Shown piece after piece: positions 1 to 64,000 of a stretch of DNA of 64,000 nt (positions within the stretch are counted from its first letter, which is position 1; every line of letters begins with the position of its first letter). Both the position numbers and the translations under genes were made by a program. Source of the stretch: an uncultured Lachnospiraceae bacterium (GTDB lineage: Bacteria; Bacillota; Clostridia; Lachnospirales; Lachnospiraceae). The notes under the pieces were generated by a model that was given only the letters and a program-made list of their open reading frames with translations, was not told where the DNA came from and did not search any database. Location: assembly GCA_947169385.1 (NCBI GenBank), contig CAMVPR010000004.1, positions 1 to 64,000 on the forward strand, read 5' to 3'.

Positions 1-2875
1 TTCCAATAACTGCATAAGCATCGTAATCTGCTACCGCCTTAACTATAGGAGCAAGCGCCCTAATTGCTTCAACGTTGGTAGCAAGAACTTCATCTCTGTC
101 CTTCTGTCGCATCTCGTTGGTCACTCCTGCTAAATATGCGGCAAATGAAGCAGAGCCCCATGCAGATGGTGTAAGCGGAGTATCCATATTGCTTATGGTT
201 CCGATAATGTACTTGAGCATTGTCCTGTCATCAACATCAAATTTCTCAACATATTCCGCAGCAGCTTCAAATACCTTAAATGTATCTTCAAGATTAGGAT
301 CTCTATATGAAGTGAAGAAACTGTTCCCAAATCTGCCAAATGTACATCCACAGCCATAAGCTCCACCCTTAACTCTAACGTTCATCCAGAGATATTCATA
401 CGAGAATATAACCTTTAGCACGTTAAGCGCACCGGTGTACTTGTATCCCTTCTCAATAAAGTTACCGGCTGAGGCAACATACTGAACCTGAGAAGAAGTC
501 TTGAATCCCTCGTTGTCAGGAGTAAGAACCATAGAAGGAATATTCTCGCTTTCCATATCTTCGTATAAATCCTTAACAAGCAACTCAACAGGTGCCTTAA
601 GACGCTTTAATACGTCCTCCTCATCTCCTGCAGTAATACTTATAGTAAGATGATTCTTGGTAAATAAATATCTTCTGCAAGTATTAAGGTCTACCTTAAG
701 CTGCTCAATTCTCTCATCGAAATGCTCAGACAAATCAACAAGGTACTCGTAATAACCCATGTAATCGGTTAAGTCCTTAAACTTAGAACCCTCATCAAAT
801 CTAGAGCTTGCCCTATTAGCCATAGCCAAGTGACCCGTTGAAACGAGTTCCTGCTTAACTCCCAATCTCTGCTCATTAACAATCTGTCTGATTCTCTTGT
901 CATCTGTAAACTTACTTGTAAACAGAACCTCTCTGATAAGTTCAAAAGCCTTGTCAATCTGGTCATCCATAAACTTAACTCTTGCAGCAAAGTAAGCACC
1001 AAACTGACCCTTTAACTCAACATTCTTATATGTTGCACTTCCCATCGATACACCACCGGTGTAAAGATTGAACTCACTGTTAAGATCCTGATAAGTGTAA
1101 TGCTCTGTATCTACCTCTCTTAAAAGGCTGATAAACAGGCTTGATACAGGAATAAGATCAACCGGCAAAGACTTCATATCAAAGCAAATGCTGAGATAAG
1201 AGATTCCATTTGTAAATATCGGTTGATGACAAACCTTAACTCCACAAACCTCTTTCACAATATTAGAAAACGGTCTAATCTTTGGTTCCAAGTCAGAAAG
1301 TTTAAGAAGAGGTATCTTCTTTATGTCTTCTTCTGAGTCCTCTCTATCCTGGAATATCTTAAGATCTTCGGTCGCTTTAACCATTGCCTCTAATTCTTCA
1401 TTGGACATGGAAGCCTTAAGGTCAGCAAGTTTCTTGGCAACTCTCTCATCCTCAACTTTGGTAAGTCCCTTCTCAGGCTTCATAACAACCAAAGATGCGT
1501 GAGTATTATCTAATATATATTCTTGAATGATATCTTCGAAAAATGTTGTGTCAATCTTCTCTCTAAGCTCTTTAAAGACATCCTCAAGCTCCATATGATC
1601 AAATACTGCTTCATCATCATATAACCAGCTTCCAAACATCTTAAGACCATACATAAGTCCCTTTGGATATTGACCAAAGTTAGCCTCTCTATACTGGAAT
1701 TCAAACAGGTTGATTGAAGCCTTGATTGCCTTCTTATCAAGTCCTGACTCGACAAGATTATTAAGCGTATCTCTTATCACCTTAACAAAGTCTTCACTCT
1801 TAGCAGCATCCGTATTAGAAGCAATAATAGAGAAGAAAGGCTGCGCTATATCTCCCTCATACTGAGAGTATATATCCTGACCAATCCCTGCTTCTAACAA
1901 AGCTTCACGAAGTGGTGCTCCCGGCTGAGTGATCAATATATAATCAAGTACTGTCATTGCAAGTCCCAGTTTCACATCAGTACTTGAACCGATTGAAACA
2001 TTGTAACTTAAGTATGACTTGTCCTTATCGTCCTCTTCAGATGCAATAGCGTAAGTCTTCTCTGACCTTACCATCTCGTCAAATGCAATCTGGTAACCAA
2101 TCTTAGAATCCACCTCGAGATAATCGTATTTAGAGAGGTACTCCTCATCTATAAACTTAAGTTTCTCCTCTACGTCCATATCTCCGTAAAGATAAATATA
2201 AGAGTTAGATGGATGATAATAAGTCTTATGAAACTCAATAAACTCCTCGTATGTGAGATCAGGAATGTATTTAGGATCTCCGCCCGATTCAAAAGAATAA
2301 GTGGTGTCAGGATAAAGAGTAGACATATTAAACCTGTCAAGAACCGACTCAGGACTTGAATAAACACCCTTCATCTCGTTATATACAACACCGTTATAGA
2401 TAATATCTGAATCGGTGGAATCAAGCTCGTAGTGCCATCCTTCCTGTCTCATAATCTCAGGATATTTGTAAATGTTTGGGTGAAATACCGCATCAAGATA
2501 CACATCCATAAGATTCTGAAAATCCTGATTGTTACAGCTTGCAACAGGATATACAGTCTTGTCAGGATATGTCATTGCGTTAAGAAATGTGTTAAGTGAG
2601 CCCTTAGCAAGCTCTACAAATGGATCCTTGATAGGAAACTTATCAGAACCACAAAGTACGCTGTGCTCCATAATATGAGGAACTCCGGTATTGTTGTAGA
2701 CAGGGGTTCTGAATCCAATCGTAAACACCTTATTGTCGTCGTCATTTGAAATAACTGCTACTCTAGCCTTGGTCTTGGTATGCAAAAAAACGTAACCGAC
2801 ACCGTTGACATTAGGTAAATCTTCAATAGCTTTAAGTGTATATGCTCCATATTCCTGTCCTATGTTATCGTACAT
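1..2875 (-). CDS. M16C-family zinc metalloprotease (presequence protease/insulinase-like), 3' end outside window
   Basis: Continuous minus-strand reading frame from ATG at 2875 to the window edge (missing from the ORF track because it has no stop); translation MYDNIGQEYGAYTLKAIEDL...GVPHIMEHSVLCGSDKFPIKDPF contains the inverted zinc motif HxxEH. Confidence 0.93.
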   Translation of the reverse strand, partial: MYDNIGQEYGAYTLKAIEDLPNVNGVGYVFLHTKTKARVAVISNDDDNKVFTIGFRTPVYNNTGVPHIMEHSVLCGSDKFPIKDPFVELAKGSLNTFLNAMTYPDKTVYPVASCNNQDFQNLMDVYLDAVFHPNIYKYPEIMRQEGWHYELDSTDSDIIYNGVVYNEMKGVYSSPESVLDRFNMSTLYPDTTYSFESGGDPKYIPDLTYEEFIEFHKTYYHPSNSYIYLYGDMDVEEKLKFIDEEYLSKYDYLEVDSKIGYQIAFDEMVRSEKTYAIASEEDDKDKSYLSYNVSIGSSTDVKLGLAMTVLDYILITQPGAPLREALLEAGIGQDIYSQYEGDIAQPFFSIIASNTDAAKSEDFVKVIRDTLNNLVESGLDKKAIKASINLFEFQYREANFGQYPKGLMYGLKMFGSWLYDDEAVFDHMELEDVFKELREKIDTTFFEDIIQEYILDNTHASLVVMKPEKGLTKVEDERVAKKLADLKASMSNEELEAMVKATEDLKIFQDREDSEEDIKKIPLLKLSDLEPKIRPFSNIVKEVCGVKVCHQPIFTNGISYLSICFDMKSLPVDLIPVSSLFISLLREVDTEHYTYQDLNSEFNLYTGGVSMGSATYKNVELKGQFGAYFAARVKFMDDQIDKAFELIREVLFTSKFTDDKRIRQIVNEQRLGVKQELVSTGHLAMANRASSRFDEGSKFKDLTDYMGYYEYLVDLSEHFDERIEQLKVDLNTCRRYLFTKNHLTISITAGDEEDVLKRLKAPVELLVKDLYEDMESENIPSMVLTPDNEGFKTSSQVQYVASAGNFIEKGYKYTGALNVLKVIFSYEYLWMNVRVKGGAYGCGCTFGRFGNSFFTSYRDPNLEDTFKVFEAAAEYVEKFDVDDRTMLKYIIGTISNMDTPLTPSAWGSASFAAYLAGVTNEMRQKDRDEVLATNVEAIRALAPIVKAVADYDAYAVIG

Positions 2876-2904
2876 ATCTAACCTCCTATTTAAAACGCAA
2901 TAAA

Positions 2905-2940
2905 CGTCAAGCTATCACAATAGCAATAGCCTGACGCTGG
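2905..2940 (-). terminator. Hairpin downstream of guaB, probable terminator
   Basis: Minus strand GCGTCAGGCTATTGC...ATAGCTTGACG followed by TTTATTGCGTTTT. Confidence 0.5.
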
Positions 2941-2958
2941 TGTTACTTAAATCTTATA

Positions 2959-4428
<1,470 letters not shown>

Positions 4429-4557
4429 TTATAATTCATTAACAATTAGATATAATGTATGATGATAACAAATGTTACAGAAAAAATCAACAAGCATTAT
4501 TACTATATTATAATATTTTTTTGTTATATTTTTATACACCGCGAAAATACTGATAAA

Positions 4558-4980
4558 TTAGCGGTATCTGTTATCTGTAACAGTAAAAGTATATGTGTCG
4601 CTGCCTATAACGAAATTACTCTCAACCCCCAGCTTAAATACACCCTTCTTAACCTGTTTGCCTGATTCGTCTTTAAACTGTCCGTCTTCTACAGTAAATT
4701 CTATCGTACCATCATGAGATATCTTGTCGATATATAGACTTGTATCACATATCTTAATTGTCTCATGAGATAAATACTCCTGCTCAAGCACAACAATCCC
4801 GGATGAAGGATTGACATAATCTTCATCCGTTGATGTCTCAATATAGTCTTCACCGGTAACCTTAAGTGTAGCCCATGTATTCTTAAGCATATAATCGTGA
4901 ATCCCATATGTCACCACACCGGTAAATATAACACCTAGAATCAATACAATTGATACAATCTTAAGTACAGTCTGTCTCAT
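4558..4980 (-). CDS. Small membrane-anchored/secreted hypothetical protein
   Basis: 140 aa with N-terminal hydrophobic segment VLKIVSIVLILGVIFTGVVTYG; no recognised domain. Confidence 0.7.
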   Translation of the reverse strand: MRQTVLKIVSIVLILGVIFTGVVTYGIHDYMLKNTWATLKVTGEDYIETSTDEDYVNPSSGIVVLEQEYLSHETIKICDTSLYIDKISHDGTIEFTVEDGQFKDESGKQVKKGVFKLGVESNFVIGSDTYTFTVTDNRYR

Positions 4981-5000
4981 ACCCTCTCACCTAATCCCTC

Positions 5001-5645
5001 TTAAACAACAAATGATAATATATCTTGAGGACTGTCTGCTATATAGGTAGCACCTGCGTTATTCAGTTCTTCATAAGAACCGTAACCATACGTCACACCT
5101 ACAGACTTAACACCTACGTCATTGGCAGCTTCGATGTCATAGCGTCTGTCGCCCACCATAACTACATTTGCCAAATCTGTTATCCCCTCTTCCTCGAGTG
5201 CTCTCTTTATAAGAAATGACTTGTTAGATACCCTGGACTCTTCGAAAGGTCCCACAACTCTGTCGAAATACTCACTTAGACCAACGTGTTTAACGACATC
5301 TACTGCGTAAATCTGTGGCTTAGAAGTTACAACAATGAGCTTAACTCCCGAATCCTTAATCTTTCCAAGGACATCCTTAATGCCCTCGTAAGGTGGTGCA
5401 TCAAACATTCCACCTGCTGTATAATACTCTCTATAGTACTTAATCGCCTCGGTCGCCTTCTCTTCATCAAATCCAAAGAAGTCTGTAAATGAATTGTAAA
5501 GTGGCGGTCCTATAAGCCTTAGCTCCTCTTCCCTTGAATTAAGCTTAATTCCGTACTTATCGAGAGCATATCTATATGATGCTAGTATCCCGAACTCAGA
5601 CTGCGTAAGCGTCCCGTCAAGATCAAAAAATGCGTATTTAAACAT
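5001..5645 (-). CDS. HAD-superfamily hydrolase, phosphoglycolate phosphatase-like
   Basis: FFDLDGTLTQSE motif I, VVTSKP, GDRRYDI; start set at MFKYAFF because the longer ORF start lies in a dispersed repeat. Confidence 0.93.
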   Translation of the reverse strand: MFKYAFFDLDGTLTQSEFGILASYRYALDKYGIKLNSREEELRLIGPPLYNSFTDFFGFDEEKATEAIKYYREYYTAGGMFDAPPYEGIKDVLGKIKDSGVKLIVVTSKPQIYAVDVVKHVGLSEYFDRVVGPFEESRVSNKSFLIKRALEEEGITDLANVVMVGDRRYDIEAANDVGVKSVGVTYGYGSYEELNNAGATYIADSPQDILSFVV

Positions 5646-5666
5646 ATGATTAACTCTTTCTATATT

Positions 5667-5690
5667 CGTAGCGGAGCACAGTGTGCTCCA
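5667..5690. repeat. Dispersed palindromic repeat (partial copy) CGTAGCGGAGCACAGTGTGCTCCA
   Basis: Shares the CGTAGCG arm and GGAGCAC...GTGCTCC palindrome with copies at 14510, 26650 and 26710. Confidence 0.75.
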
Positions 5691-5699
5691 CAAATAAAT

Positions 5700-6608
5700 T
5701 CACCCTAAATCGTAAGGTGTCACCTGGTATACATAATAATTGAGCCAATTGTAATAAAGTGTATTGGCATGGCATCTCCAGGTCTTGCTAGGATGATTAT
5801 CCGGATCATCATCAGGATAATAATTCTCAGGTATATCAGGATCAAGTCCTCTGGCAATATCCCTTCTATACTCGCTGTCAAGCGTCATAACATCATACTC
5901 CGGATGCCCGGTCACAAATATATTCTTACCCTCATCTCCGATGATAAGATAAGCGCCGTGATTCTTAGAATCTGCAACTATCTCAAGACGGTCATTGGCC
6001 TTGATTGCAGCCCTCGAAGCCTCAGTATATCTTGACTGTGGTGCCATAAAAGTATCATCAAATCCTCTTACAAGAGGAGTCTTCCTGTGATATGTCTTAT
6101 ATCTGTAAACTCCTGAAAGCTTCTTAGGGAGGTTAAGCTTAGGTATGCCATAACGATAGTAAAGTCCCGCCTGAGCTCCCCAGCATATATGAATCGTAGA
6201 AGTAACATTTGTCTCCGACCAATCCATAATCTCCTTCAACTCATCCCAGTACTCAACATCCTCGAAATCCATCTTCTCAACAGGAGCACCGGTAATCATC
6301 AAACCGTCAAATTTTCTTGATTTAATCTCGTCAAATGTAGAATAAAACCTCTCAAGATGTTCTTTATCAGTGTGCTTACTCTCATAAGACCTGGTCCTTA
6401 TAAGAGTAATATTAAGCTGCAAAGGAGTGTTAGAAAGGCTTCTAAAAAGATCAAGCTCCGTACTCTCCTTAAGCGGCATAAGATTAAGAATAAGAATCTC
6501 AAGCGGACGAATATCCTGACTCATCGCACGATTCTCATCCATAACAAATATATTCTCATCCTCTAATATCTTCTTAACCGGTATATCATTGTCTATTCTT
6601 ATAGGCAT
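5700..6608 (-). CDS. metA: Homoserine O-acyltransferase (MetA family)
   Basis: MPIRIDNDIPVKKILEDENIFVM..., ICWGAQAGLYYRYGIPK, VTGHPEYD typical of MetA; acyl donor (succinyl/acetyl) not resolved. Confidence 0.95.
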   Translation of the reverse strand: MPIRIDNDIPVKKILEDENIFVMDENRAMSQDIRPLEILILNLMPLKESTELDLFRSLSNTPLQLNITLIRTRSYESKHTDKEHLERFYSTFDEIKSRKFDGLMITGAPVEKMDFEDVEYWDELKEIMDWSETNVTSTIHICWGAQAGLYYRYGIPKLNLPKKLSGVYRYKTYHRKTPLVRGFDDTFMAPQSRYTEASRAAIKANDRLEIVADSKNHGAYLIIGDEGKNIFVTGHPEYDVMTLDSEYRRDIARGLDPDIPENYYPDDDPDNHPSKTWRCHANTLYYNWLNYYVYQVTPYDLG

Positions 6609-6622
6609 ATCATCACCTCATT

Positions 6623-8155
6623 TTAGTCAAATAATCTCGCTTCCCTTAAAACAAGCTTCTTATTCTTACTCCAGATTCCTTTGAACTGACTCTGTGGAAC
6701 CGGATTGCAGTACCTTCCAACCTCAATGGTAATGCTAGGCACCTTCTTGGTATACATAAAATACTCTCTTAAATTGCCGTATCCACTTGAACCATAACCA
6801 ACAGCCTCGCTCGCTAAATACTTGGTCGTATTCTTGGCAACTTTATACATCCTCTTGGTATTCTTATAAGCTGCAGCACTGGACCTTATACCACCAAATA
6901 TAATGCTTCCCATGGTATGATAGTTAACAGCGCCCTTAAGCCCCTTAGACTTAAGACTGGTGATAAGTTTAGAGATAGCTCTCGTCTCCTTCTCACTTGA
7001 AGCCTTGGCACCGGAATAGCCTTCCTGTCCCCTTATTCCACGCCTTCTAAACTTATATGCGTAGTTGCGATTAAGATCAACACCTCTGGCATTGGACTTC
7101 CACTGCCTTGAATATCCCGGCATCTTCTTAAGCTTGGCTCTTAACGTCTTGTTCCTGATAGAATTAAACCCGCTCTGGGATATAGTGACACCGTCAGGAT
7201 TGGCCATAGGTACAAAATGAATACATATATTATCTAGAGTTGCTGAAACACTCTTGCCGTCAATCTTACTGTAATAATTCTGCAAGTAATACTCAATCTG
7301 CGACATAGTAACAACCGTAGTCATATACTCTCTCGCGTGAATTGAAGCCACGACCATAAGAGACTTCTTGGCGTTAGGATTACCGACTGTAACATCGTAA
7401 AGATTGCGGTTATCCTCACTCTTACCAAAGACATGAGACTTAACAATACCATGATAATTCTTACAAAGGAGTGCAATATCTCCCTTCATCTCAGTATATG
7501 TATACTTCTGATGTCCGGTCGCAACAATCTTAGCGTTCTTAAATGTGATTGAATTCTCTAATCCTTTAATAATGCCATCGCCACTTACATAATAACTTGC
7601 GTCCCTTGATGCATCTGACGAAGCCTCCATAGAAGCGTTGGTATCCATAACAGGAACAATCTTATACTCGTAGGTCTTGCCGTACTTAACAGAAGAATCA
7701 GTATACTTACATTCATATACAAATGAAACCAGCTTATAAGAGGCGCTCGGAGCCTTCTTATATACCAGATATCCTGTAGCTTGATATACGCCCGTCCAAC
7801 TGACAACAACCTTACTCTTACCATGTGCTGTAAGATAGATGCTGTCAACCTTACTAGCCTCACTAAAAGGAGCATCTGACGAAGCCTCCGATGACGCTTC
7901 TGCACTTGATATATCTACGCTTACAGCTTCAGTTGTTGAAACCTCGGTAGTCATAACCTCCGTTGTAACTTCTGTCTTGACCTCACTCGTGGCTTTATAA
8001 GCATCAGAAGACACAGCATCATCAGATGCATCAGCACTTACCGTAGCAGCGCTCGAATCTCCCGAAGCCTCCTCGGCATAAACCATATTAAAAGAAGTTG
8101 CAATTATTGCAAATGCAATAACAAGTGCCACTATCCTTTTAAACCTCTTCATCAT
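6623..8155 (-). CDS. Secreted M14-family zinc carboxypeptidase with Ser/Ala/Asp-rich linkers and a fibronectin-III-like segment
   Basis: Signal peptide; HAREYMTTV, NPDG, GVDLNRNYAYKFR, YHTMG, TIEVG; N-terminal ASSDASSEAS tracts. Confidence 0.9.
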   Translation of the reverse strand: MMKRFKRIVALVIAFAIIATSFNMVYAEEASGDSSAATVSADASDDAVSSDAYKATSEVKTEVTTEVMTTEVSTTEAVSVDISSAEASSEASSDAPFSEASKVDSIYLTAHGKSKVVVSWTGVYQATGYLVYKKAPSASYKLVSFVYECKYTDSSVKYGKTYEYKIVPVMDTNASMEASSDASRDASYYVSGDGIIKGLENSITFKNAKIVATGHQKYTYTEMKGDIALLCKNYHGIVKSHVFGKSEDNRNLYDVTVGNPNAKKSLMVVASIHAREYMTTVVTMSQIEYYLQNYYSKIDGKSVSATLDNICIHFVPMANPDGVTISQSGFNSIRNKTLRAKLKKMPGYSRQWKSNARGVDLNRNYAYKFRRRGIRGQEGYSGAKASSEKETRAISKLITSLKSKGLKGAVNYHTMGSIIFGGIRSSAAAYKNTKRMYKVAKNTTKYLASEAVGYGSSGYGNLREYFMYTKKVPSITIEVGRYCNPVPQSQFKGIWSKNKKLVLREARLFD

Positions 8156-8222
8156 CTTCTCTCTTATCCTTCTAAATTAATTAGGGGCCGATAAAATCGA
8201 CCCCCGATAAAGTGTCTATAAA

Positions 8223-10310
8223 TTACATCTTCTCAGAAAGCTGAAGATTAATTCTTCCCATTCTGTCAACCTCTAAGACTTTAACCTTAACCTTGTCTCC
8301 GATGTTAACAACATCCTCAACCTTCTCAACTCTATCTTTAGAGAGCTTAGAAATATGAATCAATCCATCCTTGTTAGGAGCTAACTGCACGAAAGCACCG
8401 AAGTTCATAATTCTTACAACTTCACCTTCATAAACTGCGCCAACTTCGATAGGATCAACTATAGAACGAATAATCTTATATGCCTTATCCATGCCTTCCT
8501 GCTCTACGCCACAGATAAATACAACACCCTCTTCGCTGATGTCAATCTTAACTCCGGTCTCCTCGATAATCTTGTTGATTGTCTTACCGCGCTGACCGAT
8601 AACCTCGCTAATCTTCTCAACATCAACCTTAGTCTGAATAATCTTAGGTGCGTACTCTCCAACGTGATCTCTAGGCTCAGCAATTGCATTGCTCATACAC
8701 TCATCCATGATGAAGTTACGAGCCTCATGAGCACGACGGATAGCCTCCTCAACGATAGGACGGGTAAGTCCGTGAATCTTGATATCCATCTGGATAGCAC
8801 TGATACCATCATGAGTACCGGTTACCTTAAAGTCCATATCTCCGAAGAAATCCTCTAAGCCCTGAATATCTGTAAGCACAAGATAATCATCATCAGTATC
8901 TCCGGTAACCAGACCACAAGAAATACCTGCAACCATATCCTTAAGAGGAACACCGGCTGCCATCAATGCCATACATGAAGAACATGTAGAAGCCATAGAT
9001 GTTGAACCGTTAGACTCAAATGTCTCTGATACTGAACGAATAGCGTATGGGAACTCTTCCTCTGAAGGAAGTACAGGAATCAATGCTCTCTCTGCTAACG
9101 CACCATGTCCAATCTCACGACGTCCAGGTCCTCTTGAAGGCTTGGTCTCACCAACTGAGTATGAAGGGAAATTGTAATGATGGATGTAACGTTTCTTGGT
9201 TACATTATCATCAAGACCGTCTACCTTCTGTGCCTCTGAAAGAGGTGCCAATGTAACTACGTTACAGATCTGTGTCTGTCCACGAGTGAACATTGCTGAA
9301 CCGTGTACTCTAGGAATAAGGTCGATCTCAGCAGACAAAGGTCTGATCTGATCGATTGCTCTTCCGTCAGGACGCTTGTGATCCTTCAAAATCATCTTAC
9401 GAACTGTCTTCTTCTGATACTGATAAACAGCATCTCCTAAGAGTGCAAGATACTCTTCATTATCTGCAAATGCTTCCTCTAACTTAGCGGTTACATTTCT
9501 GATGTTCTCTTCTCTAACCTGCTTCTCGTCTGTAAATACAGCCTTCTCCATCTCCTCAGGAGGAACGATCTCTTTAATCTTGTTGAACATCTCCTCAGGA
9601 ATTACATAGTGCTCATACTCGTGCTTGGTCTTACCACATGTAGCAACAATGTTCTCAATAAACTCAATAATTGTCTGGTTAACATCATGACACTTGTAGA
9701 TAGCCTCGATCATCTTGTCGTCAGGAATTAAGTTAGCACCTGCCTCAATCATGATAACCTTCTCTTTGGTAGAAGCAACTGTGAGCTTTAAGTCTCCTGA
9801 TGCCCACTGCTCCTGAGTAGGGTTAACGATGAACTCTCCATCGATCATACCCATCTGTGTCATTGCACAAGGTCCGTCAAAAGGAATATCTGAAATACAT
9901 GTAGCAATTGATGAACCGAGCATAGCAACAAGCTCAGGTCTGCAATCAGGATCAACACTCATAACAAGGTTGTTAAGAGTTACATCATTACGATAATCCT
10001 TAGGGAACAAAGGACGCATAGGTCTATCGATAACGCGGGCTGTAAGAACTGAGTTCTCAGAAGCCTTACCCTCACGCTTATTGAATCCTCCAGGAATCTT
10101 ACCTACTGCGTACATCTTCTCCTCGAACTCAACTGAAAGAGGGAAGAAATCAATACCATCTCTAGGCTTCTCAGATGCTGTTGCAGTTGAAAGAACTGTG
10201 GTATCACCATAGTGCATAAATGCGCATCCGTTAGCCTGCTTGCCTACTCTGTCTACATCGACGGTCAACGTTCTGCCGGCAAGCTCCATACTAAAACTCT
10301 TATAAGCCAT
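8223..10310 (-). CDS. pnp: Polyribonucleotide nucleotidyltransferase (PNPase)
   Basis: 695 aa; RPLFPKDYRNDV, FTRGQTQ, GPGRREIGHGALAERAL, C-terminal KH and S1 domains. Confidence 0.98.
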   Translation of the reverse strand: MAYKSFSMELAGRTLTVDVDRVGKQANGCAFMHYGDTTVLSTATASEKPRDGIDFFPLSVEFEEKMYAVGKIPGGFNKREGKASENSVLTARVIDRPMRPLFPKDYRNDVTLNNLVMSVDPDCRPELVAMLGSSIATCISDIPFDGPCAMTQMGMIDGEFIVNPTQEQWASGDLKLTVASTKEKVIMIEAGANLIPDDKMIEAIYKCHDVNQTIIEFIENIVATCGKTKHEYEHYVIPEEMFNKIKEIVPPEEMEKAVFTDEKQVREENIRNVTAKLEEAFADNEEYLALLGDAVYQYQKKTVRKMILKDHKRPDGRAIDQIRPLSAEIDLIPRVHGSAMFTRGQTQICNVVTLAPLSEAQKVDGLDDNVTKKRYIHHYNFPSYSVGETKPSRGPGRREIGHGALAERALIPVLPSEEEFPYAIRSVSETFESNGSTSMASTCSSCMALMAAGVPLKDMVAGISCGLVTGDTDDDYLVLTDIQGLEDFFGDMDFKVTGTHDGISAIQMDIKIHGLTRPIVEEAIRRAHEARNFIMDECMSNAIAEPRDHVGEYAPKIIQTKVDVEKISEVIGQRGKTINKIIEETGVKIDISEEGVVFICGVEQEGMDKAYKIIRSIVDPIEVGAVYEGEVVRIMNFGAFVQLAPNKDGLIHISKLSKDRVEKVEDVVNIGDKVKVKVLEVDRMGRINLQLSEKM

Positions 10311-10321
10311 AATGACTCTCC

Positions 10322-10368
10322 TTTCGGGATATACCCTATAATTTATTCTTAACAGGCTATTCCCGAAA
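10322..10368 (-). promoter_or_regulatory. pnp leader hairpin abutting the ribosome-binding site
   Basis: Minus strand TTTCGGGA(N~31)TCCCGAAA directly followed by GGAG before the pnp ATG. Confidence 0.5.
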
Positions 10369-10517
10369 CCACTTAGCAGCTCTATGATACATAAAACTCC
10401 TAAGAAGTCTCGGATTCATCTATACGAATGTATAAATATAAAGCCCGTATTAAGACATTATAACACTATTAAAAACATTTTTCTACTAAAATCTTAAGCG
10501 TAACAAAATATCTTTTT

Positions 10518-10592
10518 AAGATCCTTCGGAACGATGTTCCTCAGGATGACATGGGTAGTTTTGTCATTCTTAAGCGAGGCGAAGAATCTTTA
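10518..10592. repeat. Dispersed inverted-type repeat related to GATTCTTCGCTTCGCTCAGAATGACA
   Basis: aagatccttcggaacgatgttcctcaggatgaca...tgtcattcttaagcgaggcgaagaatctt; similar units at 26590 and 31600. Confidence 0.65.
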
Positions 10593-11339
10593 TACCATAT
10601 ACTTTATTATGCTTCTCATGTCCTCGATGTCAACCTGTCCCGGCGCCGACTCCTTCCCAACATTTGCAAATGTAATTGCATTGCCAAAAGCACCGACACT
10701 AAGCCTTGAAATCACCCCGAGCTTACCCATCGACATAGTTGCAACCGGCGTATCAGGATATCTCTCTCCAACCGAATAAGCCGAATCCAAAAGATTAATC
10801 ACATCCCTTGCACTGTTAGGCATAACCGCGAGTTTAGCAACATCTGCACCGCTCTTGATAAGCTTACCCAATATAAGAACAATATCCGTCTTCCCCGGAG
10901 TCTTGTCAAAATCATGATACGAAGCAATGACCTTAACTCCTTTATCCTGGATGGTCTTAATAAGGTTAGGCGTATCTTCATTAAAATACACTTCAACATC
11001 TATCGCATCAACAAGTTCCGACTCGGCTACACTCGTAATAATATCAGAATACACTTCATAGGTGACTTTCGCTTCTCCACCTTCTCTTGACGTTCTTATT
11101 GTAAACAACAAAGGAATATCCTTAACTATATTTCTGATGCTGTCTAAACAAGCAGTAAGCTTGGCTTTCTCATATAATCCGTCATAGAAATCCGCACGAA
11201 ATTCAATAATATCCGGAGTGTACTTAGATATAGAAAATGCCTGCATCCCTATATCATCCATATTGCGCCCCACTATCGGAACCGCAATCGCAGTATGTCC
11301 CCCTCCGATTATTGTATTTCTAATGTTAACATTTGCCAT
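10590..11339 (-). CDS. aroD: Type I 3-dehydroquinate dehydratase
   Basis: EFRADFYDGL, FTIRTSREGGEA, ASYHDFDKTP, AKLAVMP, MSMGKLGVISRL. Confidence 0.95.
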   Translation of the reverse strand: MANVNIRNTIIGGGHTAIAVPIVGRNMDDIGMQAFSISKYTPDIIEFRADFYDGLYEKAKLTACLDSIRNIVKDIPLLFTIRTSREGGEAKVTYEVYSDIITSVAESELVDAIDVEVYFNEDTPNLIKTIQDKGVKVIASYHDFDKTPGKTDIVLILGKLIKSGADVAKLAVMPNSARDVINLLDSAYSVGERYPDTPVATMSMGKLGVISRLSVGAFGNAITFANVGKESAPGQVDIEDMRSIIKYMV

Positions 11340-11351
11340 AATATCCACCTA

Positions 11352-12203
11352 TTAATCGTTAAAGAATCTCACTATGTCATCATAGTGTTCCTTAGCATCA
11401 AGGAAACCTGACTTATATAGCTCCTTGATTGCTTCTTTGTCTTTCTCAAGTCTGCCAATGGTTACAGGTACCTTCGGCCTTAACACAAAGACTTTACCTT
11501 CTTCTTGCTGTTCTTTAATATAATCAAGCGTATCGTTATATACTTCCGGTCTGTTCTTAACAGCTTCAATAAGCTTAGGATACGCTCTATATCTAACCTT
11601 CATAAGTTGGTTGGTTCCTCTTGAACTCTTCTTTCTGTAGTCCTCATCCCTGGTTAATACAACAAGGTTCTTGCTGTTAAGCTCTTCAGCTTTTCTGATT
11701 GGAATCGAATCAGACAAACCACCGTCCAAATAATGTCCGTCACCAATATCAACAACTTTGGTGAAAAACGGAAGACATCCGGACGCCCATATCCAGTCCA
11801 TCTCATTCTTTACATCATTTGACAAATGATACACTGCCTCGCCGGTATCACAATCTGTAACCACAGCGTAGAAGTTCATAGGATTGTTGAGAGCAGTCTC
11901 ATAATCATAAGGCAAAAGCTTGTTAGGAACTGTGTCCGTATGAAACTTCCTCTCGTAAAAATCTCCTGTAATAAACTTGGCCATAGGCGAAGCATATTGC
12001 TTGGTATCTGCGAATTTTAAAACAACCTTGATACCGCGTTTTCTCTGCTTGGAAAGGTAGTTACACCCTTGGGTGGCACCTGCAGAAACACCAAAACAAT
12101 CATTAAAATATGTATCTCTCTTAATGAGATAATCAAGAACGCCGGCAGTGTAAAAGCCTCTCATTCCACCGCCTTCTAAGACAATTCCACCGTTTAAAAT
12201 CAT
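11352..12203 (-). CDS. Patatin-like phospholipase family protein
   Basis: VLEGGGMRGFYTAGVLDYL, GVSAGA (GxSxG), YLDGGLSDSIP (DGG). Confidence 0.93.
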   Translation of the reverse strand: MILNGGIVLEGGGMRGFYTAGVLDYLIKRDTYFNDCFGVSAGATQGCNYLSKQRKRGIKVVLKFADTKQYASPMAKFITGDFYERKFHTDTVPNKLLPYDYETALNNPMNFYAVVTDCDTGEAVYHLSNDVKNEMDWIWASGCLPFFTKVVDIGDGHYLDGGLSDSIPIRKAEELNSKNLVVLTRDEDYRKKSSRGTNQLMKVRYRAYPKLIEAVKNRPEVYNDTLDYIKEQQEEGKVFVLRPKVPVTIGRLEKDKEAIKELYKSGFLDAKEHYDDIVRFFND

Positions 12204-12235
12204 ATTACATCCCTCTATCTTAACATATAACAAAA

Positions 12236-12262
12236 GGGGAGCTATAAGCTCCCCCGCATAAA
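12236..12262 (-). terminator. Rho-independent terminator after rpsO
   Basis: Minus strand GGGGGAGCTTATAGCTCCCCTTTTG. Confidence 0.8.
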
Positions 12263-12265
12263 ATC

Positions 12266-12532
12266 TTACTTTCTAAGTCCAAGCTTCTCAATAAGAGCAC
12301 GATATCCTTCGATATCCTTAGCCTTTAAGTAAGCCAAAAGACGACGTCTCTGACCTACCATCTTAAGTAAGCCTCTTCTTGAATGATGATCCTTAGGATT
12401 AACATCCAAATGCTGGTTAAGATCCTTGATACGAGCTGTCAAAAGTGCAACCTGTACTTCAACAGAACCTGTATCGTTGCTGTCCTTACCATAAGTATTG
12501 ATGATATCCTGCTTCATCTCTTTAGTTACCAT
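12266..12532 (-). CDS. rpsO: Ribosomal protein S15
   Basis: 88 aa; [35 protein letters not shown]. Confidence 0.99.
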
Positions 12533-12653
12533 AGCTTTAATCTCCTTTCATATTCTTATATGCCAATCACCAAGGATTAGGTCGGAGTGTCCCATTCCCT
12601 AGCAATGGTCGTCAAACATTAGCGATTATATCACAGCATTTAACATTTGTAAA
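12533..12653 (-). promoter_or_regulatory. rpsO promoter (TTTACA-17-TATAAT) and ~85-nt leader
   Basis: RC of 12625-12653 reads TTTACA N17 TATAAT; leader contains GCTAGGGAATGGGACACTCCGACCTAATCC. Confidence 0.6.
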
Positions 12654-12662
12654 GGAAAACAT

Positions 12663-13583
12663 CTATCCAAATTGCTTTTTTACATAACTCTTGGCGTAGA
12701 GGATGTTGTTCTCCATCTCGCTTTGCAGCTCCATAACTGAGCCAAATTTCTTCTCAGGTCTTATAAACTCCAAGAGTTCTATCTTCATCATTCTGTCATA
12801 TACATCTTTATAAAAGTTAAACAGATTGGTCTCAGCCAGCAAATGATGACCGTTAACCGTAGGCTTAAAACCTATATTGGTAACGCCATAGACCAACTCT
12901 CCCTCAATGTAATTCCTAGTAACATAGACTCCCTTTAAAGGTACGAACTGCTCTGCCGGCATTCTTACGTTAGTTGTAGGAATACCTATTGTTCTTCCAA
13001 GCTCTCTTCCGTGGATAATCTGCCCCTCTATAGAATATGGGCGCCCAAGCATTTCATTTGCCTTAACTATATCGCCGTTGGACAGATACTCTCTAATCAT
13101 TGAACTCGATACCCTTATCTCACCCTCGGTGACGTCTGGTACGATTACAACTTCTATGCCGTATTCAGTAGACATCTCTTTAAGCCACAAAGCACTTCCT
13201 TCTCTGCCTTTGCCGAATCTAAAGTCCTCGCCTATAACGACAACCTTAGCGGATAATCTTCCAATCAGAATATCTCTGGTGAATTCTTCCCTGGTCATAT
13301 TCATTAGATTGTCGTCAAATGTATAACTTGCCATGTAATCTATTCCAAGTTTCTCGAAAAACCTAATCCTCTCTTCCTCCCTCATAATCGGGAGAAGACC
13401 AGGATCATTAAACTCCAATATACTCTTGTCAAATGTAAACACAGCGCTTTTAAGTTCGTTAGATTTTCTCTTTATGACCTCGCCTATCAATTTTTGGTGG
13501 CCAACATGTATACCGTCGAACTTACCCAATGCGATAACACACGGCGGAAATATTGTATTAACCGGATTGTGATAATAATTCAT
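12663..13583 (-). CDS. ribF: Bifunctional riboflavin kinase/FAD synthetase
   Basis: GKFDGIHVGHQKLI, FRFGKGREG, GIPTTNV, GVTNIGFKPT. Confidence 0.97.
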   Translation of the reverse strand: MNYYHNPVNTIFPPCVIALGKFDGIHVGHQKLIGEVIKRKSNELKSAVFTFDKSILEFNDPGLLPIMREEERIRFFEKLGIDYMASYTFDDNLMNMTREEFTRDILIGRLSAKVVVIGEDFRFGKGREGSALWLKEMSTEYGIEVVIVPDVTEGEIRVSSSMIREYLSNGDIVKANEMLGRPYSIEGQIIHGRELGRTIGIPTTNVRMPAEQFVPLKGVYVTRNYIEGELVYGVTNIGFKPTVNGHHLLAETNLFNFYKDVYDRMMKIELLEFIRPEKKFGSVMELQSEMENNILYAKSYVKKQFG

Positions 13584-13594
13584 AACACATCTTC

Positions 13595-14479
13595 CTATCT
13601 GGTAAAAAACAGCTTAACTGGTTTATATAATCTCTCGCCCTTAACATACTTATAGACCCCTATAAAAGTACCGTCTTGCTTATAAACCCTTATCTCTTCA
13701 TAGTTGACATTTAACTCATTTTTATAAAATGAATTGCCGTTATCTGCCTTTTTGTTGAGTTCTTCATTTATAACAACTTTAGGAATATCGCTAAACATCA
13801 AGTCTACGCTCTTTATGTAATCCTCTATCTTACCTTCATCGACTAACTTTTCAACCTCGTCAAGTTTAATCGCATCTTCTATATTAAATACACCGACTCT
13901 GCTTCTGACAAGGCTCTCCATTGCTGCACCGCAGCCTAACTTCTCTCCGATATCTCTGCACAAACTTCTGATATATGTTCCTTTAGAGCAACCAATCTTC
14001 ATAGTCACAAGCGGAAGATCAATATTTATAATATCTATTCCTTCAATAGTAATACGCCTTGGCTTTCTCTCTATTGTGACTCCTTCTCTTGCAAGTTCGT
14101 AGAGCTTTTTGCCGTTGACTTTAAGCGCGGAATACATAGGTGGTATCTGGTCTATCTCTCCGACAAATGAGGCTACCGCTTCTTCTATATTTTCTTTAGC
14201 AACATCAACATTAGATGTTGATAAAATGTTGCCGGTCATATCCTCTGTGTCGGTTGTTACACCGAGCCTCATAACCGCTTCGTACTCTTTGCTTCTGTCG
14301 GCGATTAAGTCAACAAGCTTGGTTCCTTTGCCAATGCAACATGGGAGTACACCTACCGCCTCAGGGTCTAAGGTTCCGGTGTGACCGATTTTTTTGATGT
14401 GGAGGATTCCTCTTAGTCTTGCGACCACGTCGTGGGAGGTATAACCTCGCTCTTTGTATATGTTTATTATACCGTCCAT
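13595..14479 (-). CDS. truB: tRNA pseudouridine(55) synthase
   Basis: IINIYKERGYTSHDVVARLR, IGHTGTLDPEAVGVLP. Confidence 0.97.
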   Translation of the reverse strand: MDGIINIYKERGYTSHDVVARLRGILHIKKIGHTGTLDPEAVGVLPCCIGKGTKLVDLIADRSKEYEAVMRLGVTTDTEDMTGNILSTSNVDVAKENIEEAVASFVGEIDQIPPMYSALKVNGKKLYELAREGVTIERKPRRITIEGIDIINIDLPLVTMKIGCSKGTYIRSLCRDIGEKLGCGAAMESLVRSRVGVFNIEDAIKLDEVEKLVDEGKIEDYIKSVDLMFSDIPKVVINEELNKKADNGNSFYKNELNVNYEEIRVYKQDGTFIGVYKYVKGERLYKPVKLFFTR

Positions 14480-14509
14480 TTACATTTCCTCATAGATTCA
14501 TATACATCC

Positions 14510-14570
14510 CGTAGCGGCGAACATCGTTCGCCATTATGGAGCACGCTGTGCTCCGCTACGATTAAATAGA
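14510..14570. repeat. Full copy of compound palindromic dispersed repeat
   Basis: CGTAGCG-GCGAACATCGTTCGC-CATTAT-GGAGCACGCTGTGCTCC-GCTACG: outer inverted arms enclosing two hairpins. Confidence 0.85.
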
Positions 14571-14574
14571 GTAA

Positions 14575-14606
14575 AAAAAGCCCGGCCATACGTCCGGGCT
14601 AAAAAT
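14575..14606 (-). terminator. Rho-independent terminator downstream of nrnA
   Basis: Minus strand TTTTTAGCCCGGACGTATGGCCGGGCTTTTTTT. Confidence 0.85.
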
Positions 14607-14607
14607 C

Positions 14608-15581
14608 CTAAAGTTGCTCTTTAATCTCATCAATAAGAAGTCTTATTCCTTCTTCGGCAGAACCTTCAATCGTACACCCTGCGGCTCTGACATGTCCACC
14701 GCCACCAAACTTAACGGCAATCTTACTCACGTCCACTATATCATTGGATCTCATAGAATACTTAAAAGTGCCGTCTCCTTCAGTCTCATAAGCAAATATA
14801 GCGGCCTCAACGCCCTCGGTTATCCTAAGTTGATCAACAATTCCCTCTAAATCAGGTTTAGAAGCGTTGTATATCTTAAAGTATTCCCTCGGCACAACTC
14901 CGGTTATAACTCTGCCACCAAGATGAAGCTCACTCTCAAGAAGAACTCTCGCAAGTATGAGGTTCTGAGTGTATGTCTTATGATAAAAAGTTCCGTCAAT
15001 CATCTTAGAGGAACTGACTCCGCACTCAAGCAAAGCACCTGCTATCTCCATGGTATGTCTCGTTGTATTAGAGTGTTTAAACACACCTGTATCATGGATA
15101 ATTCCAAGATAAATAGCATCTGCAACCCGTTTAGAAAGAAGTGGATACTCCTTATCTTCCCTAAAAGCGATTAGGTCATACACCGCTTCAGCGGCAGAAC
15201 TTGACTCAAACACAAGGTTAAGTCTGGCGTATCGCTCGTTGGTGATATGATGATCAGCTAATATCTTATCCCTCTCTCGGTATTACTTGTATCAAGCGCA
15301 ATAAATAAATCATATGTAGGCGCAGAATGTACAGCCTCCTTAAATGAATCTTCATCGACACAAGTACATGCATCTTCAATACCTTCAAGAATCGTAAATT
15401 CCTTAGAATATTCGCCAAGATAGCATTTGACTTCTTTGTCAGGATAATTCTCAATTATATAGTTATATAGACCTATAGAAGAACCTACGCAGTCCCCGTC
15501 AGGTTTCTTATGACCGCCGATAGCTATAGTCTTGGCACTCTCAATCGCATGCCAAAATTGAGACATTAACTGTTTCTCCAT
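14608..15581 (-). pseudogene. nrnA: DHH-family phosphoesterase NrnA (oligoribonuclease/pAp phosphatase), split by a -1 frameshift near 15270
   Basis: ORFs 15258..15581 (GGHKKPDGDCVGSS, FIALDTSNTERG) and 14608..15213 (SSSAAEAVYDLI...FGGGGHVRAAGC) are two halves of one DHH/DHHA1 protein; restored reading ERG|DKILADHHITNERYARLNLVFESSSAAEAVYD. Confidence 0.9.
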
Positions 15582-15595
15582 ACTATCCCTCCAGA

Positions 15596-16036
15596 TTACT
15601 CTTCGTCATCTTCCTCTTCATCATCCGAAAAATCAGCCTCACTCATGTCGAGCATCTCTTCGTCTGCATCTTCATAAGTTCCGTCTTTCTTAGCAATCTC
15701 GTCTAATCTCTTAGACATATTGACACCATATTCGATAGATGTATCAAGGACAAATGTTATCTCAGGCGTATTCCTGAGATTAACTGTTCTCGCAAGCTCT
15801 CTTCTGGCAAATCCAGCCGAGCTCTTAAGACCTGCTAAAGTCTCTTCCTTAGCATTCTCGTCGCCCAATACACTTATATATACTTTACAGAACTTGAGGT
15901 CAGGTGTAACCTCACAGTCCACTACCGTTGTCATAGGATGTATTCTTGGGTCCTTGAGCTTCTGATCGATGATCTTGCTCATCTCGCGTCTGACTTCCTC
16001 ACTGACTCTGGTATTCTTAACACTATTCTTTCTCAT
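15596..16036 (-). CDS. rbfA: Ribosome-binding factor A
   Basis: EEVRREMSKIIDQKLKDPRI...VTPDLKFCKVYISVLG; acidic tail. Confidence 0.96.
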   Translation of the reverse strand: MRKNSVKNTRVSEEVRREMSKIIDQKLKDPRIHPMTTVVDCEVTPDLKFCKVYISVLGDENAKEETLAGLKSSAGFARRELARTVNLRNTPEITFVLDTSIEYGVNMSKRLDEIAKKDGTYEDADEEMLDMSEADFSDDEEEDDEE

Positions 16037-16046
16037 AATCAACCTC

Positions 16047-18803
16047 CTACTTTCTAGGAACCTCAACCATGATATATGCCTGCATGTGGTCGCCTTCCTT
16101 CAAGTTGCTGAACTCTTCTAATACTATACCACATTCGTAGCCTGCTTTCACCTCTTTTACATCATCTGTGAAACGTTTAAGAGATGCGAGCTTGCCCTCG
16201 TGAATCTGCTCGCCGTCACGAGTTACCCTAACTGTAGAATCCTTAGTGATTCTACCATCAAGCACATATGATCCTGCAATTATACCGGCTGCAGATGACT
16301 TGAAGAGCTGTCTTACCTCAACTTCACCGATAACCTTCTCCTCGTAGATAGGATCAAGCATACCCTTCATAGCTGCCTCGATATCCTCGATAGCATTGTA
16401 GATTACACTATAAAGTCTTATATCAACATCCTCCTGCTCAGCAGCTGATTTAGCCATAGCATCAGGACGCACATTAAATCCGATGATGATAGCATTTGAC
16501 GCAGATGCCAAAACAACGTCTGACTCGTTAATCGCGCCGACACCACCATGGATAACCTTAATAACAACTTCCTCGTTAGAGAGCTTAAGAAGACTGTTCT
16601 TAACCGCCTCAACAGATCCCTGAACGTCTGCTTTAACGATCAACGCAAGCTCTTTGACATTACCTGCCTGAATCTGATCATAAAGATCGTCAAGCGAAAG
16701 TCTCATCTTGGTATCCTTAAGCATTTGCTCTCTACCTACTGCCTTGTAGGTCTCAGCCATATTTCTGGCTTCCTTCTCGGTCTGAGGTGATAGGAATACC
16801 TCACCTGCCATAGGAACATCGTTAAGACCAAGTATCTTAACAGGTTTAGAAGGACCTGCCTTGCTAACTCTCTTACCTTTATCGTCAACCATCGCTCTAA
16901 CCTTACCGTAAGCGTTAGCTGCAACGATTGAATCTCCAACTCTTAATGTACCCTTCTGAACAAGCAATGTTGCTACAGGGCCTCTTGTCTTGTCAAGCTG
17001 TGCCTCTATAACAACACCTCTAGCCTTACGGTTCTTGTTAGCCTTAAGCTCAAGCACCTCGGCTGTAAGGAGAACCATCTCTAAGAGGTTCTTAATACCC
17101 TCTTTGGTATGTGCAGATACAGGACAGAAAATGGTAGAACCGCCCCACTCTTCTGCAACAAGCTCATATTCCATAAGCTCCTGCTTAACTCTCTCAACAT
17201 TTGCAGAAGGCTTATCAATCTTGTTGACTGCAACAATAATCTCGATACCCGCTGCCTTAGCATGGTTGATAGCCTCGATTGTCTGTGGCATAACACCGTC
17301 ATCAGCTGCAACAACAAGGATTGCGATATCTGTAGACTGTGCACCACGCATACGCATCGCTGTAAACGCCTCATGTCCCGGTGTATCAAGGAAAGTAATC
17401 TTCTTGTCGCCAACCTTAACAACAGAAGCACCGATATGCTGTGTAATACCACCTGCCTCGTCGCCGGTTACATTACTTGAACGGATTGCGTCAAGGAGTG
17501 ATGTCTTACCATGGTCAACGTGACCCATTACGCAGACAACAGGTGGGCGCTCAACCATGAGCTTCTCATCCTCTTCGTCCTCCTTAAGCATCTCTGCTAT
17601 AACGTCAACCTTCTCCTCTAAATCTGCAATATAATTGTACTCTAATGCAATCTCAGCAGCCTCGTCAAATGAAAGCTCCTGGTTCATTGTAACTACTTTA
17701 CCTGCAAGGAAAAGCTTCTGGATAAGCTTAGCAGGAGTTACATTAATCTTCTCTCCAAGCTCCTGAATTGTAAGAGACTCAGGAAGCTCGATTGTCTTGA
17801 TTGTATCCTCAGCCTTCTTCTTAGGCTCTGGTTTCTTAATCTCAGGCTCTTCCTTCTGTCCCTTTTTCTTCTTCTTGCCGCCTCTTAACTGATTGTCATA
17901 CTCTTCATTCTCGTTCTTGAACTTCTTATCGTACTTGTCGATATCCTTCTGCTTATCACCCTTTTTCTTCTTGCTCTGTGGCTTATCGACCGTCTCAAGG
18001 CTGCTGATAGCATGGTCAATATTTCTTGAACCTCTGTTATCATTTCTGTCACGGTTGAAGTTACGATTGTCATTATCTCTTCTTCTGTTATCGCCCTTCT
18101 GACCTCTGTTATCATTTCTGTTGTCGTTTCTGTTATCGTTGTTGCGATCACGATTTCTGTCACGATTATCGTTGTTATTTCTTCTGTTATCGTTACCTCT
18201 GCTATTGTTACGGTCACGATTTCTATCCTGATTATCGTTTCTGTTATCAGTATTCTTGTTAGGCTGCTTATTCTCCTCGCGCTTGTTATCTGCCTTAGTT
18301 TCAGGCGCCTTAGCTACCTCTTCTTTCTTAGGAGCTGCTGCTTTATCTCCGTCTTTAGACTTCTTCTTGATGTTTACTCTAACCATCTTCTTGTTACCGT
18401 TCTCGTCGATAACCTCTTTATAGTAAACATCCTGTTTGTTGCCGTTAGCGTCAACTATTACTTTCTTGTAATATTTCTCTTTCTTAAGCTCAGCCTTCTT
18501 GTCATCTGACTTCTTAGCCGCTTCTTTCTTAGGCTCTTCCTCAACTTCCTTCTTAGGCTCCTCTTTAGCAGCCTTCTTAGGCTCTGCCTTCTCTTCCTTC
18601 TTAGGCTCTGCTTTAACATTTGCATCACCTGACATAAACTCTTTCTTTACCATCTCGGCGACGTCAACCTCTACTCCGCTGGAGGCCGTCTTGACTTCGT
18701 AACCTTTAGAATTAAGAAACTTAACTATCTCAGCGCTCTTAATCTCCTTACCCGTCTCATTTTTTATTTCTTTGACAATATCATATATCCTTATCTTAGC
18801 CAT
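16047..18803 (-). CDS. infB: Translation initiation factor IF-2 with long Asn/Arg/Asp-rich disordered region
   Basis: [36 protein letters not shown]-rich N-terminal segment. Confidence 0.98.
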
Positions 18804-19123
18804 TAATCTTCCTCCTGCTTTAAGATTATCTTCTCGATGGCATTTTTAAACCCATCATCTAATATCGCGAGCGATGCTCTCGTCGTCTTGCCTATGGCAT
18901 GACCAAGCTCATCCTTAGTCGCAAATTCATAACAACTCACTTCATAGTAACTACATTTGTCTCTAAAAAGCTTCTTGGTATTATCGGAAGCGTCCTCTGC
19001 GACAATGCAAAGAAGCGCCTTACCCTCTTTAACTGACTTCTCGGTCATAAACTCACCGCTTACAACCTTGCCTGCCCTTGTTGCGAGCCCCAACATATTA
19101 AGAAGCTTAGCTTTGTTATCCAT
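18803..19123 (-). CDS. L7Ae/L30e-like ribosomal protein (YlxQ family)
   Basis: [51 protein letters not shown]; position between ylxR and infB. Confidence 0.92.
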
Positions 19124-19403
19124 CAGCACCAACCTCCTTAATAAGCTCATCATATATACTCTCAGGAATCTCAACCTTAAGGGATCTTGCTAAGCCCTTG
19201 TTCTTACGAGCCTTCTTAAAACACTCTTCATTATTGCAAATGTAAGCGCCACGCCCGTTAGCCCTCAAAGTCTTATCAAGAACTATCTGCCCTTCAGGAG
19301 TCTTGATTACCCTGATCAATTCTTTTTTGTCGAAACTATTTCTACAGCCCACACAAGTTCTTAGAGCCGGTTTACTACCCAATAAAATCACTTCCTTAAA
19401 CAA
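19116..19403 (-). CDS. ylxR: YlxR family (DUF448) protein
   Basis: LRTCVGCRNSFDKKELIRVIKTPEG...NGRGAYICNNEECF. Confidence 0.94.
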   Translation of the reverse strand: MFKEVILLGSKPALRTCVGCRNSFDKKELIRVIKTPEGQIVLDKTLRANGRGAYICNNEECFKKARKNKGLARSLKVEIPESIYDELIKEVGADG

Positions 19404-19416
19404 ATGTTATTATTAC

Positions 19417-20859
19417 TTACTCCTCCGGAAGTTCCTCTATCTCTTCGAGTTCCTCAACGTCAAGCTCTTCAAGCTCGTCTTCAGAAATCTCCTCAAATTC
19501 CTCGAACTCGTCCTCGCTAATCTCTTCAAAGTCTGAGAAATCAACTGTCTCTTCTACATCCTCAGAAACCAACTCTTCCTCAGGAAGAATCTCGTCAATA
19601 TTAGAAAATGCTGACTCTTCTTCCTCTTCTTTAGGAGCACCTGTGGTTGTGAAGTTAACGTACTCACCCTTGGTGATGTATGGAAGACCTTCTGTCCACT
19701 CTTCTTCTGAAAGCTCCTCAGCCTGTGATTCGCTCTTGATATCAATCTTATATCCGGTAAGTCTTACAGCAAGCGAAGCATTCTGTCCCTTCTTACCGAT
19801 TGCAAGTGATAACTGCTCGTCAGGAACAATAACCTTAGCACTCTTCTCACTTAAACATACTCTTACATCAATAACCTTAGATGGGCTTAATGAGTTAGCA
19901 ACAAGCTGAACCGGATCCGGATCCCAATTGATAACATCAATCTTCTCGCCCTTAAGATCGCTTACGATAGCATTGATTCTTGAACCGTTCATACCTACAC
20001 ATGCGCCGACAGCATCAACGTTAGGATCCTTAGCCCACACTGCAATCTTGGTACGGGAGCCTGCATCTCTTGCTACAGACTTGATCTCAACCGTTCCGTC
20101 CTCAATCTCTGCAACTTCTTTCTCCATAAGTCTCTTAACAAGATCTCTATGAGTTCTTGAAACAACGATTCTTGGTCCCTTCTTGTCGTCCTTAACCTCA
20201 ACGACATAAACCTTAACTCTCTCGCCTACCATGAACTGCTCGCCAGGAACACATTCCTTCTCTCTTAAAGCAACCTCGGTTCTGTCATCCAATCCGATGA
20301 TGGCGCTGTTAGATGTAACCTCATTGCCATCTTTATCTTTAAAGCTTCTCTTCTCAATACGTCTTACAACACCTGTGATAACCTCATGTTCCTTACTTCT
20401 AAAGGTGTTAAATGTGTTCTTTCTTTCGCCCTCTTTGATGTTCTGGACAATAATGCTCCTTGCATGCTGTGCAGCGATACGGTTGAAGTTCTTAGGAGTA
20501 ACCTTGACATTTACAATATCGCCTACTTCATACTTCGGATCGATAATGTGAGCCTCTGCCAAAGAAATCTCAGCAGCTCCGTCAGTCACTTCTTCAACTA
20601 CGGTCTTCTTAGCATATACTTCCATAGCACCGCTAATAGGATCTATATCCACAACAACCTCTTCTCTGTGGTGCTCAGTCTCATCATCTGAATCTTTCTT
20701 GTCATCTTTGCCGAAATTCTTCTTGTAAGCAGCAACCAAAGCGTTCTTGATAGACTCGAGCATGTCTTCCTTCTTGACACCCTTCTCCTTCTCGAGCATC
20801 TCTAAAGCTAATATAAGCTCCATTGCGTTGCTGTCTTCTGCACTCTTTTTCCTTGCCAT
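19417..20859 (-). CDS. nusA: Transcription termination/antitermination factor NusA with acidic C-terminal extension
   Basis: S1 and KH domains; VGACVGMNGSRINAIVSDLKGEKIDVINW; C-terminal EEISEDEFEEFEEISEDELEEL. Confidence 0.98.
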   Translation of the reverse strand: MARKKSAEDSNAMELILALEMLEKEKGVKKEDMLESIKNALVAAYKKNFGKDDKKDSDDETEHHREEVVVDIDPISGAMEVYAKKTVVEEVTDGAAEISLAEAHIIDPKYEVGDIVNVKVTPKNFNRIAAQHARSIIVQNIKEGERKNTFNTFRSKEHEVITGVVRRIEKRSFKDKDGNEVTSNSAIIGLDDRTEVALREKECVPGEQFMVGERVKVYVVEVKDDKKGPRIVVSRTHRDLVKRLMEKEVAEIEDGTVEIKSVARDAGSRTKIAVWAKDPNVDAVGACVGMNGSRINAIVSDLKGEKIDVINWDPDPVQLVANSLSPSKVIDVRVCLSEKSAKVIVPDEQLSLAIGKKGQNASLAVRLTGYKIDIKSESQAEELSEEEWTEGLPYITKGEYVNFTTTGAPKEEEEESAFSNIDEILPEEELVSEDVEETVDFSDFEEISEDEFEEFEEISEDELEELDVEELEEIEELPEE

Positions 20860-20880
20860 TTTACTTTCCTCCTAATAATA

Positions 20881-21345
20881 TTATTCAAATGCCAATCTAA
20901 TCATTGCAAAATCTTTGACGTTAAACTCTCTAACCTCGTCCTCGCCGTCAATTAAAATACTAGCTACATCATCTTTATAAGCCTTAAGTTCTGCCTCGAA
21001 CTCCTTAGGGCAGTCATTTGCCTTATAAAGCTTAACCTCTATTCGTTTACCGATGTTTCTTAAGTAGTCCTTCTCTTTCTTAAGAGGTCTTGTAAGTCCC
21101 GGTGAACTTACCTCCAATATATACGCTTCCTTAATGAAGTCATCCTCATCAAGCTTGACTTCAAGCTCGCGGCTAACCTCTACACAATCGTCAATGTCGA
21201 TTCCCGCTTCCTTATCAATATAGACTCTTAAGTACCAGTTAGAACCTTCCTTGATGTACTCAACATCAACAAGTTCGAAATTCTTAGAGTCAACTATCGG
21301 AGTAACAAGCTCTTCAACCTTGACCTCAATATCTCTTTTGTTCAC
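20881..21345 (-). CDS. rimP: Ribosome maturation factor RimP
   Basis: DVEYIKEGSNWYLRVYIDKEAGIDIDDCVEVSRELE, LEVSSPGLTRPLKKEKDY. Confidence 0.97.
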   Translation of the reverse strand: MNKRDIEVKVEELVTPIVDSKNFELVDVEYIKEGSNWYLRVYIDKEAGIDIDDCVEVSRELEVKLDEDDFIKEAYILEVSSPGLTRPLKKEKDYLRNIGKRIEVKLYKANDCPKEFEAELKAYKDDVASILIDGEDEVREFNVKDFAMIRLAFE

Positions 21346-21373
21346 TTAATCACCATCCCGAAACAATATGAAA

Positions 21374-21396
21374 GAGTGGGCTTCATAAGCCCACTC
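21374..21396 (-). promoter_or_regulatory. Strong hairpin in the rimP-nusA-infB operon leader
   Basis: GAGTGGGCTT-ATG-AAGCCCACTC (minus strand) followed by TTTCATATTG; candidate promoter TTGCAT-17-TAGAAT upstream. Confidence 0.6.
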
Positions 21397-21509
21397 TTCT
21401 GCCAAACTCATTATCAACATTGCATATTCTAGCACTAATCATTAGAAAATGCAAGCATTTTCTGAAATTTCTTACCAGTTTGTACATCAAGTACGGTTCC
21501 TCCAGAATA

Positions 21510-22409
21510 TTAGAATATACTTTTTCTGATTATTAGTCGCTTTATACCCTTACATTTCTTAAGCATCTTCTTATATTTCTTATACTTTGATCTTGGGACT
21601 TTTATTTTCAAACCTTTCTTCAATCCCATGAATGCTGTCTTATGGATTGAAACTATCGTTTTACTCTTAATTCTAATCACCCGACATTTCTTACATTTTG
21701 AAAATGCTTTCTTACCGATGCTTGTAACCTTATATTTATGTCCTTTAATTTTTACAGTCTTTGGTATAGTGTAACTTCTTCTCTTACGCTTTGACTTTTT
21801 AACTCCAACCACCGATACAGTTCCAACCTTAGTGCTTGCGTTCCTTATCTGGTAGATTAAGACTCCAATAGTATATCTCTGACCGTATAATACAGAATTA
21901 CTATCTGATGCAGGTGTATCTTCTGTCGTTTCTGTAGTTGTACTTTCACTAGGGCGTAGATTGTCAGATGTAGTAGTTGTTATCTCGGTATCATTACTTG
22001 AATTATCAGAAGTATTATCCTTATTATCATTTTTGCCGTAGGACGAAGCATCCATAGAACTATCAGAGGATGAAGTTTCTAAAGGTAGTTTCGGAGTACC
22101 AACATTTCCAGGATTACCACTGTTACCGGATGTGCCTGAGGATGCTATTGAATTATCCTGAGGTACAATTCTTTCTCCGAAATCAGATTTATCACTATCT
22201 TGATTGGTAATCTTGATAATATTTCCTAATGAGTCATATTCATATAATGTTATACTCTTGTCATCATGGATTACCTTAGCCACTCTTCCGAGTGAATCGT
22301 ATTCATATTGTTCAGCGTTGACAATATGAGTATTAGAATTAAATACAGTATTGATAAGCGTAACTAATATCAATACAACTGTTATATGTTTAATTATTGT
22401 AGAATTCAT
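21510..22409 (-). CDS. Secreted protein with two YD-repeat units, Ser/Thr/Asp/Asn linker and basic LRR_5 (BspA)-like C-terminus
   Basis: Signal peptide MNSTIIKHITVVLILVTLINTVF; YEYDSLGRVAKVI..YEYDSLGNIIKI; TIPKTVKIKGHKYKVTSIGKKAFSKCKK. Confidence 0.8.
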   Translation of the reverse strand: MNSTIIKHITVVLILVTLINTVFNSNTHIVNAEQYEYDSLGRVAKVIHDDKSITLYEYDSLGNIIKITNQDSDKSDFGERIVPQDNSIASSGTSGNSGNPGNVGTPKLPLETSSSDSSMDASSYGKNDNKDNTSDNSSNDTEITTTTSDNLRPSESTTTETTEDTPASDSNSVLYGQRYTIGVLIYQIRNASTKVGTVSVVGVKKSKRKRRSYTIPKTVKIKGHKYKVTSIGKKAFSKCKKCRVIRIKSKTIVSIHKTAFMGLKKGLKIKVPRSKYKKYKKMLKKCKGIKRLIIRKSIF

Positions 22410-22507
22410 AAAATCACCTTTATTCACACCACTGTCAAAACCAATAAAATCATGTGTTTTTTCACTAGAAACGTCTCCCTCTTCCGTAACATGCTTTTTC
22501 ACAAATC

Positions 22508-23173
22508 TCACGAATACATAATACACACCCTACACACAAACGCCCATACCAAGGCAACGAACATATACCAAATATATCTAAACACTATTATTGAGTAAAC
22601 ACAGTTACTGTATTCCCCTGTCAATTCTTCTTCTTTCTTCCATGCCTGTATACCATAAAGTATAACACATAATGTAGCACAAACGAGATAACAAACTAAA
22701 TCATAGAAATAATAAGACAATTCTCCTGTTCTATCTTTTTTTACGATAAAATATAAGTCAACAACAAGCCCTGTTATACAAATCGCTCCAATGATTTTTT
22801 TTATAAAATCTATCTTATTCTTCTTTATACAAACATAATATAATCTATTATTTATTAAAACCATGGTAACAACTACTAGCAAAAATAATACAGTTTTAGA
22901 AAAAGATAATAACAGATTTAACTCATAACTAAAGATAATAACAAATATAATTATTAGCCAATTCCAAACATTGCTTTTATAAAAGCTATACATAATTGCC
23001 GAAAAAAACACAATCAAAACACTCTGTATTGATAATATTGAAATAAAAGGAGTTATATCGGACATCTCACTTACAAATATCCTCATTATACAACTCACTA
23101 AAAATGTTACTACAATTAACTGAACCATTCTCTTTAACAACCATTTTGAATATGTCTCATAATCATATTTCAT
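22508..23173 (-). CDS. Polytopic membrane hypothetical protein next to Rhs remnant
   Basis: 221 aa, about six hydrophobic segments; no recognised domain. Confidence 0.7.
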   Translation of the reverse strand: MKYDYETYSKWLLKRMVQLIVVTFLVSCIMRIFVSEMSDITPFISILSIQSVLIVFFSAIMYSFYKSNVWNWLIIIFVIIFSYELNLLLSFSKTVLFLLVVVTMVLINNRLYYVCIKKNKIDFIKKIIGAICITGLVVDLYFIVKKDRTGELSYYFYDLVCYLVCATLCVILYGIQAWKKEEELTGEYSNCVYSIIVFRYIWYMFVALVWAFVCRVCIMYS

Positions 23174-23261
23174 CTTTGCACCTTTATGATGTTCTAAAAG
23201 CTAAAACATTCATTTCCCTTCTTAATTTAATGATGAATAATGCACTTCTTTTTTGAGTTGG

Positions 23262-24350
23262 TTATCCTGACTCATTATATTTATTTTTTCTGATTTTCTT
23301 TTTCAAAGCATACATTAAATCAAGCGCTTTCTCGACAACAAAGTCAGTAATCGAAGCACCATTTGCCCATTTAGCAGTAAAATCAAATTTACTACCAAGT
23401 TTATCCCGAAAAAGCAATTTATTTAAATTAACTACCACCTCTCCAGATTCAGCTAATTTCCAGGTTTTATCAATATAATTAAAAGCACTCTTAGCAATTC
23501 CACCTGATATAATTCCTAGACCATCTAACAACAATTTACATAAATCAGAACGCAATACATCGTCATCCACATTATATATAACATCCATCGCAATATCATA
23601 TGCATAAAGTCCAATATCAAAAGAATTAATTACTATTGCAATAGGTTCACCAACAACTGCTAATCCAAATTCTGATAACACTGTAGCCACCCCATTTATA
23701 ACTCCTGCCACATCATGCATAAACGCAGTATCTTCATGGCACAACCCAAACGGATCAAGGAAACTTATAGGATTACCCTCACAATAGGCATAACGATTTA
23801 GGCTCTGGATATCTGTTAGCACTCCCAGAACCACGTCTTGGTTTATGAATCTTAGAATTGTTGGATTATAATAACGAGCTCTCATATAATAAAGACCATC
23901 AGTGTCTGTTATTACTCCATAAGAGCCATTATAAAGAAATTGCGTTAATGAACCATCTCCTGACAGCAACTCTCCATATGGTGAATATTCATAGGTCTCT
24001 TTTGAGTTTCCTGATAGATCTGTTAACGCAGTTGTTGAGCCCACCTGGTCGTAATGGTGAATTAACAGATTACCGTTACTATCTTCCTCGTATATGAGCC
24101 CTTGACCATATATGAAGTACTTGCTTCCCTCGTCAGTATTGGCAGTTCCTATAGTAGTTGTCACTAAAACCTGACTATACTTAGCATTACTGTCAATCAC
24201 ATACTTTGTTGTCTTGTTATCCGTCTTCTTAGCAATCCTGTTATTCTCGGCATCATAAGTATACTCTACCTCTCCTGCTTTAACAAGTCTGTTCCTGCAG
24301 TTGTAAAATCCAACAATATCCTTAATTACATAATCCGGCCATACACATAA
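23262..24350 (-). pseudogene. 5'-truncated Rhs/YD-repeat core with variable C-terminal domain
   Basis: YSPYGELLSGDG, GLYYMRARYYNPTILRFINQD, NRYAYCEGNPISFLDPFGL; frame extends to a stop near 24350 without ATG and without the long N-terminal YD array. Confidence 0.8.
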
Positions 24351-24498
24351 TTATAAATTTTACTATTATATTCCTATTCATAAATCTTTCTGGGAAACAT
24401 TATAATTTATTGCTACAATAAAATATAATAATTCACATCTTATCAACCTATTTGTTTATATTAAACCATTTCCCTCTTAAATAAACAAATATTTTCTC

Positions 24499-24527
24499 TT
24501 GTATTCCTCTCATAATAGCGTTATAAT
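24499..24527 (+). promoter_or_regulatory. Promoter TTGTAT-17-TATAAT upstream of MazF-like gene
   Basis: 24499 TTGTAT, 24522 TATAAT, 17-nt spacer. Confidence 0.65.
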
Positions 24528-24562
24528 TTAAGCTCAGAACTTACAGAAAGGATTACTTGTAA

Positions 24563-25096
24563 ATGCAAATAGATTTATCAAATGCCCAAAACCACCTTGA
24601 TTGGGTTAAGAGAGCGTTTTACCTCAATACAACTGTAGATAACGCCAAGAAAAGAGCTGTTAGACGCGGATGTGTATATGATTGCGATTTAGGGGTAGGC
24701 GTCGGAAATGAAATGCAAAAGAAACGCCCTTGCATAGTCATTTCCAACAACGGTGCAAACAAAACATCTCCAAACGTTATAATAATCCCCATAACGCATG
24801 ACAATAGCCAACTCCCATGTATGGTTACGTTAAAAAGCTATACAGATAACAGCGGAAATACTATCCTTGACGGAAGTGCCAATACCTCTTGTGTAGTATG
24901 TGTTAGCAAAGCAAGACTTGGCAACCTAATTACGCAACTTGAAAAACATGATTTAGAAGCTGTCGAAGACAGTCTTGAAGCTTCACTCGGCATGACACAT
25001 CGTACATCATCTTTAAAGAACGAAATTACCAGACTAAGAAACTACATTGGAAAAATCATTAACAATGACAGCGTTCAACCTCAAAGCAATAATTAA
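24563..25096 (+). CDS. PemK/MazF-family toxin-like protein with N- and C-terminal extensions
   Basis: VRRGCVYDCDLGVGVGNEMQKKRPCIVISNNGANKTSPNVIIIPIT ... VVCVSKARLGN; C-terminal coiled-coil-like tail; no antitoxin ORF beside it. Confidence 0.85.
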   Translation: MQIDLSNAQNHLDWVKRAFYLNTTVDNAKKRAVRRGCVYDCDLGVGVGNEMQKKRPCIVISNNGANKTSPNVIIIPITHDNSQLPCMVTLKSYTDNSGNTILDGSANTSCVVCVSKARLGNLITQLEKHDLEAVEDSLEASLGMTHRTSSLKNEITRLRNYIGKIINNDSVQPQSNN

Positions 25097-25110
25097 AAAC
25101 TCTTATATCG

Positions 25111-25139
25111 TTGACAATCTAATAATTTCGTGCTAGTAT
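25111..25139 (+). promoter_or_regulatory. Promoter TTGACA-17-TAGTAT
   Basis: 25111 TTGACA, 25134 TAGTAT, 17-nt spacer, directly upstream of compact candidate RNA. Confidence 0.7.
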
Positions 25140-25145
25140 GAGAAT

Positions 25146-25224
25146 ACAAACAAGTCTTGGACATTCTGCCGAGACACCATTAAAAATTCAAACGAGAGCA
25201 ACCTCGGTTGCTCTCGCATTTTTT
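25146..25224 (+). ncRNA. Candidate ~78-nt small RNA: 7-bp hairpin plus intrinsic terminator
   Basis: GTCTTGG-ACATTCTG-CCGAGAC (25154-25175) then CGAGAGCAAC-CTCG-GTTGCTCTCG-CATTTTTT (25193-25224). Confidence 0.65.
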
Positions 25225-25238
25225 AATATAAATACAAG

Positions 25239-25262
25239 TAAGAAGGCTATAAGCCTTCTTAC
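25239..25262. terminator. Hairpin between sRNA and 25432 gene
   Basis: TAAGAAGGCTATAAGCCTTCTTA inverted repeat. Confidence 0.5.
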
Positions 25263-25431
25263 ACACTTAAACACACTATTTCCCTTCAATCTTGTTCTGT
25301 CCCTCATTTTACAAGACTCCTATACCAAATATGCAATACATGTTACAAAACATAAATAATGAAACTGTTTTAGTATTCTATCACAAAATCTTTACATTTG
25401 CAAATAATTATAATCAAACATCTTGCTAAAC

Positions 25432-26568
25432 TTACCAGTTATTCTTCCTATCAATTACATTATTATTGCTTCCAAGTTTAAAAATGCGCCTCTTGTTGCC
25501 ACACTTTACTGCCTTGTTGCCTGAAACAACGCCTCTGTAATTATAGGTACAAACGCAATATTTCTTAATATGTTTAAATGTATTATTCTTAATAATCATG
25601 CTCCTATATACGTCCTTGCCACATCCGTGATTAGTCCCAAGCGCATAGACAAAGTTGTCAAATAGGCAATTAGCGATAACAACATTTCGGGTGGTAGTTC
25701 CATCTTCCTTACCCATCAGTTCGGAGTGAGCTACTTTCTTAACAGCCGACTCAATCTGCAGCGCCTCACACACCTTCTTGTTACCGTAGAACTTACAGTT
25801 CTTGATAGTGACATCTTTAGCGGCACCGAACTCAATAAGATGTGCATTATCAGTCTTGTTAGGTCTAAACTTAAAAGTTACCGCGTCAAATGTAATATTC
25901 TTGACGTGCGAAAATGTTACAAGTGAACTTACTGGCCCTGCCTTGGTACCACCATTTAACGTACCGCCCTTGATAATAATATTTCGTCCTCTAGTATACC
26001 CGCCTTTCTTATATCCCTTTTTGCCACCTTCTTTTCTTGGATATCCAACTTGAATAATGGCACCCTTCTTCTTGTTAGGATTCTTGATGGTAACGCCGTA
26101 AAGATTAAGGGTAGTATTGCTGTAAATGTGAAGTCCCTTCTTCATTTTAAAGGTTCCGTTAGGAACCCTGATATAGTATGGTCTGGAATCTGTGGCTTTC
26201 TTCTTGGCCTTATTAAGAGCAGCCTGGATAGCCTTCTCGGAACACTTCTTAGCAGTTATATATTTGTAATTCGTAGTATTCTCTGACTCATCATACTGAG
26301 GAAGATTCGATTCATCTATACAACATTCGCAATAACAGTACACTGTTCCATCTTCATCTACATCGTACTCACACTGATCAGGATTACAGCTTGCGCAGCA
26401 ACTACAGCAAGTATTGTGATAAACAGGATTGCCTGATGCATCCGTACTTACGCCCTCCGCTCTGACGCTCTTCATGTAACAATATTTATTATTAATGCCG
26501 ACTGCTGCTACTAATGACATAATAACAACAAAAGCGATTAGCTTCTTGTTATATAATAGAAATCTCAA
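25432..26568 (-). CDS. Secreted right-handed beta-helix (pectate-lyase-fold-like) protein with Cys-rich N-terminal segment
   Basis: Signal peptide; CCSCCASCNPDQCEYDVDEDGTVYCYCECC; repeats such as NIIIKGGTLNGG, NITFDAVTF, DVTIKNCKFYGN, NVVIANCLFDNF, MIIKNNTFKHI. Confidence 0.8.
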   Translation of the reverse strand: MRFLLYNKKLIAFVVIMSLVAAVGINNKYCYMKSVRAEGVSTDASGNPVYHNTCCSCCASCNPDQCEYDVDEDGTVYCYCECCIDESNLPQYDESENTTNYKYITAKKCSEKAIQAALNKAKKKATDSRPYYIRVPNGTFKMKKGLHIYSNTTLNLYGVTIKNPNKKKGAIIQVGYPRKEGGKKGYKKGGYTRGRNIIIKGGTLNGGTKAGPVSSLVTFSHVKNITFDAVTFKFRPNKTDNAHLIEFGAAKDVTIKNCKFYGNKKVCEALQIESAVKKVAHSELMGKEDGTTTRNVVIANCLFDNFVYALGTNHGCGKDVYRSMIIKNNTFKHIKKYCVCTYNYRGVVSGNKAVKCGNKRRIFKLGSNNNVIDRKNNW

Positions 26569-26589
26569 ACTATAACCTCCTAAAATTAA

Positions 26590-26645
26590 GTATCCCTCGC
26601 TTTGCTCGGGATAAGATTCTTCGCTCCGCTCAGAATGACATTACT
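26590..26645. repeat. Dispersed repeat of GATTCTTCGCTCCGCTCAGAATGACA type
   Basis: tatccctcgctttgctcgggataagattcttcgctccgctcagaatgacatt. Confidence 0.7.
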
Positions 26646-26741
26646 CTAATTCTTTTATGGAGCACAATGTGCTCCGCTACGAAACTCAAAATGACATTAC
26701 TTTAATTCTTTTATGGAGCACAATGTGCTCCGCTACGAAAA
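26633..26741. repeat. Tandem ~60-bp duplication carrying palindromic repeat TATGGAGCACAATGTGCTCCGCTACGAAA twice
   Basis: aatgacattactctaattcttttatggagcacaatgtgctccgctacgaaa repeated almost exactly. Confidence 0.85.
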
Positions 26742-26743
26742 TA

Positions 26744-26776
26744 AAAAAGTGAAGCCGGATATCCGACTTCACTATA
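26744..26776 (-). terminator. Terminator of pheST operon
   Basis: Minus strand GTGAAGTCGGATATCCGGCTTCACTTTTTTATTTT. Confidence 0.85.
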
Positions 26777-26876
26777 TTTTAAATGGTTTTATAACCTGTG
26801 TCAACAGTTCTTGTTACATTTATTAATATTTTTGTAACATTTCTGTAACATTTGTAAATGATACCAAACGCTATCT

Positions 26877-29303
26877 CTACGCTCTAAGCTCAACGCCAAG
26901 TTCCTTAAGATCCTCTAATATCTTGTCAACTAATGCGCTAACTTCAGACTCCTCTAAAGTCTTCTCCTTATTTCTGAACTTCAAAGAGTAAGCAACCGAC
27001 TTCTTACCTTCCTCAATCTGGTCACCCTCGTATACATCAAAGAGCTCAACGCTCTCTAATAACTTGCCGCCTCTCTTCTTAAAGATAGCCTCAAGCTGTC
27101 CGACCAATATCTCCTTCTTCATAACCATAGACAAGTCTCTTGTAACTGCAGGATATTTAGCTACAGTCTCATACTTGTAGTCGAAGTTGGCAAGTGAAGT
27201 AAGCTCATCAATATGTACGACAGCAACATATACATCAGTCTTAATATTATAATTGTCCGCTGCCTCAGGATGAAGCTGACCGATATAAGCAACCTCTTTA
27301 TCATTTACCTTGGCAACTGCTGCTCTACCCGGATGAAGGTAAGGATAATCTTTAGTTGCTTCATAAGTTATATCATCAATTCCAAGCTTGTTAAGATAGC
27401 TCTCAACAACACCCTTCATATCAAAGAAATCACAATCACCGTACATAGCAAGTGTAAGCTCCATAAACTCATCAGGAAGTTCTGTAAGAGGTAATGCATG
27501 TGGAATATATACGTTACCGAGCTCATAAAGTCTTACATTCTTGTTTCTGTGGTTAAAGTTAGTTGAAAGTGATGTAAGCATTCCGTTAAGCGGAAGTGTT
27601 CTCATAATTGAGAAGTCCTCACCTAAAGGATTAGAGATAACGATAGCCTGTCTCTCCTTAGCATCCTCAGGCAACAAAAGCTTATCAAATACCTTAGGAC
27701 TCTCAAAGCTGTAGCACATACCACCGCTGAATCCATAGCTCTCGCACACGTCTCTTGCGATATTCTCAATTCTGTGCTTAAAGCTAATCTTACCGGCAGT
27801 AGCCTCACCTCTTGGAAGTGTCACAGGAATGTTGTCATATCCGTAAAATCTGGCAACTTCCTCTGCCAAATCTGCCATAATCTTAAGGTCCTGTCTGAAG
27901 GTAGGAATAACTATCTCATTGGCAGACTCATCATACTCTAAGTCTAACTTGTCAAATGTCTTAAGCATATCCTCTTTAGATACCTCAATACCAAGAAGTG
28001 CATTCATCTTCTCAGGTTCAAAAGGAATCCTTACGCCCTTAACCGGGTTAGGATAGCAATCAACAACGCCTCCTACAACCTCACCACAGCCAAGCTCCTC
28101 GATGAGCTCACACGCTCTGTTCATTGCAAGAAGTGCGTTCTCAGGGTCAAGTCCCTTCTCGAACTTACCGGAAGCATCTGTACGAAGACCGATTCTCTTA
28201 GATGACAATCTAATGTTAGTTCCGTCAAATGTAGCCGCCTCGAAAAGAAGTGTCTTGATGTCATCTGTAACCATTGAGTTCTCTCCACCCATGATACCTC
28301 CGATAGCAACTTCCTTCTCTCCGTCACAAATCATGATTACATCAGAATCAAGCTCTCTCTCCTGTCCGTCGAGTGTGATGAACTTCTCCCCGTCCTTGGC
28401 GCGACGAACAATAATCTCGTTACCTGCAATAGTATCAAGGTCGAACGCATGCATAGGCTGACCGTACTCTTCCATAACGTAGTTGGTAATATCAACAAGG
28501 TTGTTGATAGGTCTGATACCCATTGCTCTAAGTCTTCTCTGCATCCACTCAGGAGATGGAGCAAGCTTAATATTCTTAACAACCCTAGCTGTATATCTTG
28601 GGCAAAGGTCAGGATCTTCAACCGTAACTTTAATATAATCATTAACATCCTCATCATTACCTGTCTCCTTAACAACAGGTGGCTTGAATTCGCAGTCAAA
28701 TGTAGCCGCTGCCTCTCTTGCCATACCTATCATGCTGAAGCAGTCTACTCTGTTAGATGTAATCTCAAATTCAACAACAGCATCATGAAGGCCAAGAGCC
28801 TCAATAGCGTCATCTCCTGCCTTAAGACCCATATCTTTAGGGAAGATATAGATTCCGTTCTCAGGTGCAAGAGGATACATATCCCTGGATGCGCCAAGCT
28901 CCTCGATACTACACATCATACCGAAACTCTCAACGCCTCTTAACTTACCCTTCTTAATCTTGATACCATTCTCCGGTGGAACCTCTCCGCTGTGTCCATT
29001 GGCAACCTTACCTCCGTCCAAAACAACAGGAACCATGTCTCCTTCATTTACATTAGGAGCACCTGTAACAATCTGAATATCCTCTGCCTCTCCGACATTT
29101 ACCTGGCAAATGATAAGCTTATCAGCATCAGGGTGCTTCTCAATCTTGTCAATCACTCCGACAACAATCTTCTCTAAATTCTTATCAAGCTCTACTGCAT
29201 TCTCAACATGCGAACCTGAAAGAGTCATCTTATCAACATACTCCTGTACCGTGCAATCAAGGTCCGGAACATATGCTTTTATCCATGAAATTGGTGTATT
29301 CAT
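26877..29303 (-). CDS. pheT: Phenylalanyl-tRNA synthetase beta subunit
   Basis: 808 aa; MNTPISWIKAYVPDLDCTVQEY, EMAP/B3-B4/B5 regions, C-terminal FDX-ACB (KYPAVTRDLSMV). Confidence 0.98.
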   Translation of the reverse strand: MNTPISWIKAYVPDLDCTVQEYVDKMTLSGSHVENAVELDKNLEKIVVGVIDKIEKHPDADKLIICQVNVGEAEDIQIVTGAPNVNEGDMVPVVLDGGKVANGHSGEVPPENGIKIKKGKLRGVESFGMMCSIEELGASRDMYPLAPENGIYIFPKDMGLKAGDDAIEALGLHDAVVEFEITSNRVDCFSMIGMAREAAATFDCEFKPPVVKETGNDEDVNDYIKVTVEDPDLCPRYTARVVKNIKLAPSPEWMQRRLRAMGIRPINNLVDITNYVMEEYGQPMHAFDLDTIAGNEIIVRRAKDGEKFITLDGQERELDSDVIMICDGEKEVAIGGIMGGENSMVTDDIKTLLFEAATFDGTNIRLSSKRIGLRTDASGKFEKGLDPENALLAMNRACELIEELGCGEVVGGVVDCYPNPVKGVRIPFEPEKMNALLGIEVSKEDMLKTFDKLDLEYDESANEIVIPTFRQDLKIMADLAEEVARFYGYDNIPVTLPRGEATAGKISFKHRIENIARDVCESYGFSGGMCYSFESPKVFDKLLLPEDAKERQAIVISNPLGEDFSIMRTLPLNGMLTSLSTNFNHRNKNVRLYELGNVYIPHALPLTELPDEFMELTLAMYGDCDFFDMKGVVESYLNKLGIDDITYEATKDYPYLHPGRAAVAKVNDKEVAYIGQLHPEAADNYNIKTDVYVAVVHIDELTSLANFDYKYETVAKYPAVTRDLSMVMKKEILVGQLEAIFKKRGGKLLESVELFDVYEGDQIEEGKKSVAYSLKFRNKEKTLEESEVSALVDKILEDLKELGVELRA

Positions 29304-29326
29304 AATTCTAAATCCTTTCTGTATAA

Positions 29327-30346
29327 TTAAAACTGCTCTAAGAATCTTTCATCATTTTCGTAAAGAAGACGCATATCGTCTATCTCATACTTAAGAAGTG
29401 TAACTCTCTCAAGTCCGATTCCAAATGCAAATCCTGAATAAACATCCGGATCAATTCCGCAATCCTTAAGAACCTTAGGATGAACCATACCGCATCCTAA
29501 TATCTCAATCCATCCGCTACCTTTACACATTCTACAGCCCTTACCTCCACACTTAAAGCATGTGACATCAGCCTCAGCAGAAGGCTCAGTAAATGGGAAA
29601 TGATGAGGTCTGAACTTGGTCTTGGTATCAGGGCCGAAGAACTCCTTAGCCCACTGATCAATGGTACCTTTAAGGTCTGCCATTGTGATACCCTTATCGA
29701 TTACAAGTCCCTCAACCTGATGGAATGAAGGTGAATGGGTAGCATCAACCTCATCTGATCTAAACACTCTACCAGGGCTTATAATTCTGATTGGCATACG
29801 ACCTGTCTCCATAACACGTGCCTGTACAGGAGAAGTCTGTGTACGAAGAAGTATATCCTTAGTAATATAAAATGTATCCTGTTCGTCTTTAGCAGGATGG
29901 TTGGCAGGAATGTTAAGAAGCTCGAAGTTGTACTTATCATACTCTACCTCAGGTCCCTCAACAACCTCATAACCCATACCTACAAAAACTCTCTCTAAAT
30001 CGTCAAGTGCTATCTGATTAGGATGTCTGTGTCCTGCCTTAAGCTTCTTAGCAGGTAAGGTTACATCTATAACCTCTTTCTTCATCTTCTCTGCTCTTAC
30101 CTTGGCTTGAAGCTCCTTAGTCTCCGCGGCTAAGAATTCTTCAATAGCGGCTCTCGCCTCGTTAACCATCTGACCAACCTTAGGTCTGTCCTCAGGCGCT
30201 ACATCCTTCATTCCCTTAAGGACAGATGTAAGCTCACCCTTCTTACCAAGTATGCTTGTCTTAATCTCATTAAGATCATCAATAGATTTGGCATTTTGAA
30301 TTCTTTCAAATGCTTTCGCCTTAATGGCTTCCATTCTCTCTTTCAT
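29327..30346 (-). CDS. pheS: Phenylalanyl-tRNA synthetase alpha subunit
   Basis: HPNQIALDDLERVFVGMGYEVVEGPEVE, GRVFRSDEVDATHSPSFHQVEGLVID, FGIGLERVTLLKY. Confidence 0.98.
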   Translation of the reverse strand: MKERMEAIKAKAFERIQNAKSIDDLNEIKTSILGKKGELTSVLKGMKDVAPEDRPKVGQMVNEARAAIEEFLAAETKELQAKVRAEKMKKEVIDVTLPAKKLKAGHRHPNQIALDDLERVFVGMGYEVVEGPEVEYDKYNFELLNIPANHPAKDEQDTFYITKDILLRTQTSPVQARVMETGRMPIRIISPGRVFRSDEVDATHSPSFHQVEGLVIDKGITMADLKGTIDQWAKEFFGPDTKTKFRPHHFPFTEPSAEADVTCFKCGGKGCRMCKGSGWIEILGCGMVHPKVLKDCGIDPDVYSGFAFGIGLERVTLLKYEIDDMRLLYENDERFLEQF

Positions 30347-30369
30347 AAATCATGCTCCTTTTAAAATAT

Positions 30370-30664
30370 AAAAAATCCCTATGTGTAACTAAATACACAT
30401 AGGGACGATTATTATCGCGGTACCACCCTAGTTCCCGACATAAGCCGGACACTTCATTAACGCTTAACGCGCGCGACTCGTAAGCTCCTACTATCAGTTC
30501 AAAGCTTAAGCTCCAACGTGAAATTCGATAATGCATAAGAACCTATCCAAACTTACAGCCGGTGATTCGGACTCTCTTTAGGGAAATGCATCTCTACTTA
30601 TCGTCTTCATAGCCTTTAAATATCTATAACTCTGATATTGTAACACATATTTTTGAGATGTCAA
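30370..30664 (-). promoter_or_regulatory. T-box leader of pheST with promoter and antiterminator/terminator
   Basis: AGGGTGGTACCGCG (RC of 30416-30429), terminator TCCCTATGTGTATTTAGTTACACATAGGGATTTTTTA (30370-30405), TTGACA-16-TACAAT promoter (30637-30664), candidate UUC specifier in GAATTTCACG. Confidence 0.95.
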
Positions 30665-30733
30665 TAAAAACAGACTTTATTTTTTATTTATTTATGATAT
30701 ACTTACTAGAGATTTTAACGAAAGGAGAAAAAT

Positions 30734-31573
30734 ATGTTTAAATTCATAATGTTCGTAAAAGAATATGTCAAACGCGTTACAGATCACCATCTTACAGCAT
30801 TCTCAGCGCAGGCAGCGTTCTTTACGGTATTATCATTTTTTCCTTTCATCATGTCACTCATCGGTCTCATTCAGTTCTTCCCGGTAAATGCAGGTGATGT
30901 TACCAATATCATTATGTCATTTATACCTGATGTATTCTATGATTATGTCGAACCAATCGTACTTGAGACCATGGACAACTCAAGTGGTGCATTGCTCTCA
31001 CTCTCTATTATCGTCATGATCTGGGCAGAGGGCAAGGGCATCATGTCTATGAAGAATGGATTCAACACAGTTGCAGGAGTACAGAATTACCCTAATTACA
31101 TCGTTGCGAGGATTGTCGCATCATTCTATACACTTATATTCTCGCTGGTATTCATAATCCTCATTGTAGTTATGGTCTTTGGCAACAGGATTATAAAAGC
31201 ATTGCTTAGCGAGAGTGATTTCTGGTCTGATATAGCCGTTTATTTCGGAACATTCAGAGTAATTATAATCATAGCAATACTCTTACTGTTCTTCTTATTC
31301 TTCTATTGTATTATTCCGGACGAGAAACTATCAGTAAGAAATGCTGCACCGGGTGCATTCTTCGCAACCTTTGGATGGATATTGATATCTCTCCTCTTCT
31401 CAATCTTCATCGATAACTTTTCTAATTTTACAGTTATGTATGGTTCCCTAACCGGTATCATATTAACACTGTTGTGGCTTTACTTTCTAATGTTTCTTTT
31501 GTTCTTGGGATGTGAGTTAAACCATTGTTTGATGGGTACAGGGGCATCTACTAAACCATATATACCGGAGTAA
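30734..31573 (+). CDS. YihY/BrkB-family integral membrane protein
   Basis: HHLTAFSAQAAFFTVLSFFPFIMSLIGLIQF; multiple TM helices; LRNAAPGAFFATFGW-type segment. Confidence 0.93.
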   Translation: MFKFIMFVKEYVKRVTDHHLTAFSAQAAFFTVLSFFPFIMSLIGLIQFFPVNAGDVTNIIMSFIPDVFYDYVEPIVLETMDNSSGALLSLSIIVMIWAEGKGIMSMKNGFNTVAGVQNYPNYIVARIVASFYTLIFSLVFIILIVVMVFGNRIIKALLSESDFWSDIAVYFGTFRVIIIIAILLLFFLFFYCIIPDEKLSVRNAAPGAFFATFGWILISLLFSIFIDNFSNFTVMYGSLTGIILTLLWLYFLMFLLFLGCELNHCLMGTGASTKPYIPE

Positions 31574-31599
31574 TATATACTACTTTCACTTGATAAAAA

Positions 31600-31711
31600 G
31601 ATTCTTCGCTTCGCTCAGAATGACATAAAAATAATTAGAATGACATAAGAATATTCAGAACAACATAAGATTATTCATAACGAAATATGAATAATTAGAA
31701 TAACATACACA
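31600..31711. repeat. Dispersed repeat followed by degenerate ~20-bp tandem repeats
   Basis: gattcttcgcttcgctcagaatgaca then units AATAATTAGAATGACATAAG / AATATTCAGAACAACATAAG / ATTATTCATAACGAAATATG / AATAATTAGAATAACATACA. Confidence 0.75.
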
Positions 31712-31713
31712 TA

Positions 31714-31942
31714 GAAAAAGCAACGCTCATTGCGTTGCTCTTCTTTACTAAGATTATATCCCGAGGTGCCGGTTCCTATCTTTTGACGCCCTAGCAAAAG
31801 CCAGGTGGACATCCGCAAGTGAACCGCTATCTTCCACTCTATGGAGGCTTGATATTGGAACACCAATATAGGAATTCCTTTTCACGTAAATGTAGGTTCA
31901 AAATGATAGAAATTATCGAACACTCCAGGAAACCTTTTTGAT
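31714..31942 (-). ncRNA. ssrS: 6S RNA with own promoter and terminator
   Basis: Minus strand TTGCAA-17-TATAAT (31949-31977); RNA TTTCCTGGAGTGTTCG...TTTTGAACCTACATT...CCGGCACCTCGGGA with pairing 5'/3' ends, long imperfect rod; terminator AGCAACGCAATGAGCGTTGCTTTTT. Confidence 0.85.
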
Positions 31943-32066
31943 GTTTTTATTATACACCTTACACTTAAAAATTGCAAGAAAATCATTCAAATTTTCATCA
32001 ATTTTCCGACAATAATTCTCCTTGATTTTACAGTACTTTCAGGATATTTATTTGTCAAAAATTTAA

Positions 32067-34607
32067 CTATTTTTTAGCAGCTTTTTTTGCGTTATTTTTG
32101 TTCTGTCTTTTCTCTTTTTGAGCCTCTGCATTTTGACCGCCATAAGTATTGGTAAATGTCTCAGGATTAATCGCTCCCTCTTTCTTAAGGTCGCCCTTGG
32201 TTCTTACATAATTAATTCTGTCAATCACCTTACCGATACGCTTGTTGGTACCAGGTGCATACTTAGAAACAATAGCAAGTGAATCAAGTGCATTATCAAA
32301 TCTCGCCTTACCATCATCGCTAAATCTTACTGATTTCTTACCTTTCATGTACTTAAAGGTAGCTTCAACAACATCGATATTAGCCTGTGCAAATGCAGCC
32401 GCCTTCTGCTTGTCGTTCATGTTAGCTGTGGTTGTAATAAGATTAGCTGCAGCCTCAACAGTCTTAGCCCATGCCTTATACTCATCACTTCTCTTGGCAG
32501 GATCCATCATGCTGTTCTTAAGTTTGGTCATATCCTCAAGATAGTTATTGTAAGAAGCAGGTTCAACACCATAAATCTTCTGTCTGATCTTATCTCCGGC
32601 TTCAATAGCAGACTGTGGAGTCGCAAGAATATCATCTAACTTGGTCTTATCAAGTCTGTCAAGCTCGTAAATCTCCTTGATAGAATCTGCAAGCTTATGA
32701 ATCTTATCGAGACTGAATTTAACAGGTTTAGGACTCATCTTTAATGAATAAGCAGCCAAGACTTTAGCAAAATTCTTAATCTTAGCGGCATCATCCTTGC
32801 CCTTGTGCTCGCCTGTATGAAGCTCCATGTAACGATCATAATTCACAGGATTAGCGTTTGCAGGATTAGCGTTCTTTGCCTGTTTATTGTTCTTTGCAGC
32901 TTGCTTCACCTCCTGTTTCTTCGCTTTCTTGGCGTCACTCTTATATCCGAGCTTACCTAATTCCTTCCAAATCTCATCAAACTTATCGATGCGTTCCTTT
33001 ACATTCTTATCATCCTGATTACATCCAAGCTTCTCCAAATCCTCTAAACACTTTTCAAACCCTGTGGTAGACACCTTAATGGTCTGCTCATGAGTAAGCT
33101 TTGTGTTTTTAAAGTGTTGCAACCTATCCGGTTTATTATTATTCTTAGCCCACGTAATGTTTGTATTACTGGTTTCAATTCCACCTTTGGCCGCTTCAAG
33201 GTTATCAAGAAACTTATCAGCATCTTTAAGAAGCTTATTTATGGCATCTTTTACTTTCTGAAGTTCTTCAGCGGCCTTTCTTTCTTCTTCTTTGATTCTA
33301 TCCTCTTCCTGTTTCTTAAGCTCTTCAGCCTTTCTTGCATCATCAATCCTCTTCTGTTTGGCATCTTTAGCCTTCTTAGGGAGATTATCAAAAGCATTCT
33401 TAGCCTCATCGGAAGTATTCATCCATTTTTGGAACGCATTCAGATTATTGGTTATATTGCCGTATTGACTCACCATAAAATATTCATTAATAACCATAAC
33501 CGCAATATTCTTCTTAAGCGCAGCATCAGCAGAATTATCCACACTGTCACGATACTTTATAGCTGCATCTTTAAGCTTAACAAGACACTCTTCAGTCTTA
33601 TTGCTTCCATCGTTCTTATCGAATTCAAGACCTTTAATGGATTTACTGAGGTTCTCCAAAGCTCTGTAAAAGTCAGCGTACTCCTTCGTAGCCCCGCTTA
33701 AATCCCCTCCGTCAAGAGCATTCAAAGCCCCTAAGCTCTTGCCACACATTTCTTTAATCCTGGCAGGACTAAAGAACAGGTTAGCAGAATATCCTTTATC
33801 AAGTTCCTCATCCTTACTCGAATTCTTATATTCAGACAATGCCTTATAATATTTATCTAACTTGTCATTCTTTTTATCAGCTTCTTTTTTTCTTATATTC
33901 TCTGTAGGTTTAGCCTCCCATTTACCACCAAGGTTAGCAAGTTTAGTAACAGTTTTGCCAATCTCAATCTCTTTTCTATGGTCCTTAAGAGATGTATTTT
34001 GATTCAAATCAGGATAATTCTCTTTGGCAAATACTTTAAGCTTGGTATCGGCAAATTCAGAAAGCCTGTTCAGATAATCAAGTTCCTTAGCAGCTCCGAT
34101 TCTATTTACAGATTCCGTAGCTTCTGCTATACGCTCCTTCACTCTTAACAAGCCCTCACGAACCTCAAATCTGGTAAGTCTGTCATTGAGATTACATATA
34201 TTGACCATCGCATTATAAAGACTTGAATTGACACCTAATTCGTGTGAAAAATTACCGGTTCTTACTTCCTCTATAAACTTATATAAATCAGTCTTAAGCT
34301 TCATGTACTCATTGTTCAAGTCATCTATCTGCGCTTCAACCTTCTCTAAAACCGTCTTTTTAATCTCGATAAGCGGCTTATCATAACGGATATTGAAGCC
34401 TCCGCCCGGCGCCTCTACTATTGTTATACCTAAATCCTGTTCATCCTTATCAATAGCGTCGCCTAAATGTAAATACTGATATTCCTGTCCATGATACTCG
34501 CCATTACTCTTGAACATCTTAGCATGCTCATTTTTTAAATCATCTTCATATGATTTTCTAAGTTCATCCTTAACCTTATCGTCCAATTTCTTAGGAAAAG
34601 CATCCAA
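32067..34607 (-). CDS. Lys/Asp-rich, helical hypothetical protein (likely 3' half of a larger gene)
   Basis: 846-aa ORF; only a TTG start without a convincing Shine-Dalgarno; in-frame codons upstream of the start join to 34625..36904 through a -1 shift. Confidence 0.75.
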   Translation of the reverse strand: MDAFPKKLDDKVKDELRKSYEDDLKNEHAKMFKSNGEYHGQEYQYLHLGDAIDKDEQDLGITIVEAPGGGFNIRYDKPLIEIKKTVLEKVEAQIDDLNNEYMKLKTDLYKFIEEVRTGNFSHELGVNSSLYNAMVNICNLNDRLTRFEVREGLLRVKERIAEATESVNRIGAAKELDYLNRLSEFADTKLKVFAKENYPDLNQNTSLKDHRKEIEIGKTVTKLANLGGKWEAKPTENIRKKEADKKNDKLDKYYKALSEYKNSSKDEELDKGYSANLFFSPARIKEMCGKSLGALNALDGGDLSGATKEYADFYRALENLSKSIKGLEFDKNDGSNKTEECLVKLKDAAIKYRDSVDNSADAALKKNIAVMVINEYFMVSQYGNITNNLNAFQKWMNTSDEAKNAFDNLPKKAKDAKQKRIDDARKAEELKKQEEDRIKEEERKAAEELQKVKDAINKLLKDADKFLDNLEAAKGGIETSNTNITWAKNNNKPDRLQHFKNTKLTHEQTIKVSTTGFEKCLEDLEKLGCNQDDKNVKERIDKFDEIWKELGKLGYKSDAKKAKKQEVKQAAKNNKQAKNANPANANPVNYDRYMELHTGEHKGKDDAAKIKNFAKVLAAYSLKMSPKPVKFSLDKIHKLADSIKEIYELDRLDKTKLDDILATPQSAIEAGDKIRQKIYGVEPASYNNYLEDMTKLKNSMMDPAKRSDEYKAWAKTVEAAANLITTTANMNDKQKAAAFAQANIDVVEATFKYMKGKKSVRFSDDGKARFDNALDSLAIVSKYAPGTNKRIGKVIDRINYVRTKGDLKKEGAINPETFTNTYGGQNAEAQKEKRQNKNNAKKAAKK

Positions 34608-34624
34608 AAGAGCATCTATAGAAG

Positions 34625-36904
34625 CTACCTCATCTTTTTACCAATAAGTCTTCCTACCTGTCCATAGATATTGTTACTAATCGTTACATCATTGGTAAAT
34701 CCAATAAGCTCTTCAGATTTATATATAGCGCTAGTCGCTTTCTGAACCTTACCAACCCTCTCAATCTGATATTTAAAGCGCAGATTATACATCGTCTTTA
34801 AGAAACTCTCCTGCTCATTCTGAGGTATGTATTTATCGAAGTATTCTTTAAAAATCTCTTTATGAAAATCCTCATTTCTTTCCAAGGCAACAATCTCCAT
34901 TTTAATCATAGCCTCGGCAAGTTCCTCATGGTTATCCTTAATTTTATCCAAATCAGCAAATACTTCCTTTTTGTATTCGCTGTCAAAGTTCTCTACCGTT
35001 CTGTCATACTCGAGCTGATGAGACTTAAATGCATCAACAACAACCTTGTCATCCACATATCTTCTAAGAAAATCATCAAAATCTTCTATACATGTTCTTC
35101 TCTCGATAGCATTTTTAGCATTTCTTAACTTGTTTTTGATGTCCGTTATTTCTTTTAATTGCTTATCGTACTCTTCTCCCTTTTTGTCAGGCTTGTCATT
35201 CACTCTTTCAAAAATATCATTGATAAGTCCAAAAAGGAATATATCTTTAGGATTCCACCCGTTTCTCAATGCCTCTCCCTCATAGGAAGCAATGTTTAAT
35301 GTATCAATAATGCTGTCATCAGCATCAGGCAGCAACATTGCCTTAATGGAAATGTCGGAATACTCATCGATTATGCCGGTATCACCCTCAACTATTTCAG
35401 CGATATTTTTCTCGTAACGATTAAGCGCATCAGAATACTCATTTGCAATCTTTTCCTCTTTTTCTGCGGTCCAGCCATCAATCTCAAAACGCTGTTTCTC
35501 ATATTCCAGTTTAAACAGCAATGTTATAGAGTGTACAAGTTCAAAATATGCTTCAAGCGCTTTTAAGTTATCTTTATCCGCGGCAATAGCATCATAGATT
35601 TCTTTCTGAGTCTTGTTGTTCTTACTGTTGGTAAACGGACCGTTCACAACAAAATCAAAATACTTCTTATACTGTGGCTTCTCCTGTAATAATCTTTTAA
35701 AATCTCCGGCATCGTAATCGCACAATACAGCCATGTCTTTATTAAATCCTCTAAGCTCAGTACTAAGATTATAATCACCTGCCGCATGCATAAAAGCAGA
35801 CCAGTATTCTCTGAGCTCATGCTTATTTCTGACAACTCCTACCGGAATTCTGTCAACAGTTACCGAATCGTCAAGATGCTTCTCCCTGGCAATCGATGCA
35901 CCGAACTTCTTAACATATCCAAGTTGAAAAGCAAGCTCATCTTCATTGTAATTCTTAGTGGTATTCTCAGGATGTTCACCCAAAATATACTTTCTGTACT
36001 TGGTTTCTTCGGTAAATTCTTTAGAAGGTCTTATAATCTGAAGCTCACCTTTAGCATCTTTCTGAGCCGAGAAACTGTAGTATTTAAAACTATCAGTGAA
36101 AATTTTCTTTGACAGTTCAGCAAATCTGATATCATCCTCATCACCTGATTCAGCACTCTTCATGGTTCTGAATACAGAACTGATTCGGTCCATTATATAA
36201 AGCTTCTGAAACTGGGCAAGCTGTCTTTGGCTGATATCTTTTCCAACATTTTTCTTAACATAATCTTCTATGTTAACATCGGAAACAACAAAGTTAGAAA
36301 CAATCATATCATCAGCAACTATTCTGTTATCAGGCATCTTGCCGTCATTCATTGCTCTGATAAATACTTCTTCATAGTTGGCCAAATTCTCAAACAACAT
36401 ATGAAAAAGCACATCTGCCTTCTCAAGGTCTGCAGGAGTAGCTTTATAAGAAAAGCTCGGAAAAATAGCAAACTCTTCCTTGTATGTATCTTTAGACTTG
36501 ATATATGCTTCCTCAAACATATTCATAAAATGCATCTGCATATCATCTTCGTCGTTTAAGATTTTAAGCTTCGCATCAATAGGCAGCTCATCATAACGCT
36601 CGCATAGCTCATCACGCTCTTTCTTAACGCGCTCACGCTCTTTAAGCTCATCCTTCATTATCTTATTGGCGGCCTCAACTCGCTTTTTTCTGGCCAGTTT
36701 CTCGCTTTCTCTGGCCTTGTCTTCCATCTCTTTCTTGGCTGCTGCTTTTCTTTCAAGTTCAGCCTTAACAGCCTCGTCTCTCTCATATATCTTTCTTCTC
36801 TTAATCTCAGCTTCCTGACGCTTAATCTCCCGATTATAGTCGTCTGCATTGAGCTGTTCCTTCATCTTTGACTTAATCTCATCTGTTAATACAAATTCTT
36901 TCAT
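34625..36904 (-). CDS. Coiled-coil-rich hypothetical protein (likely 5' half of a larger gene)
   Basis: 759-aa ORF; MKEFVLTDEIKSKMKEQLNADDYNREIKRQEAEIKRRK...; ends LIGKKMR*, with AAAAAG just before the stop. Confidence 0.85.
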   Translation of the reverse strand: MKEFVLTDEIKSKMKEQLNADDYNREIKRQEAEIKRRKIYERDEAVKAELERKAAAKKEMEDKARESEKLARKKRVEAANKIMKDELKERERVKKERDELCERYDELPIDAKLKILNDEDDMQMHFMNMFEEAYIKSKDTYKEEFAIFPSFSYKATPADLEKADVLFHMLFENLANYEEVFIRAMNDGKMPDNRIVADDMIVSNFVVSDVNIEDYVKKNVGKDISQRQLAQFQKLYIMDRISSVFRTMKSAESGDEDDIRFAELSKKIFTDSFKYYSFSAQKDAKGELQIIRPSKEFTEETKYRKYILGEHPENTTKNYNEDELAFQLGYVKKFGASIAREKHLDDSVTVDRIPVGVVRNKHELREYWSAFMHAAGDYNLSTELRGFNKDMAVLCDYDAGDFKRLLQEKPQYKKYFDFVVNGPFTNSKNNKTQKEIYDAIAADKDNLKALEAYFELVHSITLLFKLEYEKQRFEIDGWTAEKEEKIANEYSDALNRYEKNIAEIVEGDTGIIDEYSDISIKAMLLPDADDSIIDTLNIASYEGEALRNGWNPKDIFLFGLINDIFERVNDKPDKKGEEYDKQLKEITDIKNKLRNAKNAIERRTCIEDFDDFLRRYVDDKVVVDAFKSHQLEYDRTVENFDSEYKKEVFADLDKIKDNHEELAEAMIKMEIVALERNEDFHKEIFKEYFDKYIPQNEQESFLKTMYNLRFKYQIERVGKVQKATSAIYKSEELIGFTNDVTISNNIYGQVGRLIGKKMR

Positions 36905-36949
36905 TTCGTTATCCTCCTGATATATAATTATTTAATACTAAGCTGCCGC

Positions 36950-36988
36950 TATATGGCGTCTTTTGTACATATTATATCATGCCATATA
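36950..36988. promoter_or_regulatory. Inverted repeat TATATGGC-N23-GCCATATA in divergent promoter region
   Basis: Overlaps a minus-strand TATAAT (36970-36975); lies between the large minus-strand gene and the plus-strand gene at 37066. Confidence 0.5.
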
Positions 36989-37065
36989 ACAAATGAGCAA
37001 CACTTTATCAATGCACGAAAATATGATATACTACAACAGAATTCAATACAAAAAGGGGAGTTTTT

Positions 37066-38259
37066 ATGGCGTCAACCTATGAGATTAACAGCATCAAAGC
37101 AGAATACAATATGGCGATAGCTGACTTAAGAAGCCTTAAAGAGGAACAGGATAATTACAAATTCGAGCTTGAGCAGGAGGAATTCCACTTAGAACAGCTT
37201 CCTTTCAGAAGAGGACTTCAAAGCTCAATTACCAGAATAAGAACTATTCTAACCGTTTTATACGCCAGCGTATTTACCTGTTTAATCTTATCTGTTATAT
37301 ACACATTTAAAGACTTAAAGGACTCCGCCGATTACACCGGAGACAGTCTTTCAGATACATTAGAATACGGCTCAGCCGCCAGTAGTTTAGGGGTTGGATT
37401 TTTAATAATCGTATTACTCGTTATAGGCTTCGGAATCTTACTCGTTTATAGCATAATTAAACTTCTTCCCGACCTAAACAAGCACTTTAGATTCGGCAGA
37501 AAGAAGATGACGACCAGAGGCTTAGGAGTAACATTTGCAGAAGATAAAGCTATTACCGAAAGCAGAATCAGAAGGCTTAAATCAGATGTTGATGACCTTG
37601 ACAGACTTATAATAGACAGAACACTTGAAATCGATAAAATCAAGAGAAGAATGCTAGAACTCGGTGTCGAGATTCCTATAAGTCCTTACGAAGCCGGAAG
37701 GAGCCAGAGTATAGGTTCTAAAGATTACAGAGATACCATATTTACCGAGAGCACTTCTTACCTTACAAGTGAGCAGCTTAATACGAGGATTCATGACGAC
37801 AACCTTGAGCTTGAACATCTTTGTAAGTTATTAGATGACAAGAAAGCGGAAGAACTTAAATTGACCGAAGATATCAACAGAGTCTATGACAGGTTCGAAG
37901 CAGCTAAAGCCGCTGCCATTCTCACTGCCATGATTATTGTAGCCTGTATGGTATTTACATTTTCACTGTCTTGGGTTCCTTATATCGGAGGAATATTCTC
38001 TGTAGTCGGAATCACAACATTTGTTGTATTTATATATAGATATCGCAAATATTACGAGAAAGATTTTGACAATTACTTTGTTGAGAGGAAGTTTGATTTC
38101 TTTAAGTCATATGCATTCTCACACGACTTAAAACCAATAAGTGATTCTAAAGCCGGTGTCACGAGAGAACGAAAACGCTTAGAGGACAATTATCACAAGG
38201 TTGAAGAGAGACTGAATACATGGCTTACAGAAAAGGATAAAAGAGAGAATAAAGGGTAA
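37066..38259 (+). CDS. Membrane protein with coiled-coil segments, hypothetical
   Basis: 397 aa; TM pairs (VLYASVFTCLILSVIYTF, LGVGFLIIVLLVIGFGILLVYSII) and later TM pair, with coiled coils between. Confidence 0.85.
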   Translation: MASTYEINSIKAEYNMAIADLRSLKEEQDNYKFELEQEEFHLEQLPFRRGLQSSITRIRTILTVLYASVFTCLILSVIYTFKDLKDSADYTGDSLSDTLEYGSAASSLGVGFLIIVLLVIGFGILLVYSIIKLLPDLNKHFRFGRKKMTTRGLGVTFAEDKAITESRIRRLKSDVDDLDRLIIDRTLEIDKIKRRMLELGVEIPISPYEAGRSQSIGSKDYRDTIFTESTSYLTSEQLNTRIHDDNLELEHLCKLLDDKKAEELKLTEDINRVYDRFEAAKAAAILTAMIIVACMVFTFSLSWVPYIGGIFSVVGITTFVVFIYRYRKYYEKDFDNYFVERKFDFFKSYAFSHDLKPISDSKAGVTRERKRLEDNYHKVEERLNTWLTEKDKRENKG

Positions 38260-38286
38260 TGCATCTTAAGCATTACCCTTTATATA
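38254..38286. terminator. Bidirectional terminator between convergent genes
   Basis: AAAGGGTAATGCATCTTAAGCATTACCCTTTATAT; overlaps or abuts both stop codons. Confidence 0.7.
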
Positions 38287-40509
38287 TCTGCTTATAATAT
38301 CTTCTAACATATTGAGTTTAACCGGCTTAGCTAAGTATCCGTCAAATCCTGCGCTTAAGTATTCTTCCTCTACTCCGCTTATCGCATTGGCAGTCAACAT
38401 TATAACCGGTGTATCTGCGTTAATGTAATCAGATATCTCTCTCATGGCTTTCAATGTCTCGACACCATCCATCTCAGGCATCATGTGATCCATAAAGATT
38501 ATATCGTATTTGGTCTTCTTGGCCTTCTCGATTGATTCAGCACCGCTAAGTGCAGTATCAACAGTTAATTCACTGTCTCTTAAGAGTCTAACCATAACTC
38601 TTAGATTCATCTCAACATCATCTACAACAAGGATTCTTCCTTCAAAACTAGTAAGATCTACATCATACGATGCCTCCGCTTCTGTCTCACGGTGGATGTT
38701 GTCAGGATCAAACTTGCCAACCGGAGCAGGATTATCAATAGTCTGCGGAACTTCCAAGACAAATGTAGACCCCTTACCGTATGTACTGTCAACCGTAATA
38801 GTACCATTCATAAGCTCGGCAATCTGCTTAGATATATAAAGTCCCAATCCTGTACCTTCAATAGCTTTAGTTGCTTTGTCATCAACTCTCTTAAAATCGT
38901 CAAATATCTTGTCTATATTGTCTTTCTTAATTCCTATTCCTGTGTCTGACACTTCAACCCTTAACACGTAGGTGTTGTTGTCTCTTGACTCTCCACCGAC
39001 AGTAAGCTTAACCTGTCCCTCCCTCGTGTACTTAACCGCATTGGTCAAAAGGTTAATCATAATCTGTCTTACTCTCGAGTCATCTCCTATCAGGCACTTC
39101 GGAATTGATGCATCATTGCCTATTATAAGATCTAGATTCTTGTCGGCAGCACGAACATTAATCATCCTGTAGCAATCATTAATGAGGTTCATAGGACAGA
39201 ACCTGTCATTCACGATAGATAACTTACCGGATTCAACTTTAGAAAAATCAAGTATATCGTTTATGGTATGTAAAAGAATCTGAGCAGAGTGCTCAATATC
39301 TTTAGCGTATTCCTTAATCTGCTCCTCATTGCAGTCTCTCAGTATCATTGTGTTCATACCGATGACAGCATTAATCGGCGTCCTAATCTCGTGTGACATA
39401 CTAGCTAAGAAATCACTCTTGGCTCTGTTGGCAACCTGTGCCTCAACAGAAAGCTCTCTCGCCTGCTTCATCTGCCATTCAAGCTGCTCATTGGTAGAAC
39501 TCAGCTGATTAATATAGCCCTGCCTCTCTGTCTCGTCGTTAAACTCAACCAGGTATCCATTGTTGCGTCCACGTTTGCCTTCCTCTAAATAATCAATCTT
39601 AAGTCCTATAACTCTGTCATTAATATCTATGTATTCACTCGTAAAATCTTCGTCCTTAATCTTGTCTATTATGTGCCCTAGTATATCTCCGGCATCCCTA
39701 ATCGTCTGATCAATCTTACATTTATTGAGTTCAGGAAACAGCCTCTCGGCAAATGCATTGCTGGACATATATCTCATCTTCCTGTCAAATGCAATATATC
39801 CGTACTTCTCCATCCTCTCATAAACATTGGTTACGTTAGCGGACATGTCATACATAGTCGCACGCGTAAAAATAACAATAAGCAGAGTAATAAATATTAT
39901 GTAAGAAATAGGAACCAACTCAAACCTAAGCCCCAATATCCTCTCAATAGTGTACGAAAATGTAGTCGCAGTCCACATTATCATAAGCATGAATACCGTC
40001 CGTCTTGAAACCTTGTTCTTCTTTATCGCACCGTATATGATTATATAAAGTGCGGCAACTCCCATGCTATAAAGGTAAACCAGATAGAAATCATGAACTA
40101 TACCATATTCCTTGATAAGGTATGTTACTCCGTCATGCCTTTCAATGGTGGCGGATTTATAGTATAACTGATTGTACCCAACCGTCATTATAAAATACAG
40201 CAACACTGTGATACACATAAACACAATCGCCGTGAACTGCTTAGGTATCTTAATATTACTCAACTCAGCTACGTTAATCATAAGGAAATACGGAAGGAAC
40301 ATTCCACCTGTATATGTAATCTTGTTAGCAAGAAGCGCCTCATCGGTATTAGAGGAAGCGGCTATAGCAAGATAACCACAGTTACATATAGTCACAACAA
40401 TGCTCATCATTAAACAAGAAACGCTAAATCTAGCCTTCCTTGTCATTCTAAATATTAATACCATTTCTACAAATGAAATCAAAGCTGTAACTATGTAATA
40501 ATAAATCAT
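38266..40509 (-). CDS. Hybrid sensor histidine kinase/response regulator with N-terminal multi-TM sensor
   Basis: N-terminal 7TM-like region; SHEIRTPINAVIGMN (HisKA), NLLTNAVKYT and DTGIGI, GTGLGLYISK (HATPase), ILVVDDVEMNLRVM...MDHMMPEMDG (REC). Confidence 0.95.
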   Translation of the reverse strand: MIYYYIVTALISFVEMVLIFRMTRKARFSVSCLMMSIVVTICNCGYLAIAASSNTDEALLANKITYTGGMFLPYFLMINVAELSNIKIPKQFTAIVFMCITVLLYFIMTVGYNQLYYKSATIERHDGVTYLIKEYGIVHDFYLVYLYSMGVAALYIIIYGAIKKNKVSRRTVFMLMIMWTATTFSYTIERILGLRFELVPISYIIFITLLIVIFTRATMYDMSANVTNVYERMEKYGYIAFDRKMRYMSSNAFAERLFPELNKCKIDQTIRDAGDILGHIIDKIKDEDFTSEYIDINDRVIGLKIDYLEEGKRGRNNGYLVEFNDETERQGYINQLSSTNEQLEWQMKQARELSVEAQVANRAKSDFLASMSHEIRTPINAVIGMNTMILRDCNEEQIKEYAKDIEHSAQILLHTINDILDFSKVESGKLSIVNDRFCPMNLINDCYRMINVRAADKNLDLIIGNDASIPKCLIGDDSRVRQIMINLLTNAVKYTREGQVKLTVGGESRDNNTYVLRVEVSDTGIGIKKDNIDKIFDDFKRVDDKATKAIEGTGLGLYISKQIAELMNGTITVDSTYGKGSTFVLEVPQTIDNPAPVGKFDPDNIHRETEAEASYDVDLTSFEGRILVVDDVEMNLRVMVRLLRDSELTVDTALSGAESIEKAKKTKYDIIFMDHMMPEMDGVETLKAMREISDYINADTPVIMLTANAISGVEEEYLSAGFDGYLAKPVKLNMLEDIISRYIKGNA

Positions 40510-40529
40510 ATATTCCCTCGCATTTAAAA

Positions 40530-40562
40530 TAATGGGAGTTGTTATAAAACAACTCCCAAAAA
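40530..40562 (-). terminator. Rho-independent terminator
   Basis: Minus strand TTTTTGGGAGTTGTTTTATAACAACTCCCATTATTTT. Confidence 0.7.
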
Positions 40563-40591
40563 CTACTTGGTAATATCAGTTAATATCCAAC

Positions 40592-41239
40592 TTAAGCGGT
40601 TGTAACTGAAGTCTGGTTACCTGACGCAATTGCAGCCTCTGCATTGGTTGCAGCCTCTTCTCTCCATGCCTGGAATCCCTTCTTAACAGCATCAAATGTC
40701 TGCTTGCTAAGATCAGGTAATTCATCGCCCCACGCCTTGGTAGCCTCCTTATATCCCTTCTCAAATGCCTTCTCCATCTCGTCTATCTTGCTAGGATCTC
40801 CACCGGTTAATGCCTTGGCAAAATCAAGCATTCTCTCTGAAGTCTGCTTAACGCCCCAATATCCATCTTCTGATACATCTTCTTGAGCCTGCTTAACTGC
40901 AGCCTCATCGATAGTCATGCCACTATCCTTGAAGTTCTTCCAAAACTCACTCGTAAATACATTAGCAGTTCCATAAGCAGCACCCTGCTTCTCAAACATC
41001 TTAGAAACTAAACTCTGAAGTTGGTTAGCTCTCTCCATCTGATCTGCCTTAAGCTTGTTTACAAGCTCTGTATTAGGAGTATAAGTCTTCCCTGACTTAA
41101 CATCTGTTGTTCCCTTATCATATACAACTGCTGCTTCAGAAGCCTTGGTGGTCTCTTCTGCCTTGACAGGAGCCTTAACTTCCTTAGTATTAACAGGTGT
41201 AGTGACTTGAGAACTGGTATTAATTGAACTAACAGCCAT
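40592..41239 (-). CDS. Conserved-looking hypothetical cytoplasmic protein
   Basis: MAVSSINTSSQVTTPVNTKEVKAPVKAEETTK...; no signal peptide, no recognised domain. Confidence 0.75.
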   Translation of the reverse strand: MAVSSINTSSQVTTPVNTKEVKAPVKAEETTKASEAAVVYDKGTTDVKSGKTYTPNTELVNKLKADQMERANQLQSLVSKMFEKQGAAYGTANVFTSEFWKNFKDSGMTIDEAAVKQAQEDVSEDGYWGVKQTSERMLDFAKALTGGDPSKIDEMEKAFEKGYKEATKAWGDELPDLSKQTFDAVKKGFQAWREEAATNAEAAIASGNQTSVTTA

Positions 41240-41363
41240 AAAATCACCCTCCTTGGTATGTACGCTATGCCTAAAAAGCATAGCAAAATCTTAGACTTTT
41301 CTACACTTAAATTGTATGCTATAATATGGATAATGTCAAGTATAAAGTGAGGTGAACAGCATA

Positions 41364-42077
41364 ATGAGTACACACATTAATGCAGCTAAAGGTGATATAG
41401 CCGAGACCGTATTGATGCCCGGAGACCCATTAAGAGCAAGATACGTTGCAGAGAACTTCCTAGAAGGCGCAACTTGCTACAACGAAGTCAGAGGCATGTA
41501 TGGTTACACCGGCACATACAAGGGTCATAAGATAAGCGTTCAGGGTTCGGGAATGGGTATTCCGTCATTTCTTATCTATGTAACCGAGCTTATCAACGAG
41601 TATGACGTCAAGAACGTCATAAGAATCGGTACTTGCGGTGCAATACGTGAGGATGTCAACATAAGAGATATTCTCTTAGGAGTGTCTGCCAATACCACTT
41701 CTAATATCAATAAGACCAGATTTTTAGGATATGATTACTGTCCTACCGCAGATTTCAATCTTCTTAACACGGCATACAAGAAGGCTGAAGAACTTGGTTT
41801 CTTAGACCATACTCATGTTGGACCTATCTTATCTACAGATGAGTTCTACGGACACGATGAAGGTTTAGAGGCGATGTACGCCAAGTATGGTGTTTTAGGC
41901 GTTGAGATGGAGGCTGCCGGCCTTTATACCGCCGCAGCAGGATTAGGTGCTAAAGCGCTTGCAATTCTTACCGTAAGCGATCATCTGATTACACACGAAC
42001 AGACCTCGAGTGAAGAGCGCGAGAAGACATTTACCGATATGATGAATCTCGCCTTAGAAACTGCAATTGCTATTTGA
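41364..42077 (+). CDS. deoD: Purine-nucleoside phosphorylase, DeoD type
   Basis: [54 protein letters not shown]. Confidence 0.97.
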
Positions 42078-42132
42078 TTTCATTTGTTATATAATACTTT
42101 ATTGAAATTTATATTAAAGGAGCATATTTATT

Positions 42133-42372
42133 ATGGCACAACAATCACAATACACATCTAATTCTTTTATTAACATGAGTGAATACTTCAACATTGGCGA
42201 CGAGGTATCTGCTTTACTTCACGCTAACTATGGCGAGACAGGTAAGGGATACAGAGGTGGTTTCGTAACCTACGTTTCTCCTTATTTTATCACTGTAGAT
42301 TTTGACTGCTTCAAGGAGTGTTTTAACTCTATGGAATGGAAAGAAGGCAAGCTCAAGAAAGTAGCTAAATAA
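42133..42372 (+). CDS. Small hypothetical protein
   Basis: 79 aa with upstream AAAGGAG; MAQQSQYTSNSFINMSEYFNIGDEV. Confidence 0.7.
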   Translation: MAQQSQYTSNSFINMSEYFNIGDEVSALLHANYGETGKGYRGGFVTYVSPYFITVDFDCFKECFNSMEWKEGKLKKVAK

Positions 42373-42385
42373 CAATCGGAGGTTT

Positions 42386-43258
42386 ATGTTAATGCCAACC
42401 AAGGATCGTATAATCCAGTTCATAATGTTGCTGTTAGGCTCGGCTGTTGCGGCATTTTCCGTTGAGAAGATATTGGTACCGGTTCAGATACTTGACGGCG
42501 GCGTGGTCGGTATAAGTATTATCATTCATATGCTGGCTAACATCCCTCTTGGTATCCTGACATTTGCACTTAATATGCCTTTTGTTATTATAGGAGCAAG
42601 GAAGATGGGCAAGGGTTTCTTAGTAAGAACCTTAATAGCTATGGCTTTCTTCTCATTGTCAATTCAGGTATTCTCACATCTCGAATATGATGTGACCGAT
42701 GACAGACTGCTTGCAACCGTATTCGGCGGTGTGATATTAGGTCTCGGTGTTGGTATCGTTATCAGAAACGGTGGATGTTTAGACGGTACTGAGTCAGTTG
42801 CAATACTGATTTCAAGAAAGAAGCCAAGTCTTTCTGTTGGTCAGATAGTTCTTATGTTTAACATAATTATCTACCTTTCGGCAGGTCTTTTATTCGGACT
42901 TGACAGGGCGTTATACAGCTTGCTTACATACTTCATCACATCCAAGGTTGTTGACTACATCAACACAGGTTTAGACCAGGGTAAGGCTGTCATGATTATC
43001 ACCGAGCAAGGTAGAAGGATAGCTGATGACATTTACAAGGAACTCGGTCGAACCGTAACCTTCATGAAGGGTGAGGGACTTATCTCTGGTGAGAAGACTG
43101 TTCTATATTGCGTCATCACAAGAATGGAGCTGTCGACAATCAGAACCATCATAGAGCAGGATGATATTCAGGCATTTATGACAATATCTGATGTATCAGA
43201 GATTTTGGGACGCCACATCAAGAGCACATCCGCGATTGAGAAGATAAACCAAGAATAA
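42386..43258 (+). CDS. YitT-family membrane protein (DUF2179 C-terminus)
   Basis: DGGVVGISIIIHMLANIPLGILTFALNMPF, GGVILGLGVGIVIRNGGCLDGTE, C-terminal DUF2179-like region. Confidence 0.95.
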   Translation: MLMPTKDRIIQFIMLLLGSAVAAFSVEKILVPVQILDGGVVGISIIIHMLANIPLGILTFALNMPFVIIGARKMGKGFLVRTLIAMAFFSLSIQVFSHLEYDVTDDRLLATVFGGVILGLGVGIVIRNGGCLDGTESVAILISRKKPSLSVGQIVLMFNIIIYLSAGLLFGLDRALYSLLTYFITSKVVDYINTGLDQGKAVMIITEQGRRIADDIYKELGRTVTFMKGEGLISGEKTVLYCVITRMELSTIRTIIEQDDIQAFMTISDVSEILGRHIKSTSAIEKINQE

Positions 43259-43276
43259 TTAATATGAACATAGTTA

Positions 43277-43306
43277 AAGCTCGGGCTTATCGCCCGAGCT
43301 TTGTTA
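43277..43306 (+). terminator. Rho-independent terminator
   Basis: AAAGCTCGGGCTTATCGCCCGAGCTTTGTT. Confidence 0.85.
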
Positions 43307-43331
43307 TTTATGTTAACTATCAACATGTGAA

Positions 43332-44459
43332 TTAATTATATAAGAATCTACTTTTATCCGTGTTAAGGCCTTTAGCAAGGTTATCAAGATCTGTGTCAGA
43401 AAGCGACTTCGATAAGATATGAACCTCATACTTTCTTTCCATCCACTTAGGTATGATTTTAGACCATTCACTCTCTTTTACAGCATTTTCATCAATTGTA
43501 ACTTTATTCAGGCTTTCAGGAAGTGTAATCTTAGATAAATACTTACAAACAAGCGGTGACGACTCATACGAACCATATATACTATCATCAACATCATTAT
43601 CTGACTTGTTCGTATAAGTAACAGCTGATAAAGGAAATGTCTCACATCCTTCTGCAACAGTAAGCAAATATCGATTGCTTGGAACTCTGATTATAGTCTT
43701 TTTGTCCTTAGAATATACAACTCCGTCAATCGACGTATAGTTCTCATCAGAATCACTTACTATAATATTACGAGCTCTAATAACATTAAATGTATTAATA
43801 TCTGTCACAGGAGTATTAAACTCAACAGTTTTTGCCACAAGCGTTTCTGACAATTCCTGACTATTACCTGATAATTTAAAATCACCCGGCAATGTAACTT
43901 TAACCTTTTCACCGGCTAAATTCGCGTCAAATGCCTCAAGTCCAATCTTTTTGGTATTAGGGCTTAATTTAAATTCTAGTGCTCTTGAACCTGCAAATGC
44001 CTGATCTCCTATACTTACCAAACTGTCAGGAAAACTAAAACACTCATCCTCAAAATAACTTCCGTAAAATGCCATTGTTCCTATAGCCGTTAGCTTATTA
44101 TGAAAATTCACGCTTCCTAAATTAGGACACCATCCAAACGCGTAATTAGGAATCTTGGTCATAGTCTTAGGTATCGTAACACTCTCTAAATACTCACACT
44201 CTGCAAAAGCTCTTTCAGGAATTGATTTAACTCCGTTTTTAATAACAATTTTCTTAATCTTCAATTTCTTAGATTTTGACGGTATCTGTGACTTCTTCAT
44301 AGCACCCTTACCACTAACCGTGTAAGTACCATTCTTAAGCTTAGTTTTAACCGCCGCCGAAGCATCAACACTACAAAAGCACATCATTAATGTCAGCAAA
44401 ATGAAAGATGAACACAATATAGTTGCCAATTTCTTATACGTTTTACTCATAACAAACAT
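43332..44459 (-). CDS. Secreted leucine-rich-repeat (BspA/LRR_5) protein
   Basis: Signal peptide; KSIPERAFAECEYLESVTIPKTMTKIPNYAFGWCPNLGSVNF...IGTMAFYGS. Confidence 0.9.
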   Translation of the reverse strand: MFVMSKTYKKLATILCSSFILLTLMMCFCSVDASAAVKTKLKNGTYTVSGKGAMKKSQIPSKSKKLKIKKIVIKNGVKSIPERAFAECEYLESVTIPKTMTKIPNYAFGWCPNLGSVNFHNKLTAIGTMAFYGSYFEDECFSFPDSLVSIGDQAFAGSRALEFKLSPNTKKIGLEAFDANLAGEKVKVTLPGDFKLSGNSQELSETLVAKTVEFNTPVTDINTFNVIRARNIIVSDSDENYTSIDGVVYSKDKKTIIRVPSNRYLLTVAEGCETFPLSAVTYTNKSDNDVDDSIYGSYESSPLVCKYLSKITLPESLNKVTIDENAVKESEWSKIIPKWMERKYEVHILSKSLSDTDLDNLAKGLNTDKSRFLYN

Positions 44460-44591
44460 CCTCCTAACTTACAAGTAAATAATCACTGATGACACAGCAA
44501 CATTAAAATATAATTAATATAATTTATATATAATCTTTCATTGTGAGAAAACTGTGAATACTTATATGTTCCCGAAGAATTATATCTTATG

Positions 44592-44624
44592 TAAAAGCTC
44601 GAGTTAAACACCCGAGCTTTGTTT
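44592..44624 (-). terminator. Terminator downstream of AAA ATPase gene
   Basis: Minus strand AAAGCTCGGGTGTTTAACTCGAGCTTTTACAT. Confidence 0.7.
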
Positions 44625-45666
44625 ATATCTCCTGATAGTGTTCTATATATTCTTTAAACCTTGGGAGAATCAAAGAGATTTCGCCATACTTGGGTACATC
44701 TACAATACCCTTCTTGATTAATCTGTCCCTATACACAGAGAATTTATTAGATGGCATATCAAGTCGATCTCTTAATTCCTTTACAGTAGTTCTTTGTTGC
44801 TTTGCTATCTCACGTACTACCACCCTGTCATTATCAGACATTTCCGACCATATCTTATCATAAGAATACTCCTTAAGCATATAATCAAACTGTGGTAAAA
44901 TATCCTCGATTTCTTTCTCCTTATTATCCCATTTCAGATATCCCAATATCTGAAACGCATACGAGTATCCATCGACTATATCAGCCATAGCATATGCCTC
45001 TTCGTCATTTATCTCAAATGTATTCTTATATTCCTCGGCAACCAAAATCCTGTCAAGCGGCTTCAAATGTATCTTAGGTGCGCGATATAAAAATGTAAGT
45101 GTTTTCTCGTTCTGTAATTCATAGATATTCTCATATAATCCCGTCATCAAAAAGAAAATTGGATAATTCTGCCTAATCCAAAGCTGATATAAACTCGCAA
45201 ATCTTTGAACATATTCATTATTGACAACTTCGTCTATCGCAATCAAAAGTCTTTTGCCATTGTCAGCCAACACCTTAAACATGCGCTCTAATATTATCTC
45301 TTCATTGGCCGCCGGAACTTCATTGTTAAACCCTACATTTACGCCAAATGCATTAATACTTATATCAGCTTTAATAAACATCTTATTCAATACCTTGTTA
45401 TTAGCCAAATGAGATATTAACGAACTTATCATATTATTATCGGGAATCAAATCTACAACTATCCAATCTTCCCTTTTAAAATAATCTGTCAGTTCTGTTA
45501 AAAAAACAGTTTTGCCTGAACCCCTGACCCCGGTAATCATATAGCACATTGTTGGAGGATATACGGAATTAAAGTTGTCAACTACATTTCTATAGTCTGT
45601 AATTCTTGACACATAACATTGTGGTTTCTGTCCAAACGCAACCAAAAATGGGTTTACTTTATACAT
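44623..45666 (-). CDS. AAA-family ATPase (archaeal-ATPase/STAND-like) with C-terminal winged-helix-like region
   Basis: MITGVRGSGKTVFLTELTDYF (Walker A), LLIAIDEVVN (Walker B), C-terminal VVREIAKQQRTTVKELRDRLDMPSNKFSVYRDRLIKKGIVD. Confidence 0.88.
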   Translation of the reverse strand: MYKVNPFLVAFGQKPQCYVSRITDYRNVVDNFNSVYPPTMCYMITGVRGSGKTVFLTELTDYFKREDWIVVDLIPDNNMISSLISHLANNKVLNKMFIKADISINAFGVNVGFNNEVPAANEEIILERMFKVLADNGKRLLIAIDEVVNNEYVQRFASLYQLWIRQNYPIFFLMTGLYENIYELQNEKTLTFLYRAPKIHLKPLDRILVAEEYKNTFEINDEEAYAMADIVDGYSYAFQILGYLKWDNKEKEIEDILPQFDYMLKEYSYDKIWSEMSDNDRVVVREIAKQQRTTVKELRDRLDMPSNKFSVYRDRLIKKGIVDVPKYGEISLILPRFKEYIEHYQEI

Positions 45667-45716
45667 AATCTCAGCCCCCTTATCCACATTTCAACTCTAG
45701 CATATACGCAAACTTG

Positions 45717-45801
45717 TTTTTATAACTGTTTTATAACTTTGAATTTCTTTTATAACTGTTTTATAACTTCAATATAATTTTATAACTATTTTATAACTTT
45801 T
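45717..45801. repeat. Iteron-like array: three 30-bp-period units, each with two TTTTATAACT boxes 11 bp apart
   Basis: TATAAC at 45721, 45732, 45751, 45762, 45781, 45792 (spacing 11/19/11/19/11). Confidence 0.9.
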
Positions 45802-45823
45802 GCAATACATATTTTTTATATAA

Positions 45824-45856
45824 ACAAAGCTCGGGCAATCGCCCGAGCTGTTACAT
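45824..45856 (-). terminator. ldh terminator
   Basis: Minus strand AGCTCGGGCGATTGCCCGAGCTTTGTTTA. Confidence 0.85.
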
Positions 45857-45869
45857 CCAACATCATATA

Positions 45870-46850
45870 TTACAATTCCAACTCTCCTGCAATCTTCTTG
45901 AGCTGCTCTGCAGATTCCTTAAGCTTAGCAATCTCGTCTTCGTCAAGAGAGATAGGTATCTTCTCTTCTACACCGTTCTCACCAACTATGGCAGGCATAC
46001 TTAGAGAGATTCCGTAGATGCCGTACTCACCCTTCATAGTACTTGACACAGGAAGGATAGCCTTCTCATCACCAATAATAGCGGCACATATACGTCTTAC
46101 CGCCATCGCGATTCCGTAATAAGTAGCGTGCTTCTTCTCTATAATCTCGTAGGCACTGTTCTTAACCATCTCCTGGATATTCGCCTCAGATTCCTCATGA
46201 TTAAAATGTCCTCTCATCTCACAGAAGGTTGAAAGCGGAACTCCCGAAACAGTAGCTGAACTCCATGCAGCTAGCTCGCTGTCTCCATGCTCACCGATGA
46301 TAAACGCATGAACCGAACGGCTGTCAACATTTAAGTGATCACCAAGTCTGCTCTTAAGTCTCGCTGTATCAAGAACTGTACCCGAACCGATGACTCTGTT
46401 CTCAGGGAAGCCTGAGAGCTTCTGAGCAACATACGTAAGAATATCAACCGGATTGGAAACCACAAGGATAACACCCTCACAATTACGACTCTTAATCTCA
46501 GGAATAATGTTCTTAAATATGCCAACGTTCTTCTTAACAAGATCAAGTCTTGTCTCACCCGGCTTCTGAGCAGCACCTGCAGTAATAACTATAACTGCGG
46601 CATCAACAATGTCATCATATGTTCCCGCATATATCTTCATAGGCTTAACAAAAGGAACACCATGACTGATATCAATCGCCTCACCGTCAGCCTTGTTATG
46701 GTCTGCATCGATAAGCACAATCTCAGAAAACATTCCTGATTCCATAAGTGCAAATGCAGCAGACGAACCAACAAAACCACATCCGATGACTGCCACCTTC
46801 TGCACATCAACATTTCTCTCGTTCTTAGAACTATCATAAATCTTATCCAC
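45870..46850 (-). CDS. ldh: L-lactate dehydrogenase
   Basis: VAVIGCGFVGSSAAFALM, ITAGAAQKPGETRLDL, SNPVDILTYV, GSGTVLDTARL, IGEHGDSE. Confidence 0.95.
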   Translation of the reverse strand: MDKIYDSSKNERNVDVQKVAVIGCGFVGSSAAFALMESGMFSEIVLIDADHNKADGEAIDISHGVPFVKPMKIYAGTYDDIVDAAVIVITAGAAQKPGETRLDLVKKNVGIFKNIIPEIKSRNCEGVILVVSNPVDILTYVAQKLSGFPENRVIGSGTVLDTARLKSRLGDHLNVDSRSVHAFIIGEHGDSELAAWSSATVSGVPLSTFCEMRGHFNHEESEANIQEMVKNSAYEIIEKKHATYYGIAMAVRRICAAIIGDEKAILPVSSTMKGEYGIYGISLSMPAIVGENGVEEKIPISLDEDEIAKLKESAEQLKKIAGELEL

Positions 46851-46910
46851 TGTATACCTCCTATCATTATGAGAATTATTAGTAACTAACTTCGATTATA
46901 TCACTATATA

Positions 46911-47684
46911 TTATAATTTACCACCTATGTAACCTAAAATATCAGCTCTGGTAGCTGATTTAAGAATGTATCCGTCAGGCTTCAGTTCCATAACTCTGGA
47001 CACCGCTTCCTTAGTTCCGTTACCTGTCAAAAATATAACAGGTATATCCTTGGTAGCCGAATCTTGCCTTAACATCTGAAGAACCTGAGGTCCATCTACA
47101 ACAGGCATCTCATAATCTAAGAGAATAAGATCTACCTTATCATCTTCCGGAACCTTAAGAAGAAAGCTGATAGCCTGCATTCCCGCCGTCACCACGTCAA
47201 CCTTATACTTATCTTTTATCCATTCTCTAACCATCTTAGCGTATGAAGGATCATCATCCACTATAAGAATACGTTTCTTCCTGTCCGAATCATCAACTGT
47301 ATTATTCATAGCATTCTCGACAACAGCACCAAACTTCTCCATATCGATAGGTCTGTTAATCCAATCGAAATACTTAATATTCGGAACTAACTTCTGAATA
47401 TCTGTGTGAAACTTTATCTCTCCGATTACAAGCATATTCTTGCCGGCTTCTTTAACAGTTTCACAGATATGATTGAGATTAATGATTTTGGCCTTATCAT
47501 CCAATATATCACTCGGAATATACAAAACATAAAGTGAAACTCCCGGTGCAACTATCTTAACTCTGTCAAAATCATTGACAATTGAAGACACATTGTACCC
47601 CAACTCTGTAAGTTTCTTCTCTATTCCTTTGATAACCACACTGTTTTGAAACATGACAGTAACAATACTCTTAGATTCTCCCAT
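46911..47684 (-). CDS. Receiver-domain protein (N-terminal degenerate region plus C-terminal REC)
   Basis: ILIVDDDPSYAKMVREW...LILLDYEMPVVDG...PVIFLTGNG. Confidence 0.88.
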   Translation of the reverse strand: MGESKSIVTVMFQNSVVIKGIEKKLTELGYNVSSIVNDFDRVKIVAPGVSLYVLYIPSDILDDKAKIINLNHICETVKEAGKNMLVIGEIKFHTDIQKLVPNIKYFDWINRPIDMEKFGAVVENAMNNTVDDSDRKKRILIVDDDPSYAKMVREWIKDKYKVDVVTAGMQAISFLLKVPEDDKVDLILLDYEMPVVDGPQVLQMLRQDSATKDIPVIFLTGNGTKEAVSRVMELKPDGYILKSATRADILGYIGGKL

Positions 47685-47701
47685 TATAATACCCTCCCAA
47701 A

Positions 47702-49018
47702 TTATATATTCTCAGTAATATAATCAACCTTAACCATCTTACTGAATTCATTCTCGTTCCACAAGGAGAGAACTCGCTCTATAACGCTATCTGTGTCGTC
47801 ATCTGCAAAATCCGGCAAAAGCATAAAGAAGCATCTTTCTTTGGTAAGCATAATTATATCGCATCTCCTGAGATTGCGCTTAAACACCTCTCCAAACTCG
47901 TAAACAGCATCTTCAACATCATCCTCATTGACAGGACTAAGTGAGAATAACGCCTTAACGGCGTGTCTCTTATTCCTTGCAATCATACGAACTATGTAGC
48001 GATAGCTTGACGTAAATGCATCCTGACCTAAAAGCATCGCTCCCTGCTTAACGCCTCTCTCCTCAACCAGGTAAGTCAATCTCGCCATCTGATCCTTGAT
48101 ATCAAACTCTCCGTCAAATGTTACTGTCTCTCCATATATATCATACCCATGCTTGCCGTTCTGCTTAACCTTATATAGTACACCGTCGGCGTATTGGAAC
48201 AACGTCTTATAGTCCCTTCCATACTCCGGAACAAATACAACTCCGACCGATATACCAATCGGTATATTGAAGTCCTTACCCATCAACGCCTCGCACCTGG
48301 CACAGAACTGCTTGTTAAGTCTTGTAACAATCGACTCAACCGCACTCTTCTCCAGAAGATTAGGAAAATAGCCCATGAACTCGTCTCCACCAATCCTTGA
48401 AACAACGTCATCATCTCTGATATTACGCTTAACAATCTCGGCAAAATCAACCAAGACCCTGTCTCCCATATCATGGCCATACAAATCATTAACAAGCTTA
48501 AAATTATCAAGATCGATCACCATCATAGCACCGTCATACTCACGTATATACCTTGTAATCTTAGCTGTTCCACTCGACTTATTAAGAAAGCCCGTAAGTT
48601 TATCAAGAGAAGCCTCCTCAGTCAGGCTCTTAATCCTGTTGGAATTGTCAATAACATTGGCAATACGCCCAAGAAGGATATTCTTGTTAATAGGTTTATG
48701 AACGAAATCCGAAGCACCCTCCGATAATCCTCGTCTCTCAATCTCGCTGTCTCCCTCTCCTGTTAAGAAAATGACAGGAGTACGCTTAAGACATAGTTCA
48801 TCCTCAACCTCTCTCAATTGACGGAATGTCTCAAATCCATCCATATCCGGCATAAGTACATCCAAAAGAACAAGATCCGGAGTATTCCTATGCATAAACT
48901 TAATCAAATCCTTACCTGAACGAAGGCATGAAACCTTCATTCCTTCAGAAGTCAAAATCTCTCTTGCATTTGTAAGGCTGAGCGCCTCATCATCTACTAC
49001 AACTATCCAACTATTCAT
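47702..49018 (-). CDS. REC-GGDEF response regulator diguanylate cyclase
   Basis: IVVVDDEALSL...LVLLDVLMPDMDG; SRIGGDEFMGYF. Confidence 0.94.
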   Translation of the reverse strand: MNSWIVVVDDEALSLTNAREILTSEGMKVSCLRSGKDLIKFMHRNTPDLVLLDVLMPDMDGFETFRQLREVEDELCLKRTPVIFLTGEGDSEIERRGLSEGASDFVHKPINKNILLGRIANVIDNSNRIKSLTEEASLDKLTGFLNKSSGTAKITRYIREYDGAMMVIDLDNFKLVNDLYGHDMGDRVLVDFAEIVKRNIRDDDVVSRIGGDEFMGYFPNLLEKSAVESIVTRLNKQFCARCEALMGKDFNIPIGISVGVVFVPEYGRDYKTLFQYADGVLYKVKQNGKHGYDIYGETVTFDGEFDIKDQMARLTYLVEERGVKQGAMLLGQDAFTSSYRYIVRMIARNKRHAVKALFSLSPVNEDDVEDAVYEFGEVFKRNLRRCDIIMLTKERCFFMLLPDFADDDTDSVIERVLSLWNENEFSKMVKVDYITENI

Positions 49019-49021
49019 ATA

Positions 49022-49846
49022 TCAATCATCCTCGTCATTGTTAATATCCCCGGTTCCGATGATAGTTACATCAGTCCCAAACCAATCAGTAGAAATCTTC
49101 TCTAAAGTTCCGTCATTTCTCATCTCGTGAAGTGTACCGACAACCTTGTCACACAAGGCATTGTCGCCCTTCCTAAAGGCAATCGCCAACTCTTCCTTCT
49201 CTAAGACGTCCGGAAGAACATAATAATCTTTAGAATGTTCAGAAATATAATAATATATAAATATCGAGTCGATAAAAACGGCATCCAACTCGCCATTACC
49301 CATCATGTCAAGAAGCTTGGTATTGCTTGAATTCTTAACGACTGTAATGTTATCATATATCTCTGATTTGGCTAAAGCACCCTCAACGGTTGATCCGGAT
49401 TGAACTCCTATTGTTGCACCCCTAAGATCCTTCATCGACTTATACTTAGCGTTGTCTTTAACAACAAACAGAAGCTCATTCAGAAGATAAGAGTCAGATA
49501 CAAGCATACTCTCTCGTCTCTCGTTATCTACGGACATCCCGTTCCATATGCAGTCAATCTCGCCTTCACCTAATAACCGTTCTTTCTCGTCCCACGCTAT
49601 CGGTTTAAGTTCAAGCCCAATATTAAGCCTCTTACACACTTCTTTCGCAAGATCTATGTCAAAACCAACCAGCTCACCGGATTCATCGCGAAATCCCATA
49701 GGCGGATACTCTTCATCCAACCCCAGGACAAGCTTGCCCTTTTCTTTAATCTTATTGTATGATTCATCCGTCTTCACTTCACCACAACCAAAAAGTAGCA
49801 AGACAAGAGATAAAACCACAATACTCACAGTTACTCTATTATTCAT
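49022..49846 (-). CDS. Solute-binding lipoprotein (amino-acid-type periplasmic binding protein)
   Basis: LLLFGCGE lipobox; KLVLGLDEEYPPMGFRDESGELVGFDIDLAKEVCKRL; no ABC permease/ATPase beside it. Confidence 0.9.
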   Translation of the reverse strand: MNNRVTVSIVVLSLVLLLFGCGEVKTDESYNKIKEKGKLVLGLDEEYPPMGFRDESGELVGFDIDLAKEVCKRLNIGLELKPIAWDEKERLLGEGEIDCIWNGMSVDNERRESMLVSDSYLLNELLFVVKDNAKYKSMKDLRGATIGVQSGSTVEGALAKSEIYDNITVVKNSSNTKLLDMMGNGELDAVFIDSIFIYYYISEHSKDYYVLPDVLEKEELAIAFRKGDNALCDKVVGTLHEMRNDGTLEKISTDWFGTDVTIIGTGDINNDEDD

Positions 49847-49870
49847 AATTACATCCTTAATGTTATCACA

Positions 49871-52153
49871 TTATATGTCGCTTAAAAGCTCTAACACTGT
49901 GTCATACTCATACTTAGACACTGCAGACTTAACATCTTTATAGGTATCAGCATAAGAGTCAGGAATTCTATATTCCGACAGCTTATCAACTACCTCTCCT
50001 AATCTATCACAATCCATGTCATCCGCGGCTTGTCTGAGTTCTTTAAATGATGACATAATCATATTATGCTCTGCCTCAGGCTTATTGCTGTCATTATCCG
50101 GTTCTCCAAGGAATTCCTCAAGCGGAGCCTTGAGCATCATAACCTCGTTGATAAATGTCTCATTATTCTGTTCTACATAATCATAATCTTCTACCTTGGC
50201 AGAATTCTCAAGATTCTCTGCTTCATCACCAAGCTCCGTAGCTCCTATAATCCTCAAAGAACTCTTAAGCGCATGAACTATGATAATATAATTCTTATAA
50301 TCCTTAACGTTATAATAATTATTTAATTTCTCAGCCTTCTCATCTATTGACTCATAAAAGATTCTTAACAACGAAGCATATGCATCATACGAACCACTGT
50401 TTCGAATTCCTATGAATACATCAAGCATCTCACAATCAATAAGTATGTCAAATTCAGGCGGAATATCTTCAACTTCATCATCAATATCATCCTCCGACTT
50501 AAGAATAATCTTATCCTTCGGAAGATACTTTATAAGCCTGCTCTCGAGTTTATCGCCATCAATAGGCTTAGTCATGTAGTCATCAAAACCCTCTGAAAGA
50601 TACATATCCTTAGCACCCGGAGCAGCATTGGCAGTCAGGCAGATACACCTGGTATCTTTATTGAGTTCTCCGCCTATACCCTTAAAATCATGAAGAACCT
50701 CTATTCCGTCTTTATCAGGCATCATATGATCTAAGAAAATGATATCATATCGCTTGCCTCTAATCTTCTCAATACCTTCTATACCGCCAAGAGCTGTATC
50801 AAGCTTAACATTACACCTCTTAATCAAGCTCTTAAATACTTCTAGATTGACAGGATTGTCATCAACCACAAGCACATCCGCTTCAGTTGCTTCGAAAGGA
50901 TGCCCTTCGGCTATACTGCTAAGTATAGCATCATATTGAGCGTCATCCTCTAAATCATTCTTATCTGTATCCGAGAAATTGAGCAATTCGTTAACCAGTC
51001 CCATAAGAGTAGCTCCGGAACTCTTGATATTCCTTGAATACTTAAGAATCCCCTCTTCAGTAGACTCTCTCAAAATCATCTCATTCATACCTATTATCGA
51101 GTTAATAGGTGTTCTTATCTCATGAGACATATTGGCTAAGAAGTTGGTCTTGGCTTCATTGGCCGCAACCGCTCGTTCTGATCTCACAAGATACTCCATT
51201 GCCTCCTTGTCTCTTATAACTGCCCTTATCATAAAGGTAGCTACCAATGCAGCTATAATAATCGAGACAAGAATCGTAAGATATAATGGATATCTAAGCC
51301 TTGCAAACTCATCAGTTGCATCTATTACCGAAATCAACGTCCAATCATTCTCAAGATTATATATATACACCATATAATTCTTAGAATTATATTCTAAATA
51401 AAAGAAATCACTGTCACCCTTATGCATATTGGCTGCTATATGACTGTGCAATGAATCACTGTCATTAACACAGTACTTACCTATGTAATCTCGATCGGAG
51501 TGCGCTAATATCTTGCCTTTTCTGTTAATTATAAATTCCTCAGAACACTCACTGTTAGATACATGATTCTCCATTATGTTCTGAATCTCTTGCATAGATA
51601 TATCAATAGCCACAACACTCTTGGCATCACATAGCGTCTTGGCAATAGTAACCGTGATTGTACCGGTTAGAAGGTCTAGATAAGGATCAACAAGAGTAAG
51701 CCTGCCGTTGTTCGCCTTAGATTCGATGTACCAAGGCCTCTTAGTCGGAACGAAATCTGCATCAGGCACCCAACCGGCTCCGTCTAGATATTCGCCGTTA
51801 ATGTATCCATATAAACCTGTAGTATCGTCGATAAGAGCGTCTGTGACGGCAACCGTCTCGTCTTCAAGGAAATCTTGAATGTCACTTGTAGGTCTCTTAT
51901 CTCTAATCATCTTATCAATAGTGTATCCTGAAAGCTTCAGTATATCTATTCCTGCCGACAAATGCCTGTTAATCTGATCAGACGAATCTGTCGAGATAAG
52001 TCTTCCGTTATTGATGATATTGTCTCTGGTCTCCTTAGTTATCTTGTTGTAGTAATAGACTACAATCGTGACAAAAAAAGTAACTATGACGACATATATC
52101 AGTAACCTCATTATAATAAATGCATAACGCCCTTGTTTGTCTGCCTTTCTCAT
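49871..52153 (-). CDS. Membrane sensor with Cache-like extracellular domain, HisKA, REC and HPt; HATPase domain not visible
   Basis: SHEIRTPINSIIGMNEMIL (H box) then VLVVDDNPVN...IIFLDHMMPDKDG (REC) after ~60 aa, then HALKSSLRIIGA (HPt-like); no N/G1/G2 boxes. Confidence 0.88.
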   Translation of the reverse strand: MRKADKQGRYAFIIMRLLIYVVIVTFFVTIVVYYYNKITKETRDNIINNGRLISTDSSDQINRHLSAGIDILKLSGYTIDKMIRDKRPTSDIQDFLEDETVAVTDALIDDTTGLYGYINGEYLDGAGWVPDADFVPTKRPWYIESKANNGRLTLVDPYLDLLTGTITVTIAKTLCDAKSVVAIDISMQEIQNIMENHVSNSECSEEFIINRKGKILAHSDRDYIGKYCVNDSDSLHSHIAANMHKGDSDFFYLEYNSKNYMVYIYNLENDWTLISVIDATDEFARLRYPLYLTILVSIIIAALVATFMIRAVIRDKEAMEYLVRSERAVAANEAKTNFLANMSHEIRTPINSIIGMNEMILRESTEEGILKYSRNIKSSGATLMGLVNELLNFSDTDKNDLEDDAQYDAILSSIAEGHPFEATEADVLVVDDNPVNLEVFKSLIKRCNVKLDTALGGIEGIEKIRGKRYDIIFLDHMMPDKDGIEVLHDFKGIGGELNKDTRCICLTANAAPGAKDMYLSEGFDDYMTKPIDGDKLESRLIKYLPKDKIILKSEDDIDDEVEDIPPEFDILIDCEMLDVFIGIRNSGSYDAYASLLRIFYESIDEKAEKLNNYYNVKDYKNYIIIVHALKSSLRIIGATELGDEAENLENSAKVEDYDYVEQNNETFINEVMMLKAPLEEFLGEPDNDSNKPEAEHNMIMSSFKELRQAADDMDCDRLGEVVDKLSEYRIPDSYADTYKDVKSAVSKYEYDTVLELLSDI

Positions 52154-52311
52154 TAATACTCCCCCATCCGTTATATATAACCAATCTCTTATAACTACAG
52201 ACATACATAGTAATTATACTATATATCAGCGTGCTTATCAACCGAATGTTAACTAAGCCAACACCCAAAAATATACCAAAAAAGCCGATACAACTCTGTA
52301 CCGGCATGATA

Positions 52312-53346
52312 TTAATTAAACTTCAAGAATCTGTGCATCATCTTGTAATTACTAAGAGCGATAGTTCTACCGAGCGGTCCCGGCAAAGTCACCAGTGTAG
52401 CATAACTTGCAAGCCTAATCCTCGCGGTAGTCCTCTTGTCAGTCCTATAGACATCTCTCCACATTCTCTTGTAATCTTTCTCGCTCGACCTGTTCTTGTT
52501 AAGTCTGGCAAAAACTGAAGCAGCAGTGAGCATAAGAACATTCTCTCTGTACATCAACTTGGCAAGCTTAGGATCTTCCTTCTTAATCTTCTTAAGGTCG
52601 TAAGCCTCGAAAAGCATCTTAGATACCTGAATCTGATCTTCATAATGCCTCTTCATACTACTCTCTGACATTGACTGTCCCGGGCGCCCTATAAAGTAAT
52701 GCTCTAGGACCTCATTCATATAGTAAAGCTTTCTGACATGTGGCAAAGGATAGTATACATAAAGATTATCCTCATAAAATGTATGCTTAGGAAGCTTCAA
52801 TCCACAATCTCTTAAAAGCGATGTCCTGAAAGTCACAGAGTGAATAGTCGGATACTGTGTAACAGTAAACCTTCCAAGCTCATCCCAAGTAAGAAGCTTC
52901 CCTGCTTCAACTGCATTGTCATAAGCCAATATATCTATATCAAAATCACCACTATAATCATAACAATAATCCGTCAAGACCATGTCACATTCGGTATCTT
53001 TAAGCTCTGCCAAATGCTTAAGATAAGAATCAACAGTCCCTTTATCAATCCAATCATCGGAATCTACAACCTTAAAGAACACGCCGGTAGCCACTCTTAA
53101 GCCAGCCATAATACCTGCACCGTGGCCTCCGTTCTCCTGATGAACAACCTTGACAATATCGGGATACTTGGCATTGAATGAATCCGCTACCGCACCCGTG
53201 TTATCAGTCGAGCCGTCATTTATAATAATGATCTCACATCTATCTCCACACAACAGCAAACTGTTAATAGTCTTATGCATAAACGAGCCTGAATTATAGC
53301 ATGGTACAACAAAACTTACTAGTTTCACCCAAACACTCACTTTCAA
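52312..53346 (-). CDS. Family 2 glycosyltransferase
   Basis: VSFVVPCYNSGSFMHKTINSLL, IIINDGSTDNT, HQENGGHGAGIMAGL, KVVDSDDW. Confidence 0.93.
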   Translation of the reverse strand: MKVSVWVKLVSFVVPCYNSGSFMHKTINSLLLCGDRCEIIIINDGSTDNTGAVADSFNAKYPDIVKVVHQENGGHGAGIMAGLRVATGVFFKVVDSDDWIDKGTVDSYLKHLAELKDTECDMVLTDYCYDYSGDFDIDILAYDNAVEAGKLLTWDELGRFTVTQYPTIHSVTFRTSLLRDCGLKLPKHTFYEDNLYVYYPLPHVRKLYYMNEVLEHYFIGRPGQSMSESSMKRHYEDQIQVSKMLFEAYDLKKIKKEDPKLAKLMYRENVLMLTAASVFARLNKNRSSEKDYKRMWRDVYRTDKRTTARIRLASYATLVTLPGPLGRTIALSNYKMMHRFLKFN

Positions 53347-53456
53347 TCTGGAATGTCAAAATTATATCAAAAAAACACCGAAAATAATATATAAAAAATT
53401 TACAATGCACATTTAATCTCGTTTGACATTTTGGAGAAAATTCACAAATCCCGTAA

Positions 53457-54566
53457 TTACACTACAAAATACCCATCGCTGGAGTAAAGATAGGCCTCTA
53501 ATCTCCTATTCTTGATGTCTTTATCCTTGAGCTCCTGATTCTCTAACAGATAGGCTTTCTCGTCATCTACCGCATATAACCTGTATATGATTACACGCAT
53601 TTTCTCGCCTATCTCAACCTTTCTTCTCTCTAACGATCTAAAGGTGGTGAGCTCGATGCCATTTACATTTAGCTTGAGCTCTAAACTGTCACCTCTAAAA
53701 AGAATGTCGGTAACAACGCCCTCCTCAGAGCAATCCATAACCTCCGAGAACACTTTGTTGTCTGACTTAAATGCCTCAACGAACTCCGGTCTCACTATAG
53801 CGCCCTTGTAATCGCCCTTCTCGAATCCTTTGAGCTTATGATAATCCTCAATGAGAGTCGAACGACCGATAAACTCTGAAACAAAAGGAGTGTCAGGGGT
53901 CTTATATATCTCCTTTGGAGTACCGATCTGCTCAACCCTTCCCTTGTTGGTTACGATAATCTGATCGGCAACCTCAACCGCTTCATCCTGATCATGTGTT
54001 ACGAAAATGCTGGTAATTCCGACCTTATAAATCATCTCCCTCAGCCAGCTCCTAAGCTCCTGTCTGACCTTCGCGTCAATTGCAGCAAAAGGCTCATCAA
54101 GTAGCAGAAGGCTTGGATTAGGTGCCAAAGCTCTTGCAAATGCAACTCTCTGCCTCTGTCCACCGGAAAGCTGGTTAGGATATCGCTTCTCAAACCCTTT
54201 AAGGCCGGTAAGTTCTATAAGCTCCTCAACTCTTGCCTTGATCTCTTTCTTAGGCATTTTCTTAATCTCAAGTCCAAATGCGATGTTCTCATAAACCGTC
54301 ATGTATCTAAAGAGTGCATAATTCTGGAACACGAAGCCTATTCCCCTCTCAGAAGGCGAAACATTGTTGACTCTCACTCCGTCGATAATAATATCTCCGC
54401 TGTCCGGTCTCTCTAAGCCTGCAATCATCCTTAAGATGGTGGTCTTGCCTGAGCCTGAAGGTCCCAAAAGCGCGACTAAGCTTCCCTTCTCTATACCTAA
54501 ATTGACATCCTTAGACGCCTTAAAATCTCCGTATGATTTATTAATATTCTTAAGCTCGACGTACAT
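53457..54566 (-). CDS. cysA: Sulfate/thiosulfate ABC transporter ATP-binding protein
   Basis: GPSGSGKTT, LSGGQRQRVAFARAL, LLLDEPFAAID; adjacent to CysT/CysW-type permeases and SBP. Confidence 0.94.
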   Translation of the reverse strand: MYVELKNINKSYGDFKASKDVNLGIEKGSLVALLGPSGSGKTTILRMIAGLERPDSGDIIIDGVRVNNVSPSERGIGFVFQNYALFRYMTVYENIAFGLEIKKMPKKEIKARVEELIELTGLKGFEKRYPNQLSGGQRQRVAFARALAPNPSLLLLDEPFAAIDAKVRQELRSWLREMIYKVGITSIFVTHDQDEAVEVADQIIVTNKGRVEQIGTPKEIYKTPDTPFVSEFIGRSTLIEDYHKLKGFEKGDYKGAIVRPEFVEAFKSDNKVFSEVMDCSEEGVVTDILFRGDSLELKLNVNGIELTTFRSLERRKVEIGEKMRVIIYRLYAVDDEKAYLLENQELKDKDIKNRRLEAYLYSSDGYFVV

Positions 54567-54577
54567 ATCATAACCTC

Positions 54578-55459
54578 CTACATGGACTTAGACTTGTGTT
54601 CAAATATGTTTCTGAGTATCAAGACAACTACAGCTATAATCACGAGTATCGATGACACTGCAAATGATGCCGTTATCGAGTCCGCGGAACCCGCAAGATA
54701 AAGCGCATCTATCTCAAGCGGAAGCGTGAATGTCTCTCCTCTTGTCTTAGACAATGCATTAACGGCACCGAACTCTCCTAAAGCTCTAGCTGTACATAGA
54801 ATTATTCCGTATACCAAAGCCCATTTGATATGTGGAAATGTTACTCTCTTAAATATCGTCCATCCCTTAGCTCCCATAAGAGAAGCCGCTTCCTCCTCAT
54901 CGGTACCTTGAGCATTTAATACCGGAATAAGTTCTCTTGAGATAAATGGAAATGTAACAAATATAGTTGCCAGGACAACACCCGGAATTGCAAAAACAAT
55001 CTTGATATCCGTTCCAAATGTTGAGTTGATATAATCAACTACCGGCTTAGCCCATCCCGAACGACCGAAAGTCATAATGTAGGCAAGACCTGCGATTACA
55101 GGCGAAATAGAAAACGGAATATCTATCAACGTAGCCAGAAACTGCTTACCCTTAAAAGAGAACTTAGTAAGAAGCCACGAAGCCATTATTCCAAAGAAGG
55201 TATTGACTATAACCGTTATCACGGTTGCAAGCAGCGTTACCAAAAGCGCAGCCTTTACATATTCCGTACTTATAGCCTTAAAATAAAAATCAAATCCCTC
55301 CTTCAAGGAGTTAACTATTACCGAAACTAACGGAAGGATCAACATAAAGAATATAAACAAGGCACTGGTACTTATCAATACCCATTTAACTACAGGCTTG
55401 CTCCTTCTGGTAGTCTTGATGGCAAGCTCTTTTCTCTCATCACCTTTTAAATAAGCCAC
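54578..55459 (-). CDS. cysW: Sulfate ABC transporter permease CysW
   Basis: FGIMASWLLTKFSFKGKQFLATLIDIPFSISPVIAGLAY; EEEAASLMGAKGWTIFKRVTFP. Confidence 0.93.
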   Translation of the reverse strand: MAYLKGDERKELAIKTTRRSKPVVKWVLISTSALFIFFMLILPLVSVIVNSLKEGFDFYFKAISTEYVKAALLVTLLATVITVIVNTFFGIMASWLLTKFSFKGKQFLATLIDIPFSISPVIAGLAYIMTFGRSGWAKPVVDYINSTFGTDIKIVFAIPGVVLATIFVTFPFISRELIPVLNAQGTDEEEAASLMGAKGWTIFKRVTFPHIKWALVYGIILCTARALGEFGAVNALSKTRGETFTLPLEIDALYLAGSADSITASFAVSSILVIIAVVVLILRNIFEHKSKSM

Positions 55460-55470
55460 AAAACCACCTC

Positions 55471-56319
55471 CTATACGTTACTTACGCGCCTAGACTGGCG
55501 TATCTGAACTATATTGATAAATAAAAGAAGCAGGAAAGAAATAATAAGCATGATGAGCGCAATCGCTGTAGCGCTCTCGTACTCGAGATAATTGAGTTTC
55601 TGCATGATGATATACGATATAACCTGAGTATGCTCCTTCTCGTTGTTACCCGAGATATAGATTACACTTCCGTACTCACCTATTCCTCTTGCAAATGCAA
55701 GTCCGAATCCGGTAAGAAGCGCAGGTCTTAACTCAGGTAATATAACCTTAGAAAATGTAGTAAGTTTCTTCGCACCTAATATGTAGGCCGCCTCTTCATA
55801 CTGCGAATCAAGCTTCTCTAAAACCGGCTGAATAGCCCTTACTACAAAAGGTATGCCGATAAAGACAAGAGCAATAATAAGTCCGATGTGAGTATAGCTT
55901 ATTCTAATCCCAAACCACTCATATAACGGACCGCCAATCTCGCCTTTAGTCGAATACATTTTAGAAAGTGTTATGCCGGCAACAGCTGTAGGGAGGCAGA
56001 ATGGAAGCTCTATCATCCCATCCATTATCCTCTTTCCCGGAAACTCGTATCTAACCAAAACCCACGCGAGTATTATTCCGAAAAAGCAGTTTATCAAAGC
56101 TGCTATAAACGCGCATCCAATACTTGTTGCAAATGCATATAGTACATTAGGCATTGTAACTATCTCAAAAAAATCTTTCGGAGAAAGCCTGAATGACTGA
56201 AACAAAACGGATGCAAGCGGAATCAGAATCAATATGGAAAGCATTGCAATAGTGATTCCAAACGATAAACCAAAGCCGGGGATTACCCTTCCTCCTTTAA
56301 AGCTTTTAGCCTTGCTCAT
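55471..56319 (-). CDS. cysT: Sulfate ABC transporter permease CysT/CysU
   Basis: IELPFCLPTAVAGITLSKMYS; EEAAYILGAKKLTTFSKVILPELRPALLTGFGLAFARGIGEYGSVIYISGN. Confidence 0.93.
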   Translation of the reverse strand: MSKAKSFKGGRVIPGFGLSFGITIAMLSILILIPLASVLFQSFRLSPKDFFEIVTMPNVLYAFATSIGCAFIAALINCFFGIILAWVLVRYEFPGKRIMDGMIELPFCLPTAVAGITLSKMYSTKGEIGGPLYEWFGIRISYTHIGLIIALVFIGIPFVVRAIQPVLEKLDSQYEEAAYILGAKKLTTFSKVILPELRPALLTGFGLAFARGIGEYGSVIYISGNNEKEHTQVISYIIMQKLNYLEYESATAIALIMLIISFLLLLFINIVQIRQSRRVSNV

Positions 56320-56409
56320 AACACATACCTCCAAAACACAGTAATAGCAGTGGAGAATTATTCCCCACTGCATATATCAACAAATACATCCCCTACTTAT
56401 AAACACTTA

Positions 56410-57453
56410 TTATTGATGAATTTCATCAAAGATAGCTCCATCTTTAAAGAAGTCCTCATACGCCTTATCCCATCCACCAAACTCATTGATGTTGGTAAGG
56501 TTCATATCAAGGTCAAACTTGTCTGCGAACTCCTTAAGAACAGCCTCATTAGATGGTCTGTAACCATTCTTACCGATAATTCTCTGAGCCTCCTCTGAGT
56601 ATAGATACTCAAGATAATCCTTAGAAACTTCCTCAGTTCCGTTCTTCTTAGCATTCTCGTCAACTATAGCAACTGATGGCTGAGCCAAGATACTAACGCT
56701 AGGACTGATTATCTCATACTCATCAGGATACTCTGTCACGGTAGCAATAGCCTCATTCTCCCATGCCAAGAGAACATCTCCCTGTCCATTCTCAACAAAT
56801 GTAGTTGTAGCGCCTCTTGCCCCTGAATCCATAACAGTTACGTTATCATATATAGCCTTAACGAACTCTTTAATCTTAGCTTCATCACCGCCGAACTTAA
56901 GATCTGCATAGTGCCATGCTGCAAGGAAATTCCAGCACGCTCCACCTGATGACTTAGGGTCAGGGGTAATAATCTCAACGCCGTCTTTGATAAGGTCGTC
57001 CCAGTCTTTAAGACCTTTTTCATTTCCTTTTCTAACTAAGAAAACGATTGTTGAAGTGTATGGAGATGAATCAAGATCAAATTCATCTATCCACTTTGGC
57101 TCAATAAGGCCTGCCTCCTCAATTAAAGTAATATCGTGTGCAAGTGCCAAAGTAACAACATCTGCGTCAGCACCCTCAACCACCGAGCGCGCCTGTCCGC
57201 CTGAACCGCCGTGAGACTGAGTAATCTCAACATCCTTGCCCTTCTCTTCTTTATAATGTTTGACAAATGCTTTATTGTATTCCTCGTAAAGCTCTCTTGT
57301 AGGATCATAAGAAACATTAGTAATCTTAATTACATCTGAAGCAGATTCTTCCTTGCCGCCGCCCCCGCAGCCTGTGAATGTACCTGCAATCATTGCACCA
57401 AAAAGTAAAGCCGATGCTACTCTTACCAAACCGTTCTTAAATGGTCTCTTCAT
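56410..57453 (-). CDS. sbp: Sulfate-binding lipoprotein
   Basis: TGCGGG lipobox; ITNVSYDPTRELYEEYNKAF, QSHGGSGGQARSVVEGADADVVTLALAHDI. Confidence 0.94.
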   Translation of the reverse strand: MKRPFKNGLVRVASALLFGAMIAGTFTGCGGGGKEESASDVIKITNVSYDPTRELYEEYNKAFVKHYKEEKGKDVEITQSHGGSGGQARSVVEGADADVVTLALAHDITLIEEAGLIEPKWIDEFDLDSSPYTSTIVFLVRKGNEKGLKDWDDLIKDGVEIITPDPKSSGGACWNFLAAWHYADLKFGGDEAKIKEFVKAIYDNVTVMDSGARGATTTFVENGQGDVLLAWENEAIATVTEYPDEYEIISPSVSILAQPSVAIVDENAKKNGTEEVSKDYLEYLYSEEAQRIIGKNGYRPSNEAVLKEFADKFDLDMNLTNINEFGGWDKAYEDFFKDGAIFDEIHQ

Positions 57454-57764
57454 AATCTTCTAACTCTCCTTCTTAGATAAAAATGCGTAAAGCGCTATAT
57501 TTACGTTACTTTAGTATAATACGTCATAAAGCTGAATAGAACAATCCAAAGTCGCGCAATCGTATTCAGTCAGATATTAAAAGCGTTTTACTATAACATC
57601 ATATCTATCATTATATAATTATAGTGCTATTATTAATGATAACTACACAACATGTAGCATTCGTCACCACGAAACCCCTTAATACCAGGCATTTCATCCG
57701 TGCAATCGTTGTCATTGATATTAAAAAATATAGAGACTCCCCTAATGAAGCCTCTATATACTTG

Positions 57765-59201
57765 CTATCCTTTATAGAATACTACCGCGCTGCCTTTAGT
57801 CTTCTTGCCCTCATAGACACCTGCATCCGCTTGCTTATAAACTTCTTCAAAATCATGATCTGTCCCAGAATCGACAATAACAGCGCCCACACTGATTGAC
57901 ACCTTGTGTCCGTTAAGCTCTTTAATCTTGAAGTTATCAATCTCTCCAAATACTCTCTTAATAACCGCCTCTCCAAGCTCTTCGTTATCAATGCCAAATG
58001 CATAAACAGCGTACTCATCTCCACCGAGCCTAAATACGATGTCATTATCTCTGAATGTCTTCTTAAGAACATCAGCAATCTCTCTGATAACCTTGTCACC
58101 GATAGAATGGCCAAAATTGTCGTTGATATACTTAAAATCATCGATATCCATAACGCACATCATTCCACCCTTGTGGGCTTTTATGACTTCGCTAATTCTA
58201 CTCTCACCACTTCCTCTGTTAAGAATACCGGTCATAATATCTGTAGTAGCCAGCACTTCCAAGTTCTTGCGCTCATTAGCTGACTGAACGACATCATCAA
58301 CATTCTTGAAACCTGCTAGTATTCCGCTCGCCTTGTTCCTTGGATTGATAGGAATGTATGTATACTGATAATAATGAATCTCACCCTTATCTATTACGCG
58401 GTAACTTGAAACATACTCATCGCGTTCTTCCATCTTCTCACGAATCGTATTCAAGCTGAGTGCATCATACATAGCTTCCTGATCTTCCACATACACACGG
58501 TCAGTTACATATTGCTTGGCGAGTACATCATAATTGTACTTCTTCTCTCCTGCACCTTCCATACCCTTAGTAACATAACCATCAAGCTTAAGAATAACAA
58601 CATCTCCGGTAGCCATGTCTATCTTGAAAATGTTATAGTAGTCTCTACTAAGAGCCTCAACTATATCTAACTGCTCTCTTAGGTACCTCTTATCAGAGAT
58701 ATGCTTTCTTATTGATCTGTCAATGTCTCTATATGCCAATATAAAGTGATTAGACTCACCCGGCTCTCCAGCCAAAGCAAATGCCATCTGATGATACGAT
58801 ATCTCTCCGTCATCAGACATCCTCATATAATCAACACTATATAACTCTCCGCCTTCAACTCTGTCAGAAACAACCTTCACATCTACATCTCTAAGCACCG
58901 CCTCAGAGCGATCAACTACGTATCTCTCAACATATTCTTCAATAAAGCGAGAATAATTGTTATATTTGAGTCCCAACTCGATGGCGGTTCTGGTAGTTCC
59001 TTCACCTGTAGTACGGTATAAATGCATAGCTAACGTATCAAAATTAACAACCCAAATTGTATGATATTCCTTACCAAGTCCGGTGATTATTCCCATGCAT
59101 TGCTTAATACGCTGATTAAAATCATCAACCAGCTTTCGCTGATCCTCGGGATAATCATTAGGATCCAGCAATTCATCCGGTTTAATAATTAAGTCTTTCA
59201 T
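57765..59201 (-). CDS. GGDEF-domain diguanylate cyclase with N-terminal sensory region
   Basis: TDIMTGILNRGSGE, MCVMDIDDFKYINDNFGHSIGDKVI, RLGGDEYAVY. Confidence 0.93.
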   Translation of the reverse strand: MKDLIIKPDELLDPNDYPEDQRKLVDDFNQRIKQCMGIITGLGKEYHTIWVVNFDTLAMHLYRTTGEGTTRTAIELGLKYNNYSRFIEEYVERYVVDRSEAVLRDVDVKVVSDRVEGGELYSVDYMRMSDDGEISYHQMAFALAGEPGESNHFILAYRDIDRSIRKHISDKRYLREQLDIVEALSRDYYNIFKIDMATGDVVILKLDGYVTKGMEGAGEKKYNYDVLAKQYVTDRVYVEDQEAMYDALSLNTIREKMEERDEYVSSYRVIDKGEIHYYQYTYIPINPRNKASGILAGFKNVDDVVQSANERKNLEVLATTDIMTGILNRGSGESRISEVIKAHKGGMMCVMDIDDFKYINDNFGHSIGDKVIREIADVLKKTFRDNDIVFRLGGDEYAVYAFGIDNEELGEAVIKRVFGEIDNFKIKELNGHKVSISVGAVIVDSGTDHDFEEVYKQADAGVYEGKKTKGSAVVFYKG

Positions 59202-59312
59202 ACAGTTCTCCTTCACTTACACTCCACATTTACTATACTTTAACCCAAATTAATTGTAACACATCATGCATGTATAGTCAATTTGTGATATAACAGTCAA
59301 ATCATTAAAACA

Positions 59313-61259
59313 CTATGTATCTTTAGTATTATGTCTATCCAAAAACTCAAGAAACTGAAGCTCTGATAGTGGTCTTGAGAAATAAAATCCCTGTATGTAA
59401 TCAGCACCCATGCTTTTGAGAGTCTCTAACTGGTCTTCCGTCTCGACACCCTCTATAACAACCTCAAGCTTGATATCCTGCATCATCTTGATACTGTTTC
59501 TAACGATTGATGCGCCATTCTCGGTATCTAAGTCATCAACAAGACTCTTGTCAATCTTAACCAGCTTAAGTGGCAGATTGAGAACCCTCTGCATGTTAGA
59601 ATAACCGGTTCCATAATCATCAAGAGAGAACTGGTACCCTCTGGCCTTAAGCTTCTTGATGTTGTAGTCAAGCACATCCTTCGCTGAATTGTAAGCAGTC
59701 TCCGTAATCTCAAAGTTGATTCTCTCAGGTCTTACATTATATTCGTTCTGTGTTCCGACTATATAATCCGCGAAATGCTCCTTAAGACATTGTTCCACCG
59801 AAAGATTGACCTCTATGTAAGACAGTCCCAACCTCTTCAGGTTATGTGTTGAAACAAACTTATAAACACTCTCAATTACAAAGTTGCCTATATCGTCTAT
59901 AAAACCACTCTGCTCAGCGGCAGGAATAAAAATGCCCGGAGACACATAACCGTAATCTCTGTCCTTAAGTCTGATAAGGGCCTCGGCAGAAACAAATCTT
60001 TCTTCTTTAAGGCTGTATATAGGTTGATAGTACATCTCAAAGTTATGCTCTTTAAGGCCTCTTTCAAGGATCTCTGCCATGTTATTATCAAGCCTAAAAT
60101 CCTTAGTTGAAACGATATTGGAAGCCTTGATATAAGTTTCATTGGCACCCATATGTCTCGGAAACAACCTGCTGTATGCAATGATACTGTCATAGTCACC
60201 TAAATCTTCAGGGAATCTTAAACTTGAGAACTTGGTAACAAATCTGGCTCCATACTCATAGTAATATCCGTCTCCCGAGCGATACTCCCTTACAAAATCT
60301 ATCATATTGGCGTTGAGGTCATAGTCAAGATCGTCAAAAATAATATAGAAACAACCTAACGCTCCATAATGAATCGTGTAATTGTCTGTATTCTTGCTAA
60401 AAAAATCGGTCAGCTTCTTACCTATCTCGCTAATAAAAGCCTCGTATCTTACTTCACCGATAGCCGACCTTACATCGACAGAGTTGACGAATCTGACAAA
60501 TGCTATCTGCACCGGTTGCTTGTTGATAATAATCTTTCTGATCTCATCTTCGTAAGTATTCTCGCTCAAGATACCATTGTTCTGATCTATGATGTCTTCA
60601 GGTCTCTGCACAAACAGAATAATCAACAAAAGCCCTATAGACATCGCAAACATCTCGACCAGCAAGTCGCTTCTAAGGTACTGAATAAGCGCGGCTACCA
60701 TTCCAAGAACATACATCATAATAAGAGTACGCCACTTAACCTTCTCGATAATGCTGCGACATGTAACAAGATAAATAATACCCATGATTACATAAGCATA
60801 CGCCAAGAGATACAAAACGCTTATAAGAGGTCCTCGCTCGTATCCGCCTGACACAGTAACTATAAACAGCGAATGATGGAATGCGTTAGTCATAATTCCA
60901 AACAGCACTATCATAAGAGGCAGCACAAGGAATACGGTAACCATCTTGTTCTTAAGTCTGAACCATGTTCTGCTGACGGCTATAATTAAAAGCAGAAACA
61001 GAAAGTTACTTGAATTCCTGAACAGAAGATATCCGTAACTGCAAAGGAGTGTAAGTCGATACTGAAAATCAGTAAGCGGCGCCATCGCGCTTAATATCTC
61101 CATTCCAAAGTCGAAAATGGTAGTTACCAATGCGGCAAGCGTAAACAAAAGCAACGCCTTGTTGGTTACTCCCTTAGTCATTCTTCTATATAGAATTGTA
61201 ATTAGTACCAAAGCATCTACTGTGACTGCACAATAGTCAAAATATAATATCTTCTCCAT
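59313..61259 (-). CDS. Multi-TM protein with degenerate GGDEF-like region and EAL phosphodiesterase domain
   Basis: YYQPIYSLKEERFVSAEALIRL, INFEITETAYN, SLDDYGTGYSNM, KIDKSLVDD, VIEGVET. Confidence 0.93.
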   Translation of the reverse strand: MEKILYFDYCAVTVDALVLITILYRRMTKGVTNKALLLFTLAALVTTIFDFGMEILSAMAPLTDFQYRLTLLCSYGYLLFRNSSNFLFLLLIIAVSRTWFRLKNKMVTVFLVLPLMIVLFGIMTNAFHHSLFIVTVSGGYERGPLISVLYLLAYAYVIMGIIYLVTCRSIIEKVKWRTLIMMYVLGMVAALIQYLRSDLLVEMFAMSIGLLLIILFVQRPEDIIDQNNGILSENTYEDEIRKIIINKQPVQIAFVRFVNSVDVRSAIGEVRYEAFISEIGKKLTDFFSKNTDNYTIHYGALGCFYIIFDDLDYDLNANMIDFVREYRSGDGYYYEYGARFVTKFSSLRFPEDLGDYDSIIAYSRLFPRHMGANETYIKASNIVSTKDFRLDNNMAEILERGLKEHNFEMYYQPIYSLKEERFVSAEALIRLKDRDYGYVSPGIFIPAAEQSGFIDDIGNFVIESVYKFVSTHNLKRLGLSYIEVNLSVEQCLKEHFADYIVGTQNEYNVRPERINFEITETAYNSAKDVLDYNIKKLKARGYQFSLDDYGTGYSNMQRVLNLPLKLVKIDKSLVDDLDTENGASIVRNSIKMMQDIKLEVVIEGVETEDQLETLKSMGADYIQGFYFSRPLSELQFLEFLDRHNTKDT

Positions 61260-61420
61260 ACCCAATCCCCGTATATTATTAAGCAAACTACTGTATATTA
61301 TACTTAATAAAAATAGTATTTACAAGTGTATTAAAAGAATTTACGAAACGCCAAAAAATTGGTATAATATTCTATAAAGGCAACTAATCAGTTGCATAAT
61401 CACAATCTTAGGAGGCATAT

Positions 61421-63406
61421 ATGAGTCTTATGAATATAAAGGTTACCTTCAACGGTAACTGGGTATTAACTAAACAGGAGGAGCCTTATCTACCGGCCGA
61501 AGTTCTTTCAGAAGAGCTATCGACTGCATTTCCTGAACAATTCAGCGTCAACAACCTAAGTCTCACAGAGCTCTCGGTACAAGTTGACACAGATTCTAAG
61601 ATAGAACATATCAGAAAGCAGGTCAGACAGCTTCTTATGGCCAAGTATCCCATGGACAGGATTGATAGAGTTTCCGAAATTATAATAACCGGTGCGGAAG
61701 GCGAGACTGACATCTTAGTCGACATCGACAACTTAATCGGTTGGGACAGTTTCAAGGAACTTTGTCACGAGATTGCTCAGGTTACTCCACAGATTAAGAA
61801 GAACAGAACCTACGAGGCATTCCAGTTCCAGAATTACCTCTTCTCTGTCAATGACGGATGTGGGCTTTCAACGGTGCTAGACAAGTTTTATTCATTTGTC
61901 ACGGGACTTAATCTATTCGAGGGCAAGAACGGCGTCTTCGAACTGGAGCTCACAACCGATAAGGAGTCAGAGACAGGTACTACACCTATCGAAGCCTTAT
62001 CTCTTTTAGATATGGATGACGCAACCGGATCATTATTCTGCTTTGATATCAGTAATTTTATGGAGAGATCCAAGTACCCTATGCTCAAGGAGTTCTTGCA
62101 ATCTCTATTGGAACTCGAGAAGGAATATATCTTTGCATTCAGGATTCCATTTGTCGAGGAGGGCGCATTAAGAGATATCTACGATATGCTCTCTGACATA
62201 TTATTTATGAGAAAGATTCCTGTGTTGCCTTTCAGTATGGATCAGCTTAAAAGCCACGCCAAGGATATGCTTGAGACCTATCAATATGAAGGATCCGATG
62301 ATGTCTGGGAGGTCTTTGAATCAAGGATTGCCCAGGAGAAGAGCGACGGTAAGTTCTACGGATTACAGACTGTTGATAAGGTTGTTTACGAGATGCTTTG
62401 GCTCAAGAACAAGGCAGACAGTTACTTGGAGAATGAGGTTAAGACCGAGGATCAGAGCGATACTGTCAACGAGGGATTGACAGACGAGAAGGAAGTTAAG
62501 CTCAAGTCCATCAGTCAGTCCGAGGTTATCGAGCTTGCACCTACATTTATGCAGAAGCAGGTAACCGGTTTTGACGAGCTTAACGAGATGGTCGGTATGG
62601 AGAAGATTGCCGATCGTATCAAAGAGATTGTTGCTCAGGTTAAGCTTTCGCAAGCCAATAACACTATGGAGAGACCTTCAATCCACATGAGATTCTTAGG
62701 TTCTCCGGGAACCGGTAAGACTACTGTCGCAAGGATTGTCGGCAAGATATTCCAGGAGAACGGAATTCTCAGAAACGGGTATTTCTTCGAGTACACCGCT
62801 AGAGATTTAGTCGGCGAGTATGTCGGTCAGACAGCTCCTAAGACTGCTTCTATCTGTCGAGATGCTTATGGTTCTGTTCTCTTTATCGACGAGGCTTACG
62901 GACTTTACTGGGGCAATGACAGAGGCAATGATTTCGGTAGAGAAGCGCTTACTACTTTGATTTCTGAGATGGAGAATCACAGAGACGACATGGTAGTTAT
63001 CATGGCCGGATATAAAGACGAGATGGAAGGGCTTATGAAGGGTAATCCGGGATTAAGAAGCCGTATGCCTTTCTTGATTGAATTCCCAAGCTACACTCCT
63101 CCTCAACTTTCCGCCATCTTTATGCAGATGGTTAACAAGCATTTTAAGTATGACGAGTCACTGGCGCCTGCCGTTACAGAGTATTTCGACTCTCTCCCTA
63201 AGGAATACTTAGAGAGCAAGGAGTTTGCCAACGGACGTTTTGTAAGAAACCTATACGAGCGCACCTGGTCTAAGGCAGCTCTTAGAATGCAATTAAACAA
63301 GCAGGGTGAAGTTATTCTATCTGTTGAAGACTTTAAGGCAGCCTGCGAGGAGAAGGAATTCTCTGAGAAGTTAGAGCGAAAGAAGACAATTGGTTTTAGC
63401 AATTAA
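61421..63406 (+). CDS. CbxX/CfqX-type AAA+ ATPase with ~380-aa N-terminal extension
   Basis: FLGSPGTGKTTVARIVGKIF (Walker A), SVLFIDEAYGLYWG (Walker B), MAGYKDEMEGLMKGNPGLRSRMPFLIEFPSY. Confidence 0.93.
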   Translation: MSLMNIKVTFNGNWVLTKQEEPYLPAEVLSEELSTAFPEQFSVNNLSLTELSVQVDTDSKIEHIRKQVRQLLMAKYPMDRIDRVSEIIITGAEGETDILVDIDNLIGWDSFKELCHEIAQVTPQIKKNRTYEAFQFQNYLFSVNDGCGLSTVLDKFYSFVTGLNLFEGKNGVFELELTTDKESETGTTPIEALSLLDMDDATGSLFCFDISNFMERSKYPMLKEFLQSLLELEKEYIFAFRIPFVEEGALRDIYDMLSDILFMRKIPVLPFSMDQLKSHAKDMLETYQYEGSDDVWEVFESRIAQEKSDGKFYGLQTVDKVVYEMLWLKNKADSYLENEVKTEDQSDTVNEGLTDEKEVKLKSISQSEVIELAPTFMQKQVTGFDELNEMVGMEKIADRIKEIVAQVKLSQANNTMERPSIHMRFLGSPGTGKTTVARIVGKIFQENGILRNGYFFEYTARDLVGEYVGQTAPKTASICRDAYGSVLFIDEAYGLYWGNDRGNDFGREALTTLISEMENHRDDMVVIMAGYKDEMEGLMKGNPGLRSRMPFLIEFPSYTPPQLSAIFMQMVNKHFKYDESLAPAVTEYFDSLPKEYLESKEFANGRFVRNLYERTWSKAALRMQLNKQGEVILSVEDFKAACEEKEFSEKLERKKTIGFSN

Positions 63407-63420
63407 GATTGGAGATAAAT

Positions 63421-63978
63421 ATGTCAACAAACGATCAACGCATGTACGATTCTATAGTTAACGCAGTTAAGAGTTTAGTTCCCAACTACGGAATCGATAA
63501 CGAGGCAAAAGCATTAGAGTTCATAGTTGCAGGAGATCCTTTTAATGTGCTTATCGACATTAAGTTCTTAGAGGAGAGCGGCTGCTATATGTTCTTTTCT
63601 GAATTGGGATTCGCTGTTCCGGAAGCTAACCGCTTGGCGTACGCAAGTGAGATATGCAGGATTAATTTCGATCAACTCGCTATCGGATCATTTGACTTTA
63701 ATATGGAAGACGGTACCACTTGCTACAGATTAGGTCAGATATACGAGGACAGCCTGATTTCAGAAGACACAATCAAGACTACTATTCGTCTTGTTTATGA
63801 TACCGTATGCAAGTTTAACGAGAGACTCTTTAACGCATCAAGATCCGACAATACCGTTACTTCTTCGGATGATGTTTCCTCTCCTAAAACTGTTGAACCG
63901 GTGAAGAAAGAGTATGAAGATGCTTCCATCGAAGCGGAAACATTTGACAACGAAGACGAAGCTTTAGCAACTGATTGA
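63421..63978 (+). CDS. YbjN-like small protein
   Basis: Fold-level resemblance of FIVAGDPFNVLIDIKFLEESGCYMFFSELGFAVPEANR...; RBS TTGGAGAT at 5' end. Confidence 0.6.
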   Translation: MSTNDQRMYDSIVNAVKSLVPNYGIDNEAKALEFIVAGDPFNVLIDIKFLEESGCYMFFSELGFAVPEANRLAYASEICRINFDQLAIGSFDFNMEDGTTCYRLGQIYEDSLISEDTIKTTIRLVYDTVCKFNERLFNASRSDNTVTSSDDVSSPKTVEPVKKEYEDASIEAETFDNEDEALATD

Positions 63979-63991
63979 TTACGGAGGAGTT

Positions 63992-64000
63992 ATGTCACTT
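63992..64000 (+). CDS. Start of a further gene in the same operon (truncated by window)
   Basis: GGAGGAGTT-ATGTCACTT at window end. Confidence 0.5.

Follow-up and report, generated by a model that had tools for sequence, protein, structure and literature searches.

Two long open reading frames (ORFs) on the minus strand of the window (the whole 64,000-nt stretch of DNA that was analysed) are the halves of a single giant gene, which was probably inactivated recently by a net one-base frame change at 34637–34625, most likely in a run of five A residues, in a dispensable accessory copy. The ORFs lie in different frames at 34625–36904 and 32067–34607. The features of the gene and its surroundings are as follows.

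36913..36918, minus strand: Shine–Dalgarno sequence AGGAGG, 8 nt 5' of the ATG of the N-terminal half, read from the sequence.
34625..36904, minus strand: N-terminal half (759 aa) of the broken gene, running from an ATG start to a TAG stop in the shifted region.
34650..34655, minus strand: Shine–Dalgarno-like AGGAAG 5' of the A-run, with no excess over background.
34635..34639, minus strand: run of five A residues followed by G, giving an in-frame A_AAG tetramer (heptamer T_AAA_AAG).
34625..34637, minus strand: 13-nt overlap of both open frames, crossed by homologues without a gap.
34628..34631, minus strand: GAGG next to the TAG and 20 nt away from the TTG, read from the sequence.
32067..34637, minus strand: C-terminal half, 855 aa when read in the other frame from the GAT at 34634 and listed as an 846-aa ORF with a TTG start.
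32070..32840, minus strand: conserved C-terminal domain of ~250 aa, predicted to be all-helical (pLDDT 93), with about 6–8 paralogues per genome.
31754..31934, minus strand: 6S RNA gene (Rfam), 3' of the giant gene and separate from it.
30398–30619, minus strand: T-box leader (Rfam) 5' of pheS.

The original prediction, that the two ORFs are probably one gene of ~1.6k aa broken by a -1 shift, was examined by re-reading the minus strand. In the 0 frame the junction reads ...GGA AGA CTT ATT GGT AAA AAG ATG AGG TAG, and the end predicted for the 759-aa ORF, GGT AAA AAG ATG AGG TAG, was exact. A -1 reading from the A-run enters the frame of the 846-aa ORF with precisely the codons that had been written for it. 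This second frame has a TAA at 34640–34638, beyond which it stays open (AAA GAT GAG GTA GCT TCT ATA GAT GCT CTT TTG GAT GCT). Since the TAA closes the second frame, the two frames overlap only at 34637–34625, and as the frames read this is the only place possible for the frame change; any net one-base change within it would give the observed break. The predicted lack of a good Shine–Dalgarno sequence for the TTG start also held, as no well-spaced one was found for the TTG at 34607, the nearest being the GAGG at 34631–34628, 20 nt away.

Whole genomes were searched with each half separately and six uninterrupted homologues holding both halves, of 1704–1784 aa and from four lineages, were found. 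One is in the genome of the window itself (contig 12, 1731 aa) and one in NC2004 of the same genus (1704 aa). The others are in the sheep-rumen metagenome-assembled genome (MAG) RGIG6919 (1754 aa), the goat-omasum MAG RGIG2622 (1710 aa) and the named genomes C6A11 (1734 aa) and LC2019 (1784 aa). The halves in the window are about 35% identical to these proteins, and the N-terminal half matches residues 1 to ~780 of them. The two halves were entered as separate fragments in an alignment with the six intact homologues. At the junction the homologues read ...GRIVSENDGVTAADDL... and the window reads ...GRLIGKK in one frame followed by DEVASIDAL... in the other, with a gap of 0 and an overlap of 0. 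As the six intact proteins span the junction gaplessly, the comparison shows that the 759-aa and 846-aa ORFs derive from one ancestral gene, of which each is a half, and are no chance juxtaposition.

No stop, split or frameshift was found at the junction site in the six homologues. The alignment of relatives that had been proposed as a check thus gave a single protein of 1704–1784 aa across the junction in each of the six, none of them split. These proteins uphold the claim that a single gene was broken in or next to the A-run. The further claim, that the lesion is the loss of an A within the run itself, is plausible but is not established, because an A-run of at least five was absent from the junction site in all four homologues read at the DNA level. 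Either a frame-loss mutation or a sequence error would fit the lost base.

If the break is real, ribosomes would begin at the well-placed AGGAGG and ATG of the N-terminal half, cover 757 native codons and a changed end, Met-Arg, and then meet the TAG. The product would be a truncated protein devoid of the second half and of the conserved C-terminal domain, and the C-terminal half would then be largely untranslated. The copy appears to be dispensable. At the same locus in the sister strain NC2004 only the last 111 nt (~37 codons) of the giant gene are left, the start, Shine–Dalgarno sequence and body having been lost, while the flanks (histidine kinase, membrane protein, 6S RNA, BrkB-like protein, pheS and pheT) are kept at 88–90% nucleotide identity. 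Both genomes keep further family members, among them one that is intact and full-length. The NC2004 remnant (L035:8162-8365) adjoins the 6S RNA gene and is in frame behind an ATG (MKVLLGAINPET...) with no evident Shine–Dalgarno sequence.

The copy in the window forms the longest branch in both half-trees. It keeps 66% (N-terminal half) and 74% (C-terminal half) of the columns that are invariant in all others, while every other member keeps at least 85%. The long branch could alternatively reflect divergence of an ortholog and not relaxed selection. As for a frameshift pseudogene, the homologues are single ORFs across the break and the gene is dispensable in the close relative NC2004. There is one frame change only, no second inactivating lesion being found in the 4.8 kb, and the GC3 of both halves resembles that of neighbouring genes; the break is therefore either recent or absent from the real organism.

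The second of these options, a sequencing or assembly error at the short homopolymer with the gene of the organism intact, ranks next after a recent mutation, although we consider it rather unlikely. The single lesion and the six intact homologues are what it would predict, and the assembly is of draft quality, with 81 contigs. A run of five A residues would, however, be short for an error if the sequencing used modern short reads. The loss of the gene from the same locus in NC2004, and the position of this copy as the most diverged, are also consistent with relaxed constraint and count against an error. In a survey of bacterial frame transitions, singletons validated by BLASTp were expected to be sequencing errors more than genuine indels (PMC3711429), which favours an error. 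The window resembles the 'hypothetical pseudogene or error' singletons of GeneTack (PMC3711429) in being a single shifted copy with intact homologues and an unconserved site, but it differs from a frameshift pseudogene of that kind in having one lesion and no further decay, and it may be either a pseudogene or an error. A recent inactivating mutation is nevertheless the reading that we favour.

A split into two functional genes, with the C-terminal half made by termination and reinitiation at the GAGG beside the TAG and then an AUA or the UUG, is improbable. The GAGG lies at a normal Shine–Dalgarno distance before an in-frame AUA as well as 20 nt before the TTG, and is a possible, weak reinitiation signal. 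Short proteins consisting mostly of the C-terminal domain do exist (285 aa at L047; 360 aa at L100). Against this, nothing pointed to a separate start, AUA initiates translation very poorly and the spacing to the TTG is far from optimal. With the GAGG 20 nt from the TTG and the split pair present in no relative, the arrangement is not that of translationally coupled genes.

Slightly less probable still is programmed -1 ribosomal frameshifting on the A_AAG tetramer, with a shorter product of 759 aa and a longer one of ~1.6k aa, an option that the original prediction had offered. It has points in its favour. With a strong stimulator, no tetramer is more efficient in E. coli than A_AA.G, and the AGGA of the upstream Shine–Dalgarno-like element falls in the 6–17 nt range used for such elements in the same study (PMC4066793). 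The length of the read-through product matches the homologues exactly and the C-terminal half shows no decay. Like the -1 frameshifts of the dnaX and IS3 type, the site has an A_AAG context, an upstream Shine–Dalgarno-like element and the -1 direction; unlike them, it has no X_XXZ_ZZN heptamer (T_AAA_AAG is present), no downstream structure and no conservation in homologues. The homologues show no shift here, and the four examined as DNA lack any A-run of at least five at this position. For the 95 nt downstream, the folding energy is -13.2 kcal/mol and the shuffle mean -15.7 (z +0.90), so the RNA is no more structured than shuffles. In E. coli, tetramers without a stimulator shift at 0.147%, close to the background of 0.112% (PMC4066793). 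Shine–Dalgarno-like elements also precede five of the 21 in-frame A_AAG sites of the gene, and the whole broken gene has 19 A-runs of at least five (counting the one at the junction), so a random frame change beside one of them is unremarkable. The deletion of this locus in NC2004 also counts against the programmed option, which is not supported. Finally, a phase-variable homopolymer toggling the gene on and off is very improbable: the lesion is at or beside an A-run in a gene of a multicopy, accessory family, but five residues fall short of the 7-nt minimum from which the survey of frame transitions flags poly-A/T stretches (PMC3711429), longer runs (A6, A7) in the same gene are unbroken and such a run is missing at this position in the homologues.

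The broken gene is one of a family whose ~250-aa C-terminal domain recurs behind differing N-terminal parts, about 6–8 times per genome in the genome of the window, NC2004 and RGIG6919. Of the 397 genomes sampled from the GTDB family, 13 encode proteins with this domain, as do several species that share a genus in a different family of the same order (loci L031, L036-L050 and L081-L093). The consensus of the domain contains YDxYIxLHTG, YxKGKxxVRxxxxGxxRFxNALDALAI, VDRINxVR and YGAxRA, followed by a basic tail. An AlphaFold2 model built with 14 homologues is all-helical with a mean pLDDT of 93, and Foldseek searches with it against the PDB and viral models gave no match at E ≤0.001. A low-confidence model of the N-terminal half (pLDDT 73) likewise gave no Foldseek match in the PDB. 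The Pfam, NCBIfam, PHROGs and PADLOC profiles did not recognise the family, these and a sequence search of the PDB giving weak chance matches only, and literature searches on the giant proteins found nothing.

Several other giant ORFs beside family members had no Pfam match. Clusters of consecutive giant ORFs (600–1800 aa, with starts such as MKEVD or MKEVE) were seen at L081, L085, L088, L092 and L037; those of their ORFs that were tested had no Pfam match and many do not carry the C-terminal domain. In another genome (G180, L098:5839-7320) a 493-aa family member lies just 5' of pheS, in a general neighbourhood like that of the copy in the window.

The full-length giant genes of NC2004 (L032:5432-10546) and RGIG6919 (L033:496-5760) are 96% identical over 5.2 kb, and their flanks are unmatched beyond ~100 nt. 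The pheST genes of these two genomes, which belong to different genera, are 72% identical. The difference between 96% and 72% indicates at least one transfer between genera, and by this comparison of sequences the event is a recent, gene-sized horizontal one. A search for a carrier found no relative of the giant gene in phages, plasmids or viral contigs. Transfer within the genus was also considered, from the low dS of paralogues in the genome of the window and NC2004, and was dropped since identity between these genomes is a mosaic (84–96%). The window (1–64000) is ~94–96% identical to the sister strain at 1–20 kb and 40.5–44.5 kb, 88–90% at 29–42 kb outside the giant gene and 84–87% at 45–60 kb, a pattern that suggests recombination. 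Two short intergenic stretches of the window, 10497–10596 and 14496–14568, match dozens of places in the sister strain (G004) at 70–100% identity. They appear to be dispersed repeats, possibly of the ...GAGCGAAGCGAAGAATC... type found in its intergenic DNA.

These observations support the existence of the family, its distribution and one between-genus transfer. BID-domain and XVIPCD proteins of type IV secretion combine a variable N-terminus with a constant C-terminal domain. The giant family similarly has a variable N-terminal region, a conserved C-terminal domain, a basic tail and many paralogues, but it has no Pfam or NCBIfam match and no fold match in the PDB, and the likeness serves only as a lead. 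We tentatively suggest that these giant helical proteins of rumen Lachnospiraceae form a family that is undescribed and moves horizontally, and that its PDB-unmatched C-terminal domain might be a docking or targeting module for the variable N-terminal parts; the docking role is a guess from the architecture.

For annotation, the pair of 'hypothetical proteins' is best merged into a single frameshifted gene and listed neither as two genes nor as a case of recoding. The frameshift itself is ordinary and looks like gene decay, and the giant unrecognised family is the more unusual part. The broken gene points to a family of proteins of 600–1800 aa, about 6–8 per genome in some rumen Lachnospiraceae, that family libraries do not recognise. 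That so large and accessory a family has been transferred between genera at least once suggests an undescribed function under ecological selection in the rumen.
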